This document shows, piece by piece, positions 1-41,758 of a DNA stretch of 41,758 nucleotides (positions are counted from its first letter, which is position 1; each line of letters starts with the position of its first letter). A model generated the notes under the pieces. It was not told the origin of the DNA, did no database searches, and saw only the letters and a list, made by a program, of their open reading frames with translations. Where the stretch lies: positions 1-41,758 of IMG/VR virus record IMGVR_UViG_3300046461_000166. One strand, written 5' to 3'. Source of the DNA: a virus. Made by a program: the position numbers and the translations under genes.

Positions 1-86
1 ACGCGATTCACCCGAACGATGCTGGTCACGCTTTTCTCGCCGGCCGGCTGGCGGACGATATCCGGCGGATTTTGGGTCAATGGTAG
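1..86 (+). CDS. SGNH hydrolase, C-terminal fragment (copy of the end of 40314-41672)
   Basis: The first 86 bases encode the last 28 residues of the SGNH-family esterase whose complete gene lies at 40314-41672, including the catalytic His of the D-A-I-H-P block and the TAG stop at 84-86. It is not a separate gene; it is here because the window overlaps itself. Confidence 0.9.
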   Translation, partial: AIHPNDAGHAFLAGRLADDIRRILGQW

Positions 87-172
87 GCGGGAGCAACCGA
101 TGAATGCCCATCTGGGTCAAAGTCGCCGCCTCCCTTGGTCCATTGTTGTTGGGCGCCTTGGTTACGATCGCG
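1..172. repeat. Terminal overlap, left copy
   Basis: These bases repeat at 41587-41758 with three substitutions (127 c/g, 157 c/g, 158 t/c). It is the overlap of a circular or circularly permuted genome, as expected for a headful-packaging phage or an assembler-closed circle. The three differences are all synonymous in the small membrane-protein gene, which points to two real genotypes rather than random sequencing error. Confidence 0.9.
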
Positions 173-373
173 TGGCAGAACAGCCACGCGCTCGCCGTGC
201 TGTCGCTCAACGTCGAGCACCTTCGACTGGATCTCGCCAATACCCGCGCGTCCCTGGAGCCGGGGCGGACTTTCATGCTGCGGATCGAGCAGAACGAAAA
301 ACAACTCGACCATCTGCGCGAACTGGTCGAGGCGCGGCTGGTTTGTCCGCCAGGGGCGCCGCGTCAACCATGA
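104..373 (+). CDS. Small membrane protein with coiled coil (possible holin or spanin-like)
   Basis: An 89-residue protein with one N-terminal hydrophobic segment at about residues 5-24, followed by a helical, heptad-like region to about residue 80 (leucines at regular spacing in the LSLNVEHLRLDLANTR area). One N-in membrane helix followed by a periplasmic coiled coil fits a small holin-type or inner-membrane spanin-type lysis protein, and phage holins of this size often sit near virion genes. There is no sequence motif that proves this. It follows the SGNH gene by 17 bases and precedes the Ig-like gene by 12, so it is in the late operon. The first 69 bases recur at 41690-41758 with silent differences only. 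Function is inference. Confidence 0.6.
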   Translation: MPIWVKVAASLGPLLLGALVTIAWQNSHALAVLSLNVEHLRLDLANTRASLEPGRTFMLRIEQNEKQLDHLRELVEARLVCPPGAPRQP

Positions 374-385
374 GGAGAGACTGAA

Positions 386-1102
386 ATGGCATCGAAACCG
401 CACAGCGACACCGAAACGATCCATCACACCGGGCGGTCGAACAGCGTCACCGGGGCGGCGTTCGTATCCCCGCGCACGACCGAGGAACTCACGCAAATGG
501 CGGCGGGCTCGGTCGGCGCCCAGATCATCCTCGATTACAACGGCTCGGGATCGCTTGGCGCGCGTGGTGGCGCGGGCGCGACGATGGAAGAGAACACCGC
601 CGCCAGGGACGCGCACTATGTGGCGCTCGGCCTCGACCCGGTCGCGCCCTCGGGGCCGCCCACGGCGCCAGACCCAGCGGGGGCTGTCAGGGCCGCCGGG
701 GCGCCGATGGGCCGCGCCACGCGCATCTCCAGCCTCGCGGCGGGCATCATCACCGGAGATCCCGGCACGACGCCGCCGCCACCCGGCAACGGAACTGGCG
801 GCACGACGGCACCGGTCAACCGGGACGTGCCCCACGTTGGCCAGTCGGGCGATACGCTCAACTGCACAATGGGTAATTGGGAGGGGGAACCCACGAGCTA
901 CGGATACCAGTGGAAGATCGATGGGGCGGTCGCGGGCACCGATAGCGCGACCCACACGGTCACGGCCGCCGACGTCGGCAAGGCGGCGACGTGCGTGGTG
1001 ACGGCGACGAACGCGCATGGCTCGACGGCCGCGCCGCCTTCGAACGACGTCACGATCGCCGACCCGGCCACGGCGGGCGGACAGTCGCGGTCGAAGAAGT
1101 AA
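386..1102 (+). CDS. Ig-like domain virion protein
   Basis: A 238-residue protein. About residues 145-230 form an Ig-like/bacterial-surface domain of the kind repeated in phage decoration and tail proteins: a GDTLNCTMGNW strand, a YGYQWKIDG strand with the typical Tyr-x-Trp, and a closing VTAADVGKAATCVVTATN strand pair. The N-terminal part is polar, without recognised motif, and a Gly/Pro-rich linker (about 125-145) joins the two. The start follows a GGAGAG Shine-Dalgarno sequence. Ig-like domains on phage capsids or tails usually give weak attachment to host surface glycans. It lies between the capsid/esterase genes and head-completion genes, so a head decoration or head-fibre protein is likely. 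The C-terminus is short and basic. Confidence 0.65.
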   Translation: MASKPHSDTETIHHTGRSNSVTGAAFVSPRTTEELTQMAAGSVGAQIILDYNGSGSLGARGGAGATMEENTAARDAHYVALGLDPVAPSGPPTAPDPAGAVRAAGAPMGRATRISSLAAGIITGDPGTTPPPPGNGTGGTTAPVNRDVPHVGQSGDTLNCTMGNWEGEPTSYGYQWKIDGAVAGTDSATHTVTAADVGKAATCVVTATNAHGSTAAPPSNDVTIADPATAGGQSRSKK

Positions 1103-1148
1103 GTAGATAATAACTATGTCCGATCTAATCACACATGTTATAATAACG

Positions 1149-1180
1149 AAGCCCGGCGGCGCGCGAACGCCACCGGGCTT
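1149..1180 (+). terminator. GC-rich hairpin, probable terminator
   Basis: A 12-bp stem with one mismatch (AAGCCCGGCGGC against GCCACCGGGCTT) and an 8-base loop lies 46 bases after the Ig-like gene. The AA...TT flanks complete the stem; no long T-run follows, so termination may be partial. It separates the structural gene from the inserted endonuclease gene. Confidence 0.55.
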
Positions 1181-1211
1181 CTCACCCTCACCACTCATGC
1201 AAGGAGCGGTA

Positions 1212-1739
1212 ATGGCTAAGCCACGTTTAGACGATTGGCCCTCAGCGGAGCAATTCCGCGTCATGTTGGACTACGATCCTGACACCGGTATTTTGACCTG
1301 GCGTCATCGGCCAGATCGCCTTGTGCAATGGAATGCGAAATGGGCAGGGAAACAGGCCGGAACATTTGACGACGGCACCGTAACACTACGGATAAAACGA
1401 AGGCCGTATAAAGCCCATAGAATTGCGTGGTTGTTGGTTCATGGGGAAATCCCGGAAGCCGACATTGACCATATCAATGGTGATTGGCGGGACAATCGCA
1501 TTGCGAATTTGAGGCTTGCTTCGCGGTCTCAGAATAATTGGAATGCCAGGCTGGCGAAGAACAACACATCTGGGTTCAAGGGAGTCACCTGGGATAAGAA
1601 GGCTGAATGGTGGAAGGCTCAGATCCATTACGACAAATCCCCGCACTTCCTGGGGTATTTTAAAACGCCAGAACAGGCTCATGACGCTTACCGCGAAGCA
1701 GCTATCCGGCTTCGTGGTGAGTTTGCGAGGCTCAAGTGA
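1212..1739 (+). CDS. HNH homing endonuclease with AP2-like DNA-binding domain
   Basis: A 175-residue protein, starting at ATG 1212 behind a good AAGGAG ribosome site (upstream in-frame codons from 1116 run through the terminator hairpin and are unlikely to be used). The HNH core is at about residues 75-115: HRIAWLLVHGEIP, then DIDHINGDWRDNRIANLRLA, the usual HNH_3 pattern. The C-terminal AP2-like domain (NTSGFKGVTWDKKAEWWKAQI) binds DNA. Such free-standing nucleases spread by cutting related phage genomes lacking them. Base composition is visibly more AT-rich than its neighbours, a sign of transfer. It sits alone between two head genes and overlaps the next by 4 bases. Confidence 0.85.
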   Translation: MAKPRLDDWPSAEQFRVMLDYDPDTGILTWRHRPDRLVQWNAKWAGKQAGTFDDGTVTLRIKRRPYKAHRIAWLLVHGEIPEADIDHINGDWRDNRIANLRLASRSQNNWNARLAKNNTSGFKGVTWDKKAEWWKAQIHYDKSPHFLGYFKTPEQAHDAYREAAIRLRGEFARLK

Positions 1740-2383
1740 CAATCAGTGTTTCTGAGTTGGCCGAGCGGGTGCTGCGGCGTCTCAACGTCACCGTGGTGCC
1801 GATCGACGATAGTCCGCAGTTCAACGAGCGGGTGCCGGCCGCCACCATCGCGACGATGGCGCTCGTGGAGCTTGGCGTCATCGCCTCGGACGAGCCGCCG
1901 ATCGCGTCCGACCAGACGTTGGCGCTCGACAAGCTGCTGAGCGTCCACGCGGCCCTCGACGCGCAGCGTCTGGTCTGGTGGGACAGCAGCGCCATCCCGC
2001 GCGCGTTCGTCGAGGACTACACAAAACTCACGGCGGCGCAGGCGGCGTCGAGCTTCGGCAAGGCCGTCGATCCGGCCACCGTGGCGCTGTTCGAGGGGCG
2101 CGTGCGGCGGGGCGCCATGGGCATCGCCTCGCACGACCTCGCGGTCGAGGCGGTCATGGCGGTGCACACCGACCTCGTGGCCAAGGGCATCGCGCGGTGG
2201 ACGAGCATGGACATCCCCGAGATGGCGGCGGGATCTTATGAGGTTCTGGCGGCCGCCGACCTCGCGCCGAAGTTTCCCCCCGCTGAAGTGAAACCGAACG
2301 AGGTCGCCCAGGCCATGCGGACGCTGTTCACCGTCACCGCGCTGCCGACGTCCGGCGAGCGCATGGTCGCCGAATATTTTTAG
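1736..2383 (+). CDS. Probable head-completion / head-tail adaptor protein (P22 gp4-like position)
   Basis: A 215-residue protein beginning at GTG 1736, overlapping the endonuclease stop by four bases. The N-terminus (SVSELAERVLRRLNV, then helices with PQFNERVPAATIATMALVELGV) is all-helical, like the adaptors that extend the portal in P22-like and lambdoid phages. It lies after the capsid gene and before the gp10-like gene, the place gp4 has in P22. There is no decisive motif and the protein is somewhat longer than P22 gp4 (166 residues). An uncharacterised structural protein remains possible. Confidence 0.45.
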   Translation: MTISVSELAERVLRRLNVTVVPIDDSPQFNERVPAATIATMALVELGVIASDEPPIASDQTLALDKLLSVHAALDAQRLVWWDSSAIPRAFVEDYTKLTAAQAASSFGKAVDPATVALFEGRVRRGAMGIASHDLAVEAVMAVHTDLVAKGIARWTSMDIPEMAAGSYEVLAAADLAPKFPPAEVKPNEVAQAMRTLFTVTALPTSGERMVAEYF

Positions 2384-2438
2384 TGATGATGCACCCTCGC
2401 AAACACACCAAACACTCTGGCAGAGGTGGCGGAATAAC

Positions 2439-2597
2439 ATGATCATTGAGATTCTTTTCGTGGTCGTCATGTTCCTGTGGCTGCTCACGATCCTGCCGCT
2501 GCCGCCGATGGCGCCGTTCGCATCGAGCAACGTCTTCTTCGCGTTCGTCGCGGTGCTGCTGCTGGGACTGTTCATCTTCCTGCCGGGGATACGGTGA
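2439..2597 (+). CDS. Small two-helix membrane protein
   Basis: A 52-residue gene, starting at ATG 2439 behind GAGGTGGCGGA and ending at TGA 2597, three bases before the next ATG. Two hydrophobic segments (about residues 2-19 and 32-49) are joined by a short Pro-rich turn (LPLPPMAPF). The layout resembles short class II holins and the DUF3309-type proteins, one of which is encoded at 38626-38796. It is co-transcribed with structural genes. A role in lysis is possible but not shown by sequence. Confidence 0.6.
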   Translation: MIIEILFVVVMFLWLLTILPLPPMAPFASSNVFFAFVAVLLLGLFIFLPGIR

Positions 2598-2600
2598 GCG

Positions 2601-3347
2601 ATGACCACCTTCGCCCTCTCGCTGCCGCTCGATCGCATCTCCCCCGTGCGCGTGCCCACGCGCGATCTGGTCCTGGGCAGTACCGATAGCGTCACGTTGA
2701 TGGTCTCCATCGTCGATCGCGACAGCCCCGACGCGCTGCCGATCGAACTGTCCGGCGGCATCGGCGGTCCGGCGGTCTCCCTGTTCGTCTGGCCCGACAG
2801 CAGAGGGTGCCACGGTCCGAACTTCGGCGGCTGGGGGTGCGGCAACTGGGATTATGGTTGGGGCGGCTGGTACAGCGGCGGGGTGGTCGGGCCTGGCACG
2901 ACGCTCTGGACCGCCACCGCCACGATTTACGACATGGCCACCGGCACGTTCCGCATCCGCGTCCCCGCCGGGACCCTGAGCGCCTGGCCGCACCGCTGCC
3001 GCTGGGCCGTGTTCTTCGACGCCGAGGGCGGTGGCGAGGCCGAGCTGCTCGCCGAGGGCCGTTTGCACATCCGCCCGATGCTCTCACGCGTGATCGACCC
3101 GCTGATCCTGCTGACCGATCCGAACCCGGCGGTGCTGACGGACGCGGAGGAGGCGATCTTCCTCGCCGGAGCGCCGGGCTCTTCTCCAGGCGCGGCGTCA
3201 GGCGCGTCACCTCCCGGCACGTTGCCTCCCGGCGCGATTTCAAGCGCGTTGCCGATCGCCACGACCACCACTCTGGGCGGCGTCAAAACGGACGGCGTCA
3301 CGACCAGAACGGATCCATCCGGGGTTTTAACCGCGACATTGGGGTGA
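2601..3347 (+). CDS. Tail or spike-associated structural protein
   Basis: A 248-residue protein of unknown family. The N-terminal half is beta-rich and reads like the adaptor domain of baseplate or fibre proteins (LPLDRISPVRVPTRDLVLG, then strands around DSVTLMVSIVDRD). It carries an unusual Gly/Trp/Tyr-rich loop at about residues 70-95 (WGCGNWDYGWGGWYSGG). The C-terminus is Gly/Pro/Ala-rich and ends in a short fibre-like motif (TTTTLGGVKTDGVTT), similar to the trimerising repeats at fibre tips. It lies directly before three spike genes, so it may connect spikes to the tail or be a fourth receptor-binding part. Confidence 0.5.
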   Translation: MTTFALSLPLDRISPVRVPTRDLVLGSTDSVTLMVSIVDRDSPDALPIELSGGIGGPAVSLFVWPDSRGCHGPNFGGWGCGNWDYGWGGWYSGGVVGPGTTLWTATATIYDMATGTFRIRVPAGTLSAWPHRCRWAVFFDAEGGGEAELLAEGRLHIRPMLSRVIDPLILLTDPNPAVLTDAEEAIFLAGAPGSSPGAASGASPPGTLPPGAISSALPIATTTTLGGVKTDGVTTRTDPSGVLTATLG

Positions 3348-3351
3348 GACC

Positions 3352-5454
3352 ATGACCACGACGACAGGCACGTTCCCCGGCGTTCGCATCTACGACCTGC
3401 CTGATCTGGGCGTGGTGACCGACACGACCTCGTTCGTCAGCGAAAAAGCCGGGTCGGGGCGTATCTCGGCCCTGGCGCTGCGAGATTACATGGCCGGTAT
3501 CGTTGCCCCCGCCCCCGGGCCAGGCGGCGGCCTGCCCGAGGCGCCGCTCGATGGCCGCTATTATGGCAGGCAGAGTGCCGCATGGCAGCCGGTGGCACCG
3601 ATTGTTTCGCCGGCCCTGACCGGAACGCCAACCGCGCCCACGGCGCCGACCGGAACCAGTAACACGCAACTCGCCACCACGGGGTTTGTATCGGCATCAG
3701 TTAGCGCCGCCGGATCGATCACCGAGGCGCCCTCGGATGGCGGGTATTATTCCCGTCGTAACGCGGACTGGGCACTCACGCCGAGCGGCCAATCGACGGT
3801 CGCCTCCCTTCCTCAACTGCGCGCTCAGACTTCCGCGACCGCCGAGTATATTTACGTCCAGGGCTACCACGGCCCAGGCGACGGCGGCGGCGGCGACTAC
3901 GTGCGAGGCGCGGACGGGGCCGACAACGGCGGCTCGATCATCGTCACCGGCAACGGCACCTTCTATCTCCAGACCTACGGCCATCCGGTCTCCGTGCGCC
4001 AGTTCGGCGCCCTGGGGGATGGGACCACCGACGACTCGGTGGCGTGCCAGCGCGCGCTGGATTCTTCCCTCGATGTCGTCTTCCCCGCCGGGCCGCAGGG
4101 CGACCCCGTGACCTACAGGTTGAGCAACTCACTCTATCCGCGTGTCGGAGCTACGATCAGAGGGGCGGGGAGCGGCTCCGTCACGCTGTTACAGACCGCC
4201 AACTTCACCACCATCTGGTTCGGCACCGGTTCACCGGCGAAATTCGGCAACTTCAACATCTCCGGCTTTACCATCCGAAGCGCCGTCGGCGGGAACATCG
4301 GACTGGTGAGCATCCTTTACAGCGATGTGACCATCAAGGACATGGTGTTCGCCGGATGCACCACGGCCTCGGTGCATATCGATGGCGGCTATAACATCCT
4401 CGTCGAGAATTGCGTTTCCATTCCGCACTTCGCGGGGAACCTCAAGGCGGGTCGCTACGAGGCCACCAGCACCGACACGGGCAATTATTGTTTTTATCCG
4501 ACCTTCCGGGATTGTCGTGTACAGACGGGAGAGGTTGAAAACCCAGGGGGGAGCACTCCAGGCGCGGCCACTCCTTGCGTGAGTTTCAATCGCGTGATCG
4601 GCGGCCTGATCGAGAACTTCATCGGTGAGCGGCTCAATTGGCCGACACCGAACAGCGTCGTCGGCATCCAGATCCAGGGCGACTGCCAGGGCGTCAAGAT
4701 CATCGGTGGCGTGACGTTTGGCGCCAGTTACGGCGTCGTCATGTTCGCGGACGCGGCCTCCGCCGCCGCGCCGGGGTATATCGTCGTGCAGAACCACGAC
4801 GTTGACGCCTGCTACACGGGTGGAATCAGCGTGAACGGCGCCGGGGCGAAGGTGTGCGCCGACATCATCATCACGGATTGCGTCATCACCGCCGAGCAGC
4901 TCATGAGCTGCATCGGTATCACGGTCGGCACGACGCTCCGGTTGATCGTCAAGGACAACATCCTGGATCAGTACCAGTTCACCCAGACCGGCGACGGCAT
5001 CCAGATCTCCAACACGAACATGGCTTTGATAACCGGCAACATCCTGACCAACCTGCACACCGCCTTCGGCATGGTGCCGTCCTGCGTCAACACGCAGTTC
5101 ACCGGCAACATCCTTCAGGGCAACGTCAACAACGTGGTCGGCGACATGTCGGCCAGCGGTACCGGCACCAACATGATCCGAGGCAACACCGGGGCCTACT
5201 CGTGGACGTTGCCCCACGGGACGCCCGCCATTCCGGCATCCGGCGTTTACATACAGAACACCACGGGCCTCGACGTCATGGTGCATGTCTACGGCGGCAA
5301 CGGGGTGACCATTGGGGTCAACGGCACGAGCACCGGCATCCTGTTTTCGCCGCTGGGTGGCGAACCCAAGGGGGGCAGCGCGTTCCTTCCCGCGAACGGA
5401 ACGATCGGCGTCAATTACGCGACGGCGCCGACATGGATCTGGATACCGGTCTGA
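3352..5454 (+). CDS. Tailspike 1, beta-helix (pectate-lyase fold) protein
   Basis: A 700-residue tailspike. The N-terminal anchor (GTFPGVRIYDLPDLG at about residues 6-20, ending near residue 60) is shared with spike 3. A linker with fibre-like repeats follows (about 60-150, including ALTGTPTAPTAPTGT). Then comes a motif shared with spike 3 (GYHGPGDGGGGDY) and the start of the right-handed parallel beta-helix (VRQFGALGDGTTDDS at about 215-230), typical of phage depolymerases and of the pectate-lyase superfamily. The rest has the short hydrophobic turns of a beta-helix and probably cuts a host surface polysaccharide. The start is ATG 3352 two codons after the previous stop; the stop overlaps the next ATG. 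Confidence 0.85.
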   Translation: MTTTTGTFPGVRIYDLPDLGVVTDTTSFVSEKAGSGRISALALRDYMAGIVAPAPGPGGGLPEAPLDGRYYGRQSAAWQPVAPIVSPALTGTPTAPTAPTGTSNTQLATTGFVSASVSAAGSITEAPSDGGYYSRRNADWALTPSGQSTVASLPQLRAQTSATAEYIYVQGYHGPGDGGGGDYVRGADGADNGGSIIVTGNGTFYLQTYGHPVSVRQFGALGDGTTDDSVACQRALDSSLDVVFPAGPQGDPVTYRLSNSLYPRVGATIRGAGSGSVTLLQTANFTTIWFGTGSPAKFGNFNISGFTIRSAVGGNIGLVSILYSDVTIKDMVFAGCTTASVHIDGGYNILVENCVSIPHFAGNLKAGRYEATSTDTGNYCFYPTFRDCRVQTGEVENPGGSTPGAATPCVSFNRVIGGLIENFIGERLNWPTPNSVVGIQIQGDCQGVKIIGGVTFGASYGVVMFADAASAAAPGYIVVQNHDVDACYTGGISVNGAGAKVCADIIITDCVITAEQLMSCIGITVGTTLRLIVKDNILDQYQFTQTGDGIQISNTNMALITGNILTNLHTAFGMVPSCVNTQFTGNILQGNVNNVVGDMSASGTGTNMIRGNTGAYSWTLPHGTPAIPASGVYIQNTTGLDVMVHVYGGNGVTIGVNGTSTGILFSPLGGEPKGGSAFLPANGTIGVNYATAPTWIWIPV

Positions 5455-6869
5455 TGACCTATAAGTTGAGATATTCGGACTATCCGGGCTCCGCCGGGCC
5501 GCCGGATCCGGAACGGTGGGTTGGGCCGCCGGGGCCACCGGGGCGACCCGGCCCCGAGGGCGATCCGGGTGCGCCGGGTGCGCCGGGTGCGCCGGGAACC
5601 TCCGGCACGGACGCGAGCGTGATCAACGTCCTCGATCACGGCGCGGTGGGTGACGGCGTGACGGATGACACCACGGCGATCCAGATCGTGCTGAACACTT
5701 ATGCGGGTAAGGCCGTGGTGTTCATTCCCGATACAGGTTCGCCGTATATGACCAGCGGCCTTGTCCTGTCGTCCGGCGCGGACTTATCGCTGAACGGTAC
5801 GATCAAACTGAAGGCAGCCAGTAACGGCGCCACACTCTACGCCAACGGGCAGTCGAATATCATAATTCGAGGCCATGGATGTATCGATGGGAATGGTGGC
5901 GAGCAAGTGTTCAGCGGGAACGCCCCCTCCGGCCTTGTCATGGATGGGTGCGGCAATATCCGTATATCGGACGTGACAGTCCGGAACGCGCGGCTCTGGA
6001 ATTTGAATATCGTCGCCAGCACTGATGTTCTGGTCGATCACGTCTCTTTACTCGGAGGTTTCATCGCCAATGAGTTCTCGCGAAGCGACAGGTGCTGGCT
6101 GATGAACTCTTATGTCCATGGACCATCGCTGGATGAAGGATTTTCTTTCTACGGGGGGGTCACCGATTCCGGCGCCATCGGCAACGTGATCACGAACGCC
6201 GGACAGGATGGCTTCAATGTACTGTGCGACGCCGCGCAAACGGCGCCATGCCGGAATATAACGATATCCGATAACATTTGCCACGGCAATGGTGGCAGCG
6301 GCATACAGGTCAACCGGGGAGTTGGCGGAACCGGTCAGCATGACGGCCTCATGATCTCCAACAACAGGATTTATGGCAATAATCTGAATGACGTGGATGG
6401 CGCCGTGGAATTATATGTGAATTACGCGATCGATGTCATCATCAGCGACAATATGGTATCCGGCGACGGCACTTTCGCCTGTGTTTACGGCATCAGGACG
6501 GATGCCGCCGTGACGAACGCGGCCATTACCGGAAATATGATCCATAACATCGGCGGCGTGACGCGCCCCGGTACGGGTCTATGGATAGACTCAGCCAATA
6601 TCGTGAACGTCAATGGCAACACATTCCACGATCACAGGTCCACTCCATACATGACGGGAATAGGGGGCGCCACTGGGGCGGCGAACTCATTTACAGGTAA
6701 TTTGTTCGGATATCTCGCGGCGACAATCAACTTCGGCAGCACTCAGCCTGATGCCGTTTTCGCCAATTCCATAAACGGGAAGTTGTCGATGCTGAATCTG
6801 CGAACCAGCGCCACCGGCCTCGTCGCGGGCGACGTGTGGCGTAACGGAACCGTACTGAACATCATTTAA
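5454..6869 (+). CDS. Tailspike 2, collagen-stalk beta-helix protein
   Basis: A 471-residue tailspike starting at ATG 5454, which overlaps the stop of spike 1 (TGATG). It lacks the anchor shared by spikes 1 and 3. Instead residues 24-52 are about nine collagen-type Gly-X-Y triplets (GPPGPPGRPGPEGDPGAPG and so on), which should form a trimeric stalk. A beta-helix follows from about residue 57, with the VLDHGAVGDGVTDDTTAI entry motif of the pectate-lyase superfamily, ending in a small C-terminal cap. It probably trimerises through the stalk and binds or cuts a surface glycan. Codon use is less GC-rich than in spike 1 (many AT-ending codons), which suggests separate origin. Confidence 0.8.
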   Translation: MTYKLRYSDYPGSAGPPDPERWVGPPGPPGRPGPEGDPGAPGAPGAPGTSGTDASVINVLDHGAVGDGVTDDTTAIQIVLNTYAGKAVVFIPDTGSPYMTSGLVLSSGADLSLNGTIKLKAASNGATLYANGQSNIIIRGHGCIDGNGGEQVFSGNAPSGLVMDGCGNIRISDVTVRNARLWNLNIVASTDVLVDHVSLLGGFIANEFSRSDRCWLMNSYVHGPSLDEGFSFYGGVTDSGAIGNVITNAGQDGFNVLCDAAQTAPCRNITISDNICHGNGGSGIQVNRGVGGTGQHDGLMISNNRIYGNNLNDVDGAVELYVNYAIDVIISDNMVSGDGTFACVYGIRTDAAVTNAAITGNMIHNIGGVTRPGTGLWIDSANIVNVNGNTFHDHRSTPYMTGIGGATGAANSFTGNLFGYLAATINFGSTQPDAVFANSINGKLSMLNLRTSATGLVAGDVWRNGTVLNII

Positions 6870-6882
6870 ACAGGAGTCCGTC

Positions 6883-6930
6883 GTGCATCCGACCGATAAA
6901 TTGATTGTGACCCTGGAGGCACCGCCATGA
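6883..6930 (+). CDS. 15-codon micro-ORF before spike 3
   Basis: A GTG at 6883 follows a strong CAGGAG ribosome site at 6871-6876, and the frame ends at TGA 6930, overlapping the ATG of spike 3 (ATGA). It could be a translational-coupling leader or the relic of a deleted gene start. No protein function is implied. Confidence 0.25.
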   Translation: MHPTDKLIVTLEAPP

Positions 6931-8570
6931 GCGTCACGACAGGCACGTTCCCCGGCATCCGCATCTTCGACCTGCCGGACCTGGGCGCGGTCAGCGACAC
7001 GTCGTGGGTTGTCGGCGAACGCGCCGGATCGGGACGGTTCAGCACGCCGGCGATGCGCGACTATGTGACGAGGAGCTTCGTGCTCGCGACGATCGCCGCG
7101 TTGCGCGCGCTCAATTCCGCCGCGCCCATGGTCTTCGTTCAAGGCTACTACGCCGGCGGCGACGGCGGCGGGGGCGCGTATGTCCTGGGGGCGGCGGCGG
7201 CGGATAACGGCGGCTCGGTCATCGTGTCGGCGGGCGGCACCTATCGCCTCCAGACCTACGGCCAGCCGGTCTCGGTCAAACAATTCGGGGCCAGGGGCGA
7301 TGGCGCGACCAACGATACCGCCGCCATCAACGCGGCCATCAACGCGGGAACATCCATCGTCATTCCAGCCGGTGTCTACCTGACCACCGATCCGCTGTAT
7401 GTCACTCACGACGGCACCCATATCGTCGGTGCCGGACGCACCTCCACCCGCATCGTCTCCAACTCCGGCACGGCGCCGGTGATCTCGCTCGCCACCAACG
7501 TGACCAGTGTCGTGATCGAGCACCTGACAATCGACCGGAACCTGACCGCCACCGATGGCGCGGACGGGATAAGCGCCCCGACTTTCGTGCAGTTCTGCCG
7601 GCTCTCCAATCTGATCGTGCAGCATCAATGGAAGGGCCTCCGGCTTGGGCCAACGGGATATTCCTTTATCGAAAACGTCACCTCGTGGCTTAATCTGGAC
7701 GACGGGTTCTACTGGACCAACACTCCGACAAATGGAGCGTTGCAATGGTCGCTCGCCAACTGCCTTTCGACACAGAACGGCGGTCGCGGATTCTATTTCA
7801 CCGCCACCGGGGGCGGTCCCGATCGGATCGCGCTCGGGGAGATGGTCAGTTGCAGCACCTACGCCAATACCGGCACCGGGTTCGCGGCCAGCGGACTGCC
7901 CGATTGCTCGCTCAACGGCATACGATTGACCGGCGGTTTCTTCGGTGGGGATAACAACGACGAGGTCTATCTCGACACTTATGGCGGCGAGCATAAGCTC
8001 ATAGGTGTATTCACCGAACTGGCCGGAACGTCACCGACCGGGCCGACCATGGCCACTCCGCCGTCTCATGTCGGAGCCGGGTTCTTTTTCACGCCCAACA
8101 ATTTCGATGTGGCGTGTTCCAATTGTCATGCGGAGGGACATTCGAACAGCGGGTTCATAACCAGCGCCGACGAGGCTCAGTTCAACGGATGCAAGGCCAT
8201 CAACAACGGCGCGTCAGCGGCCGCCGACCGGGCGGGGTTCTTTCAGATCGCCGGTCTGGTGTCTTTCTTCTCCGTGCGTGCCGGCAATAACCGGGGAACC
8301 ACCTCACAGCAGCATGGGATTTACCTGACCGATGTGACCGGTGGTGGGCTGGTCTGGGGCGCCGACCTCACCGGAAACAGCACGGCGACGCTGACGGTCA
8401 CGGCGGGCGGTACCAATAACCTTACCCTGGGCGGTGTGGTGCCCGCCGGTAGTCTCTTGTTGCCGCACGGCGGTATCGATGTCGGCAATGCCACCGGGGG
8501 CGTGGTCGTGGGCGGCATCAATGTCGCGGTGGACGTCTATAAGAACAACACAGCCTATGCGAATCCCTGA
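6927..8570 (+). CDS. Tailspike 3, beta-helix depolymerase-like protein
   Basis: A 547-residue tailspike. The N-terminal anchor (GTFPGIRIFDLPDLG) and the later block (GYYAGGDGGGGAYVLG, then QTYGQPVSVKQFGARGDGATND) match spike 1 closely, whereas the following beta-helix (about residues 150-450) does not. The beta-helix carries pectate-lyase-type turns (VIEHLTIDRN, SFIENVTSW) and a short beta-rich C-terminal part with LTVTAGGTNNLTLGG repeats. Shared anchor with divergent body is the usual sign of spikes swapping receptor specificity. The stop overlaps a duplicated gp10 start at 8570. Confidence 0.85.
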   Translation: MSVTTGTFPGIRIFDLPDLGAVSDTSWVVGERAGSGRFSTPAMRDYVTRSFVLATIAALRALNSAAPMVFVQGYYAGGDGGGGAYVLGAAAADNGGSVIVSAGGTYRLQTYGQPVSVKQFGARGDGATNDTAAINAAINAGTSIVIPAGVYLTTDPLYVTHDGTHIVGAGRTSTRIVSNSGTAPVISLATNVTSVVIEHLTIDRNLTATDGADGISAPTFVQFCRLSNLIVQHQWKGLRLGPTGYSFIENVTSWLNLDDGFYWTNTPTNGALQWSLANCLSTQNGGRGFYFTATGGGPDRIALGEMVSCSTYANTGTGFAASGLPDCSLNGIRLTGGFFGGDNNDEVYLDTYGGEHKLIGVFTELAGTSPTGPTMATPPSHVGAGFFFTPNNFDVACSNCHAEGHSNSGFITSADEAQFNGCKAINNGASAAADRAGFFQIAGLVSFFSVRAGNNRGTTSQQHGIYLTDVTGGGLVWGADLTGNSTATLTVTAGGTNNLTLGGVVPAGSLLLPHGGIDVGNATGGVVVGGINVAVDVYKNNTAYANP

Positions 8571-8867
8571 TGTCCGATAGCGCGACGCTCCAGGCGCTGC
8601 ATCCCCAAGCAGGGGCGTGTGATATGGCAACACATTCCACAGGAAGAACTGAGTCGTCTGCCGAACCTGAAATACGTAGTTGCATTAGGGAACTACGCGC
8701 TGGAAGCTTTAGTCGGGACCACTGGTATTACCGACAAACGGGGGAGTGTGTTCCCTTTGGTCATCGGTGGACGGGTGGTGAATGTGGTGTGCACCTTCAA
8801 CCCTGCACATGTTATGCGCGAGCCACGGCGAATCCCTGATGTCCGATAGCGCCACTCTCCAGGCACT
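8560..8867 (+). repeat. Diverged direct repeat flanking a UDG fragment
   Basis: Positions 8560-8598 and 8829-8867 are the same 39 bases with three differences. Each copy holds the end of a spike gene (codons for N-P and a stop) and the first ten codons of the gp10-like gene (MSDSATLQAL). All three differences are silent in that frame. The 230 bases between the copies are foreign to both neighbours. Recombination between the copies would remove the insert and leave an intact spike/gp10 junction. Confidence 0.85.
8598..8826 (+). pseudogene. Uracil-DNA glycosylase-like fragment
   Basis: The frame beginning in codons near 8598 reads a segment resembling the C-terminal half of phage/family-4-type uracil-DNA glycosylases: IPQEELSRLPNLKYVVALGN, ALEALVG, GITDKRGSVFPLVIGGR, and NPAHVMREPR. 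The N-terminal half with the first active-site motif is absent, and the frame runs on into the duplicated gp10 start and stops at 8849. GTG 8619 is the only good start. The gene therefore looks broken, although a short protein cannot be excluded. It sits in the middle of the virion module, where a DNA-repair gene is not expected, and base use is more AT-rich than around it. Confidence 0.6.
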
Positions 8868-10317
8868 ACAGCAGGCACTCAAGCCAAAGGGCGGGATGCA
8901 GCGCATCCCGTTCCCGCTGGAGAGCTATGAACATCCAAGCCTGCCTTTAGTCGCGAAACGGTTGATTAATCTGATGAGTGAGCAGCAGCCGGCCGACGCG
9001 CTCACGGCGGCTGCCCTCGTCTCGACGCCGGCCCTGGTGCCGTATCTCGTGGTCGGCGACGGGCCGATCCTGGCGATGAACGACGACATGGTCGGCGTGC
9101 TCTATGTCGTTAGTGGAACAAAGTTCTACCGCGTGCGGTTTCCGGGCGGCGCACCGGCCGTGGAGATGCTCGGGGACGTCGGCACCGCCAACGCCGGATC
9201 GTCGCCCTGGAACTCATTCCCGACCATCGCGGCGGGGCCACTGGCCGCCGTGGTCTGCGTGGCGCCCAACGCGTGGACGTGCGGGCACTTCCCCGGCGAT
9301 CCGCTGACCCAGGTCACCGATCCCGACTTCCCCGGCGCGTCATCGGTTTGTTACGTTGACGGATATTTCGCGTATTCCTCGACGGGCGACACGGCGAAGT
9401 GGTTCATCTCGCGGTTGGCCCATCCGTCGGACTTCGAGGAACCGGACAGGGCCTCCTCCGACGCCACGGCGAACATCATCCGCCGGGTGGTCGCGCATCG
9501 CGGCCAGGTTTGGACGGTGGGCGAGAATGGTTTCGAGATTTGGTATGACAGCGGCAACGCCGACTTTCCGTTCCGGCGCGTGACCGGTGGGGTGATCAAT
9601 GGCGGCACGGGCTCGCCGCAATCGGTCTGCCGGGCCGACAGTTCGGTGTTCTGGGTGGGCCTCGACGGCATCGTCTACCGAGCCAACGGCTACACGCCGA
9701 AACGGATCTCGACGCACGCGATCGAGGCCATTGTCGGCGTGCAGTCGATCGGTCTCGTCGGGCTGACGCATTCCTATCGCGGGCACCTGTTCTATTGCCT
9801 GACGACGGCGGACAATCGCACGCTCGTTTACGACATCGGGACCGGCGTCTGGCACGAACGATCGACCAGCACCAACGGCTCCGGGCCATGGCGGGCGAAC
9901 ACCGCCGCCACCGACAACAACTCGCTCCATTTGTTCGGCGACCGCGCCTCCGGGCAGCTCTACACGCTGGCGATGGCCGCGAACGACGCGGGCGTGGCGG
10001 TCATCCGGCAGGCGACGTTGCCGCCCCTGGTCGTCAGCAGCGTCCGGGGCGCACGCGCGTTCTGCAGCCGGGTGGAGGTGGAGATGGAGGTCGGCGGCGC
10101 GCAGACGCCGGGACCGGTGCTCCTCCAGTGGTCCGACGACGGCGGGCGCTCCTGGAACGCGGGGCGCACCATGTCGGCCGGCGTTGCCGGCGATTATCGC
10201 CATCGGGTGTTCACCACGCGCCTCGGCTCGTTTCGCGAGCGTGTTTTCCGGCTTACAACGCACGGGTTGACCAGATTCTATGCCATGAGTGCGGATATCA
10301 CGCCGGGAGCGCACTGA
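8839..10317 (+). CDS. Packaged-DNA stabilisation protein, P22 gp10-like
   Basis: A 492-residue protein, close to P22 gp10 (472 residues), which plugs the tail hub below the head and keeps packaged DNA in. The family pattern is seen in FPLESYEHPSLPLVAKRLIN near residues 24-43, then repeated WD-like beta segments: VGDGPILAMNDD, YVDGYFAYSS, FEIWYDSGN and TRVFWVGLDGIVYRANGY-like blocks, ending in a beta-sandwich. Start chosen at ATG 8839, in the second copy of the duplicated start; an earlier in-frame GTG at 8782 falls in the inserted fragment and is unlikely. It overlaps the next gene by one base. Confidence 0.8.
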   Translation: MSDSATLQALQQALKPKGGMQRIPFPLESYEHPSLPLVAKRLINLMSEQQPADALTAAALVSTPALVPYLVVGDGPILAMNDDMVGVLYVVSGTKFYRVRFPGGAPAVEMLGDVGTANAGSSPWNSFPTIAAGPLAAVVCVAPNAWTCGHFPGDPLTQVTDPDFPGASSVCYVDGYFAYSSTGDTAKWFISRLAHPSDFEEPDRASSDATANIIRRVVAHRGQVWTVGENGFEIWYDSGNADFPFRRVTGGVINGGTGSPQSVCRADSSVFWVGLDGIVYRANGYTPKRISTHAIEAIVGVQSIGLVGLTHSYRGHLFYCLTTADNRTLVYDIGTGVWHERSTSTNGSGPWRANTAATDNNSLHLFGDRASGQLYTLAMAANDAGVAVIRQATLPPLVVSSVRGARAFCSRVEVEMEVGGAQTPGPVLLQWSDDGGRSWNAGRTMSAGVAGDYRHRVFTTRLGSFRERVFRLTTHGLTRFYAMSADITPGAH

Positions 10318-10664
10318 TGTCCGCGACCATGACATCGCCCACGCGGCTGGAGCCGCCCGTGCAGGAGCCGATGCTGGACGAGGCCGGCATCATCAGGCCG
10401 GTCTGGGCGCAGTGGTTCCAGGCGCTCGCCGACCGGCAGGCGACCGGCAACGCGGGCTCGGCCAGGACCGGCGAGGTGATATCGGACGGCTCGGCCGTGA
10501 TCACGGGGACGTTCGATCCACCGTTCACACGGGCGCCCATCATCTCGCTCTACGACGCGGCGAAGACGCTGGTGGCCATTACGAGCGTTGTCGCCGACGC
10601 CGTGGGCTTCACCGCGACGGCGCCGATCGCGACCACTGCCTACACCTGGGTAGCGGTGGGATGA
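10317..10664 (+). CDS. Small virion protein, unknown function
   Basis: A 115-residue protein, ATG 10317 overlapping the gp10-like stop (TGATG). The N-terminus (PTRLEPPVQEPMLDEAG) precedes an amphipathic segment (PVWAQWFQALADRQ), and the last 60 residues are beta-rich, ending TTAYTWVAVG, similar to the small domains at phage tail tips. In P22 the needle gene gp26 occupies this place, but no needle-type coiled coil is visible here. It overlaps the oxygenase gene by four bases. Confidence 0.5.
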   Translation: MSATMTSPTRLEPPVQEPMLDEAGIIRPVWAQWFQALADRQATGNAGSARTGEVISDGSAVITGTFDPPFTRAPIISLYDAAKTLVAITSVVADAVGFTATAPIATTAYTWVAVG

Positions 10665-11218
10665 GGAACTTCAGACTGATTCACACCGGTCTTGATGTTG
10701 CGCCGATCCTCGCGGAACTCGACGCGGTCCCTGAGTGGGGCCAATACGGTGAGCGCAAGGAGCGCGAAGGTACCGCGCACGGCGCTCTCGAAGCTGATTT
10801 ATGGATCAGATATTTCGCGCCCGATACGCTTAAGGAGCCGGAGGACTACAACCGGCCCGGCCAATGCGTGTTCTATCCAGTGTGGGACAAATTGCCGTCA
10901 ATCCATCGGCTCACCTGGGGATTGATGGCGTCACAGAGGGCCGTGGAACTCGGCGGCATACTCTGCACACGATTGCCCCCAAATGGTTGTATCGCGCGCC
11001 ACAGCGATCAGGGCGCGTGGCATGCTGAACGCTATAACCGAAAGTGCTACGTGGTATTGCAGGCCAACGCGCGCTGCGTGGTCGAATGCGACGGCGATGA
11101 ACAGGTGTTCCGCACAGGCGAGATATTCGAGTTCGATAATTTGGCGCCGCACTCGATGACAAACGGTGGTGTCACCACGCGAACCACATTGATCATATGT
11201 CTACGGGTGGAAGAATGA
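10661..11218 (+). CDS. Fe(II)/2-oxoglutarate oxygenase, aspartyl-hydroxylase-like
   Basis: A 185-residue protein starting at ATG 10661 (ATGA overlap with the gene before). It shows the metal triad of a double-stranded beta-helix dioxygenase: His114 and Asp116 in IARHSDQGAW, and a distal His164 in NLAPHSMTNGG, with an Arg near 174 placed to bind 2-oxoglutarate. Family comparison suggests aspartyl/asparaginyl beta-hydroxylase-like enzymes, which hydroxylate side chains. It sits in the late operon between gp10-like and ejection-protein genes, together with a cupin gene, so a virion protein, a host surface molecule or DNA could be its substrate; the sequence does not decide. Confidence 0.75.
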   Translation: MRNFRLIHTGLDVAPILAELDAVPEWGQYGERKEREGTAHGALEADLWIRYFAPDTLKEPEDYNRPGQCVFYPVWDKLPSIHRLTWGLMASQRAVELGGILCTRLPPNGCIARHSDQGAWHAERYNRKCYVVLQANARCVVECDGDEQVFRTGEIFEFDNLAPHSMTNGGVTTRTTLIICLRVEE

Positions 11219-11562
11219 AACGCGCGGAGAAGCAACCCGTCACCGAGGCGCTGACGATCTTCGAGGGCATATACTGCAAGGTTTACACCGTGCCCGATGC
11301 GGAGACGTTGTTGCCACAACACGCCCATCGATACGGCCACGTAACTGCCGTGACGTCGGGCGCGGTCAGGGTGTGGCAAGATGGGCGGTTACTTGGTGAC
11401 TTCCGCGCGCCGTCGTTGATTTCCATCCCGGCGCATATGATGCACTCGTTTCTGACCCTGACGCCGGGTGTGGGCCTGATGTGCATCCACAACGCCGACC
11501 ATGCGGACCCGGATGGCGGGCCGCCGATCGCCGCCGAACATCACCTGGAACTGGAGGACTGA
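11215..11562 (+). CDS. Cupin-fold protein
   Basis: A 115-residue single-domain cupin, starting at ATG 11215 and overlapping the oxygenase stop (ATGA). Metal-binding positions of the cupin motifs are visible: H36, H38 and H42 in LPQHAHRYGH, and H74 and H77 in IPAHMMHSF. The C-terminus is acidic. Cupins are metal enzymes or sugar/small-molecule binders; this one may act with the neighbouring oxygenase, since they are translationally coupled. Function not assigned. Confidence 0.7.
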   Translation: MKRAEKQPVTEALTIFEGIYCKVYTVPDAETLLPQHAHRYGHVTAVTSGAVRVWQDGRLLGDFRAPSLISIPAHMMHSFLTLTPGVGLMCIHNADHADPDGGPPIAAEHHLELED

Positions 11563-11565
11563 GCC

Positions 11566-12270
11566 ATGCCGTGGGCAGTAGCCGCAGCCGGTGTCTCCGC
11601 CGTTGGTGGGATCGCCGGTTCATTGATTCAATCCAAAGCCTCGAAGGACGCGCAATCGGCCGCCAACGCGGCGCAACAGGCGGCGGAAGAGCGGGCGCGT
11701 CAGGATCTGCTGCCTTACAACACGCAAGGCCAGGCCGGGCTGACGGCATCCTCCGATCTGCTCGGATTGAACGGGCCGGATGCCGCGACCGCCGCGAGGG
11801 GCAGGTTCCAGACCTCGCCCGGCTACCAGTTCGCGTTTGACCAGGGCCTGCGGGCGGTGGACGCTGGCGCGGCGGCGAGCGGCATGCTGCGCTCCGGTGC
11901 CACGCTGAAGGCGGAACAAACCTTCGGCACCGGCCTCGCCGATCAGGAGTTCACGAACTACTACAACCGGCTCTTTAACCTGGCCAACCTGGGCGAGAAC
12001 GCGGCGGCGAAAACCGGTGCCAACGCGATCCAGACCGGCCAGGGCATCGCGGGCACGGATGTCAGCACCGGAGCGCAGGAGACGAGCATTTACGGGAACG
12101 CGGCGAAGGGGATCGGCAGCACCGTGAACACTTTGTTCAATAATCCGCAGTTCCAGAACTGGTTGAGCACCGGGGCCAAATCCACCGGATCGGACCAGAC
12201 CTTCACCAACCCGATTGGCGGCCAGACCTACACCTCATCTACCGACCCGAATCAGAACTGGCAGGTTTAA
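11566..12270 (+). CDS. DNA ejection protein 1 (gp7-like)
   Basis: A 234-residue protein. The N-terminus is a Gly/Ala-rich membrane-active helix (AVAAAGVSAVGGIAGSLIQ) followed by an Ala/Gln-rich helical stretch (AANAAQQAAEERARQ), the typical form of podoviral ejection proteins. In the middle, a stretch resembling internal core proteins occurs (SPGYQFAFDQGLRAVDAGAAASGMLRSGATL in parts, residues 85-115), a pattern common in the DNA-transfer protein family. It likely leaves the virion with the DNA to form the channel through the cell envelope. Followed three bases later by the second ejection gene. Confidence 0.7.
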   Translation: MPWAVAAAGVSAVGGIAGSLIQSKASKDAQSAANAAQQAAEERARQDLLPYNTQGQAGLTASSDLLGLNGPDAATAARGRFQTSPGYQFAFDQGLRAVDAGAAASGMLRSGATLKAEQTFGTGLADQEFTNYYNRLFNLANLGENAAAKTGANAIQTGQGIAGTDVSTGAQETSIYGNAAKGIGSTVNTLFNNPQFQNWLSTGAKSTGSDQTFTNPIGGQTYTSSTDPNQNWQV

Positions 12271-12273
12271 GCC

Positions 12274-14577
12274 ATGCCGACCTTTTCCTCCGCCCAGGTC
12301 ACCGATCCGTTCCTGTCCACCAACGAGCTACTGGCGCCGATGCTCGCGTACGCGGAGAGAGACTCGAAACTGGGCAACCTCGATATCAACCGGCAAAGGC
12401 TCGGCCTTGAGTACCAGAAACTCGCGCAGCAGCGGGAGGCCGGGGCGGCGCTGCTCGGCGGAGGCGATGCCGGAGGCGGTGGAGCAGCTCCTCCGCCGGC
12501 CGACAGCACGCCATTCGAGCAAAAAATGGGCGCGGCCGAAGGCGGCGGGACAGCCGACAAGGTCAACGACGCGGGGTATGCCGGGCAATTCCAGTTCGGC
12601 GCCGGTCGCCTCGCGGACCTCGGCTTCTACACGCCGGCACCGGGGGAAAACCTCAAGGCGAACGAGTGGAAGGGCAAGTTCAACATCGCGCCTTACAGCG
12701 TGGCGACGCTCCAGGACTTCCTCAACAATCCGGCGGCGCAGCATGCCGCGTTCGTCTCGCATGTCGCGGATATCGACAAGACGATCGACGCCACGCCCGG
12801 CGCGGACAAGTTCGACCGCAACGGCCTGCGGGCGGTCGCGCACCTGGGCGGCACGGCCGGGATGCAGGCGTTCGTGGCGGCCGGCGGCAACCTGAACCGG
12901 CACGACAGCAACGGCACGACGCTGAAGAACTACTATCAGCGGTTCGCGGACGGCGGCCCCGCGTCGCTCCAGAAGGCGTTCGGCTCCGTTCACGGCCCTG
13001 GCGGCCCGTCCTCCGATCTCCCGGCCGTGCAGCCGGGCGGCAACGTCGGCACGGCCTGGGTGGGCCCCAACGCGCCGGTCACGGCTTCTCCGGTCCCTTC
13101 GGCACCGTTCAATCCCAATGCAGGGCCGAGGGTCGCGGGCGCGCCGCCGGCCGGAGCGCCTGGCCCGACCGTCACGGGGCAGGCGGATGTCCCCGCTCCT
13201 GTTACCCCGAGTCCGGTCGCGCTGCGGACCGGCGGAACGGACTTCGCCGGACCGGGCGGCGGGCCGGTCACCATGGGGCCGGTCGAACAGCCGAATACGC
13301 TGTATCAGACGGGCCTGCCTGGCGTCTCAATCAGGGGGCCTGGGAACGCCCTGGCGCCTCCGGTGGCCGCCGCGCCCGTCTCGGCACCGGCCGCCCCCGT
13401 CACGGCTCCCGCGAGCGCCGCGCCCCCCGGCCGGCCACCGATCCTTCAGCCGCCACCCGCACCCTCCCGCGTCATCCCGATGGAGCCGCTGATCCAGTCC
13501 GGCCCGGCCGCCGGTCTCACCGACAGTCAACGCAGGATTGCCGCCGCGATGATCACGGGCGGCACGCCGGTCGCCGATGTCGGCGCGCACATGGCGCAGT
13601 GGCGGCAACAGAACATCGCGGGCCAGCAACAGGCCGCGACGAACGCCGCGTTGGAGGCCCAGGCGAACTTCGAGCGGCAGAAATACATCCGGGAACAGCA
13701 GATCGAGGCCGAGAAGACGCAGTATCAGCGGCAACAGGACACGGAGACCGCCCGGCGAAACGCGGCGGCGGACGCGCGGGCGGCCGAAACGCAGCGTCTG
13801 GCGCAGGAGGCCGCGACGAGGGCGGTTGAGTCTCAGCGACTGGCGCAGGAATCGGGCGGGCGTGACACTCAACGGTTGGATCTGGAAAAAAAGAAATTCG
13901 AGCAAGGCTCCGATCAGACAGAGCGGGATGCCTACACGCTTCGCACTTCCGACCCGACAAGCCAGCAATACACCGACGCCTGGGCGCGCAAGAAATGGAC
14001 GGTCGCTCCAAATGGCAACGTGATCGAGAACGACGTTTCGATGTATCCAGCGCCCTCCCGTTCGGTACAGCGGCCCTCGTTCCTGCCGGCGCCTACGCCG
14101 CAGGCGCTGGACGAGGTTCGCAAGGCCGACACCGACGCCAAAGTCATCACGTCCGGCATCGATCACTACACTGATGTATTTGCCGCGACCGGCGGCCAGA
14201 ACTGGGGCGCCTACTTCGACAATCCTCGTTCACCACAGGCGCAACAATTGCTCGGAGCGTTCGACAGACTGAAAACCGTGCTGCGTAGTCCGGTATATTT
14301 CAATACGGGAGTATTGCAACCAGCCGAAATGGCAATGATGAAGCAGGATCTGGTATCTCCGGAGTCGTTGCGTGGATTGTTCGCTACGCCGCAGGCGCTC
14401 GCGACCCGACTTGGTGAAATTAAGCTTGCCATTTTGACCCGGCAGGACGCGGAACTTCGCTCAATCGGAAAGGACGGCGTGATCGTTCGAGATGCATCCG
14501 ATTTCGCGAAGGTTCAGGATGGCGCCAGATATTATGATGAGGAAGGCCATCTCCACGTCAAGCCGGGGAGAAAGTGA
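12274..14577 (+). CDS. Ejection protein 2 with muramidase/transglycosylase-like domain
   Basis: A 767-residue protein. Residues about 88-235 resemble a peptidoglycan-hydrolase domain found inside phage virion proteins: KMGAAEGGG with a candidate catalytic Glu, GYAGQFQFGAGRLADLGFY, then FVSHVADIDK and GLRAVAHLGGTAGMQAFV and DSNGTTLKNYY. A long Pro/Ala-rich linker follows (about 245-410), then a charged coiled coil (about 450-545) and a compact C-terminal domain. It probably breaks the cell wall during DNA entry. As no stand-alone endolysin was recognised in the genome, it is also the only candidate wall-lysing enzyme seen. It lies between the two other ejection genes. Transglycosylase assignment is by pattern only. 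Confidence 0.65.
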   Translation: MPTFSSAQVTDPFLSTNELLAPMLAYAERDSKLGNLDINRQRLGLEYQKLAQQREAGAALLGGGDAGGGGAAPPPADSTPFEQKMGAAEGGGTADKVNDAGYAGQFQFGAGRLADLGFYTPAPGENLKANEWKGKFNIAPYSVATLQDFLNNPAAQHAAFVSHVADIDKTIDATPGADKFDRNGLRAVAHLGGTAGMQAFVAAGGNLNRHDSNGTTLKNYYQRFADGGPASLQKAFGSVHGPGGPSSDLPAVQPGGNVGTAWVGPNAPVTASPVPSAPFNPNAGPRVAGAPPAGAPGPTVTGQADVPAPVTPSPVALRTGGTDFAGPGGGPVTMGPVEQPNTLYQTGLPGVSIRGPGNALAPPVAAAPVSAPAAPVTAPASAAPPGRPPILQPPPAPSRVIPMEPLIQSGPAAGLTDSQRRIAAAMITGGTPVADVGAHMAQWRQQNIAGQQQAATNAALEAQANFERQKYIREQQIEAEKTQYQRQQDTETARRNAAADARAAETQRLAQEAATRAVESQRLAQESGGRDTQRLDLEKKKFEQGSDQTERDAYTLRTSDPTSQQYTDAWARKKWTVAPNGNVIENDVSMYPAPSRSVQRPSFLPAPTPQALDEVRKADTDAKVITSGIDHYTDVFAATGGQNWGAYFDNPRSPQAQQLLGAFDRLKTVLRSPVYFNTGVLQPAEMAMMKQDLVSPESLRGLFATPQALATRLGEIKLAILTRQDAELRSIGKDGVIVRDASDFAKVQDGARYYDEEGHLHVKPGRK

Positions 14578-16736
14578 TGGCCGAGGAGAACAAGCCCTGG
14601 CTCAATACGCCGATCATCCGGCCTTTGGTTCCGCCGTTGCCCACCCTTACATCCGATGCCTCACAGCAGGCGGCCATCGCGGAAGGTTACCCGGAGGCGT
14701 CCGTCGCTGCCTATCTGGATGAACACCCGATCGCGTTGCCGAAGACGGGATATGCGGATTACCGCGAGCCTGGGACGGATCTGACGGACATCGAGCCCCG
14801 TGATGGCGCGGTCACCCGCATCGTCGGCGCCATCGATGAAGGATTCCGAAAGGGGGCCTCGGCTGGCACGGACATCCAGGGGCAACCACTTCTCACCGGG
14901 CTTATGAGACAGGGTGGAGGCGTTCTGGGCGCCGTCGGAGGCGCCTTTGGTCAGGGGGCCTATGAAATCGGGAACCTGTGGTCTCCGGAGGCGGGCCGGG
15001 ACACGTTCATGCTGGGACAGGTCATCCCCAACCTGGGCATGGCCATCCCGAAATTACCCGGCCCGCGCGCTCTGGCAAATGCCCCCCGTGCCAACTCCAT
15101 GATGGAGGCGTTCGACCGGGCCGAGGCGACGCGCGCCGAGCAACCGTCGCGACCGCAACCGCCAGACCCGGCGGCCAGCGGCATCGCCAGGACTCAAGCA
15201 CAAATCGGCTTGCGAGACGCGCCGCCGCCATCACCAGACATGACGGCGACACCAGCAGACCGTGCGCCAAGCTTCGTGCCTCGGGTCAATGTCGATCCGC
15301 TGACGGAGACAGCGACCACCACCCAGGTTCCGACCGACCTCCGGCTGCGCGCCGCCATCGAAGCCGTTCCCCCGGAAGCGCCGCCGGGCTTCGTGCCGCC
15401 CGGGGAACGCGGAGCGCCCGTGCAACCGGGTGCCGCCGGTCCCGCGACGATATCGCCATACGTGCCAGAGGCAGCCCCGACGGAACCGCCCGGCACCCAA
15501 AGCGTCGGCGCGGCGGCGTCGCGGGAAGGGACGCCAGCGACTGATATCGGACTTACGCCTGAGCAGGCGGCTCTGTATGGCTCGGTCGCCGACAAGCAAT
15601 GGCTCTACAAATCCATGCAGCCGGGCGTGGCGGACAACACCGAGTACATCAAAGGCATTAATCCGACGATGGCGCAACGCGAGCAGACGGTAAACGCGGC
15701 GCGCGAGACAAAGACGGCGCGCAACCTGTCCAAGGAAGCCGATCAGGCGGAGCGCGAGCTACTCGACGAGCACAACACAATCCGGAAAAACGAATATCAG
15801 AACGTGGCCGGCTCCGATGTCACGCAGGGCATCGCCATCGATGCCGCCGACAAGAACATCGACGCGGCGCTATCAAAGGCATTCAACGCGGGCGGTACTG
15901 TCGATCCGGGGTCGATCGTCCGATCGATACAAACGGAACTGAGTGGACGGGCCGGCAAATTGCCGCCGGTTAAGGCGGTCATGAAGATCGTCGGTGACGC
16001 GCTCCAAAAATCAGATGGCAGCGGGCTGGAGACCGATCCGGTGCAAGTCTACGCCGTGCGCCGCGTCATCAATTGGCTGCAGTCGAAGAACGCCATAGCG
16101 GAGAACCCGGCATACGGTTCCAAAGACGTGCAAGCGGCGCTCATCCGCGTCAAAGGCGCCATCGACGACGCCGTTGAACCGGTGGCGCCCGGTTTTCGCA
16201 AGGCGCTCGCGGACTTCGCCGAGGCGCAACGCGCGATCGAGGCAAACGAGGCGCTCCAGAAAGCCGAGCCTAAGCTCTACGACGACAAGGGCAGGATGCA
16301 GTACAGCCGGATGCATCGATTTATGAACGAAGTCATTCAGTCGCGTGATCCCAGGGCGCCGCTCAACCCGTATCAGTCGTTCACCGAAGCGCAGATGAAC
16401 CAGCTCAAGTCTCTCCACGACGATCTGTTGCGTGTATCCTCCGCCGAGGATCTGGCGCGGGCCAAGGGCTCGGATACCGCCATGAACTTCATGGACGCGA
16501 TCAAGGAGGCAGCGCAGGGCTTGCCTGGAACGATTGCCGCCGGAGCGGCGGGCCACGTCATCGGGGGACCAGCCGGGATCGTCGTTGGCCCGATCATAAA
16601 GCAGGGCGTCCAGGGCGTGTTCACGCGCCGGGCCGAACGGGCCGCCACGGAAAAAATGGGACGCTTGCTGCGGCCGGACCCCGTTCAATATCCGACCCGG
16701 CCGAACCCGCTTTTCAATCCGGACACGGCGCCTTAA
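14577..16736 (+). CDS. Ejection protein 3 (gp16-like large internal protein)
   Basis: A 719-residue protein, ATG 14577 sharing a base with the stop before it (a GTG at 14574 is also in frame). The N-terminal part carries a Gly-rich hydrophobic stretch (GLMRQGGGVLGAVGGAFGQG, about 102-121), a long Pro/Ala-rich linker (about 185-330), and a helical C-terminal region with a Gly/Ala/Ile-rich segment (GTIAAGAAGHVIGGPAGIVV, about 646-665) that could insert into membranes. Position and form fit the largest ejection protein of a P22-like trio. Its TAA overlaps the stop of the convergent gene at 16733 in a TTAA sequence. Confidence 0.65.
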   Translation: MAEENKPWLNTPIIRPLVPPLPTLTSDASQQAAIAEGYPEASVAAYLDEHPIALPKTGYADYREPGTDLTDIEPRDGAVTRIVGAIDEGFRKGASAGTDIQGQPLLTGLMRQGGGVLGAVGGAFGQGAYEIGNLWSPEAGRDTFMLGQVIPNLGMAIPKLPGPRALANAPRANSMMEAFDRAEATRAEQPSRPQPPDPAASGIARTQAQIGLRDAPPPSPDMTATPADRAPSFVPRVNVDPLTETATTTQVPTDLRLRAAIEAVPPEAPPGFVPPGERGAPVQPGAAGPATISPYVPEAAPTEPPGTQSVGAAASREGTPATDIGLTPEQAALYGSVADKQWLYKSMQPGVADNTEYIKGINPTMAQREQTVNAARETKTARNLSKEADQAERELLDEHNTIRKNEYQNVAGSDVTQGIAIDAADKNIDAALSKAFNAGGTVDPGSIVRSIQTELSGRAGKLPPVKAVMKIVGDALQKSDGSGLETDPVQVYAVRRVINWLQSKNAIAENPAYGSKDVQAALIRVKGAIDDAVEPVAPGFRKALADFAEAQRAIEANEALQKAEPKLYDDKGRMQYSRMHRFMNEVIQSRDPRAPLNPYQSFTEAQMNQLKSLHDDLLRVSSAEDLARAKGSDTAMNFMDAIKEAAQGLPGTIAAGAAGHVIGGPAGIVVGPIIKQGVQGVFTRRAERAATEKMGRLLRPDPVQYPTRPNPLFNPDTAP

Positions 16737-17134
16737 CGATGAACATTTGGGGCAATGAAGGCGCAGAGGATTGCGAAGGCACAAACTCCGAAGAAAACCC
16801 CCGCTGTCCAGCGGCCGATGATGTCCGGCGGTCGTGGTTGCCATGGCCCGAGCGGCGGTGACGGCGTCCAGGTTGACGGCTCATAAGGCGGCGTTTGAGT
16901 CGGACGTGGCGGAGGTGGAGGCGGAGGCGGTGGTGGCGTGGGTTCAGGCTCAGGTGATGCCCATGGCGGGGCGCCACCCAGATAAACCGTCTTTCCCTGG
17001 ATCATTTCCTCCCACGTCAGTCCGAGCCGCCTTCTGAACGCCTCGGCCTGGAGAGCCGCCGAGGCACGCTCGCCGGGGTGCTCGCTGCCCAGCATCCCCA
17101 GTATCCGCGCGAGGCGGGCTCGCTCGGCGCTCAT
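16733..17134 (-). CDS. DUF2786-like protein with Pro-rich linker and C-terminal membrane helix
   Basis: A 133-residue protein. The N-terminal 45 residues (ERARLARILGMLGSEHPGER, AALQAEAFRRRLGL) resemble the DUF2786 helical domain, in which small Lys/Arg-rich helices precede a coupling to a second domain. A Pro tract (about 65-80, ten consecutive prolines) follows, then one transmembrane helix at about residues 110-128 (TAGVFFGVCAFAILCAF). It is the last gene of the leftward small-gene operon and its stop overlaps that of the convergent ejection gene. It overlaps the gene upstream by four bases. Function unknown; membrane-anchored. Confidence 0.6.
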   Translation of the reverse strand: MSAERARLARILGMLGSEHPGERASAALQAEAFRRRLGLTWEEMIQGKTVYLGGAPPWASPEPEPTPPPPPPPPPPRPTQTPPYEPSTWTPSPPLGPWQPRPPDIIGRWTAGVFFGVCAFAILCAFIAPNVHR

Positions 17135-17349
17135 GGCTTGCGCCGCTCGTTTTCGAGCTTCGTGATGCGTTGGCTCAGTGTCAGGTTTTCGCTCAACCCG
17201 TAGAGCACGTGCCCGCGCGTATCGTCACTGTCAGCACGCAGCGCGGTGAGTTGGTCGAGCACCCGATCAAACTGGTCGTTCATGCGCGCCATCAAGGCAT
17301 CAAACCGCGCGTCGATGGCATCAAATCTGGCTTTCGTGTCTTCGTCCAT
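17131..17349 (-). CDS. Short coiled-coil protein
   Basis: A 72-residue, all-helical protein. Repeats of the form DARFDALMARMNDQFDRV give a heptad pattern, and the C-terminus is a basic leucine heptad (LSQRITKLENERRKP). No hydrophobic segment. Similar short coiled coils are common next to phage membrane proteins; it may pair with the neighbouring DUF2786-like protein, with which it is translationally coupled (ATGA). Confidence 0.6.
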   Translation of the reverse strand: MDEDTKARFDAIDARFDALMARMNDQFDRVLDQLTALRADSDDTRGHVLYGLSENLTLSQRITKLENERRKP

Positions 17350-17518
17350 GTTCGCTCAAATCCTGTTTGTGGATGAGCGGCATCCGGGGTAACCTCATCA
17401 CTCGGCAAGGGTCCCCGAAACCGCGCATCCGGTTTCCGCGTCCGGGTTGGTTCACAGCCAACCCGGCGCACCCGCCTATACTCCATCAGCGCACGCGGCG
17501 CATCTGCCGATCATGATG
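17350..17518 (-). promoter_or_regulatory. Intergenic segment with perfect inverted repeat
   Basis: About 170 bases with no gene. The main feature is a perfect 9-bp inverted repeat at 17442-17466 (CCGGGTTGG, loop of seven, CCAACCCGG). It lies downstream of the gene ending at 17519 on the leftward strand, so it may be a terminator without a T-run or an operator for the following two genes. It does not fold as a tRNA. Confidence 0.4.
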
Positions 17519-17725
17519 TCATGACGGCTCCGTCTCCGTCGTCGGCACGATGCTGACGTAGCGACTGCCCTCCCATGTGGCGTCGATGTGTCCGTCAGGC
17601 GTGGCTGTCGCGACGTGGACTCCGTCCGTTGTCCAGACCTTCACCGAGTTGTGCCCACGCGCGAGGTTTTTGGCACGGCGTAGCACGCACTCACGGAAGG
17701 CCGGATCGTGGATGACGAGCCTCAC
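17519..17725 (-). CDS. Small hypothetical protein
   Basis: A 68-residue gene, start GTG 17725, overlapping the stop of the gene upstream (GTGA). A longer in-frame reading upstream to 17992 only translates neighbouring genes out of frame. The N-terminus (RLVIHDPAFRECVLRRAKN) and the later WTTDGVHVATATPDGHIDATW look like a compact alpha/beta domain. No family recognised; one of a chain of overlapping small genes in the leftward operon. Confidence 0.5.
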   Translation of the reverse strand: MRLVIHDPAFRECVLRRAKNLARGHNSVKVWTTDGVHVATATPDGHIDATWEGSRYVSIVPTTETEPS

Positions 17726-17874
17726 CTCGCCCCCACCACGACAATCTTCGCCGCCGCGTCGGCCTCCGCCAGCATCGCGCGGGGAATGGCGTCTGCCGCC
17801 CACCAATAAATGCCCACCAAAAGCATACCGATCAGAAGCGAGACGAACAGGCGCTGGCCAGCGGGTCCGGGCAT
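17722..17874 (-). CDS. Small single-helix membrane protein
   Basis: A 50-residue gene, ATG 17874 overlapping the stop of the endonuclease upstream (TGATG) and ending at 17722 in a GTGA overlap. One hydrophobic helix lies at about residues 9-26 (LFVSLLIGMLLVGIYWWAA), followed by a short Ala-rich amphipathic tail. It could be a small superinfection or lysis-timing protein, which is not shown by sequence. Confidence 0.55.
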   Translation of the reverse strand: MPGPAGQRLFVSLLIGMLLVGIYWWAADAIPRAMLAEADAAAKIVVVGAR

Positions 17875-18530
17875 CAGATTTCTCCATGTGAAGGATGGAA
17901 ACCAAATTCCCGCTCGGCGTTCTTGCGAGCCGTGGCGGCGGCTTCGATGTCAGAAAATCGGCCAAGCAATATGGTTTTGCGGTTGACCCCAATGGTCGCC
18001 TGCCATTTCCCGTCCCTGGTGTTCCAGTGAACGCCGTTCACACCACTGGAATTATTCTTCTGACGTCTTTTGTGCCTTTGCTGCTCGACCGGCGTTGCCC
18101 ACCGGCAATTCTTCGGTTCATAATCGCCGTTGTTGTCTTCACGTTCCAGCGAGTATTCCGGTCCCGGCCTCTCTCCCATGTCCGCGCGAAACGCGTTGAA
18201 ATCGAGCCAGCGCTCACACACGCGAATGCCGCGCCCGCCATAAAGTTCATATCCTGGCTGTTCTGGATTTTGACAACGCTGGATCATACTTCTCCAAGCC
18301 GTATAGTATGACGTTTTGGACATGCCGTGTTTGGTCTGCCAATCACGCATTGAGCATGTGCACGACGAGGTTCTTCCAGACTTCAGACTGGTGCCAAGTA
18401 TCTGCTTTTCGACACCGCAATCGCATAGACACAGCCATTTGTATTGATCTTCGGTCCCAGCCTTTTCCACGCGTGACAGAACCAAAAGGCGTCCAAAACG
18501 ACGGCCAATGAGAGAGACGTGATTCCCCAT
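17874..18530 (-). CDS. HNH-like endonuclease with zinc finger and AP2 domain
   Basis: A 218-residue protein. The N-terminal half has a treble-clef zinc site (LCDCG then SCTC) and the block CQNPEQPGYELYGGRGIRVC ER W, followed by SLEREDNNGDYEPKNCRWA, the pattern of phage homing endonucleases. The C-terminal AP2-like domain (NSSGVNGVHWNTRDGKWQATI) is related to that of the nuclease at 1212-1739. Start chosen at ATG 18530 with AAGGAG seven bases upstream; ATG 18533 immediately before it is a less well spaced alternative. It is embedded in the leftward operon, overlapping both neighbours, so it looks like an invader that kept translational coupling. Target site unknown. Confidence 0.8.
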   Translation of the reverse strand: MGNHVSLIGRRFGRLLVLSRVEKAGTEDQYKWLCLCDCGVEKQILGTSLKSGRTSSCTCSMRDWQTKHGMSKTSYYTAWRSMIQRCQNPEQPGYELYGGRGIRVCERWLDFNAFRADMGERPGPEYSLEREDNNGDYEPKNCRWATPVEQQRHKRRQKNNSSGVNGVHWNTRDGKWQATIGVNRKTILLGRFSDIEAAATARKNAEREFGFHPSHGEI

Positions 18531-18754
18531 CATCGGCTCCTTGGCTCATAGGCTTCGAGAGCGATCCGCTCGGCGACTTCCGCGCCAGTCATCCTCGTAT
18601 GACTTTCCATCCGCTCCGCTTGCTCGGCCAGTTCCTCCAGCACGTTAGAAACGATCGCCTCGCCCGCCGGGTCGCACGGCACTCCCAGCATCCCGCGATA
18701 CCGCCGGCGCATGCTGATCCACAGCGCCAGATTACGCAGTTCCTCACTCAGCAT
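18530..18754 (-). CDS. Small helical hypothetical protein
   Basis: A 74-residue protein starting at ATG 18754 (MLSEELRNLALWISM), inside the stop region of the gene before it. Mostly helical and charged, with a conserved-looking VLEELAEQAERMESHTRM block and an acidic end. Family not recognised; a phage early accessory protein by position. Confidence 0.5.
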   Translation of the reverse strand: MLSEELRNLALWISMRRRYRGMLGVPCDPAGEAIVSNVLEELAEQAERMESHTRMTGAEVAERIALEAYEPRSR

Positions 18755-18944
18755 CGCGCGCCTCCTCAACCTCAACAGCCGCGCAGAAATCGGAAAGCAG
18801 TCGCAGCGTCGGCATATAGAGATCGCGGACGGCCCTCTTATGCAGTTCCGGCGTATCGGTCGCCGTGCGCATCCAACATGCCCGCAGTGTCGCGATACCC
18901 TCGTTGACGTCGGCCATCAGCAAATCCCAGTCGGGTTCACGCAT
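18744..18944 (-). CDS. Small helical hypothetical protein
   Basis: A 66-residue protein, helical, with motif EPDWDLLMADVNEGIATLR and a C-terminal AVEVEEARDAE tail. It overlaps the genes on both sides (11 bases and 8 bases), as in tightly packed early phage operons. No family recognised. Confidence 0.5.
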   Translation of the reverse strand: MREPDWDLLMADVNEGIATLRACWMRTATDTPELHKRAVRDLYMPTLRLLSDFCAAVEVEEARDAE

Positions 18945-19122
18945 CGCGCATCTCCCCCGATCGCTCCTTGATGCGGCCTTCCTCGCGCGCCTCGATGTAC
19001 CATCCTTCGACGGCTTCCTGGATCACCTCGGCCAACGCCGTCACGGTGACCTTTCTGTTCTTCATCTCGCAGTCCGCGAGAAAATACTCAGCCAGAGCGT
19101 GAGACTTTGGATCAACCGGCAT
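18937..19122 (-). CDS. Small hypothetical protein
   Basis: A 61-residue charged helical protein (PKSHALAEYFLADCEMKNRK, then VTVTALAEVIQEAVEGWYIE). It overlaps the next gene at its start and the previous at its end. No recognised domain; possibly a small host-interaction protein. Confidence 0.5.
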   Translation of the reverse strand: MPVDPKSHALAEYFLADCEMKNRKVTVTALAEVIQEAVEGWYIEAREEGRIKERSGEMRDA

Positions 19123-19423
19123 CCCGCGCCTCCCGCTTCAGTCGCCCAATCGCCGCCGTGGCCTCATAAAGGATGTCAGCGGGCGGCGGCTCGATGTGTC
19201 GCCGGCACCAACTCGTCAGCCTCTCGACGCGCAGGATGTCGTCGGCGCGGCGGTCCGACATCTGCTCCCGTAAATCGTCGATCGCCTCGGCCTCGGTGGC
19301 GCCCCAGCCGACCGGGCATGGCGGATGCGTGTCCGGCGCGCCGTCGTAGTCATCATCCGTGGCTGACCAGTCGCAGTTCCGTGCCGGTACGGGCTTGCGC
19401 CAAAATTCGGTGATGATCTTCAT
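19112..19423 (-). CDS. Small hypothetical protein with acidic centre
   Basis: A 103-residue protein, start ATG 19423 (MKIITEFWRKPVPARNCDWS), overlapping the gene upstream by four bases. The middle has DDDYDGAPDTHPPCPVGWGATEAEA in pieces, a pattern in phage proteins that bind another protein through a Gly/Asp loop, then a helical second half. Start is inside a longer open frame whose upstream part reads the neighbour out of frame. Confidence 0.5.
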   Translation of the reverse strand: MKIITEFWRKPVPARNCDWSATDDDYDGAPDTHPPCPVGWGATEAEAIDDLREQMSDRRADDILRVERLTSWCRRHIEPPPADILYEATAAIGRLKREARDAG

Positions 19424-19905
19424 ACCGCTCTCCCCGCCCTCTCGATCACGCGGTGCATGTCGGCCAACACTTCCTCGGCGCAGCCCAGGTGGAACGCCTC
19501 GCGGCCAATCCAGTCGGTGGCACCGTATTCGCCGCAAAGGCCGCACACAGGCTCCAGCACGCCGGCGCCGTCGCAAACCTCGCATCGCGTGCCGCCACCG
19601 GGATGGTTGCCGTGAAACGCCACACCATCCTCGCAGCGGCAGCAGGGTCGTGTTGACGACAATCCCAGGTTGTCGCACAGTTTCAAACTGTGACAACCGC
19701 ATGACGCCATGCCGGGCGCCGAATAGTCATGCCTGGTGTCAAGTATTACCGCGCGATCAAATCGAGTAGAAAGGCAATTTACCTCTTGCTTCGATTGTGA
19801 TGACAGGTAAAATCCACCACTCGCGCCTGGACTGCCACATTCACCGTCAGTGAAATACTTGGTGGACACGGGGAGCTTTGAACAATGAAGAATGCTGCGC
19901 GGCAT
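19420..19905 (-). CDS. Cys-rich zinc-ribbon protein, first gene of the leftward operon
   Basis: A 161-residue protein. Start chosen at ATG 19905 (MPRSILHCSKLP) because AAGGGA lies nine bases upstream and the leftward promoter ends 28 bases before it; a later ATG at 19710 (MASCGCHS) has no ribosome site. The second half has paired Cys motifs (CCRCEDG, RCEVCDGAG, PVCGLCGE), a DnaJ-like or rubredoxin-like zinc ribbon. The N-terminal 60 residues have no domain. It probably binds nucleic acid or protein; function not recognised. Confidence 0.5.
   Translation of the reverse strand: MPRSILHCSKLPVSTKYFTDGECGSPGASGGFYLSSQSKQEVNCLSTRFDRAVILDTRHDYSAPGMASCGCHSLKLCDNLGLSSTRPCCRCEDGVAFHGNHPGGGTRCEVCDGAGVLEPVCGLCGEYGATDWIGREAFHLGCAEEVLADMHRVIERAGRAV
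19740..19861. repeat. Nested inverted repeats inside the first leftward gene
   Basis: Outer pair CAAGTATT at 19740-19747 and AATACTTG at 19854-19861, inner pair TTTACCT at 19778-19784 and AGGTAAA at 19805-19811, all perfect. The segment is more AT-rich than its surroundings. It may be a structured leader if translation starts at 19710 instead of 19905, or a binding or recombination site. Confidence 0.4.
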
Positions 19906-19933
19906 CAATTGATTCCCTTCGATCGTGCGTCTG

Positions 19934-19968
19934 GATGGCAGATTGCCATCTCCAAACGCGACGGTCAA
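19934..19968 (-). promoter_or_regulatory. Leftward promoter with overlapping palindromic operator (O2)
   Basis: On the minus strand, -35 TTGACC (19968-19963), a 17-base spacer and -10 CAATCT (19945-19940) give a reasonable promoter for the leftward operon, with a start near 19933. The -10 lies inside a 17-bp palindrome at 19934-19950: GATGGC, five central bases, GCCATC. The same half-sites occur at the cro promoter (20488-20504) with the same 5-base spacing, so the CI-like repressor is the probable ligand. Confidence 0.7.
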
Positions 19969-19977
19969 GGGAAAACC

Positions 19978-19994
19978 AGTGGCAAAATGCCATC
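19978..19994 (-). promoter_or_regulatory. Third operator-like palindrome (O3)
   Basis: AGTGGC, AAAAT, GCCATC at 19978-19994: the right half-site is exact and the left keeps TGGC. Its centre is 44 bp from the centre of O2, about four helical turns, which would allow repressor cooperativity upstream of the leftward -35. Confidence 0.5.
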
Positions 19995-20044
19995 GGCACA
20001 AATTATCCCGTTTCGGAAGGCGCGGAAATCAGCCGGCCGAGTCG

Positions 20045-20410
20045 CTACTTCTTCCCCGCTCGTCTCCTGGGCGAAGGATCGGTGCCGCCGCCCATGGCCG
20101 TGCGATTGTGATCGAGGAGCTCCGGGTGGGCTTCGATCAGACGCGCCGCCAACTCCCCGTCCACGCCCATGAGCGACCCCTTCAGTATATAGTCGGTCGA
20201 CACACACAGGCGGTGGGATAGCTCAACCACCAGGAAAACCGTGGGTGAGCGGTCGCCGTCCTCGATTTTCTGAAGGGTCGTGCGATCCACGCGCAGATCC
20301 CGGCAAAACGCCGCTCGGTTGGGCTCGACCAGCAGGCGTGCCCACTGGATGCGTTTGCCGATCATTTTTTGCATGGCTGAATATGCCGCCGGTCGTTTTT
20401 CCTTCGCCAC
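20045..20410 (-). CDS. CI-like repressor, XRE-family helix-turn-helix protein
   Basis: A 121-residue protein, start GTG 20410 (AKEKRPAAYSAMQKM). The XRE-type helix-turn-helix spans about residues 18-70: MIGKRIQWARLLV, AFCRDLRVDRTTLQKIEDG, then DRSPTVFLVVELSHRLCVS. It lacks a Ser/Lys protease domain, so it would not self-cleave through RecA as lambda CI does; release must use another signal. Divergent from the cro-like gene, with palindromic operators at both promoters. The C-terminus is short and basic. This is the probable maintenance repressor or, in a lytic phage, an early-gene switch. Confidence 0.7.
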   Translation of the reverse strand: MAKEKRPAAYSAMQKMIGKRIQWARLLVEPNRAAFCRDLRVDRTTLQKIEDGDRSPTVFLVVELSHRLCVSTDYILKGSLMGVDGELAARLIEAHPELLDHNRTAMGGGTDPSPRRRAGKK

Positions 20411-20480
20411 GTTCCGCTCTCGTTTGCCGAGCCGCAATCTGGCACGGCACGGAAGATCCCGGTGATGGCGGGTATCCGCA

Positions 20481-20510
20481 TTGACAAGATGGCTACTTGC
20501 CATCAATCAT
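20481..20510 (+). promoter_or_regulatory. Rightward early promoter with palindromic operator (O1)
   Basis: TTGACA (20481-20486) followed 17-18 bases later by CAATCA/AATCAT forms the promoter for the cro-like gene. The palindrome GATGGC, TACTT, GCCATC (20488-20504) fills the spacer exactly, so a bound repressor would block polymerase. The start would fall at about 20516-20517, almost on the ATG at 20517, which would make the transcript leaderless. Confidence 0.75.
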
Positions 20511-20516
20511 GTGGGC

Positions 20517-20747
20517 ATGAGCGACAAGGCCCAATTCCACGCCGCCCTGATCCGCCGCCTTGGTGGCAAGACGAAACTGGCTGAGGCCCTTGGCCTGGAC
20601 CGGGGCTCGGTAACGCGGTGGCATGAGCGAGGCATCCCTTCGAAGTACTGGCATCAGGTCGTCAGGTTCGGCGCGGCGTTGCCCGAACCGGTCCTGGTGA
20701 CGGCGGAAGAACTGGCCGCGACCAAGCCCGAGACGGTGCCCGCATGA
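20517..20747 (+). CDS. Cro-like helix-turn-helix protein (YdaS/Cro type)
   Basis: A 76-residue protein. The helix-turn-helix is in residues about 10-45: AALIRRLGGKTKLAEALGLD, RGSVTRWHERGIP, SKYWHQVV, the YdaS/Cro pattern with the W-x-x-x-G-I-P wing. It is the first gene of the rightward operon and divergent from the CI-like repressor. There is no Shine-Dalgarno before ATG 20517, in keeping with a leaderless message. A 16-codon frame starts at 20744 in an ATGA overlap with its stop and runs to 20794; it is probably only a coupling leader for the next gene. Confidence 0.75.
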   Translation: MSDKAQFHAALIRRLGGKTKLAEALGLDRGSVTRWHERGIPSKYWHQVVRFGAALPEPVLVTAEELAATKPETVPA

Positions 20748-20787
20748 CAAGCGAGGAAAGACTCCGAAACTTTCAGAGGGGCCCCCG

Positions 20788-21039
20788 GTGCTGACGGCCA
20801 CGACCTACAACGATGTGGTCCTCGGCTACATCAAACGAACCTTCGGCCCCCTGAAGCACGCCGCGAAACTACTTGCCCGCGCCTCCGGAGCGACCCCCAG
20901 GACGTGCGAGAACTGGCTCGCGGGAGAACGTGCGCCGAACGGCGAGAACCTCGTCGAACTGATGGCCGCGTGCTCCGAGCTTGCCGAGGAGATCAACCGC
21001 CTCGTCGAAGAACGCCGTTCGGCGCGCGGAGAAAAATGA
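20788..21039 (+). CDS. Helix-turn-helix-like regulator
   Basis: An 83-residue protein, start GTG 20788. Residues about 19-60 (FGPLKHAAKLLARASGATPR, TCENWLAGERAPNGENLVEL) look like an XRE-type helix-turn-helix, as in CII-like or P22 C1-like early activators. Followed by an overlapping small gene. An activator role would fit its place second in the rightward operon, but is inference. Confidence 0.55.
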   Translation: MLTATTYNDVVLGYIKRTFGPLKHAAKLLARASGATPRTCENWLAGERAPNGENLVELMAACSELAEEINRLVEERRSARGEK

Positions 21040-21209
21040 CCCTGGCGGTCGAGTTCACGGGCTGGCGTGATGTTCGATGCCGACGAAACGAACTCCGGTT
21101 GGGCTGGGTCACGCTCTGGTGGTCGCCCGGATCGATCACAAACGAAATGGCCCGGCTGCGCGTGGCGCTGGAGCTGGCCACGGCCGAACTGAAAGCAACG
21201 CGACACTAA
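21036..21209 (+). CDS. Small hypothetical protein
   Basis: A 57-residue protein, ATG 21036 overlapping the stop of the regulator (ATGA). Contains WVTLWWSPGSITNEMARL and a helical, basic end. No family recognised; it belongs to the rightward early operon. Confidence 0.45.
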   Translation: MTLAVEFTGWRDVRCRRNELRLGWVTLWWSPGSITNEMARLRVALELATAELKATRH

Positions 21210-21224
21210 GGGAGGCGGGGATTT

Positions 21225-21458
21225 ATGTGGACAGTATCATGGCAGGACTTTCGCCGTCACGAGTTCGGCGACCCGATGCCGCCGATTGAACGCGAGACCT
21301 TCGAAACGAAGGACGCGGCCGACCGGCGAAAGACCGAGTTGAAATCGTCGCGTGTCGTGGCCTGCGTGACGCCGCTGGCGATCCGGCATCGGCGACAAAA
21401 ACCCAGGCTCGACGGCGAGGCTCCGCGCTTCAATGCGAACTGGACGCTGGCGGAATGA
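21225..21458 (+). CDS. Small hypothetical protein
   Basis: A 77-residue basic protein (WTVSWQDFRRHEFGDPMPP, then ETFETKDAADRRKTELK). Preceded by GGAGGCGG, and its stop overlaps the methyltransferase start. No domain recognised. Confidence 0.5.
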   Translation: MWTVSWQDFRRHEFGDPMPPIERETFETKDAADRRKTELKSSRVVACVTPLAIRHRRQKPRLDGEAPRFNANWTLAE

Positions 21459-22903
21459 TGAAAGTCCTCGATCTCTTCTCGGGTATCGGCGGGTTCAGCC
21501 TTGGCCTGGAACGGACGGGCGGCTTCAGGACCGTGGCGTTCTGCGAGATCGATCCATTTTGCCGCCGCGTGCTGGCGAAGCATTGGCCTGGGATTCCCTG
21601 TTATGAGGATGTTAAAAATCTCACCGCCGATCGACTCACGGCAGATGGAATTTCCGTGGATGTCGTTTGCGGAGGATTCCCCTGCCAGGACATCAGTTAC
21701 GCCGGACGAGGCGCCGGGATCGATGGCGAGCGGTCTGGACTATGGACCGAATACGCCAGGCTCATTGGCGAGATACGACCCCAATACGTCATTGTGGAAA
21801 ACGTCGCAGCACTCCTTGTTCGGGGGCTTGACAGAGTTCTCGGATCGCTGGCCACGCTCCGGTATGATGCGGAATGGCATTGTATCCCGGCTTCCCACGT
21901 TGGCGCACCGCATATCCGGGACCGGATTTGGATCGTTGCCCAGCCACAGCATACCGACACCAACGTCTCAGGATCACATCGAACGACGATCAACGAGTTC
22001 GGAGGCGTTGAATTTCGGGACAAACAAATCCGTCTCCCTCGATCGGTTCGTGAAGATGTGGCCGACCCCGTCAGCGTCGGGCTTCGAGGTAGCGGATATT
22101 CCCGCGCTGCTGGCCAGACGAGAGGCGTGCAAGGCCAGGAACAAGAACGGCAATGGGTTCGGTCTGACGCTTCAACAGGCTGTCAAAATATCAGAAACAT
22201 GGCCGACACCGCACGCAAACTGCTCAACCGGCGCTGGCCAATCACCTGGGAAACAGGGCGGGGAGAACCTTCAAACGGCGGTTGGTGGGCATCTGAACCC
22301 GACGTGGGTGGAAGCCTTGATGGGTTTTCCGCCTGGTTGGACCGATCTGGACTTGTAGGCACCGAACCCCATAAGCTATTATTGGCTTATGCCAATGCCT
22401 CGGAAGACGGACCCTTTGAAACACTGCGATCATTGCGGGGTGCGATTGACGCGCAGCGTGATGAACGGGCGGCTGGAGGACAGGACCGTATTTCTTCGGA
22501 GGCGGTTTTGTTCGCTTACCTGCGCGAACTCTCGACGCAATCCGAAGAACAAAGCGACATTCAGCCTTCGGGCGCGGAAGCATATCAAAACAGCTTGCGA
22601 AGCGTGTGCGGCGACAAAGTCATTACACGCCCATCATGTGGACCAGAAAATAACGAACAACGACCCGGACAACATCCAGACCTTGTGCAAGCAGTGTCAC
22701 GATTTTTGGCACGCCACGCAGAAGCGTCGTGGTTGGCATACCGCCGGACGGATGCCGCCGCTCCGGTAGGTTGGGAAACCGGCATTGCGAGAGTGGCTTA
22801 TGGGATTCCCGCTCGGGTGGACCGCTTGCGTGGCCTCGGTAACGCCGTCGTCCCGCAAATCCCCGAACTGATCGGCCGCGCCATTCTGGAATCGCGGCCA
22901 TGA
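21455..22903 (+). CDS. DNA (cytosine-5) methyltransferase
   Basis: A 482-residue C5-cytosine methyltransferase, which transfers a methyl group from S-adenosylmethionine to cytosine. Motif I is DLFSGIGGFSLGL (6-18), motif IV has the catalytic Cys77 in GGFPCQDIS, motif VI is VIVENVAAL (113-121), motif VIII RDRIWIVA, and the C-terminal motif is RLRGLGNAVVPQIPELIG (about 457-474). A long variable region (about 165-430) lies between, where the target-recognition domain is expected. Residues coded by 21660-22358 and 22389-22769 are also read in the +1 frame as other phage-like proteins (separate entries). It probably protects the phage DNA from host restriction. It overlaps both neighbours by four bases. 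Confidence 0.9.
   Translation: MMKVLDLFSGIGGFSLGLERTGGFRTVAFCEIDPFCRRVLAKHWPGIPCYEDVKNLTADRLTADGISVDVVCGGFPCQDISYAGRGAGIDGERSGLWTEYARLIGEIRPQYVIVENVAALLVRGLDRVLGSLATLRYDAEWHCIPASHVGAPHIRDRIWIVAQPQHTDTNVSGSHRTTINEFGGVEFRDKQIRLPRSVREDVADPVSVGLRGSGYSRAAGQTRGVQGQEQERQWVRSDASTGCQNIRNMADTARKLLNRRWPITWETGRGEPSNGGWWASEPDVGGSLDGFSAWLDRSGLVGTEPHKLLLAYANASEDGPFETLRSLRGAIDAQRDERAAGGQDRISSEAVLFAYLRELSTQSEEQSDIQPSGAEAYQNSLRSVCGDKVITRPSCGPENNEQRPGQHPDLVQAVSRFLARHAEASWLAYRRTDAAAPVGWETGIARVAYGIPARVDRLRGLGNAVVPQIPELIGRAILESRP
21660..22358 (+). CDS. Out-of-frame protein overlapping the methyltransferase
   Basis: A 232-residue open frame starting at ATG 21660, in the +1 frame relative to the methyltransferase, with no stop until 22358. 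It reads motifs that are common in a separate phage protein family found near cytosine methyltransferases: DSPARTS, YDPNTSLWKTSQHSLFGG, TEFSDRWPRSGMMRNG, RISGTGFGSLP, VKMWPTPSASG and finally LNPTWVEALMGFPPGWTDL. Over the same bases the methyltransferase frame keeps its catalytic motifs. Dual coding seems likely, but the frame may also be an old silent by-product of methyltransferase codon use. No SD is strong at 21660. Confidence 0.45.
   Translation: MSFAEDSPARTSVTPDEAPGSMASGLDYGPNTPGSLARYDPNTSLWKTSQHSLFGGLTEFSDRWPRSGMMRNGIVSRLPTLAHRISGTGFGSLPSHSIPTPTSQDHIERRSTSSEALNFGTNKSVSLDRFVKMWPTPSASGFEVADIPALLARREACKARNKNGNGFGLTLQQAVKISETWPTPHANCSTGAGQSPGKQGGENLQTAVGGHLNPTWVEALMGFPPGWTDLDL
22389..22769 (+). 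CDS. HNH endonuclease inside the methyltransferase gene
   Basis: A 126-residue HNH nuclease read in the +1 frame of the methyltransferase gene. Two zinc-binding Cys pairs (KHCDHCGVRLTR and RFCSLTCANSR) precede a third pair (ACEACAATK), then the HNH core is HAHHVDQKITNNDPDNIQTL followed by CKQCHDFWH. This is the fold of phage homing nucleases. The methyltransferase frame remains open through the same 380 bases. No good ribosome site precedes ATG 22389 (a second ATG follows at 22395), so translation may depend on coupling to the stop at 22358. Confidence 0.65.
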   Translation: MPMPRKTDPLKHCDHCGVRLTRSVMNGRLEDRTVFLRRRFCSLTCANSRRNPKNKATFSLRARKHIKTACEACAATKSLHAHHVDQKITNNDPDNIQTLCKQCHDFWHATQKRRGWHTAGRMPPLR

Positions 22904-23367
22904 GCGAACACTGGTCGGACAACCCGCCGGATCGCATCGTGACGATGCCACGCTGTCCGAGCCTCAACGCGTTGTGGGTCCGCGCGCCCGGCAAGCCGCG
23001 CGTCCGTTCGGAGGCATACCGCGACTGGGCGCGCGCCGCCGGTTGGGACGTGAAGCGCCAGCTTGTCGGTGTGCCGCCCGTGGATTGCAGATTCAACGCG
23101 CTGATTGAGGTGCCCATCACCAGGCGCGACACGGGGAACTGGGAGAAAGCCGTTATGGATTTGTGCGAGTCCGTCGGCCTGGTAACGAATGATGGAAACG
23201 CCTGCGAAATAACCATTCGCCCCGTCGCGCGCGAGGACGTGATGGTGGCGCTGTGGATGCTGCCGGACATGGGCGGGGTACGTGCCCCGGCGGCCCCACG
23301 CGTGCGGCCGGTGATGCGGCGGACGGCGCCGAAGCGGCGGACGCTGACATGGATCATGCCGGCGTGA
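22900..23367 (+). CDS. RusA-like Holliday-junction resolvase
   Basis: A 155-residue protein starting at ATG 22900, overlapping the methyltransferase stop. RusA-family pattern: PSLNALWVRAPGKPRVRSEA YRDW near residues 20-45, an Asp-rich segment (RRDTGNWEKAVMDLCESVG, about 95-113) and TNDGNACEITIRP. RusA nucleases resolve branched recombination intermediates through Asp residues that hold magnesium. The C-terminal 25 residues are Arg/Pro-rich and extra to the family. It belongs to the recombination set with ERF and Gp157. Confidence 0.75.
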   Translation: MSEHWSDNPPDRIVTMPRCPSLNALWVRAPGKPRVRSEAYRDWARAAGWDVKRQLVGVPPVDCRFNALIEVPITRRDTGNWEKAVMDLCESVGLVTNDGNACEITIRPVAREDVMVALWMLPDMGGVRAPAAPRVRPVMRRTAPKRRTLTWIMPA

Positions 23368-23777
23368 ACGCGCGGGAGAAGATATGGGCGTGGATCGAGG
23401 CCGAGCGCCGGGGCGGTCCGGAAGGGAGCCACGTCCTGCATGCCTCGCCGCGCCGGATCGCCGAGGCGACGGGCGTCGGGCTGGAGTGGGTCAGAACGAT
23501 AATGGAGCAGTGGTGCGACGAAGGTTGCCTGATCCGCGTTGAGTTCAAACACTATCGGATCGTCGAGGCGCCGAAACTGGACGGTATCACGCGCCATCCG
23601 GTCTGGTCGCCCGAGGCGCGCGAGAAGTTGGCGGAATTGTCGGCGCGCGGGCTGACGTTGGTCGAGATGGCGCGCGAGATGAAATCGACGGTCAACGCCA
23701 TCGCCGGACAACGTAGCCGCCTGGGCCTGCCGAAACGGCCGTCACCCATTCGGCGCGCGGCGGAGCAGGAGCCATGA
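23364..23777 (+). CDS. Winged-helix and GcrA-like DNA-binding protein
   Basis: A 137-residue protein. Start at GTG 23364 (GTGA overlap with the RusA stop); ATG 23349 is an upstream alternative. The N-terminal part (residues about 1-65) looks like a winged helix: EKIWAWIEAE, PRRIAEATGVGLEWVRTIM, QWCDEGCLIRVEFKHY. The C-terminal half (ARHPVWSPEAREKLAELSAR, GLTLVEMAREMKSTVNAIAG, RSRLGLPKRPSPIRR) matches the GcrA helix-turn-helix known from alphaproteobacterial cell-cycle regulators. It may redirect host transcription at GcrA-type, methylation-sensitive promoters, which is inference. Confidence 0.65.
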   Translation: MNAREKIWAWIEAERRGGPEGSHVLHASPRRIAEATGVGLEWVRTIMEQWCDEGCLIRVEFKHYRIVEAPKLDGITRHPVWSPEAREKLAELSARGLTLVEMAREMKSTVNAIAGQRSRLGLPKRPSPIRRAAEQEP

Positions 23778-23980
23778 GCCGGCAACTGGAATTGTTCGCG
23801 CGACGGGGTGGCGGGCCAGCCCGGTCCGGCTCCCGACCGGCCCAGGCCCCGACGAGGATCAACGCAAGATCCCCTCCCGAGCCGTTCGATTTCGCGGCCG
23901 CCATCGCCCTCGACCCACGCGCCGCGCCTCAGCCGGACGTGCCGGTGCCGGAGTGGCTCAGGCTGCGGACCGATCCGTGA
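23774..23980 (+). CDS. Small Pro/Ala-rich hypothetical protein
   Basis: A 68-residue protein, ATG 23774 overlapping the stop before it. Begins SRQLELFARRGGGPARSG and is largely Pro/Ala/Arg-rich. The gene overlaps the convergent ribbon-helix-helix gene at 23958. No family recognised; low confidence that it is more than an open frame. Confidence 0.4.
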   Translation: MSRQLELFARRGGGPARSGSRPAQAPTRINARSPPEPFDFAAAIALDPRAAPQPDVPVPEWLRLRTDP

Positions 23981-24152
23981 CGTGTTCCCGCCCCTTGCGT
24001 GACCGACGCTGTTCCACGGCATCGAGGATCAGACCCTCGATCCAGGCCGACAGCGTACGGCGTTCAACGGCAGCGATTCGCTCCGCCTCGCTTTTCACGT
24101 TGGGCGTCGTCCGCATCAGGATATTTGCCGTTCGCCGCTCAGAAACCATCAT
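23958..24152 (-). CDS. Ribbon-helix-helix (Arc/CopG-type) repressor-like protein
   Basis: A 64-residue protein, reading leftward. It has the RHH form: an N-terminal beta strand (RRTANILMRTTP), then two helices (VKSEAERIAAVERRTLSAWIE and GLILDAVEQRRSRKG). Start chosen at ATG 24152; ATG 24149 and ATG 24167 are in frame. It is read from a consensus promoter whose -10 overlaps the rightward promoter of the Gp157 gene (24161-24210), so it probably represses that pair of promoters. Such operons often autoregulate through a palindromic site. Confidence 0.65.
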   Translation of the reverse strand: MMVSERRTANILMRTTPNVKSEAERIAAVERRTLSAWIEGLILDAVEQRRSRKGREHVTDRSAA

Positions 24153-24160
24153 ACACCTGA

Positions 24161-24210
24161 TTGACATTGTATCTACTCACTTGTATAAACAACCGCTATC
24201 GCAATGTCAA
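24161..24210. promoter_or_regulatory. Two interlocked consensus promoters on opposite strands
   Basis: Plus strand: TTGACA at 24161-24166, 17-base spacer, TATAAA at 24184-24189, driving the Gp157/ERF/primase operon. Minus strand: TTGACA (24210-24205), 17-base spacer, TATACA (24187-24182), driving the ribbon-helix-helix gene. The outer 9 bases form a perfect inverted repeat (TTGACATTG with CAATGTCAA). The two -10 boxes overlap, so polymerase can occupy only one at a time. Confidence 0.85.
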
Positions 24211-24221
24211 GGAACCCACAC

Positions 24222-24758
24222 ATGAACGAAATCCGCCCGCCGTCGGGCTATCGCGTGGAGAACGTGATGACGGCATGGCACGCGGCCCGCGAACGGCTGC
24301 TCGCCGAAGACCCCGCGCTGGAACACGACGAGGCCATGCTGGTCGAACTTCTCGGCCCCGAGGAAGGCGAGGTGGAGGAGATCCTGGCCCGCCTCGTGCG
24401 CGGCGCGGTGCACGCCGAGTCCATGGCCGACGCCGCCGCCGATCGGATCGAAGCCATGCGGGAACGGGCGGCCCGGTTCAAGGCTCGCGCACAGACCATG
24501 CGGGCCACGGCATTCGCCGTCATGGACAGCACCGGGCTCAGGAAGCTGGAACTGGAGGACGTCACCGCATCCGTTCGCCAGGGCACGCCCTTGGTCAAAG
24601 TCACCGACCTGGACGCTGTGCCCGACATCTACGTCGAGACCGTCGTCACCCGGCAACCCGACAAGCGGACAATCCTGGCCGTGATGAAGGCCGGCGAGAC
24701 TGTTCCAGGCTGCGAACTCTCCAACGCGATGCCCACACTCGCGTTGCGGACCCGATGA
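24222..24758 (+). CDS. Gp157-family protein
   Basis: A 178-residue protein of the Siphovirus Gp157 family, seen beside recombination genes in phages. Long helices: TAWHAARERLLAEDPA, then ILARLVRGAVHAESMADAAA, DRIEAMRERAARFKARAQTM, followed by the KLELEDVTASVRQGTPLVKV strand block and the end VPGCELSNAMPTLALRTR. Start ATG 24222 follows AAGGA eight bases upstream. It is translationally coupled to the ERF gene (ATGA at 24755). Role not proven; the partner of a single-strand annealing protein. Confidence 0.8.
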   Translation: MNEIRPPSGYRVENVMTAWHAARERLLAEDPALEHDEAMLVELLGPEEGEVEEILARLVRGAVHAESMADAAADRIEAMRERAARFKARAQTMRATAFAVMDSTGLRKLELEDVTASVRQGTPLVKVTDLDAVPDIYVETVVTRQPDKRTILAVMKAGETVPGCELSNAMPTLALRTR

Positions 24759-24790
24759 TTACGCACCAAGAAAATCTGGAGACACATCCC

Positions 24791-25657
24791 ATGAGCGACA
24801 TTATTTCCACCAGCAATTCCGACCCTATAACAGCATTATTAGTTCGTGCTGCCACAGACACGAACTTTGATGCCGGAAAATTCGAAGTGGCGGTGAACTT
24901 CCTCCGCGAGCGCGAGGCCACCCAGGCGCGCCGCGCCTTCAACGACGCCATGGCAAGCGCGCAGGCCGAGATGCGCGCCATCCACCGGGACGCCAAGAAC
25001 GACCATCTACGCTCGCGCTACGCGACCCTGGACGGCATGCTCTCCACCATCCTGCCCGCCGCCACCAGGCACGGCCTGAACGTCCGCTTCGGCTCCGCGC
25101 CCGCCACGCAGCCAGGATGGCAATGCGTCACCTGCATCGTGTCGCTCGGTGACCACGTAGAGATCACCAGCCTCGAAGGCCCGGTCGTGGTCGCCGGAGC
25201 GGCCGGCGGCCGAACCCAGATGACCGGCATCCAGGCCACCGGCAGCACAACCACATACCTGAAACGCTACCTCCTCGGTATGGTGTTCAGCCTCGTCCTG
25301 ACCGACGAGCAAGACGATGACGGTGAGGCCGGCCGCCGGCGGTGGACCGCGCCACCATCACGGCCACCCGTCGCGGAGATCGAGCAACCCAAACGCCCAA
25401 CCGTCACCCAATGGCTCGATGCCCTGGCGTCGGAGTTGGCCGCCTGCGAGGGGGGCGAAGAGGTCGATGCGATACTGGCCCGCGATGATGTGCAGCAGGC
25501 ACAGGACAAACTCCGCAACGGCGCCGCCGACCGGCTGAACCATATGATCCACGCCGCGATCGCGCGAACCGCCGCCACCGAGACATCCGCCCCGGAGGAC
25601 GACGGACTGTACGCGCCCGGAGAAGATCCATTCCGTGAGCCGGCCGCCGCCGGGTGA
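24791..25657 (+). CDS. erf: ERF-family single-strand annealing recombinase
   Basis: A 288-residue protein. Start ATG 24791 has GGAG nine bases upstream; ATG 24755 in frame overlaps the previous stop and is a second choice. ERF-family pattern: RRAFNDAMASAQAEMRAIHRD, then KNDHLRSRYATLDGMLSTI and LPAATRHGLNVRFGS with the later TGIQATGSTTTYLKRYLLG. The last 80 residues are acidic and variable (TSAPEDDGLYAPGEDPF), as usual for ERF proteins that bind host SSB through the tail. It anneals complementary strands for phage circularisation or repair. Confidence 0.85.
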   Translation: MSDIISTSNSDPITALLVRAATDTNFDAGKFEVAVNFLREREATQARRAFNDAMASAQAEMRAIHRDAKNDHLRSRYATLDGMLSTILPAATRHGLNVRFGSAPATQPGWQCVTCIVSLGDHVEITSLEGPVVVAGAAGGRTQMTGIQATGSTTTYLKRYLLGMVFSLVLTDEQDDDGEAGRRRWTAPPSRPPVAEIEQPKRPTVTQWLDALASELAACEGGEEVDAILARDDVQQAQDKLRNGAADRLNHMIHAAIARTAATETSAPEDDGLYAPGEDPFREPAAAG

Positions 25658-25694
25658 GCGTGTGGACAAACCACCGGACGGGGCGCAAAAGCAA

Positions 25695-25726
25695 AGGCCC
25701 GGAGCGATTGGAGTCGCTTCGGGCCT
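25695..25726 (+). terminator. Stable hairpin, possible terminator after ERF
   Basis: A 13-bp stem (AGGCCCGGAGCGA against TCGCTTCGGGCCT, one G-U) with a 6-base loop at 25695-25726. No run of T follows. The 160 bases between ERF and the next gene hold nothing else recognisable. Confidence 0.5.
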
Positions 25727-25820
25727 GTGACTTGTTCAACTCGCCGGGTGATGACCGGGAAGATGGGGTCTCGGTAACCCCCTTCTGCCCGATCATGGCG
25801 CGGCGTGCAAGGGGAGAGGC

Positions 25821-26069
25821 GTGCTCACCGCACCAGCCGAGAGCCGGTCCATGCACCGGCCCATGAAACTGCCGCCACCTCCGTTCCTGGTTCAGCAACG
25901 CGCCTCCGACGCGGCGTTCGAACTGCTGAACAACTTCGCGGATCGGCTCACCCTCGAACAGCGCATCCGGCTGACAGTAACAGCCATGTACGCCCCCGAA
26001 CACCTCGGCTGGGCAGAGGTCGGCGACGCACTCGCGCTCTGGGCGCTGGTCGTGGAAGTGCGGGTATGA
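25821..26069 (+). CDS. Small hypothetical protein upstream of the primase-helicase
   Basis: An 82-residue protein, start GTG 25821 after GGGGAGAGG, overlapping the next gene by four bases. Residues 17-82 (LPPPPFLVQQRASDAAFELL, then NNFADRLTLEQRIRLTVTAM) look like a small helical domain. A start at ATG 25863 is possible. Family not recognised; co-translated with the primase-helicase. Confidence 0.5.
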   Translation: MLTAPAESRSMHRPMKLPPPPFLVQQRASDAAFELLNNFADRLTLEQRIRLTVTAMYAPEHLGWAEVGDALALWALVVEVRV

Positions 26070-28189
26070 CCCAGGCCCTGGATATCATCGCCGCGACCCG
26101 TCAACACCTCTGGAAGGCCGGATTCAGACCCGTGCCAATCCACAACTGGGACGCCAAAGGACCGTCCCCAGGCAAACGCCCCCTCGGCGACAACTGGCGC
26201 GAGTCAGCCCTCAAAGACCCGCCGTTCTGCACCACCATCCCACCCGTTGAGTTCGCGACAAACACCGGAATCCTCGGTGACCGGTTGCGGCCTATCGATA
26301 TCGACGTGGACGATCCAGGGATCGCGAACCGCATCCGCGCCATGGCCGTGGACAGGTTCGGCGAGGCGCCAATCCGCAGGCGTCGCAACTCGCCGCGCTG
26401 CCTGTTACTGTACCGCGCCGCGACAGGCGCACCAGGCAAGGTCGCCATCACCGGCGTCATGCACACGCCAGGAAACTCCCTGAAGGTCGAGATCCTCGGC
26501 GCCGGACAGCAATTCGTCGCCTTCGGACGCCACGACAGCGGCGCCGACCTCGAATGGTTCCCCGAGGCGCCGGGCGAGATCGCCGCCGACCAATTACCCG
26601 CGATATCGGAAGACGCCGTGCTGGCGTTCCTGCGGGAAGTGGCGCCCCTGATCGGCGCCGAGCCGCCAGGATACGCCAACGGCCATGCGCGGGATCACCA
26701 CGCCGCCACCGATCCCCAGGCCGAACCCCTGCGCGTCGCCGCCGCCATGGCAGCCATCCCAAACACCGCTCCGGCCGACTGGGACGCATGGACCCGCATC
26801 GGGCTGGCTCTCTGGGCCGCGACCGGAGGTTCCGCCTTCGGCGCCGAACTGTGGGACCAGTGGTCGAAACGGCATCCAAAATACAATGCGGAGGAGACCG
26901 AGAAACGCTGGCAAGACTTCCACGATAGCAAACCGACCAGGATCGGCGCCGGAACCCTGTTTCATATGGCCGGCGGCACGTTCCACCCCGAACCAGACGT
27001 GCCGGAGCCGCCGCCAACACCGGACGACCCCGGTTGGTGGCACTCTCTCGAACAAAGTATCGTTTCAGATCAACCCGCCCCGGAGACGCCAGACTTCAGC
27101 GGAGACGCGGCGGAGACACGAGCGGAGACCCAGGCCGACGCACGCGACGGGCTCGTCATCAATCCACCCGTCCACTGGACCGCGCCCGCGCCACTCCGCC
27201 AATGGCTCATCGATCAGTGGATACCCATCGGATACGTGACCGGCCTTTACGGTGATGGCGGCGTCGGAAAATCGCTCCTCGCCCAGCAACTCCTCAGCTC
27301 CACGGCTTTGGCTCTGCCGTGGCTCGGTCTTACCATCAGGGGCGGCCGGGCCTTCGGGTTCATGTGCGAGGACGATGCCAACGAACTCCACCGCCGACAG
27401 GAAGGCATCAACCGATCCTGCGGCGTAACCATGGGAAACCTCGAAAACCTGCGGATATCCGCGCGTCTCGGGTTCGATAATCTGCTGATGACGTTCGACC
27501 AGGAAAACCGTGGGAAACCCACCGGCCTGTTCGGCCAGATGTGCGAGTACCTGGATAAGTTCCGGCCGCGCCTCGTGGTGCTCGACACGCTCGCCGACAT
27601 CTTCGGCGGCAATGAGGTCAACCGCTCGCAGGCGCGACAGTTCGTGCAGGGCGTCGGCGGCAATATCGCCCGACGCTACGAGTGCGCCGTCGTTATCCCG
27701 GCTCATCCATCCCTGTCTGGACTGGCCAACGGGACGGGAACCAGCGGATCGACCGGGTGGAACAACACCTTCCGGTCCCGGATCTACGTGACGCGGCCAA
27801 ACGAAGACAGCGACCTCCGGCTGGTCAGCCGGATGAAGTCCAATTACGCCCCCGCCGGCGGAGAGATCACCGCGACCTATGAGAACGGCGCCTTCGCCAA
27901 CACAACCCCGATCAAGGACCGCCCCGAACTCGACTGGCCGGACATCGAAGCCATCTTCGCGGAGATCGATCGCGCATGGAAAGCCGGAGACCCCTGGTCA
28001 AGCGAACCACGAGCCAGAAACCATGGACGATATATAGGACTGTGGGCCTCGCAACATCGCGGCGTGAATGAGAAAAAAGTCGGCAAGGCGGTCCAGGCAT
28101 GGCTCACCGAAGGCTACCTCAGAGTGGAGATTATCGATACGAAAGCGAAACTCCGAGGCCTCCGGGTTCTGAAGGTTCTACAACCATAG
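26066..28189 (+). CDS. Primase-polymerase fused to RepA-like (AAA) helicase
   Basis: A 707-residue protein, ATG 26066 overlapping the previous stop. Residues about 1-190 are a primase-polymerase domain (KRPLGDNWRESALKDP, then acidic motif PIDIDVDDPGI at 76-86). Residues about 215-300 look like the PriCT-1 linker (AAMAAIPNTAPADWDAWTRI, ETEKRWQDFHDSKP). From about 380 it is a RepA/AAA_25-type ATPase with Walker A GDGGVGKS (396-403) and a Walker B Asp in PRLVVLDTLADIFGG (about 500). It should prime and unwind phage DNA. Four CGGAGAC iterons fall in its own linker coding region (27081-27129). Confidence 0.85.
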   Translation: MTQALDIIAATRQHLWKAGFRPVPIHNWDAKGPSPGKRPLGDNWRESALKDPPFCTTIPPVEFATNTGILGDRLRPIDIDVDDPGIANRIRAMAVDRFGEAPIRRRRNSPRCLLLYRAATGAPGKVAITGVMHTPGNSLKVEILGAGQQFVAFGRHDSGADLEWFPEAPGEIAADQLPAISEDAVLAFLREVAPLIGAEPPGYANGHARDHHAATDPQAEPLRVAAAMAAIPNTAPADWDAWTRIGLALWAATGGSAFGAELWDQWSKRHPKYNAEETEKRWQDFHDSKPTRIGAGTLFHMAGGTFHPEPDVPEPPPTPDDPGWWHSLEQSIVSDQPAPETPDFSGDAAETRAETQADARDGLVINPPVHWTAPAPLRQWLIDQWIPIGYVTGLYGDGGVGKSLLAQQLLSSTALALPWLGLTIRGGRAFGFMCEDDANELHRRQEGINRSCGVTMGNLENLRISARLGFDNLLMTFDQENRGKPTGLFGQMCEYLDKFRPRLVVLDTLADIFGGNEVNRSQARQFVQGVGGNIARRYECAVVIPAHPSLSGLANGTGTSGSTGWNNTFRSRIYVTRPNEDSDLRLVSRMKSNYAPAGGEITATYENGAFANTTPIKDRPELDWPDIEAIFAEIDRAWKAGDPWSSEPRARNHGRYIGLWASQHRGVNEKKVGKAVQAWLTEGYLRVEIIDTKAKLRGLRVLKVLQP
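27081..27129 (+). repeat. Four iteron-like heptamers inside the primase-helicase gene
   Basis: CGGAGAC occurs at 27081, 27100, 27111 and 27123, in the disordered linker coding region (PETPDFSGDAAETRAETQ). Spacing 19, 11 and 12 bases. The same heptamer recurs eight times in the intergenic region downstream. Either the repeats are functional for replication, or they reflect codon use of a repetitive linker. Confidence 0.55.
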
Positions 28190-28194
28190 GTTTA

Positions 28195-28417
28195 CGGAGA
28201 CGTACTCAAAAGTCATGATTTCCGTCTCCGCCGCCGGAGTCACAATAATGAGAATGGGCATGTCTCCGCCAATGATATCAATGCCCCCGGAGACGCGCGG
28301 AGACCCAAGCGTAACGATCAAACATGGATACGCCGCCTGATCGCGTAACGATCGCGTAACCAATTGGAAATCTTACTCTTTTACCGCGCGGAGACCCTGC
28401 GGAGACGTGGCGGAGAC
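28195..28417. other. Candidate replication origin with iterons
   Basis: Directly after the primase-helicase gene, the heptamer CGGAGAC is found at 28195, 28224 (inverted), 28262 (inverted), 28288, 28298, 28389, 28400 and 28411. The last three are exactly 11 bases apart, one helical turn. Between the clusters an 11-base unit GATCGCGTAAC is repeated in tandem at 28339-28360, with a further GCGTAAC at 28309. The middle (28360-28380) is AT-rich. No gene is in 28190-28613. This is the usual layout of an iteron origin next to its initiator. Confidence 0.6.
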
Positions 28418-28436
28418 ATACCCCCCATACCCCCCA

Positions 28437-28485
28437 CCCTCCCACAAGGGAGGGGGCCTTTGATAAGGCCCCTCAAGTGGGAGGG
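28437..28485 (+). terminator. Large composite hairpin after the replication operon
   Basis: Outer stem CCCTCCCAC (28437-28445) with GTGGGAGGG (28477-28485), inner stem GGGGCCTT/AAGGCCCC with loop TGAT at 28461-28464. It follows the origin-like region and faces the convergent leftward genes, so it likely stops rightward transcription. Confidence 0.6.
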
Positions 28486-28613
28486 TAATGCAACCAAAAG
28501 GACGCGCGCATGAAGGCCTCGGACACAAAAAAACCGCCGCCATAGGGGGAAGGGCGGCGGCGGTCGGAGTGGATCGTGGTGACAGTCGCGAGGCGTCCCC
28601 GCGACGGAGCAGA

Positions 28614-28841
28614 CTAGCGCCGCATCTCCCCCGCGCGCCAGACCCGCCAGTCGTCCGGCGCCGGGTGCAGCTCGTGCCAGTCCCATGCCGATACCAGCCA
28701 ACGCGCCAGCGGGAGGGGAACCGGAGCCGTCCCACGCGCCCACCGGGTAGGTAGCCCACTGTCACACCGCAGACGCCGCGCAAGCTCGCGATGGCTCCAG
28801 CCGAGGGCAGCCATGGCGGCGCTGAACTCGGCGGGGGTCAC
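28614..28841 (-). CDS. XRE-like small regulator
   Basis: A 75-residue protein, start GTG 28841 overlapping the gene upstream (GTGA). Residues about 1-45 form a helix-turn-helix (TPAEFSAAMAALGWSHRELA, RRLRCDSGLPTRWARGTAPV), followed by PLARWLVSAWDWHELHPAPDDWRVW. The W-x-x-G-x-x-P turn is typical of short phage regulators and host-derived ImmA-like partners. It reads leftward toward the origin region. Confidence 0.6.
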   Translation of the reverse strand: MTPAEFSAAMAALGWSHRELARRLRCDSGLPTRWARGTAPVPLPLARWLVSAWDWHELHPAPDDWRVWRAGEMRR

Positions 28842-29017
28842 GAAAGACGTTCCAGCCTGGCCAACGCTTGCACGCGATGGCAATCCGCTTTCCGGTAGTA
28901 GCACCACGCATGGCCCATCTCGATGGCGAGGATCTGCGCGGTGCCCATCGAACCGTCGTCGCTTTCGTGCCGCACCGTGTCGCCGATAGCGAACGCGGCT
29001 CTCGTCTCGTCGTCCAT
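28838..29017 (-). CDS. Small beta-barrel-like hypothetical protein
   Basis: A 59-residue gene, ATG 29017 after AGGAGA. Pattern FAIGDTVRHESDDGSMGTAQ, then AIEMGHAWCYYRKAD, resembling weakly the DUF2158/YodC small-barrel form. Overlaps the regulator at its stop. Function not assigned. Confidence 0.5.
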   Translation of the reverse strand: MDDETRAAFAIGDTVRHESDDGSMGTAQILAIEMGHAWCYYRKADCHRVQALARLERLS

Positions 29018-29042
29018 CGTATGTCTCCTGCTGAAATGAAGG

Positions 29043-29063
29043 GGCGGGGCACGAGGCCCCGCC
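29043..29063 (-). terminator. GC-rich hairpin between small leftward genes
   Basis: GGCGGGGC, loop ACGAG, GCCCCGCC at 29043-29063: a perfect 8-bp stem between the gene ending at 29070 and the start at 29017. Possible terminator or attenuator; no T-run. Confidence 0.5.
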
Positions 29064-29069
29064 GGAGGG

Positions 29070-29252
29070 TCAGGCGTGGCGACAGGTCGGATGACACCTG
29101 AGCAAGCCGCAAAGCAGTGTGTGACCAGATCTTATGGTCGCCGCGTCGCGCTTCGCCTTGTCCGCCGCCAGATCCCGGCGATACTGAGGGCTGCGTGAGT
29201 AGCGGAGCCAATCGGCCGCGTGTTTCAAAGTTGAGCGTTCGAGATTTGTCAT
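29070..29252 (-). CDS. Small hypothetical protein, Cys-rich end
   Basis: A 60-residue protein, start ATG 29252 after GGGGA. Basic helical N-terminus (NLERSTLKHAADWLRYSRSP) and a C-terminal CGLLRCHPTCRHA with three cysteines. Family not recognised. A longer frame to 29384 reads through an inverted repeat and was not used. Confidence 0.5.
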   Translation of the reverse strand: MTNLERSTLKHAADWLRYSRSPQYRRDLAADKAKRDAATIRSGHTLLCGLLRCHPTCRHA

Positions 29253-29288
29253 CGGTCTTGTCCCCTGCTTGATGACGAGACCATACAG

Positions 29289-29324
29289 TGTCCGCATTTT
29301 GTCGTCAATGACAAAATGCGGACA
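29289..29324. promoter_or_regulatory. Perfect 15-bp inverted repeat, operator-like
   Basis: TGTCCGCATTTTGTC at 29289-29303, six-base loop GTCAAT, GACAAAATGCGGACA at 29310-29324. It lies upstream of the leftward small genes and would suit a dimeric repressor or a recombinase. Too AT-rich in the stem arms and too symmetric to be chance. Confidence 0.6.
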
Positions 29325-29376
29325 GATGCGATTTATTTTCCGGCCTGGGCGAGGCGCCCGTACAAACCTCGAGGTC

Positions 29377-29492
29377 GGCCGCAAACGTCCGTTTGAACAT
29401 GCGGCCAGCGCGCGTTTTGCCGCGTTAATCGCTCGATTTGTACGGAATCAAGGGCGTCCAGGCCCATTTCCATACATAAAACCGCGATTAAC
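29377..29492. promoter_or_regulatory. Non-coding segment with further inverted repeats
   Basis: Between the operator-like repeat and the 29.5-29.8 kb element, 29325-29491 holds no gene. It contains GGCCGCA/TGCGGCC (29377-29383, 29400-29406), a 10-base palindrome ACCTCGAGGT (29366-29375) and GTTAATCGC/GCGATTAAC (29424-29432, 29484-29492). No consensus promoter seen. Confidence 0.35.
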
Positions 29493-29804
29493 ACCGCCAA
29501 CTTACCCAAACGGTTACTTCAGGTATCGCGGCGTGTAAGCCGTTGAGGTAAGGGTCGGATGGGTTGACTGGCGAAAGCCGCGCTAAATTTGGAATCCGAC
29601 CAGCCATCGGTAGTGAATGGCGGGAGGCGTGGGGACGAAGGGCCGGGACCGCTGACGGGGCAGCTATCGCCCCATGAATATTCCGCGAGTGGCTTCGCGG
29701 GGAGTGCCTGACACCTCAGTCAACCCATCTTCCCGTGTCTGACTGCACCGCCAACTTACCCAAACGGCCATTTCAGGCATCGCGGCGCGGAAGTCGTTGA
29801 TATC
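29492..29804. repeat. Flanking imperfect direct repeats of about 59 bases
   Basis: 29492-29550 and 29746-29804 share most bases (identical first 22, then scattered differences). They bracket the inverted-repeat element 29558-29729. Translated in one frame both copies read TANLPKR then Q-x-SRR-x-SR and a stop, perhaps the trace of a gene end. Too diverged to be a target-site duplication. Confidence 0.6.
29558..29729 (+). ncRNA. Structured element with 13-bp terminal inverted repeats, possible non-coding RNA
   Basis: GATGGGTTGACTG at 29558-29570 pairs perfectly with CAGTCAACCCATC at 29717-29729. Inside, further helices nest: GCGAA(A)GCC 29571-29579 with GGCTTCGC 29691-29698, GGAAT 29591-29595 with ATTCC 29680-29684, GCCAT 29603-29607 with ATGGC 29617-29621, and GGGGC 29657-29661 with GCCCC 29669-29673. 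The order fits one branched fold. It is flanked by the direct repeats on both sides and could be a small mobile element, an antisense or structured RNA, or an attachment region. No coding potential is obvious. Confidence 0.4.
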
Positions 29805-29817
29805 GCGGTATCTGGTA

Positions 29818-29857
29818 TTGACACGCGACGCAGCTGGTGTGGTAGCCGGATACCACA
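29818..29857 (+). promoter_or_regulatory. Promoter-like sequence with inverted repeat before the ParB-methyltransferase
   Basis: TTGACA at 29818-29823 is followed by a weak -10 near 29841 (GGTAGC). An inverted repeat TGTGGTA, GCCGGA, TACCACA at 29838-29857 overlaps the -10 and may be an operator. The methyltransferase gene starts 23 bases further on. Confidence 0.45.
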
Positions 29858-29879
29858 TCACAAAAACTGGCGGGGAACC

Positions 29880-31181
29880 GTGCGAAAACCACGCCCGAAC
29901 GCCGTAATGATGGACTCATCAAAAGCCAGACTGGCAGTTTCCTATCTGCCCGTGGCCGAACTCGTCCCCGCCGAACGTAACGCACGCACCCATTCCCCCG
30001 AGCAAATCCAGCAGATCGCCCGCTCGATCGGCGCCTTCGGTTGGACCAACCCGATCCTGGTCGACGAGGCACGTGCCATCATCGCCGGCCACGGCAGGCT
30101 GGAGGCGGCACGGGTGGCGGGACTGGCCGAGATACCCACGATCACGCTGGCCGGCCTCAGCGCCGCTCAGAAGCGCGCCCTGGCCATCGCCGACAACAAG
30201 CTGGCGCTCAATGCCGGATGGGACGACGAACTGCTGCGGCTGGAACTGGGCGAACTGGGGCTTGAGGGCTTCGATCTCGGCCTGATCGGGTTCAGCGACC
30301 TGGAACTGAAGGACATCCTCGCCGATCGCACGGACGGGCTCACAGATCCCGACGACGTGCCCGAGCCGCCGGCGGAGCCCGTGACGCGCCTGGGCGACGT
30401 GTGGTTGCTCGGGCGGCATCGGCTGGTGTGCGGGGACTGCACCGACGCGGGCGTGGTCGAGGCCGCGCTGGACGGCGTGGTGCCGCACCTGATGGTGACC
30501 GATCCGCCGTATGGGGTGGACTACGATCCCGCGTGGCGTAGCGGCGAGGGTGTGGCCGATTCCATTCGGCATCCGAAAAAGGGAGCAACCGGCAAGCCTC
30601 GGAATGACGCTCGTGCTGATTGGTCGGAGGCGTGGGCATTATTCCCTGGCGATGTGGCCTATGTGTGGCACGGTGATCGGCAGCTTGTCGGCATGGCATT
30701 GGACCTTGAGGCGGCAGGCTTTGAACCACGCAACCTCATTGTGTGGGCCAAGCATAGATTCGTGATTAGTCGCGGCCATTATCATTCGCAGCATGAGTCT
30801 TGCTGGTATGCGGTGCGGAAATCCGCGACGGGACATTGGCAAGGTGACAGGACGCAATCAACGCTCTGGCAAATGGACGCTCAACAGAGATCCGAAACCG
30901 GCCACAGCACCCAAAAGCCCGTCGAGTGCATGCGTCGTCCGATCGAGAATAACAGCAGCCCCGGTCAGGCGGTCTACGACCCCTTCGTGGGCTCCGGCAC
31001 GACGATCATCGCCGCCGAGATGACCGGCCGCGCGTGCCACGCAATCGAAATATCCCCAACGTATGTCGATGTCGCCGTGCTGCGCTGGCAGGCGTTCACC
31101 GGCCAGACCGCGACGCTCGCAGCCGACGGCCGCGCGTTCGCCGACATCCAAACAGAGCGAGGATTGTCCCATGCCGCTTGA
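29880..31181 (+). CDS. ParB-domain DNA methyltransferase (N6-adenine or N4-cytosine)
   Basis: A 433-residue protein. The N-terminal ParB-like nuclease domain (about residues 20-110) shows LVPAERNARTHSPEQIQQIA, NPILVDEARAIIAGHGRLEA and KRALAIADNKLALNAGW. The methyltransferase half has motif IV DPPYGV at 208-213 before motif I DPFVGSGTT at 367-375, the beta-class order, and KPVECMRRPI. ParB-methyltransferase fusions are common in phages beside terminase and modify adenine or cytosine amino groups. Start GTG 29880 with GGGGA upstream. The early region ends and the late module begins just after it. Confidence 0.85.
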   Translation: MRKPRPNAVMMDSSKARLAVSYLPVAELVPAERNARTHSPEQIQQIARSIGAFGWTNPILVDEARAIIAGHGRLEAARVAGLAEIPTITLAGLSAAQKRALAIADNKLALNAGWDDELLRLELGELGLEGFDLGLIGFSDLELKDILADRTDGLTDPDDVPEPPAEPVTRLGDVWLLGRHRLVCGDCTDAGVVEAALDGVVPHLMVTDPPYGVDYDPAWRSGEGVADSIRHPKKGATGKPRNDARADWSEAWALFPGDVAYVWHGDRQLVGMALDLEAAGFEPRNLIVWAKHRFVISRGHYHSQHESCWYAVRKSATGHWQGDRTQSTLWQMDAQQRSETGHSTQKPVECMRRPIENNSSPGQAVYDPFVGSGTTIIAAEMTGRACHAIEISPTYVDVAVLRWQAFTGQTATLAADGRAFADIQTERGLSHAA

Positions 31182-31614
31182 GGGCTTCGATGACGCTGAC
31201 GTGCCGCCGCGTGATATGGGCCGCCGCTCTGGCCCCGGATCGAGCGCGAAGATCGATCTTGGCGTGCTTGAACGGGGTGCGTCGATCGGCTGCACGATGC
31301 ACGAACTCAAGGCATTAAGCGGCACGCCACACTCGACATTCTTCAAGCATCTCGCGGAAGACCCGGAGGTTAAGGCCGCCATCGAGCGCGGTGCCGAACT
31401 GGGACGCGCCACGTTGCGCCGGGCGCAGTGGCAGGCCGCTGTCACGGACAAAAACCCAACGATGCTCGTATGGCTCGGCAAGCAACTGCTCGGACAACAG
31501 GACTCGCTGACCCTGACGGCGGATCTGAACATCCACCGCGTGCTGTCCGAAGCACCGTTGACGATCGAGCAGTGGACGGCGCTTAACGTTACGAAACCCG
31601 ATGATGAAACCTGA
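31171..31614 (+). CDS. Terminase small subunit-like protein
   Basis: A 147-residue protein, start ATG 31171, overlapping the methyltransferase end. An N-terminal helix-turn-helix (GVLERGASIGCTMHELKALS, GTPHSTFFKHLAEDPEV) gives the DNA-recognition form of phage small terminases; the C-terminal half ends GQQDSLTLTADLNIHRVLSE. It is followed 14 bases later by the large terminase. It would bind the packaging site and bring the large subunit. Confidence 0.7.
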   Translation: MPLEGFDDADVPPRDMGRRSGPGSSAKIDLGVLERGASIGCTMHELKALSGTPHSTFFKHLAEDPEVKAAIERGAELGRATLRRAQWQAAVTDKNPTMLVWLGKQLLGQQDSLTLTADLNIHRVLSEAPLTIEQWTALNVTKPDDET

Positions 31615-31628
31615 CCCGGCCACTCGCC

Positions 31629-33932
31629 ATGCCGCTCGATAACGCGCCAGCCCGCCTCGTCTGGGCGCCGCAGCCGGGACAGCAGCACAAGCTGGTCACC
31701 TGCCCCTATACTGAGATCCTGTTCGGTGGAGCGCGCGGCGGAGGTAAAACGGACGGCGTCCTTGGGAAATGGGCGGTCAAGGCGCAGCGTTATGGCGTTG
31801 GCTTCAATGGCGTGTTCTTCCGTAAGGAAATGCCGCAGGCTGACGACCTGATCGAGCGCGCCAAGGAAATCTACATCCCGCTGGGCGCCGAGTGGCGCGA
31901 GCAGCCGCGCCAGTTCCGCATGCCGGGCGGTGGCCGCGTGCGGTTTCGCCCGCTGGAGAACGTCTCCGACGCGAGCAAATACCAGGGCCAATCGATCAGC
32001 GATTGCGCGGTGGAGGAGGCGGGTAACTTCGAGGACCCGAAGCCTATCGATATGCTGTTCGGCGCGTTGCGTTCCAAGAGCGGCGTTCCCGCGCAACTGA
32101 TCCTCACCGCCAATCCCGGCGGCGTCGGGCAACAGTGGATCAAGCACCGTTACATCGACCCGGCGCCGCGCGGCATGGTTCCACTCGTCCGCAAGTTGCC
32201 GAACGGCGAGGAACATCGTTTCATTTACATACCGTCTCGCATTCAGGATAATCGTATCCTGTTGCAGAACGATCCCACTTACATCAATCGTCTGCACCTC
32301 GTCGGCTCGCCTGAACTGGTCCGCGCGTGGCTGGAGGGCGACTGGAACGTGGTCGCCGGGGCGTTCTTTCCCGAGTGGTCATCCGACCGGCACATCATCA
32401 TGCCTCGATCCCTCCCCGATCACTGGGCGCGGTTCCGCTCGTTCGACTGGGGCAGCGCGCGTCCGTTCGCGGTGCACTGGTGGGCGGTCAGCGATGGATC
32501 GGTTCCCGATATCGCGCGCGGCTGCCTCGTCTGTTACCGCGAGTGGTACGGCATGAAGCCGAACGAGCCGAACGTCGGGCTGCGTATGACGGCGGAGCAG
32601 GTGGCCGAGGGCATACGCGCGCGTGAGCGTGATGACCCGAAGCCCGCCAGCGGCATGATGGTGGGCGTTGCCGATCCCGCGATCTTCAGCGAGGACGGGG
32701 GGCCGAGCATCGCGTCCAGGATGACCCAGGCGGCGCGCATCGTGTTCCGGCCGGCGGACAACAAGCGGGTGCCGCAACGAGGTGCCATGGGCGGCTGGGA
32801 TCAGGTCCGCGCGCGGCTGGTGGGTGATGGCGACGGTAACCCGATGGTGGTGCTGTTCGCGACCTGCCGGGATCTTATCAGGACGTTACCCGCGATGCAG
32901 CATGATGACGCGAGGCCGGAAGACCTGGCGACCGATGGCGAGGATCACGCGGCAGACTCTTGCTTCGTGGCTGGTACAATGATCGAAACAGCACGCGGCG
33001 CGGTGCCGATCGAGGCCATGCGGGTTGGGACATTAGTACAGACCCGTCTCGGGTTGCGACCTGTCTGTGCTGTCTTCAGCAACGGGATGCGTTCGATTTA
33101 CCGACTGCCGCTGTCGAATGGCGTCATCCTCTTTGGTACGGCCAATCATCCAGTCTGGATCGATGGAAAAGGGTTTATTCCGTTGGCGGAACTCCGATAC
33201 GGTGATATGATGCGCCCATGGAAAACCCCAGTAAATACCACAGTGCCGCGCGGAAGATATGGGCTCGCGTCAATGGTGAAATCCCTCCACTCCACGATAT
33301 TCACCACCGCGACGGCGATCCGAAGAACAATGATCCCGCGAACCTGGAATGTCTGCCTCGTGGGCAACACCGAAGCGAACACTGGGCTGAACGAGAACCC
33401 GTCGAATATGTTTGCGAGGTCTGCGGGAGTGGGTTCAAGAGCATATGCGCGTGGTCTCCCCGTTTTTGCTCGAATGCCTGTAAGTCGAAATGGCGGAGAG
33501 ACGCGGGCCTTGATGTCGTCGAGCGCCGATGCGAAGGCTGTGGCGGTCTGTTCTTCGTCAATCGGTTCAAGGCTGGGGTCTATTGTTCCCGTGAATGTTC
33601 CGACCGGTTCGTGGCGGGCAAATATGAGCGGACTGTCGCAACGTATCGGTGCCACCATTGCGGCGTTATGTTCGAGGCCAGGGACGAACGCGCGATCTGG
33701 TGCAGTAACCGTTGCAGACGAGCCAACGATCGTCGGAAGGAAAAGGGTCTACAACCTCTCGGTGGAGGGAGTTGAAGAGTACTTTGCCAACGGTATTCTT
33801 GTTAGTAATTGCAGATACGCTATGATGTCACGTCCTTACGTTCGCGATATGGAACGGCAGAAGCCGCGCGATAGTTGGGACGCGGCGTTCAATCGTGACG
33901 ACAACGAAGTGCGGGACTGGAGGGTGGCGTGA
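31629..33932 (+). CDS. Terminase large subunit interrupted by an intein
   Basis: A 767-codon frame. The N-terminal ATPase has Walker A GGARGGGKT (33-41) and CAVEEAGNF (about 124-135). The nuclease part has acidic positions in SFDWGS, VGVADPAIF and GEDHAADS. Residues 445-727 are an intein (see below) inserted exactly after ...EDHAADS and before CRYAMMSR, that is, in the conserved last nuclease motif. After splicing, a 484-residue protein remains, the usual size for this family. The spliced gene cuts and pumps DNA into the head. It is preceded by the small subunit and followed by the portal genes. Confidence 0.9.
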   Translation: MPLDNAPARLVWAPQPGQQHKLVTCPYTEILFGGARGGGKTDGVLGKWAVKAQRYGVGFNGVFFRKEMPQADDLIERAKEIYIPLGAEWREQPRQFRMPGGGRVRFRPLENVSDASKYQGQSISDCAVEEAGNFEDPKPIDMLFGALRSKSGVPAQLILTANPGGVGQQWIKHRYIDPAPRGMVPLVRKLPNGEEHRFIYIPSRIQDNRILLQNDPTYINRLHLVGSPELVRAWLEGDWNVVAGAFFPEWSSDRHIIMPRSLPDHWARFRSFDWGSARPFAVHWWAVSDGSVPDIARGCLVCYREWYGMKPNEPNVGLRMTAEQVAEGIRARERDDPKPASGMMVGVADPAIFSEDGGPSIASRMTQAARIVFRPADNKRVPQRGAMGGWDQVRARLVGDGDGNPMVVLFATCRDLIRTLPAMQHDDARPEDLATDGEDHAADSCFVAGTMIETARGAVPIEAMRVGTLVQTRLGLRPVCAVFSNGMRSIYRLPLSNGVILFGTANHPVWIDGKGFIPLAELRYGDMMRPWKTPVNTTVPRGRYGLASMVKSLHSTIFTTATAIRRTMIPRTWNVCLVGNTEANTGLNENPSNMFARSAGVGSRAYARGLPVFARMPVSRNGGETRALMSSSADAKAVAVCSSSIGSRLGSIVPVNVPTGSWRANMSGLSQRIGATIAALCSRPGTNARSGAVTVADEPTIVGRKRVYNLSVEGVEEYFANGILVSNCRYAMMSRPYVRDMERQKPRDSWDAAFNRDDNEVRDWRVA
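32961..33809 (+). other. Intein inside terminase large subunit
   Basis: A 283-residue intein (codons 445-727 of the host gene). Block A is CFVAGTMIETARGAVPIEAM with the nucleophile Cys445, block B GTANHPVWIDGKGFIP with the conserved T-x-x-H, and block F VYNLSVEGVEEYFANG, ending ILVSN and the +1 Cys of the host. The usual His before the terminal Asn is replaced by Ser, a change that can slow Asn cyclisation but is seen in some inteins. Between blocks B and F (about 95-255) the terminase frame is open but low in pattern; the same DNA carries the HNH gene in another frame. Confidence 0.9.
33218..33775 (+). CDS. HNH endonuclease nested out of frame in the terminase intein
   Basis: A 185-residue protein in a different reading frame (+2) from the intein, ATG 33218, stop 33775. 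HNH pattern DIHHRDGDPKNNDPANLECL with a following H-x-x-x-H-W, then three zinc-binding Cys clusters: YVCEVCGSGF with FCSNACKSK, RRCEGCGGLFF with YCSRECSD, and YRCHHCGVMF with WCSNRCRR. Such nucleases normally lie in frame inside an intein and make it mobile; here the nuclease is coded on the other frame. The start has no good ribosome site, so initiation may be inefficient or coupled. Confidence 0.85.
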   Translation: MENPSKYHSAARKIWARVNGEIPPLHDIHHRDGDPKNNDPANLECLPRGQHRSEHWAEREPVEYVCEVCGSGFKSICAWSPRFCSNACKSKWRRDAGLDVVERRCEGCGGLFFVNRFKAGVYCSRECSDRFVAGKYERTVATYRCHHCGVMFEARDERAIWCSNRCRRANDRRKEKGLQPLGGGS

Positions 33933-34390
33933 GAACGAAGCGACCTTCTGAGAGGGTGGCGGATGAGGTGCTGCTCGATCTGTTCGCGTTGAAGGAGCGG
34001 GCTCAGCAGCGGGCCGAAGCCGAGTGGCAGGCCGGATGGGCACGGGAAGCGGCGGCACGGACGGCGGAAGAGAAGGAAAAGGCCAGGTTGAGCCGCATCG
34101 CCCGCTATGCCGGGCGATATCTCGCGGCAATCATGCCGGACGATCCCGGTGACTTCGACTGCCTGGGGTATCGGCGGCGTTGCCACATGCGCGGTGACTT
34201 CACGTTTCGTGTCGTATCCGCGATGGACGATGACGTGATCGCGGCCACCTTACAAACATTGAAGCGCGAATTGCCCATCGGCGCACATGTCCCGAGGGAC
34301 GTGGACGGTAGTGTGCCGGTGCGCGTCGTGCGGTGCGACGGCGGCATTGCGTTGCTTGTAGGCTATGATCTCAAGGAGCCCGCCGCATGA
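33929..34390 (+). CDS. Hypothetical protein with coiled coil
   Basis: A 153-residue protein, GTG 33929 overlapping the terminase stop. A charged helical N-terminal half (ALKERAQQRAEAEWQAGWAR, EKEKARLSRIARYAG) precedes a second half with strands (DFTFRVVSAMDDD, VRVVRCDGGIALLVG). Found next to terminase and portal genes; role unknown. Confidence 0.5.
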   Translation: MRTKRPSERVADEVLLDLFALKERAQQRAEAEWQAGWAREAAARTAEEKEKARLSRIARYAGRYLAAIMPDDPGDFDCLGYRRRCHMRGDFTFRVVSAMDDDVIAATLQTLKRELPIGAHVPRDVDGSVPVRVVRCDGGIALLVGYDLKEPAA

Positions 34391-34485
34391 AACGGGGACA
34401 GATCAGGGGACTGACTGGTGATCGCCTGATAACTGGCGGAAAAGCGTCAAATTGGGCGGATGTATCATCCGCCGGAGGGGATTAA
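34387..34485 (+). CDS. 32-codon mini-gene
   Basis: Starts at ATG 34387 in an ATGA overlap, ends in TAA 34485 that shares a base with the next ATG. Reads MKRGQIRGLTGDRLI and so on. Coupling on both sides suggests a real, tiny gene or a coupling leader; no family. Confidence 0.35.
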   Translation: MKRGQIRGLTGDRLITGGKASNWADVSSAGGD

Positions 34486-34694
34486 TGACTGACATTCGCA
34501 CATTGTCCGGCGCCCAGTTCCAGCGCGAGGTCGGCGCCGACGTGGACAAGTGGGCCGACGCGGCGATGGTGGCGGCCGAGGATCTCGGCTTCAAGATCGA
34601 TCGGGATTGGATACGATCGCTGCTGGCCGACGCCATGGCGGCCGCGCGCGAGGGGTCGATCCGCGAAGTGATCCGGCCGGCCGCGTCTACCTGA
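34485..34694 (+). CDS. Small protein before the portal gene
   Basis: A 69-residue protein, ATG 34485 after GGAGGGGATTA. Helical (QFQREVGADVDKWADAAMVA, RDWIRSLLADAMAAARE), typical of a small gene upstream of podoviral portals. No assigned function. Confidence 0.5.
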   Translation: MTDIRTLSGAQFQREVGADVDKWADAAMVAAEDLGFKIDRDWIRSLLADAMAAAREGSIREVIRPAAST

Positions 34695-36814
34695 TGTCCC
34701 AGGCCCTCTACCCCGATCCGCCGACGGACCCGGAGGCCGCCGAGGCATCCCGGCCGAAGGGTGGCCCGGGCATCGCGTCCGACCGCTACCCGCGCAATCT
34801 CGATGACCTCCACGCGCGGCTCGTGCGGTGGTTCGAGGACGGCGAGACGGCGACCTCTGATGGCCGCCGCCTGTCGCAACGGGACCGGGACTATGTGTGC
34901 GGCAACCAGTGGACACGGGCCGAGCTGGACGTGCTGAAGGCGCGCGGCCAACCGGACGTGACGATCAACTATTGCAGCCGCAAAATTGAACTCATGTGCG
35001 GCCTGGAGCGCAAATCGCGCACCGACCCGAAGGCGTTCGCGCGCAACCCGGCCGACGAGGACAAGGCCGACGCGGCGACCCAGGCGTTGCGTTACATCTC
35101 CGACGACAACAACTTTCCGCTGATCCGGTCTGACGTTTACGAAAACATGATGGTCGAGGGCGTCGGCGGGGCAGAGCTTGGCCTGGAGGATGATGGCAAG
35201 GGCGGTGCGGACATCACGATCACTCAGGTGCCGTTCGATCGTTTGTTCTGGGACCCGCATTCGCGCCGCCTGGACTTCAGTGACGCGCGCTACAAGGGCA
35301 TCGTGATCTGGATGGACCGGGACGAGGCCTATGAGATGTGGCCGGACGCGGAGGATCTGATCAGCGATGCGTTCCAGACACGGGACGGGAGTTATACCGA
35401 CCGGCCGAACGAGGTGGTGTGGTGCGACAGTACGCGCGAACGCATCCGCGTCGTGCAGTGCCACTGGCGCGAGCGTGACGCGTGGTGGGCGGCGACATTG
35501 ACCCGCGCCGGCTTCCTGGCCGAGCCGACGAAATCACCATACCTGGATCACAAGGCCCGTTCCGCATGTGGTCTGATCATGGCCAGCGCGCACGTAGACC
35601 GCGAAAATAATCGGTACGGCATGGTGCGCGACCTGATCAGCGAGCAGGACGAAATCAACAAGCGACGCAGCAAGGCGCTGCACCTGTTGAGCGTCAAGCA
35701 GGTCATCATGGAGGATGGCGCGGTCGCCGATATCGACAAGGCGCGGCGCGAGGTCGCGCGGCCGGACGGGCTGGTCGTCATCAACCCCGGCATGAAGTTT
35801 GAGATCCACGACACGGCGGAACTGGCCGAGGGGCAGTTCAAGTTGTTGCAGCACGCGACGGCCGAGATGCAGGCCTCCGGGCCGAACGCCTCGATGTCCG
35901 GCACCGATCCGCGCGAGTTGTCCGGCCGCGCCATCCTCGCCCAGCAGGCGGGCGGCGCGGCGGCGCACGAGCCGATCGCCGACACGCTGCGGATGTGGTC
36001 GCGGACGCTCTATCAGGTGGCATGGATGGCCGCGCGGCAATACTGGACGGCCGGGCGTTGGGTGCACGTCACCGATGACCTGGGCAACACCAAATATGTC
36101 GGCATCAATCAGCCGGTGCGCGTGATGGACGAACTGGCCGAGATGCCGGAGCAGCAGCGGGCGCAGGCGATGCAGGCGATGCAGATCGTGCCGGGTGATC
36201 CAAGGTTGCAACAGGTGATACGGATAGACAACGACATAACGGATATGGATGTGGACATCACGATCGAGGAAGGCATCGACGTGCCCTCGATTCAGGCCGA
36301 GCAGTTCCAGGTGCTCATCCAGCTCGCCGGCACGCAGCCGGGTTTGATCCCGCCGGAGATCCTGATCGCGTCGTCGAACCTACGGAACAAGGATCAGATC
36401 CTGCAACAGTTGAAGGAGAGCCAGCAGGCGCGGGCGCAGCAGCAACAGACGGTGCAGAAGATGGCCCAGGACAAGGCGCAGGCCGATACCGCGGCGACCC
36501 AGGCCAAGGCCGCCGCCGACTTCGCTTTGGCAAAGGAGCGCCAACATGCGGTGGTGCATCACATCGCCGACGTGCATACCGGATGGAACGACATGAACGC
36601 GCCACCGGACCCGCCGTCAGATCCGGGCACCGTGGTGCCTCCCGAGGTGCGGGCGATGATGGACGGGGCGAACCTGCGGGGCATGCACGCGAAGGCGGCG
36701 GTCGATGAAGCCAGGGCGAATGATCTACGGCAGAGCGCCGTGCAGCGTGTGGGTGATATGTTGATTGCCCGCCACAACGCGCTCGCACCGCCTGAACAGG
36801 GTGCGGAGCCGTGA
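34694..36814 (+). CDS. Portal protein, P22 gp1-like
   Basis: A 706-residue portal (P22 gp1 has 725), ATG 34694 overlapping the gene before it. P22-like pattern: a helical start (NLDDLHARLVRWFEDGE), TINYCSRKIELMCGLERKSR, a beta region around DRLFWDPHSRRLDFSDARYK, a helical wing (ALHLLSVKQVIMEDG), and a long coiled-coil barrel at the C-terminus (QQQQTVQKMAQDKAQADTAA). It forms the dodecameric ring at one head vertex. Its last 26 codons (SAVQRVGDMLIARHNALAPP and so on) occur again, diverged, in the next gene. Confidence 0.9.
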   Translation: MSQALYPDPPTDPEAAEASRPKGGPGIASDRYPRNLDDLHARLVRWFEDGETATSDGRRLSQRDRDYVCGNQWTRAELDVLKARGQPDVTINYCSRKIELMCGLERKSRTDPKAFARNPADEDKADAATQALRYISDDNNFPLIRSDVYENMMVEGVGGAELGLEDDGKGGADITITQVPFDRLFWDPHSRRLDFSDARYKGIVIWMDRDEAYEMWPDAEDLISDAFQTRDGSYTDRPNEVVWCDSTRERIRVVQCHWRERDAWWAATLTRAGFLAEPTKSPYLDHKARSACGLIMASAHVDRENNRYGMVRDLISEQDEINKRRSKALHLLSVKQVIMEDGAVADIDKARREVARPDGLVVINPGMKFEIHDTAELAEGQFKLLQHATAEMQASGPNASMSGTDPRELSGRAILAQQAGGAAAHEPIADTLRMWSRTLYQVAWMAARQYWTAGRWVHVTDDLGNTKYVGINQPVRVMDELAEMPEQQRAQAMQAMQIVPGDPRLQQVIRIDNDITDMDVDITIEEGIDVPSIQAEQFQVLIQLAGTQPGLIPPEILIASSNLRNKDQILQQLKESQQARAQQQQTVQKMAQDKAQADTAATQAKAAADFALAKERQHAVVHHIADVHTGWNDMNAPPDPPSDPGTVVPPEVRAMMDGANLRGMHAKAAVDEARANDLRQSAVQRVGDMLIARHNALAPPEQGAEP

Positions 36815-37221
36815 TCGCCGCGAATTGGTGGGCACAACGGCGGGGCATTGTCTGGCAGCGCCGAAAAGCGGCGGGAATATATATGCGCCAACGGCGGCCA
36901 CGCCGCACTGACTACACTTTAGACGCTTTCACGTGGAAATGGGTATGTTCACGCCATCGCCGCTTTCCTGACTTGCGAGACCGGATCAGGGATAATCTCA
37001 CAAAGCAATGGCACCGGGTCCTTGATCGCCATCCACGCTCTCACGGACATGCGGTGTGGCTCAATGTCCAAAGGAGATATGGTCGCATGGTCTGGTCTGG
37101 CTCATCACACCACATGGCCCGGCCATATAGGGAGGGAGCCGTCGCCAAGCGGATCAACGACGTGATGATCGCGCGGCAGAACGCGCTCGCGCCGCCGGAG
37201 CAGCCGGGGGGCGGGCCATGA
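36811..37221 (+). CDS. Insert gene with portal-like C-terminus
   Basis: A 136-residue protein, start GTG 36811 overlapping the portal stop (GTGA). The last 28 residues (GAVAKRINDVMIARQNALAP and so on) are a diverged second copy of the portal C-terminus; the first 108 (MIAANWWAQRRGIVWQRRKA, TDYTLDAFTWKWVCSRHRR) are basic and Trp-rich and match no family I know. The copy pair flanks about 320 bases of foreign DNA. It may be a fused invader, or the DNA may be non-coding with a chance frame. Confidence 0.4.
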   Translation: MIAANWWAQRRGIVWQRRKAAGIYMRQRRPRRTDYTLDAFTWKWVCSRHRRFPDLRDRIRDNLTKQWHRVLDRHPRSHGHAVWLNVQRRYGRMVWSGSSHHMARPYREGAVAKRINDVMIARQNALAPPEQPGGGP

Positions 37222-37595
37222 GCGGTGACCTCGACGCATTCCTGAAGGGCGGCGGCATGCCATCCAAAGAGCCGGAGCGAGCCGAGCACGCGCCAAGCGG
37301 GCCTTCCGACGCGGATATGGCGGCAGTCAGGGAGAAAATGCGCGTCGCGCAGCTATCCGTGACGGTCGCTCAATTCATGGCCGTGCTCAGCACCATGCCA
37401 CCCGATGCCGAGGTCAAATTCCTGTTTGATGGATTCATCACTCCCCACGCCAGCGCGGTATGGCTGGCACGGGATGGACGCGTCATCATAGCTCAGGCGG
37501 GAGACACAGTTTACAGAGCGGAAGACCAACCGGCGGGCGTTGAATCAACGGACTGGGAGCCGCCACCATTCGATGACCCGGCGAGAGGCGCCTGA
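37218..37595 (+). CDS. Small hypothetical protein with scaffold-like start
   Basis: A 125-residue protein, ATG 37218 in an ATGA overlap. The first residues (MSGDLDAFLKGGG) repeat the start of the scaffold gene (LDAFLKGGNPP), and 24 bases are identical between 37230-37253 and 37617-37640 in the same frame. The remaining domain (VTVAQFMAVLSTMPPDAEVK, FLFDGFITPHASAVWLARDG) is like small phage proteins of the form L-x-x-M-P-x-D-A-x-V, role unknown. Its stop TGA touches the ATG of the scaffold gene. Confidence 0.5.
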   Translation: MSGDLDAFLKGGGMPSKEPERAEHAPSGPSDADMAAVREKMRVAQLSVTVAQFMAVLSTMPPDAEVKFLFDGFITPHASAVWLARDGRVIIAQAGDTVYRAEDQPAGVESTDWEPPPFDDPARGA

Positions 37596-38435
37596 ATGTC
37601 TGACAGTCCCTCGCAGCTCGACGCATTCCTGAAGGGCGGCAATCCCCCGGAAGCCACGCCACCAACCTCCACGGACGGCGGCAAACCCCCGGCCACGCCG
37701 GAAGCCCCGAAGCCGACCATGGAGGCCGCGCCGGCCAAGGACGCGGCACCCGCGAAGCCGGCCGCCACGCCGGACCCGGACGACGACGCGGAGCCCGGCG
37801 ATCCGGAGCCGGGCCAGCCGATCGTCCCGCGCACGGCTTACGAGAAGGAACGGCAGCGCCGGCAGAACTGGGTCGAGCGCGCGAGTCGCGCCGAGGCCGA
37901 GCGGGACGCACTGGCGAAGCAGCTTGAGGACGCGAAGAAAGGCCCGCCACCGCCGCCGCCGCAGCCGCTGCCGCCGATCGACCCGGCGACGGACCCCGAG
38001 GGCTATACGCGCCGGATGCGGGGCGTGGTGCTGAACGAGCGCCTGAACACGTCCGAGATGATGGCGATGGATAAGCACGGGAAGGAAAAGATCGACGCGG
38101 AGACCGAGTACTTCAAAAAGCGCGGCGAGGCGGAGCCGCGATTGTGGGGCGAGCTGTATTCGCAGCCGCACCCCTATCAGTGGATGATCGACAACAACGC
38201 GACGGCGCGGCTGCACGAGGAAATCGGCACCGACCCGGCGGCTTATGAGGCCCGGTTGCGGGCGAAGTGGGAGCAGGAGCGCGGCACCGATCCGCCGGTC
38301 TCGCCGGTCTCGCCGGTCGCGGGGATGCCGCCGAGCCTCGCGAACGCGCGGAGCAGCGCGCCACGGGGGTCTAATGGTTTTCAAGGCCCCCCTTCGATGG
38401 ACGATATCCTTCGCAGACCGGAGCGGAAACGGTGA
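37596..38435 (+). CDS. Scaffolding protein
   Basis: A 279-residue protein. Pro/Ala-rich disordered N-terminus (PPTSTDGGKPPATPEAPKP and so on), a charged coiled coil (YEKERQRRQNWVERASRAEA, about 83-112), a middle domain (NERLNTSEMMAMDKHGKEKI), and a basic C-terminal end (DDILRRPERKR) that would bind the capsid protein. Position between portal and capsid is that of P22 gp8 (303 residues). It builds the procapsid and leaves it before packaging. Confidence 0.75.
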   Translation: MSDSPSQLDAFLKGGNPPEATPPTSTDGGKPPATPEAPKPTMEAAPAKDAAPAKPAATPDPDDDAEPGDPEPGQPIVPRTAYEKERQRRQNWVERASRAEAERDALAKQLEDAKKGPPPPPPQPLPPIDPATDPEGYTRRMRGVVLNERLNTSEMMAMDKHGKEKIDAETEYFKKRGEAEPRLWGELYSQPHPYQWMIDNNATARLHEEIGTDPAAYEARLRAKWEQERGTDPPVSPVSPVAGMPPSLANARSSAPRGSNGFQGPPSMDDILRRPERKR

Positions 38436-38629
38436 GCCTCCTGACACCGCGCTCAGGCTTCAACTGGCTAGCGGTCTCGTGGGGCGGCCCTGACGAACCG
38501 GCCGCCGAGGAATGCAGCTATTGCGACGCGCCAATTCCGGATGACAGCGCGCCGTTGATCCTGTGGAACAACGATAGTTGGTGCGCGCGGTTCTGCGAAG
38601 CCTGTCAGGAACGCTGGTGGGGAGGGTGA
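38432..38629 (+). CDS. Small zinc-ribbon-like protein
   Basis: A 65-residue protein, GTG 38432 overlapping the scaffold stop. Cys pairs CSYCDAP and FCEACQERWWGG suggest a zinc knuckle. Between scaffold and capsid genes; function unknown. Confidence 0.5.
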   Translation: MSLLTPRSGFNWLAVSWGGPDEPAAEECSYCDAPIPDDSAPLILWNNDSWCARFCEACQERWWGG

Positions 38630-38796
38630 GCCCGCTGGGACTGATCCTCGTCATTCTGTTGGTGCTGCTGTTGTTCGGCGGCGGGTTTGGGTATCGCGGC
38701 GTCTACGGTCAGTGGCCATACTACGGCTACGGTATCGGCGGGCTAGGTATCATCCTCGTCATCTTGCTTATCCTGGTGTTGTTCGGAAGAATATGA
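38626..38796 (+). CDS. DUF3309 small membrane protein
   Basis: A 56-residue protein, GTG 38626 overlapping the gene before it. Two hydrophobic helices (LGLILVILLVLLLFG and GLGIILVILLILVLFG) separated by a Gly/Tyr-rich turn (YRGVYGQWPYYGYG), the DUF3309 pattern, common in Alphaproteobacteria. Could be a holin-like or host-derived membrane protein; placed just before the capsid gene. Confidence 0.7.
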   Translation: MSPLGLILVILLVLLLFGGGFGYRGVYGQWPYYGYGIGGLGIILVILLILVLFGRI

Positions 38797-39053
38797 CCGA
38801 CCTCGCCACCGACAAACTGGTCATCATCGCGGCCATCCTCTACGCCGCGCGCTGGCAGCGCCGCGTTCCCGAATCTGACGCCGAAAAGCGCCGGATCATC
38901 GCGGACGCGCTGATCGATGCCCGGCTGATCGTGGCCGCCGTCTTGACCGAGACCGATTCCCCGGTCACGCTGCCCGAGCCGGAACAACCGCCGCCGTCGC
39001 CGGGCACAATCGGGCGTATCGCGGAAGTGAAGGCAACCCGTCGCCGGGGTTGA
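38793..39053 (+). CDS. Small hypothetical protein
   Basis: An 86-residue protein, ATG 38793 in an ATGA overlap. Helical first part (TDKLVIIAAILYAARWQRRV, RRIIADALIDARLIVAAVL) then a Pro-rich tail. Its last codons coincide with the first of three CCGTCGCCGGG repeats. Confidence 0.5.
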   Translation: MTDLATDKLVIIAAILYAARWQRRVPESDAEKRRIIADALIDARLIVAAVLTETDSPVTLPEPEQPPPSPGTIGRIAEVKATRRRG

Positions 39054-39147
39054 TACGGGCGCTGGGCACCGCTGGCCCTTAAGCAGCGCGACCCCGTCGC
39101 CGGGGGACTGATCGGGCGTTGAGCCGTCGCCGGGCTTTATCCGGGCG
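39038..39147 (+). repeat. Three short repeats before the capsid gene
   Basis: CCGTCGCCGGG followed at about 12 bases by CGGGCG is found at 39038-39061, 39094-39118 and 39124-39147, with TGAT or TTAT between. Each can fold as a short hairpin. They lie in the untranslated region before the most highly expressed phage gene, so RNA processing, stability or partial termination are possible. 39054-39191 has no gene. Confidence 0.55.
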
Positions 39148-39191
39148 TCCGTTCACGTCCCCTCAAATCCCCGCGACAGGAGCCAGTTAAA

Positions 39192-40301
39192 TTGGCAGAC
39201 ATGAATGTTACGCCTGCGAGACAAGGGTTAACTCCTCTTGTCTGGGACAGCGATTTTTTCACGGAATACGTCAGGAAAAATCAGTTTGCGAGGTACATGG
39301 GCACCACCATGGGTGCCATGATCCAGGTCCGCGAGGATCTGACCCGCAAGGCCGGCGACACCGTGGTGTTCCCGACCGTCCGGCGTTTGGTCGGCGCCGG
39401 CGTGAGCGGCAACACCGTCCTGGAGGGCAACGAGGAGATCCTCAACGCCCGGAGCCTCAACCTGGTCGTGTCCGCGTTCCGGCACGCCGTCGCCGTCTCG
39501 GACTGGGACGAGCAGAAGTCCGTCATCGATCTCCGGGAGGCCGCCAGGGAAGCCCTGATGGTCTGGGAACTGGAGAAGATGCGGAACGACATCATCACGT
39601 CGTTGGAGGCGATCACCGCCGACAACAACGTGCAGGTGTCCTACGCCGCCGCCACCGCCGGCCAGCGCAACACATGGATGGTGAACAACGCCGACCGGGT
39701 GCTGTTCGGCGCGTCGAAGTCCAACGCCGTCTCCGGCGTCATGGCGACGGCGCTGCTGACGGTGGACAACACCGCCGACAAGATGACGGCCGCCATCGTC
39801 ACGCTGGCGAAACGCATTGCCCGCACCGCGTCACCGCGCATCCGGCCGATTTCCGTCAACGACGACGAGGAATGGTTCGTGATGTTCATGCCGTCGCTGC
39901 CGTTCCGTGATCTCATGCAGGACCCGGTGATCATCAACACGTTGCAATACGCGTGGGATCGTGGCCGCGACAATCCGTTGTTCACGGCTGGGGACATCCT
40001 CTACAACGGCGTGATCATCCGCGAAGTGCCGGAGATGCCGGTCATCGCCGGAGCGGGCACCGGCGGCATTGACGTGGCGATGTCGGCGCTGTGCGGCGCG
40101 CAGGCGCTGGGCGTTGCGTGGGCGCAACGGATGAAATCGACCACCAACACGCGTGACTACGGGTATATGCACGGGGTCGGCATCCAGGAGATGCGCGGCA
40201 TCGGCAAGTTGCGTTTCGGCACCGATCCGACTGTTGACACCACGAAGCCGGTCGATGCGGGGATCGTCTCGGTGTTCACCGCCGCTGTCGCAGACGCATA
40301 A
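39192..40301 (+). CDS. Major capsid protein, DUF4043/N4-gp56-like
   Basis: A 369-residue protein. TTG 39192 is preferred as start because AGGAG is nine bases upstream; ATG 39201 is further. Blocks typical of the DUF4043 (Phage_capsid_3) group: WDSDFFTEYVRKNQFARYMG, REDLTRKAGDTVVFPTVRRL, EGNEEILNARSLNLVVSAFR and NGVIIREVPEMP, with the RISVNDDEEWFVMF-like segment in the middle. It assembles the icosahedral shell (HK97-type fold). This is not the P22 gp5 family, although portal and plug are P22-like. Confidence 0.85.
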   Translation: MADMNVTPARQGLTPLVWDSDFFTEYVRKNQFARYMGTTMGAMIQVREDLTRKAGDTVVFPTVRRLVGAGVSGNTVLEGNEEILNARSLNLVVSAFRHAVAVSDWDEQKSVIDLREAAREALMVWELEKMRNDIITSLEAITADNNVQVSYAAATAGQRNTWMVNNADRVLFGASKSNAVSGVMATALLTVDNTADKMTAAIVTLAKRIARTASPRIRPISVNDDEEWFVMFMPSLPFRDLMQDPVIINTLQYAWDRGRDNPLFTAGDILYNGVIIREVPEMPVIAGAGTGGIDVAMSALCGAQALGVAWAQRMKSTTNTRDYGYMHGVGIQEMRGIGKLRFGTDPTVDTTKPVDAGIVSVFTAAVADA

Positions 40302-40313
40302 GGGGGTCTCCTC

Positions 40314-41672
40314 ATGCCAGCAACGGCGACGGGTCGAGGCGCGCAAGTGATCCTCGATGGCGACGCGCAGCGGGCCGCGCGCGGCGCTTATGCTCCGACG
40401 TATACCGCGAATGCCCGCGTCATGGAAAGTTTACGAGACTCGGGCCTCGTCGCCGATGGCACAACCACGCCGGACGGAACCACGAAGACAGGATCGCAGG
40501 CGAGCGATTATGTCATCGGCCCGGCGAAACGCGTCGGCGTTGCCTCAATGTCGCGGTCAGCTGGTTTGGCGCAACTCAGCAACCCGCGCACCAACCCGAT
40601 CATGGCAACGCCGCCCGCGATCACGCAAAGCGCGACCATCAACGCGACATTGACGCGAACGGTGAACTGGAACGACGCGACGGCGAGCGTTTATAATTTT
40701 TATGGCGGGAAGCCGACCGCTGACATCGCCACGTTCTGCACCTTCAACTCCGTGACAATCAACGGTGGACAGAATGCTTTCGTCTGGCGCGCGGAAGCGA
40801 TGGTCGACGCCATCAAGGTGCAGTTCACGGTCTTCAACTACGGCGGCACGCATTGCCGGTTTCTGGTCAACGATCAGTACGTGGCCGCGACACAAACCAC
40901 GGTCGCCAACTCGGCAACGTCCTACATCACGTTGGACTTCACGGCGGCCGGCGGGCGCGCCGTTCGCAAGATCGCGCTGGAAGGCGAGAACGCGCTGGTA
41001 TTTCAGTGCTTCTCGGTTCTGCCGACTGAGAGCCTGACAAAGCCGGGCGGCACGGTGACGCGCATGTTTGTTGTCTCCGATAGTTTTGGCGCTGGTGGTG
41101 GCGCTACCGAACGGTTCAAGGCGTTCCCTCAGGTGCTTGGTGATCTGCTGGGCATGCGTGACCTGTGGAACAACGGCGTGAGCGGCACCGGGTATCTGAA
41201 CCCTGGCGCGGGGCAACTCACATTCCGCCAAAGGCTCTCGGACATGGTCACGGCGGCGCCGGACATCGTTTTGATCGTGGGTGGTCATAACGATACCGGC
41301 CCGGCGGCGTTGCAGGCGGAAACACTGACTTATCTCACGGCCATTCGCGCGCAATCGGTCCTGAGTGGAATCCCCGTCATCGTCGCTGGTGTGAACGGCG
41401 CCAATCAGGCAACCGCCACGACAATCCCGCTCGAAAACGCCATGGCGGCGGCGGTAACGGCGTTCGCTGATCCGTTGATGTATTTCGTGCCGGAGGTGAC
41501 CAACGCGGCGGGGCCGTGGTTCACCGGCACCGGCTCGACGGCGGGCACGGCGGGAAACGGAAATTGTGACGTCTACATAAGTTCTGACGCGATTCACCCG
41601 AACGATGCTGGTCACGCTTTTCTCGCCGGCCGGCTGGCGGACGATATCCGGCGGATTTTGGGTCAATGGTAG
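40314..41672 (+). CDS. Virion SGNH-hydrolase (GDSL-type esterase)
   Basis: A 452-residue protein. The N-terminal 60 residues (RGAQVILDGDAQRAARGAYA) probably anchor it to the head or neck; a beta-sandwich of about residues 100-245 follows. The C-terminal SGNH hydrolase has the nucleophile Ser257 in FVVSDSFGAGGG (usual GDS, here SDS), the Gly block WNNGVSGTG, Asn326 in GGHND, and Asp425/His428 in DAIHP. These enzymes remove acetyl or other ester groups from host surface polysaccharide, so it would work with the spikes. Its end is repeated at 1-86 because the window overlaps itself. Confidence 0.85.
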   Translation: MPATATGRGAQVILDGDAQRAARGAYAPTYTANARVMESLRDSGLVADGTTTPDGTTKTGSQASDYVIGPAKRVGVASMSRSAGLAQLSNPRTNPIMATPPAITQSATINATLTRTVNWNDATASVYNFYGGKPTADIATFCTFNSVTINGGQNAFVWRAEAMVDAIKVQFTVFNYGGTHCRFLVNDQYVAATQTTVANSATSYITLDFTAAGGRAVRKIALEGENALVFQCFSVLPTESLTKPGGTVTRMFVVSDSFGAGGGATERFKAFPQVLGDLLGMRDLWNNGVSGTGYLNPGAGQLTFRQRLSDMVTAAPDIVLIVGGHNDTGPAALQAETLTYLTAIRAQSVLSGIPVIVAGVNGANQATATTIPLENAMAAAVTAFADPLMYFVPEVTNAAGPWFTGTGSTAGTAGNGNCDVYISSDAIHPNDAGHAFLAGRLADDIRRILGQW

Positions 41673-41758
41673 GCGGGAGCAACCGATGAATGCCCATCTG
41701 GGTCAAAGTCGCGGCCTCCCTTGGTCCATTGTTGTTGGGCGCGCTGGTTACGATCGCG
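41587..41758. repeat. Terminal overlap, right copy
   Basis: Copy of 1-172 with substitutions at 41713, 41743 and 41744. See the left copy. Confidence 0.9.
41690..41758 (+). CDS. Small membrane protein, 5' part (copy of 104-172)
   Basis: First 23 codons of the protein encoded at 104-373, cut by the end of the window. Three third- or first-position differences, all silent. Confidence 0.9.
   Translation, partial: MPIWVKVAASLGPLLLGALVTIA

Follow-up and report, generated by a model that had tools for sequence, protein, structure and literature searches.

A phage C5-cytosine methyltransferase probably split between two overlapping reading frames, with an HNH endonuclease gene in the second frame

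Split C5-methyltransferases are known, as exemplified by M.AquI and M.EcoHK31I (PMC3404938). In M.EcoHK31I, the large subunit carries motifs I to VIII and X, the predicted recognition domain has been placed in this subunit, and motif IX is on a second, smaller polypeptide (PMC3404938). M.AquI is split over two genes, with motif IX in the second and motif X in the small subunit (PMC3404938). Here we describe a locus in an IMG/VR virus record, within a stretch of 41,758 bases that was analysed whole and is called the window, in which such an enzyme appears to be divided between a frame, alpha, and an overlapping +1 frame, beta. In M.EcoHK31I the small polypeptide comes from an alternate frame within the gene of the large one, and the window seems to share this plan, with motifs I to VIII and X assigned to alpha and motif IX to the second frame. 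Unlike M.EcoHK31I, the window has its recognition-like cassettes in beta, a modular beta and an inserted HNH gene, and is known here from sequence alone. As in M.AquI, the enzyme is divided and motif IX is on the second part; unlike M.AquI, motif X is in alpha, but a second class of relatives (L154, L156, L159 and others) has motifs IX and X together in the +1 frame.

The hidden nuclease also has a precedent. A 2025 study of the ShiLan domain described an out-of-frame HNH hidden inside a phage methylase gene, with the host frame open through the HNH and an insertion start resembling the sequence just after the site; how the hidden nuclease of such elements is translated was left as an open question (PMC11855218). 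The window HNH is likewise out of frame in a methylase gene, alpha is open through it and the insertion starts much like the stretch that follows the site, motif IX being present on both sides (compare L063 with L277). However, the host in ShiLan is gp65, which has no similarity to alpha, and its HNH has 195 aa and occupies the third frame, whereas the window HNH is in the +1 frame of a C5 enzyme, between motifs IX and X. The two nucleases are related only distantly, matching at 26% over 94 aa in a two-sequence test (E 1e-5). A third comparison is with the multispecific C5-methyltransferases of Bacillus phages, which have a series of recognition modules placed one after another between motif VIII and motif IX. 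Beta has similar tandem modules in its recognition region, but those phage enzymes are single-chain and the modules here are in a separate, overlapping frame. Split methyltransferase and hidden HNH each have published precedent and are combined here, under selection across hundreds of relatives; this combination, cassette exchange in an overlapping frame and a family-wide selection test were not found in the literature searched, which was covered in part.

The features of the locus are collected in Table 1. A sequence-only reading had described a cytosine methyltransferase frame overlapped in the +1 frame by two further phage-like proteins, the second an HNH nuclease. All three readings are present where it placed them, beta and the HNH both being +1 to the methyltransferase frame; its interval leaves out the alpha start, alpha motif X (up to 22903) and the repeated motif IX text at 22779-22835. 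Relative to alpha, the +1 frame contains, in order, beta, the HNH and this second motif IX text. The locus has an early-gene neighbourhood, with transcriptional regulators upstream and a RusA-like resolvase, an Erf-like annealing protein and a primase/helicase downstream, and the host element resembles a temperate phage. Alpha ends at a stop that overlaps the ATG of the RusA-like gene (ATGA), an arrangement that fits translation of alpha to its end. Rfam gave no RNA families within 20000-24000 of the window. Elsewhere in the window there is a second DNA methyltransferase, whose N-terminal part is ParB-like (29880-31181; PHROG 498, E 3e-139), and the translation of 17874-18533, on the minus strand, resembles an HNH/AP2-type homing endonuclease by eye. 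For comparison, 379 loci were gathered, chiefly from viral and genome contigs and also from records of phage and plasmid collections. As many of these were retrieved by beta-derived queries, the share of alpha loci with a beta is biased upward.

Table 1. Features of the methyltransferase locus (window positions)
Feature	Position	Strand	Evidence
alpha, putative C5-cytosine methyltransferase large subunit (482 aa; ATG to stop)	21455..22903	+	PF00145 E 9.5e-41; AlphaFold model vs M.HhaI
beta open frame, +1 to alpha (TTG to TAG)	21501..22358	+	PHROG 1008; avoidance of stops and substitution rates by frame across relatives
beta putative recognition cassette 1 (TPTSQDHIERRSTSSEALNFGTNKSVSLDRFVKM)	21957..22058	+	>50% identity in 10 other loci, flanked there by different cassettes
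beta putative recognition cassette 2 (WPTPSASGFEVADIPALLARREACKARNKNGNGFGLTLQQAVKISET)	22059..22199	+	cassette comparison across loci
beta putative recognition cassette 3 (WPTPHANCSTGAGQSPGKQGGENLQTAVGGH)	22200..22292	+	cassette comparison across loci
beta motif IX, first copy (LNPTWVEALMGFPPGWTDL), directly 5' of beta stop	22293..22349	+	ungapped vs M.HhaI KLHPRECARVMGYPDSY; conserved
HNH endonuclease gene, +1 to alpha (putative ATG to TAG)	22389..22769	+	Pfam HNH (PF01844) E 5.7e-5; 42/43 distinct relatives with open motif X frame
second motif IX text (LREWLMGFPLGWTACV), +1 frame, 3' of HNH	22779..22835	+	PHROG 1008 second match; single copy here in HNH-less relatives
alpha motif X region (RVDRLRGLGNAVVPQIPELIGRAI), 3' of HNH	22817..22894	+	block pLDDT 65-97; conserved
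RusA-like resolvase, next gene	22900..23367	+	PHROG 34 E 1.6e-8

Alpha contains the catalytic PCQ and ENV among its motifs I to VIII, at residues ~2-170, and motif X at residues ~455-480, with a low-confidence linker between. Its match to the Pfam DNA_methylase family covers only profile positions 1-169 of 324. Motif IX text is absent from the alpha reading of the window and sits in the +1 frame instead; in a single-chain C5-methyltransferase one polypeptide carries both the recognition domain and motif IX, which is not so for alpha. In the AlphaFold model, residues 1-170 and motif X are confident and the stretch over the beta recognition region, at the place expected of a small domain, is disordered. 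The model superimposes on M.HhaI with a Z score of 25.3 over 196 residues (rmsd 1.7) that span alpha from residue 1 to 482, and 196 is the size of a large domain. The best reading of alpha is a complete C5-methyltransferase large domain without a small domain.

The case for dual coding draws its strength from the relatives, not from the window alone. A strict pattern places motif IX text in the +1 frame of 211 of 230 non-redundant alpha loci, and most of the other 19 have a degenerate form of it; the one clear exception is L036, with motif IX in the alpha frame. When synonymous alpha codons were shuffled in 211 relatives, the +1 stops expected in four successive blocks were 234, 105, 50 and 218, against 226, 94, 30 and 4 observed. 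The last block runs from 14 codons after PCQ (PCQ+14) to YDAEW, over the codons of motifs V to VIII. The +2 frame, as a control, had 450 stops against 385 expected. From these block-wise counts, the +1 frame is protected from ~14 codons after PCQ, near 21723 in the window, and selection on beta is clear from about there onward. For the recognition region the corresponding count of 0 against 344 is conditioned on an open beta and is not used as evidence. In alpha codons ahead of the overlap, changes at position 3 outnumber those at position 1 two- to threefold. Within the overlap, at low divergence, alpha position 1, the wobble position of beta, changes at least as often as position 3. Pairwise counts in the style of OLGenie, from 22 independent pairs, gave dN/dS-like ratios in the recognition part of 0.61 (0.52-0.69) for alpha and 0.40 (0.27-0.52) for beta. 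In the same pairs, changes that are synonymous in alpha and nonsynonymous in beta fell about threefold, from 0.411 before the overlap to 0.128 in the part of the overlap that precedes the recognition region, and doubly synonymous changes did not fall (0.571 before and 0.632 within, at few sites). The sequence-only reading had raised the prospect of a long dual-coding region and suggested looking for stops in close homologs and for synonymous constraint. Both tests bear it out, and among 112 relatives with at least 60% alpha N-terminal identity a single one has a +1 stop between PCQ+14 and motif IX. By these comparative measures, both the alpha and the beta frame are under selection across the relatives.

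The HNH has conserved active-site residues and zinc cysteines and shows purifying selection, with a ratio of 0.28 against 0.75 for the host frame over it. So weak a constraint on the host reading fits a frame that has to remain open without preserving its sequence. In the window alone, alpha, which crosses the HNH at residues ~312-438, stays open in 0.1% of HNH-synonymous shuffles. Across 43 distinct relatives with the HNH, the motif X frame is open through it in all except L191, a free-standing HNH in whose locus no methyltransferase was found. Three stops, all in L191, were counted in the motif X frame over the HNH, where HNH codon shuffling predicts 195; the third frame has 200 against 177 expected. 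The HNH is positioned between motifs IX and X, which are about 142-186 codons apart when it is present and 10-19 codons apart in 136 HNH-less loci. The HNH-less L277 has one motif IX, and its relative L063 has a motif IX and a stop before the HNH and another motif IX after it. Judged from these comparisons, the HNH is an insertion between IX and X accompanied by a duplicated motif IX, and the second motif IX text of the window is probably the original copy, a fossil kept by the alpha reading. In some relatives motifs IX and X share a frame, and the HNH there occupies the third frame of the locus but keeps its +1 relation to X.

A clear Shine-Dalgarno sequence was not seen for the window HNH. 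In at least five relatives (L065, L167, L188, L189 and L192), the window not being one of them, GGAGG occurs in the motif IX codons near the beta stop and the HNH start, which suggests that translation of beta and HNH may be coupled there. A coupled position after beta in several lineages, together with purifying selection on the HNH in many, would also be expected if the HNH had been domesticated into the methyltransferase system, for instance as a restriction partner, and were not a selfish insertion. We regard domestication as unlikely: most split loci lack the HNH, different HNH-type proteins occupy the same IX-X place in L079 (3345-3719) and L096 (3253-3615), and the family is also found free-standing and, in Staphylococcus phage CUB-EPI_14, hidden in the +1 frame of gp45, an ordinary single-chain methyltransferase. 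The patchy distribution is seen directly, and the HNH may spread by homing. The HNH-type protein of L096 is fused to the end of beta with no stop between.

The start of beta is less clearly marked than its course. The window offers candidate ATG codons at 21645, 21660 and 21723, and no conserved beta start codon was found at the several places where one was looked for in relatives. GAT is enriched at a DG site ~12 codons before PCQ (66/107 against 39% elsewhere), and no enrichment was seen at the site before GERSGLW (p 0.14). Alternatively, beta might not be a separate protein at all, if ribosomes slipped from the alpha frame to +1 downstream of motif VIII and so produced a single alpha-beta fusion. 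Such a shift would unite motifs I to VIII, the recognition region and motif IX in one polypeptide with the usual order; motif X, too, is in the beta frame in the second class of relatives, and ShiLan gp70, with LLPTP cassettes and motifs IX and X in the alpha frame, is a fusion of this kind in one frame. Even so, frameshifting is quite improbable, as the +1 frame is already stop-free and constrained upstream of motif VIII, in the block with 4 stops against 218, where a later shift would not need it. In the window the shifted chain would moreover lack motif X, since this lies in the alpha frame.

What beta contributes is indicated mainly by arrangement. On the DNA, motifs I to VIII, recognition region, IX and X follow the order of an ordinary C5-methyltransferase, and the frame alone changes. 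The beta text LNPTWVEALMGFPPGW aligns ungapped with LHPRECARVMGYPDSY of M.HhaI, and beta residues 50-283 match PHROG 1008, 'DNA methyltransferase' (E 4e-29). In Sebastisaurus (gp34/gp35) and Scottish (gp68/gp69) the halves lie in genes that are fully or almost separate and that carry DNA methylase annotations. Beta had no Pfam match, a profile search of PDB sequences gave nothing useful and the AlphaFold model of beta, from 107 sequences, was poor (pLDDT 62.8, pTM 0.27); the case for beta as the small domain therefore comes from gene order, motif IX and the fused relatives. This arrangement argues strongly that beta would be the target-recognition and motif IX part of the same methyltransferase. 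Plasmid Dcm proteins taken as single-chain controls mostly proved to have a beta in the +1 frame, and only that of Priestia (L386) is plainly single-chain. Annotated cytosine methyltransferases on plasmids of Lacticaseibacillus, Nostoc and Leptospira (L384, L385 and L388) have an unannotated +1 beta with a motif IX-like end. Plasmid pAP1 of Paenibacillus polymyxa (L387:1141-2631) has two motif IX copies in the +1 frame, LNPTWVECLMGFPLDWTS and LNPAWVECLMGFPLGWTN, with a short stretch and no HNH between them. In Mycobacterium phage ShiLan, the +1 frame of the single-chain gp70 (L380:3844-5013) can still be read as two more cassettes.

The lack of a Pfam family could also mean that beta is an unrelated phage protein with its own function, overprinted on the methyltransferase gene. 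The N-terminal part of beta (SLWKTSQ...WPRSGM), which overlies motif V-VIII codons and is itself under selection, does look overprinted. For beta as a whole this origin is very unlikely: alpha has neither motif IX nor a folded recognition domain, the motif IX of beta is at the right place and spacing, fused relatives exist, and beta is already named a DNA methyltransferase by PHROG and phage annotators. Of the interpretation in the sequence-only reading, dual coding stands. The idea that three unconnected phage proteins came to overlap by chance or pure overprinting is not supported; a beta belonging to the same enzyme, and an HNH inserted as a selfish gene of an already described kind, fit the evidence better. 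That the +1 frame is open merely through base composition or the amino-acid constraint on alpha has next to no chance of being right: the window beta does survive 6.8% of alpha-synonymous shuffles, but the family-wide stop avoidance, the frame-specific rates and relatives still open at G+C down to about 0.43 refute base composition as the sole cause at family level.

Between its conserved start and motif IX, beta consists of 1-8 units of ~25-50 residues, each starting with WPTP or similar. These units are exchanged between loci. We found 99 pairs that share a unit at 75% identity or more while all their other units are below 40%; in 53 of the 99 the shared cassette is at another position in the row, and sharing extends across alphas down to 35% identity. 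Exchangeable tandem modules in the recognition region, the mark of a multispecific methyltransferase, are present. By position, the cassettes would be recognition modules like those of the multispecific Bacillus phage enzymes (Trautner et al. 1996, cited in PMC12707154), and each may read a different DNA target.

We consider it probable that this is a two-frame split enzyme, in which alpha is the large domain and beta supplies the small-domain function in trans, and that an HNH was inserted later. Alpha would supply a complete large domain (motifs I to VIII and X) and no small domain, and beta, made from an internal +1 start, would provide exchangeable recognition cassettes and motif IX, the two assembling in trans as in M.EcoHK31I. 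A mobile HNH gene would then have entered between IX and X, bringing or creating a further motif IX, stop codon included. With this stop beta would still end properly, and as the HNH is open in the alpha frame, alpha would be read through it as an extra loop of ~130 residues and end in motif X.

In summary, the overlap would become a testable enzyme with a proposed function for each frame, and the relatives provide a natural set of hundreds of loci with long dual-coding genes, in which beta and the HNH are often missed by public annotation. The GGAGG in the motif IX codons of several relatives offers a plausible answer to how a hidden nuclease of the ShiLan type is translated. More tentatively, we suggest a widespread phage methyltransferase that may carry its specificity on an overprinted frame of swappable cassettes, whose exchange keeps two frames open, and a family of HNH genes that may exploit this gene by dual repair without splicing, in which motif IX and a stop restore beta and an open frame restores alpha.

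Follow-up and report, generated by a model that had tools for sequence, protein, structure and literature searches.

Inteins are usually described as single polypeptides in which the splicing and nuclease domains share one reading frame, and searches for their nucleases usually read the host frame only. The viral DNA analysed here (IMG/VR record IMGVR_UViG_3300046461_000166, 41,758 nt, referred to below as the window) raises the question of whether an intein may carry its homing endonuclease as a separate gene in a different frame, since the intein in its gene for the large terminase subunit (TerL) is overlapped by an out-of-frame HNH gene. We consider it very probable that a mobile intein occupies nuclease motif III of TerL at this locus and gives rise to two overlapping products, a TerL precursor that splices and a free homing HNH protein.

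The terminase intein and the overlapping HNH gene

The features of the locus, all on the plus strand, are as follows.

31629..32960 (+), TerL N-extein, residues 1-444, ending ...EDHAADS at nuclease motif III (PHROG 2 terminase large subunit, 3e-37; empty-site homologues)
32961..33809 (+), intein of 283 aa in the TerL frame, TerL residues 445-727 (Pfam Hint_2, 6e-8; NCBIfam intein_Cterm, TIGR01443, 2e-4)
32961..33224 (+), N-terminal splicing half with Cys1, block B TANH and the LRYGD end (profile match; pLDDT 94-97 over most of it)
33203..33205 (+), TGA stop in the HNH frame just 5' of the HNH start, arising from the intein Gly-Asp codons GGT GAT (sequence)
33218..33775 (+), HNH endonuclease gene, 185 aa, ATG to TGA, in the -1 frame relative to TerL and the intein (Pfam HNH_3, 3e-13; model pLDDT 88)
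33231..33575 (+), linker in the intein frame, intein residues 91-205, predicted to be disordered (pLDDT <50)
33251..33370 (+), HNH core, HNH residues 12-51, with invariant H29, H30, D32, N37, N38, N42 and H51
33413..33481 (+), zinc cluster 1, C66, C69, C84 and C88 (invariant or nearly so in homologues)
33530..33598 (+), zinc cluster 2, C105, C108, C123 and C127 (invariant or nearly so in homologues)
33650..33715 (+), zinc cluster 3, C145, C148, C162 and C166 (common to the window and its relatives L011 and L012)
33708..33809 (+), C-terminal splicing half, VYNLSVEGVEEYFANGILVSN, followed by Cys +1 (TIGR01443; pLDDT about 93-97)
33810..33932 (+), TerL C-extein, CRYAMMSRPY..., and stop (ORF; empty-site homologues)

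The initial annotation had reported a terminase frame open through an intein with recognisable splicing blocks, and this was borne out: the TerL ORF (31629-33932, 767 aa) is one continuous reading frame without a stop anywhere in the intein. The insertion is in frame and possesses both Hint halves, nucleophiles at positions 1 and +1, the TxxH motif of block B and a C-terminal Asn (ILVSN, then Cys); homologues of the host protein that lack the insert are continuous across the site, and removal of the intein restores the alignment with empty-site TerL. A further match, to Pfam Intein_splicing (1e-3), falls below the Pfam cut-off, and the penultimate residue is Ser rather than His, as in 27 of the 88 relatives scored. 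The structure model of the intein, built from an alignment of 26 sequences, reaches pLDDT values of 94-97 over residues 1-80 and 93-97 from residue 251, and stays below 50 at residues 91-205; its best matches in the PDB are inteins, the first being the Mtu RecA mini-intein (2.8e-6). Protein splicing is inferred from these features, without expression data. Upstream of the terminase genes, positions 29880-31181 encode a ParB-like N-terminal domain fused to an N6/N4 DNA methyltransferase.

A complete out-of-frame HNH protein with three zinc clusters, sharing about 560 bases with the intein linker, had also been proposed, and the overlap indeed measures 558 bases. Besides HNH_3, the protein matches PHROG 15471 (HNH family, 8e-24), and its model consists of an HNH core followed by three zinc-cluster modules of the pattern CxxC...CxxxC. 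Across 44-46 homologues, the core residues and the zinc ligands of clusters 1 and 2 show little or no variation, so that the core and zinc-binding modules expected of an HNH homing endonuclease are present. Foldseek comparison of the model with the PDB gave no match at E<=0.001 (I-HmuI was at rank 13). Most relatives of the window protein are longer, with an N-terminal segment and a central WH..S.EG..WH segment that it does not have, and it could therefore be altered or inactive; its nuclease activity and target site are inferred, in the absence of cleavage data. With its HNH in the -1 frame, the element departs from a canonical large intein, in which the endonuclease is in frame with the splicing domain. 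As one continuous ORF, it is not a fractured gene with a split intein either, which requires two separate ORFs.

Could such a double open frame arise by chance? For the window alone it could: given the 63% GC of the genome, it is no surprise that the intein frame stays open through the HNH gene (synonymous-shuffle P = 0.3-0.4), and this openness was rejected as proof. Among low-GC relatives, the equivalent frame remained stop-free in only about 2-3% of simulations. What gives the layout its weight is therefore the HNH match together with the relatives, that is, the low-GC simulations and about 114 recurrences.

Relatives, their phase and their host genes

Loci were gathered by HNH-protein searches of IMG/VR, GenBank phages and GTDB genomes, and scanned with profiles of the splicing halves. 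The first set comprised 92 distinct elements, with the HNH in the -1 phase in 90 and the +1 phase in two; the second contributed about 21 more of the -1 kind and a single +1 case. Altogether, related HNH genes sit out of frame inside about 114 inteins, the offset being an identical -1 in about 111, the totals being approximate because the two sets were not deduplicated against each other. L010, whose terL-intein-HNH region encodes the same proteins as the window, does not constitute independent evidence and was left out of the counts. No in-frame member of this HNH family was found among the IMG/VR, GenBank phage and GTDB loci. The candidate L154:3500-4330 was rejected as such, being an in-frame HNH intein of another kind; it adjoins sequence that reads like a helicase (SGKSLMLSQIKRDI).

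The relatives span GC contents of 0.32-0.70, and their splicing residues are well preserved (Cys1 in 87/90, TxxH in 88/90, and C, S or T at position +1 in 88). They include Tetrasphaera phage TJE1, Rhodobacteraceae phage LS06 and Acinetobacter phage Highwayman, in whose records only terL is annotated over the HNH gene, as well as contigs filed under Frankia, Glycomyces, Parabacteroides, Selenomonadaceae, Nitrospiraceae, Gemmatimonadales and a Methanomethylophilaceae archaeon. Judging by the flanking motif DH..DA/C (nuclease motif III), the host gene appears to be TerL in nearly all cases, although Pfam was run on a sample only. In L093, L094 and L108 a second site, in the ATPase domain, is also used, so that two inteins lie in one TerL, and both contain an out-of-frame HNH of this family. 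What had been noticed at a single locus therefore belongs to a large family.

That none of the 92 elements of the first set contains a stop is partly a matter of construction, because openness was required, and was not retained as evidence; the fair comparison is between about 114 open and 6 fractured loci, with L135, whose frame changes close to its end, and L139, truncated where the contig stops, standing apart. In five of the six (L024, L140, L031, L019 and L163, the last from Lactobacillus phage CL2), the ORF of the N half stops and is followed by the HNH gene and then by a separate ORF for the C half and the TerL C-terminus; in L005 (Brochothrix phage BL3) only an HNH remnant remains between the intein halves. 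All six look like fractured terL genes with split inteins. The regions concerned are L163:1642-2790 in CL2, where the C-terminal piece is unannotated, and L005:1903-2607 in BL3, where that piece is gp3.

Other inserts were encountered at or near the same site. Caudoviricetes sp. vir335 (L006:1693-3642), a virus assigned to Methanomassiliicoccales, has a mini-intein at the same TerL site, with neither an HNH nor a long linker. L195 and L198, whose TerL is about 63% identical to that of the window, carry a TerL intein a few residues from the window's site (TDGEDHA/CFAAGTVIDGLG), with an HNH match downstream. The +1 phase was found in another kind of host gene: L013:1892-6772 encodes a family A DNA polymerase (PolA) with two inteins. 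One has an in-frame LAGLIDADG nuclease; the HNH of the other (ORF 3144-3698) is out of frame, in the +1 phase, and some of its relatives are annotated as HNH nucleases located at DNA polymerase genes. The +1 phase also occurs in L143 and in L032, where the host is taken to be another phage gene.

Selection, translation and mobility

Differences between relatives reveal which of the two frames is conserved. Across 14 independent pairs, 26.7, 20.8 and 52.5% of the differences in the HNH region fall on HNH codon positions 1, 2 and 3, and the window and L012 give a similar pattern (27/26/55); outside the overlap, differences sit on position 3 of the intein frame (55.5% in the N half, 72% in the C half). 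Amino-acid identity within the overlap is 0.745 for the HNH frame, 0.534 for the linker frame and 0.511 for the unused third frame, and per opportunity, changes silent in the HNH that alter the linker occur about 4.7 times as often as changes of the opposite kind. Sequences were aligned as HNH proteins, a choice that biases the comparison slightly toward that frame; the third-frame control carries the same bias. On these comparisons the HNH frame is under purifying selection, in pairs that include the window and L012, and it is the conserved frame inside the overlap. A frame broken in close relatives would have refuted the original proposal; L011 and L012 keep it intact, with about 72% HNH identity.

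As linker identity is about equal to that of the third frame, the linker seems to be constrained mainly to stay open, and the relatives compared provide no evidence of a linker function. Nor is it kept for its own sake, which would likewise have told against the proposal (0.53 versus 0.51 in the third frame, and the vir335 mini-intein lacks such a linker). A Met codon followed by A never occurs in the nested HNHs (0/135), as opposed to 82/311 in TerL and 16/36 in free-standing HNH relatives, because ATGA would give TGA in the intein frame; being a consequence of the open frame, this absence is no separate line of evidence. Adjustment of linker hydropathy through HNH wobble bases, as the -1 phase might permit, was rejected (linker GRAVY -0.26, expected -0.30).

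In the relatives, the HNH start codon is mostly ATG and lies at a consistent place, usually with an HNH-frame stop closely 5' of it; in many of them this stop is at the position equivalent to that of the window. When the ATG nearest the conserved HNH start was taken regardless of its surroundings and compared with same-phase ATGs elsewhere in TerL, the Shine-Dalgarno energies were markedly stronger at the HNH starts (median -5.6 versus -2.4, p=2.6e-11), and separate translation is therefore likely. Together with the stop close upstream, these sites favour internal initiation over frameshifting, although there are no data on slippery sites. The window and L011/L012 have only a weak site (-3.0), and for this reason internal initiation in the window itself is inferred. 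The suggestion that an out-of-frame nuclease could be made separately is thus supported by comparative evidence (selection on the HNH frame, Shine-Dalgarno enrichment and about 114 relatives), without expression data.

The distribution of the insert is sporadic, the site being empty in about 70 of the 80 best TerL relatives. One of these, L168, lacks the insert and is 97% identical to the window in the TerL N-extein; nucleotide identity between the two is mostly 0.87-1.0 away from the site and falls to 0.57-0.70 in the 60 bp on each side, whereas the occupied relative L011 stays at 0.87-0.97 in those same flanks. With L169 there is a drop upstream, less clear downstream, against a noisier background. 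Sporadic presence and a footprint at the site, clear with L168 and less so downstream with L169, are what an HNH homing endonuclease would be expected to leave, and the divergence of the flanks fits co-conversion during homing, on the strength of few comparisons. Between L012 and the window, identity is 97% in the adjoining TerL extein and only 58% in the intein N half and 71% in the HNH, as if different alleles had entered one site. Free-standing HNH relatives adjoin terL or terS in several phages. The nested nuclease gene probably spreads the insert. Strict co-inheritance of HNH and intein was not established: their distances correlate (r=0.50) no better than those of either with TerL (0.69 and 0.53), and the partial r is 0.23.

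Rival readings, known systems and significance

The HNH frame might be an unexpressed relic or an accident, the intein frame alone being functional. The compatibility of the window's double open frame with chance at its GC content and the shortness of its HNH allow this, but it is rendered highly improbable by the purifying selection on the HNH frame, the invariance of the catalytic and zinc residues, and a linker frame without selection beyond staying open. An artefact of sequencing or assembly, displacing an ordinary in-frame HNH intein, is virtually ruled out: metagenome contigs do carry single-base indels, but two compensating ones would be needed in about 114 records, including the annotated TJE1, Highwayman and LS06, both intein halves lie in one frame while the HNH has its own start and stop, and an in-frame member of the family was not encountered in the collections searched.

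Two further readings accept a functional HNH protein. It could be a packaging co-factor of TerL, like the HNH proteins beside HK97-like terminases, rather than a homing nuclease; the HK97 HNH acts with the terminase at cos (discussed in PMC10448857), and the proximity of free-standing relatives to terL or terS would agree with such a role. We nevertheless hold this to be very unlikely in view of the many close TerL relatives without the insert, the divergent alleles inside near-identical exteins, the divergence at the insertion site and the confinement of the gene inside an intein. Alternatively, programmed -1 ribosomal frameshifting from the TerL frame could yield a fusion of TerL, intein N half and HNH. 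The nearly uniform offset corresponds to the common direction of bacterial frameshifting, and the window's own ribosome-binding site is weak; yet a consistently placed start codon with enriched Shine-Dalgarno sites, the little room left by the stop just upstream, the occurrence of the gene with its own start both free-standing and between split halves, and the existence of +1-phase cases leave this an improbable route.

Under the reading that we prefer, a mobile intein with two overlapping products, ribosomes in the TerL frame would produce TerL with the Hint splicing domain, the long linker being passive, disordered read-through, and the intein would then be spliced out. Other ribosomes, starting at an ATG inside the gene where the N-terminal splicing half ends, would read the same bases in the -1 frame and give a free zinc-ribbon HNH endonuclease. 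This protein would cut (or nick) the intein-less terL of co-infecting phages, and repair would copy the whole intein-HNH unit into the cut gene.

The layout itself has already been noted in the literature, since a 2015 report on brucellaphages describes a putative intein-encoded HNH gene out of frame in TerL and mentions in passing that a change in this HNH is silent in TerL (PMC4422536). The likeness to the window extends to the layout only, an out-of-frame HNH overlapping TerL and called intein-encoded; as far as the accessible part of that report goes, it concerns one phage group, without analysis of splicing blocks, selection, start sites or family. The initial annotation's description of a little-described form of mobile intein accordingly stands insofar as such elements are scarcely reported, and not insofar as it would imply that they are wholly undescribed. 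A hidden out-of-frame HNH, the ShiLan domain, has been described in a phage DNA methylase (PMC11855218, 2025). Like the HNH of the present family, it has zinc fingers, lies out of frame within a phage gene whose inserted segment is free of stops, and is inferred to be mobile. No splicing domain was found there, the start is GTG and no ribosome-binding site is detectable, whereas the window family has a Hint domain and relatives with Shine-Dalgarno sites; by its Hint domain the window's element departs from the ShiLan type, which has no self-splicing domain. The same paper cites bioRxiv 2025.01.02.630785, on actinobacteriophage inteins of 'non-canonical architecture', for overlapping reading frames, and for that reason this preprint, known to us only through the citation, may describe similar inteins.

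Canonical mobile inteins, such as those of mycobacteriophage TerL (PMC5050341), share the Hint splicing domain in TerL and an endonuclease between blocks B and F, but their nuclease is in frame and of the LAGLIDADG type, and their site lies in the ATPase domain. In fractured genes, where an endonuclease gene separates the halves of a split intein (Dassa et al. 2009, as cited in PMC6892783), the nuclease is likewise encoded on its own, as appears to be so for terL in six relatives of the window and as is the case for PolB in phage MIJ3, where an HNH gene lies between the halves; in the window, by contrast, the halves are joined by one open frame running through the nuclease gene. Family-wide conservation, a fixed phase, evidence of selection, a ribosome-binding signal and a link to fractured genes were not found in our literature search, the scope of which did not include bioRxiv 2025.01.02.630785.

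The double-reading layout is a widespread, little-described form of mobile intein in phage and prophage elements. It is an evenly balanced question whether separately translated out-of-frame nuclease genes in inteins amount to a general class of mobile element. Such a class would comprise one large and old TerL lineage, fixed in the -1 phase in phages of many bacterial phyla and in at least one archaeal genome, together with further origins that arose independently in other genes (PolA in L013 and another phage gene in L032), and it would offer a path linking free-standing homing nucleases and mobile inteins with genes fractured by split inteins. As a separate overlapping gene, the nuclease need not be spliced to act and is missed by annotation. 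Out-of-frame nucleases may account for some of the inteins classed as lacking an endonuclease, and the occurrence of joined and fractured forms within one family, although the direction of evolution between them is not set, makes the origin of split inteins directly testable.
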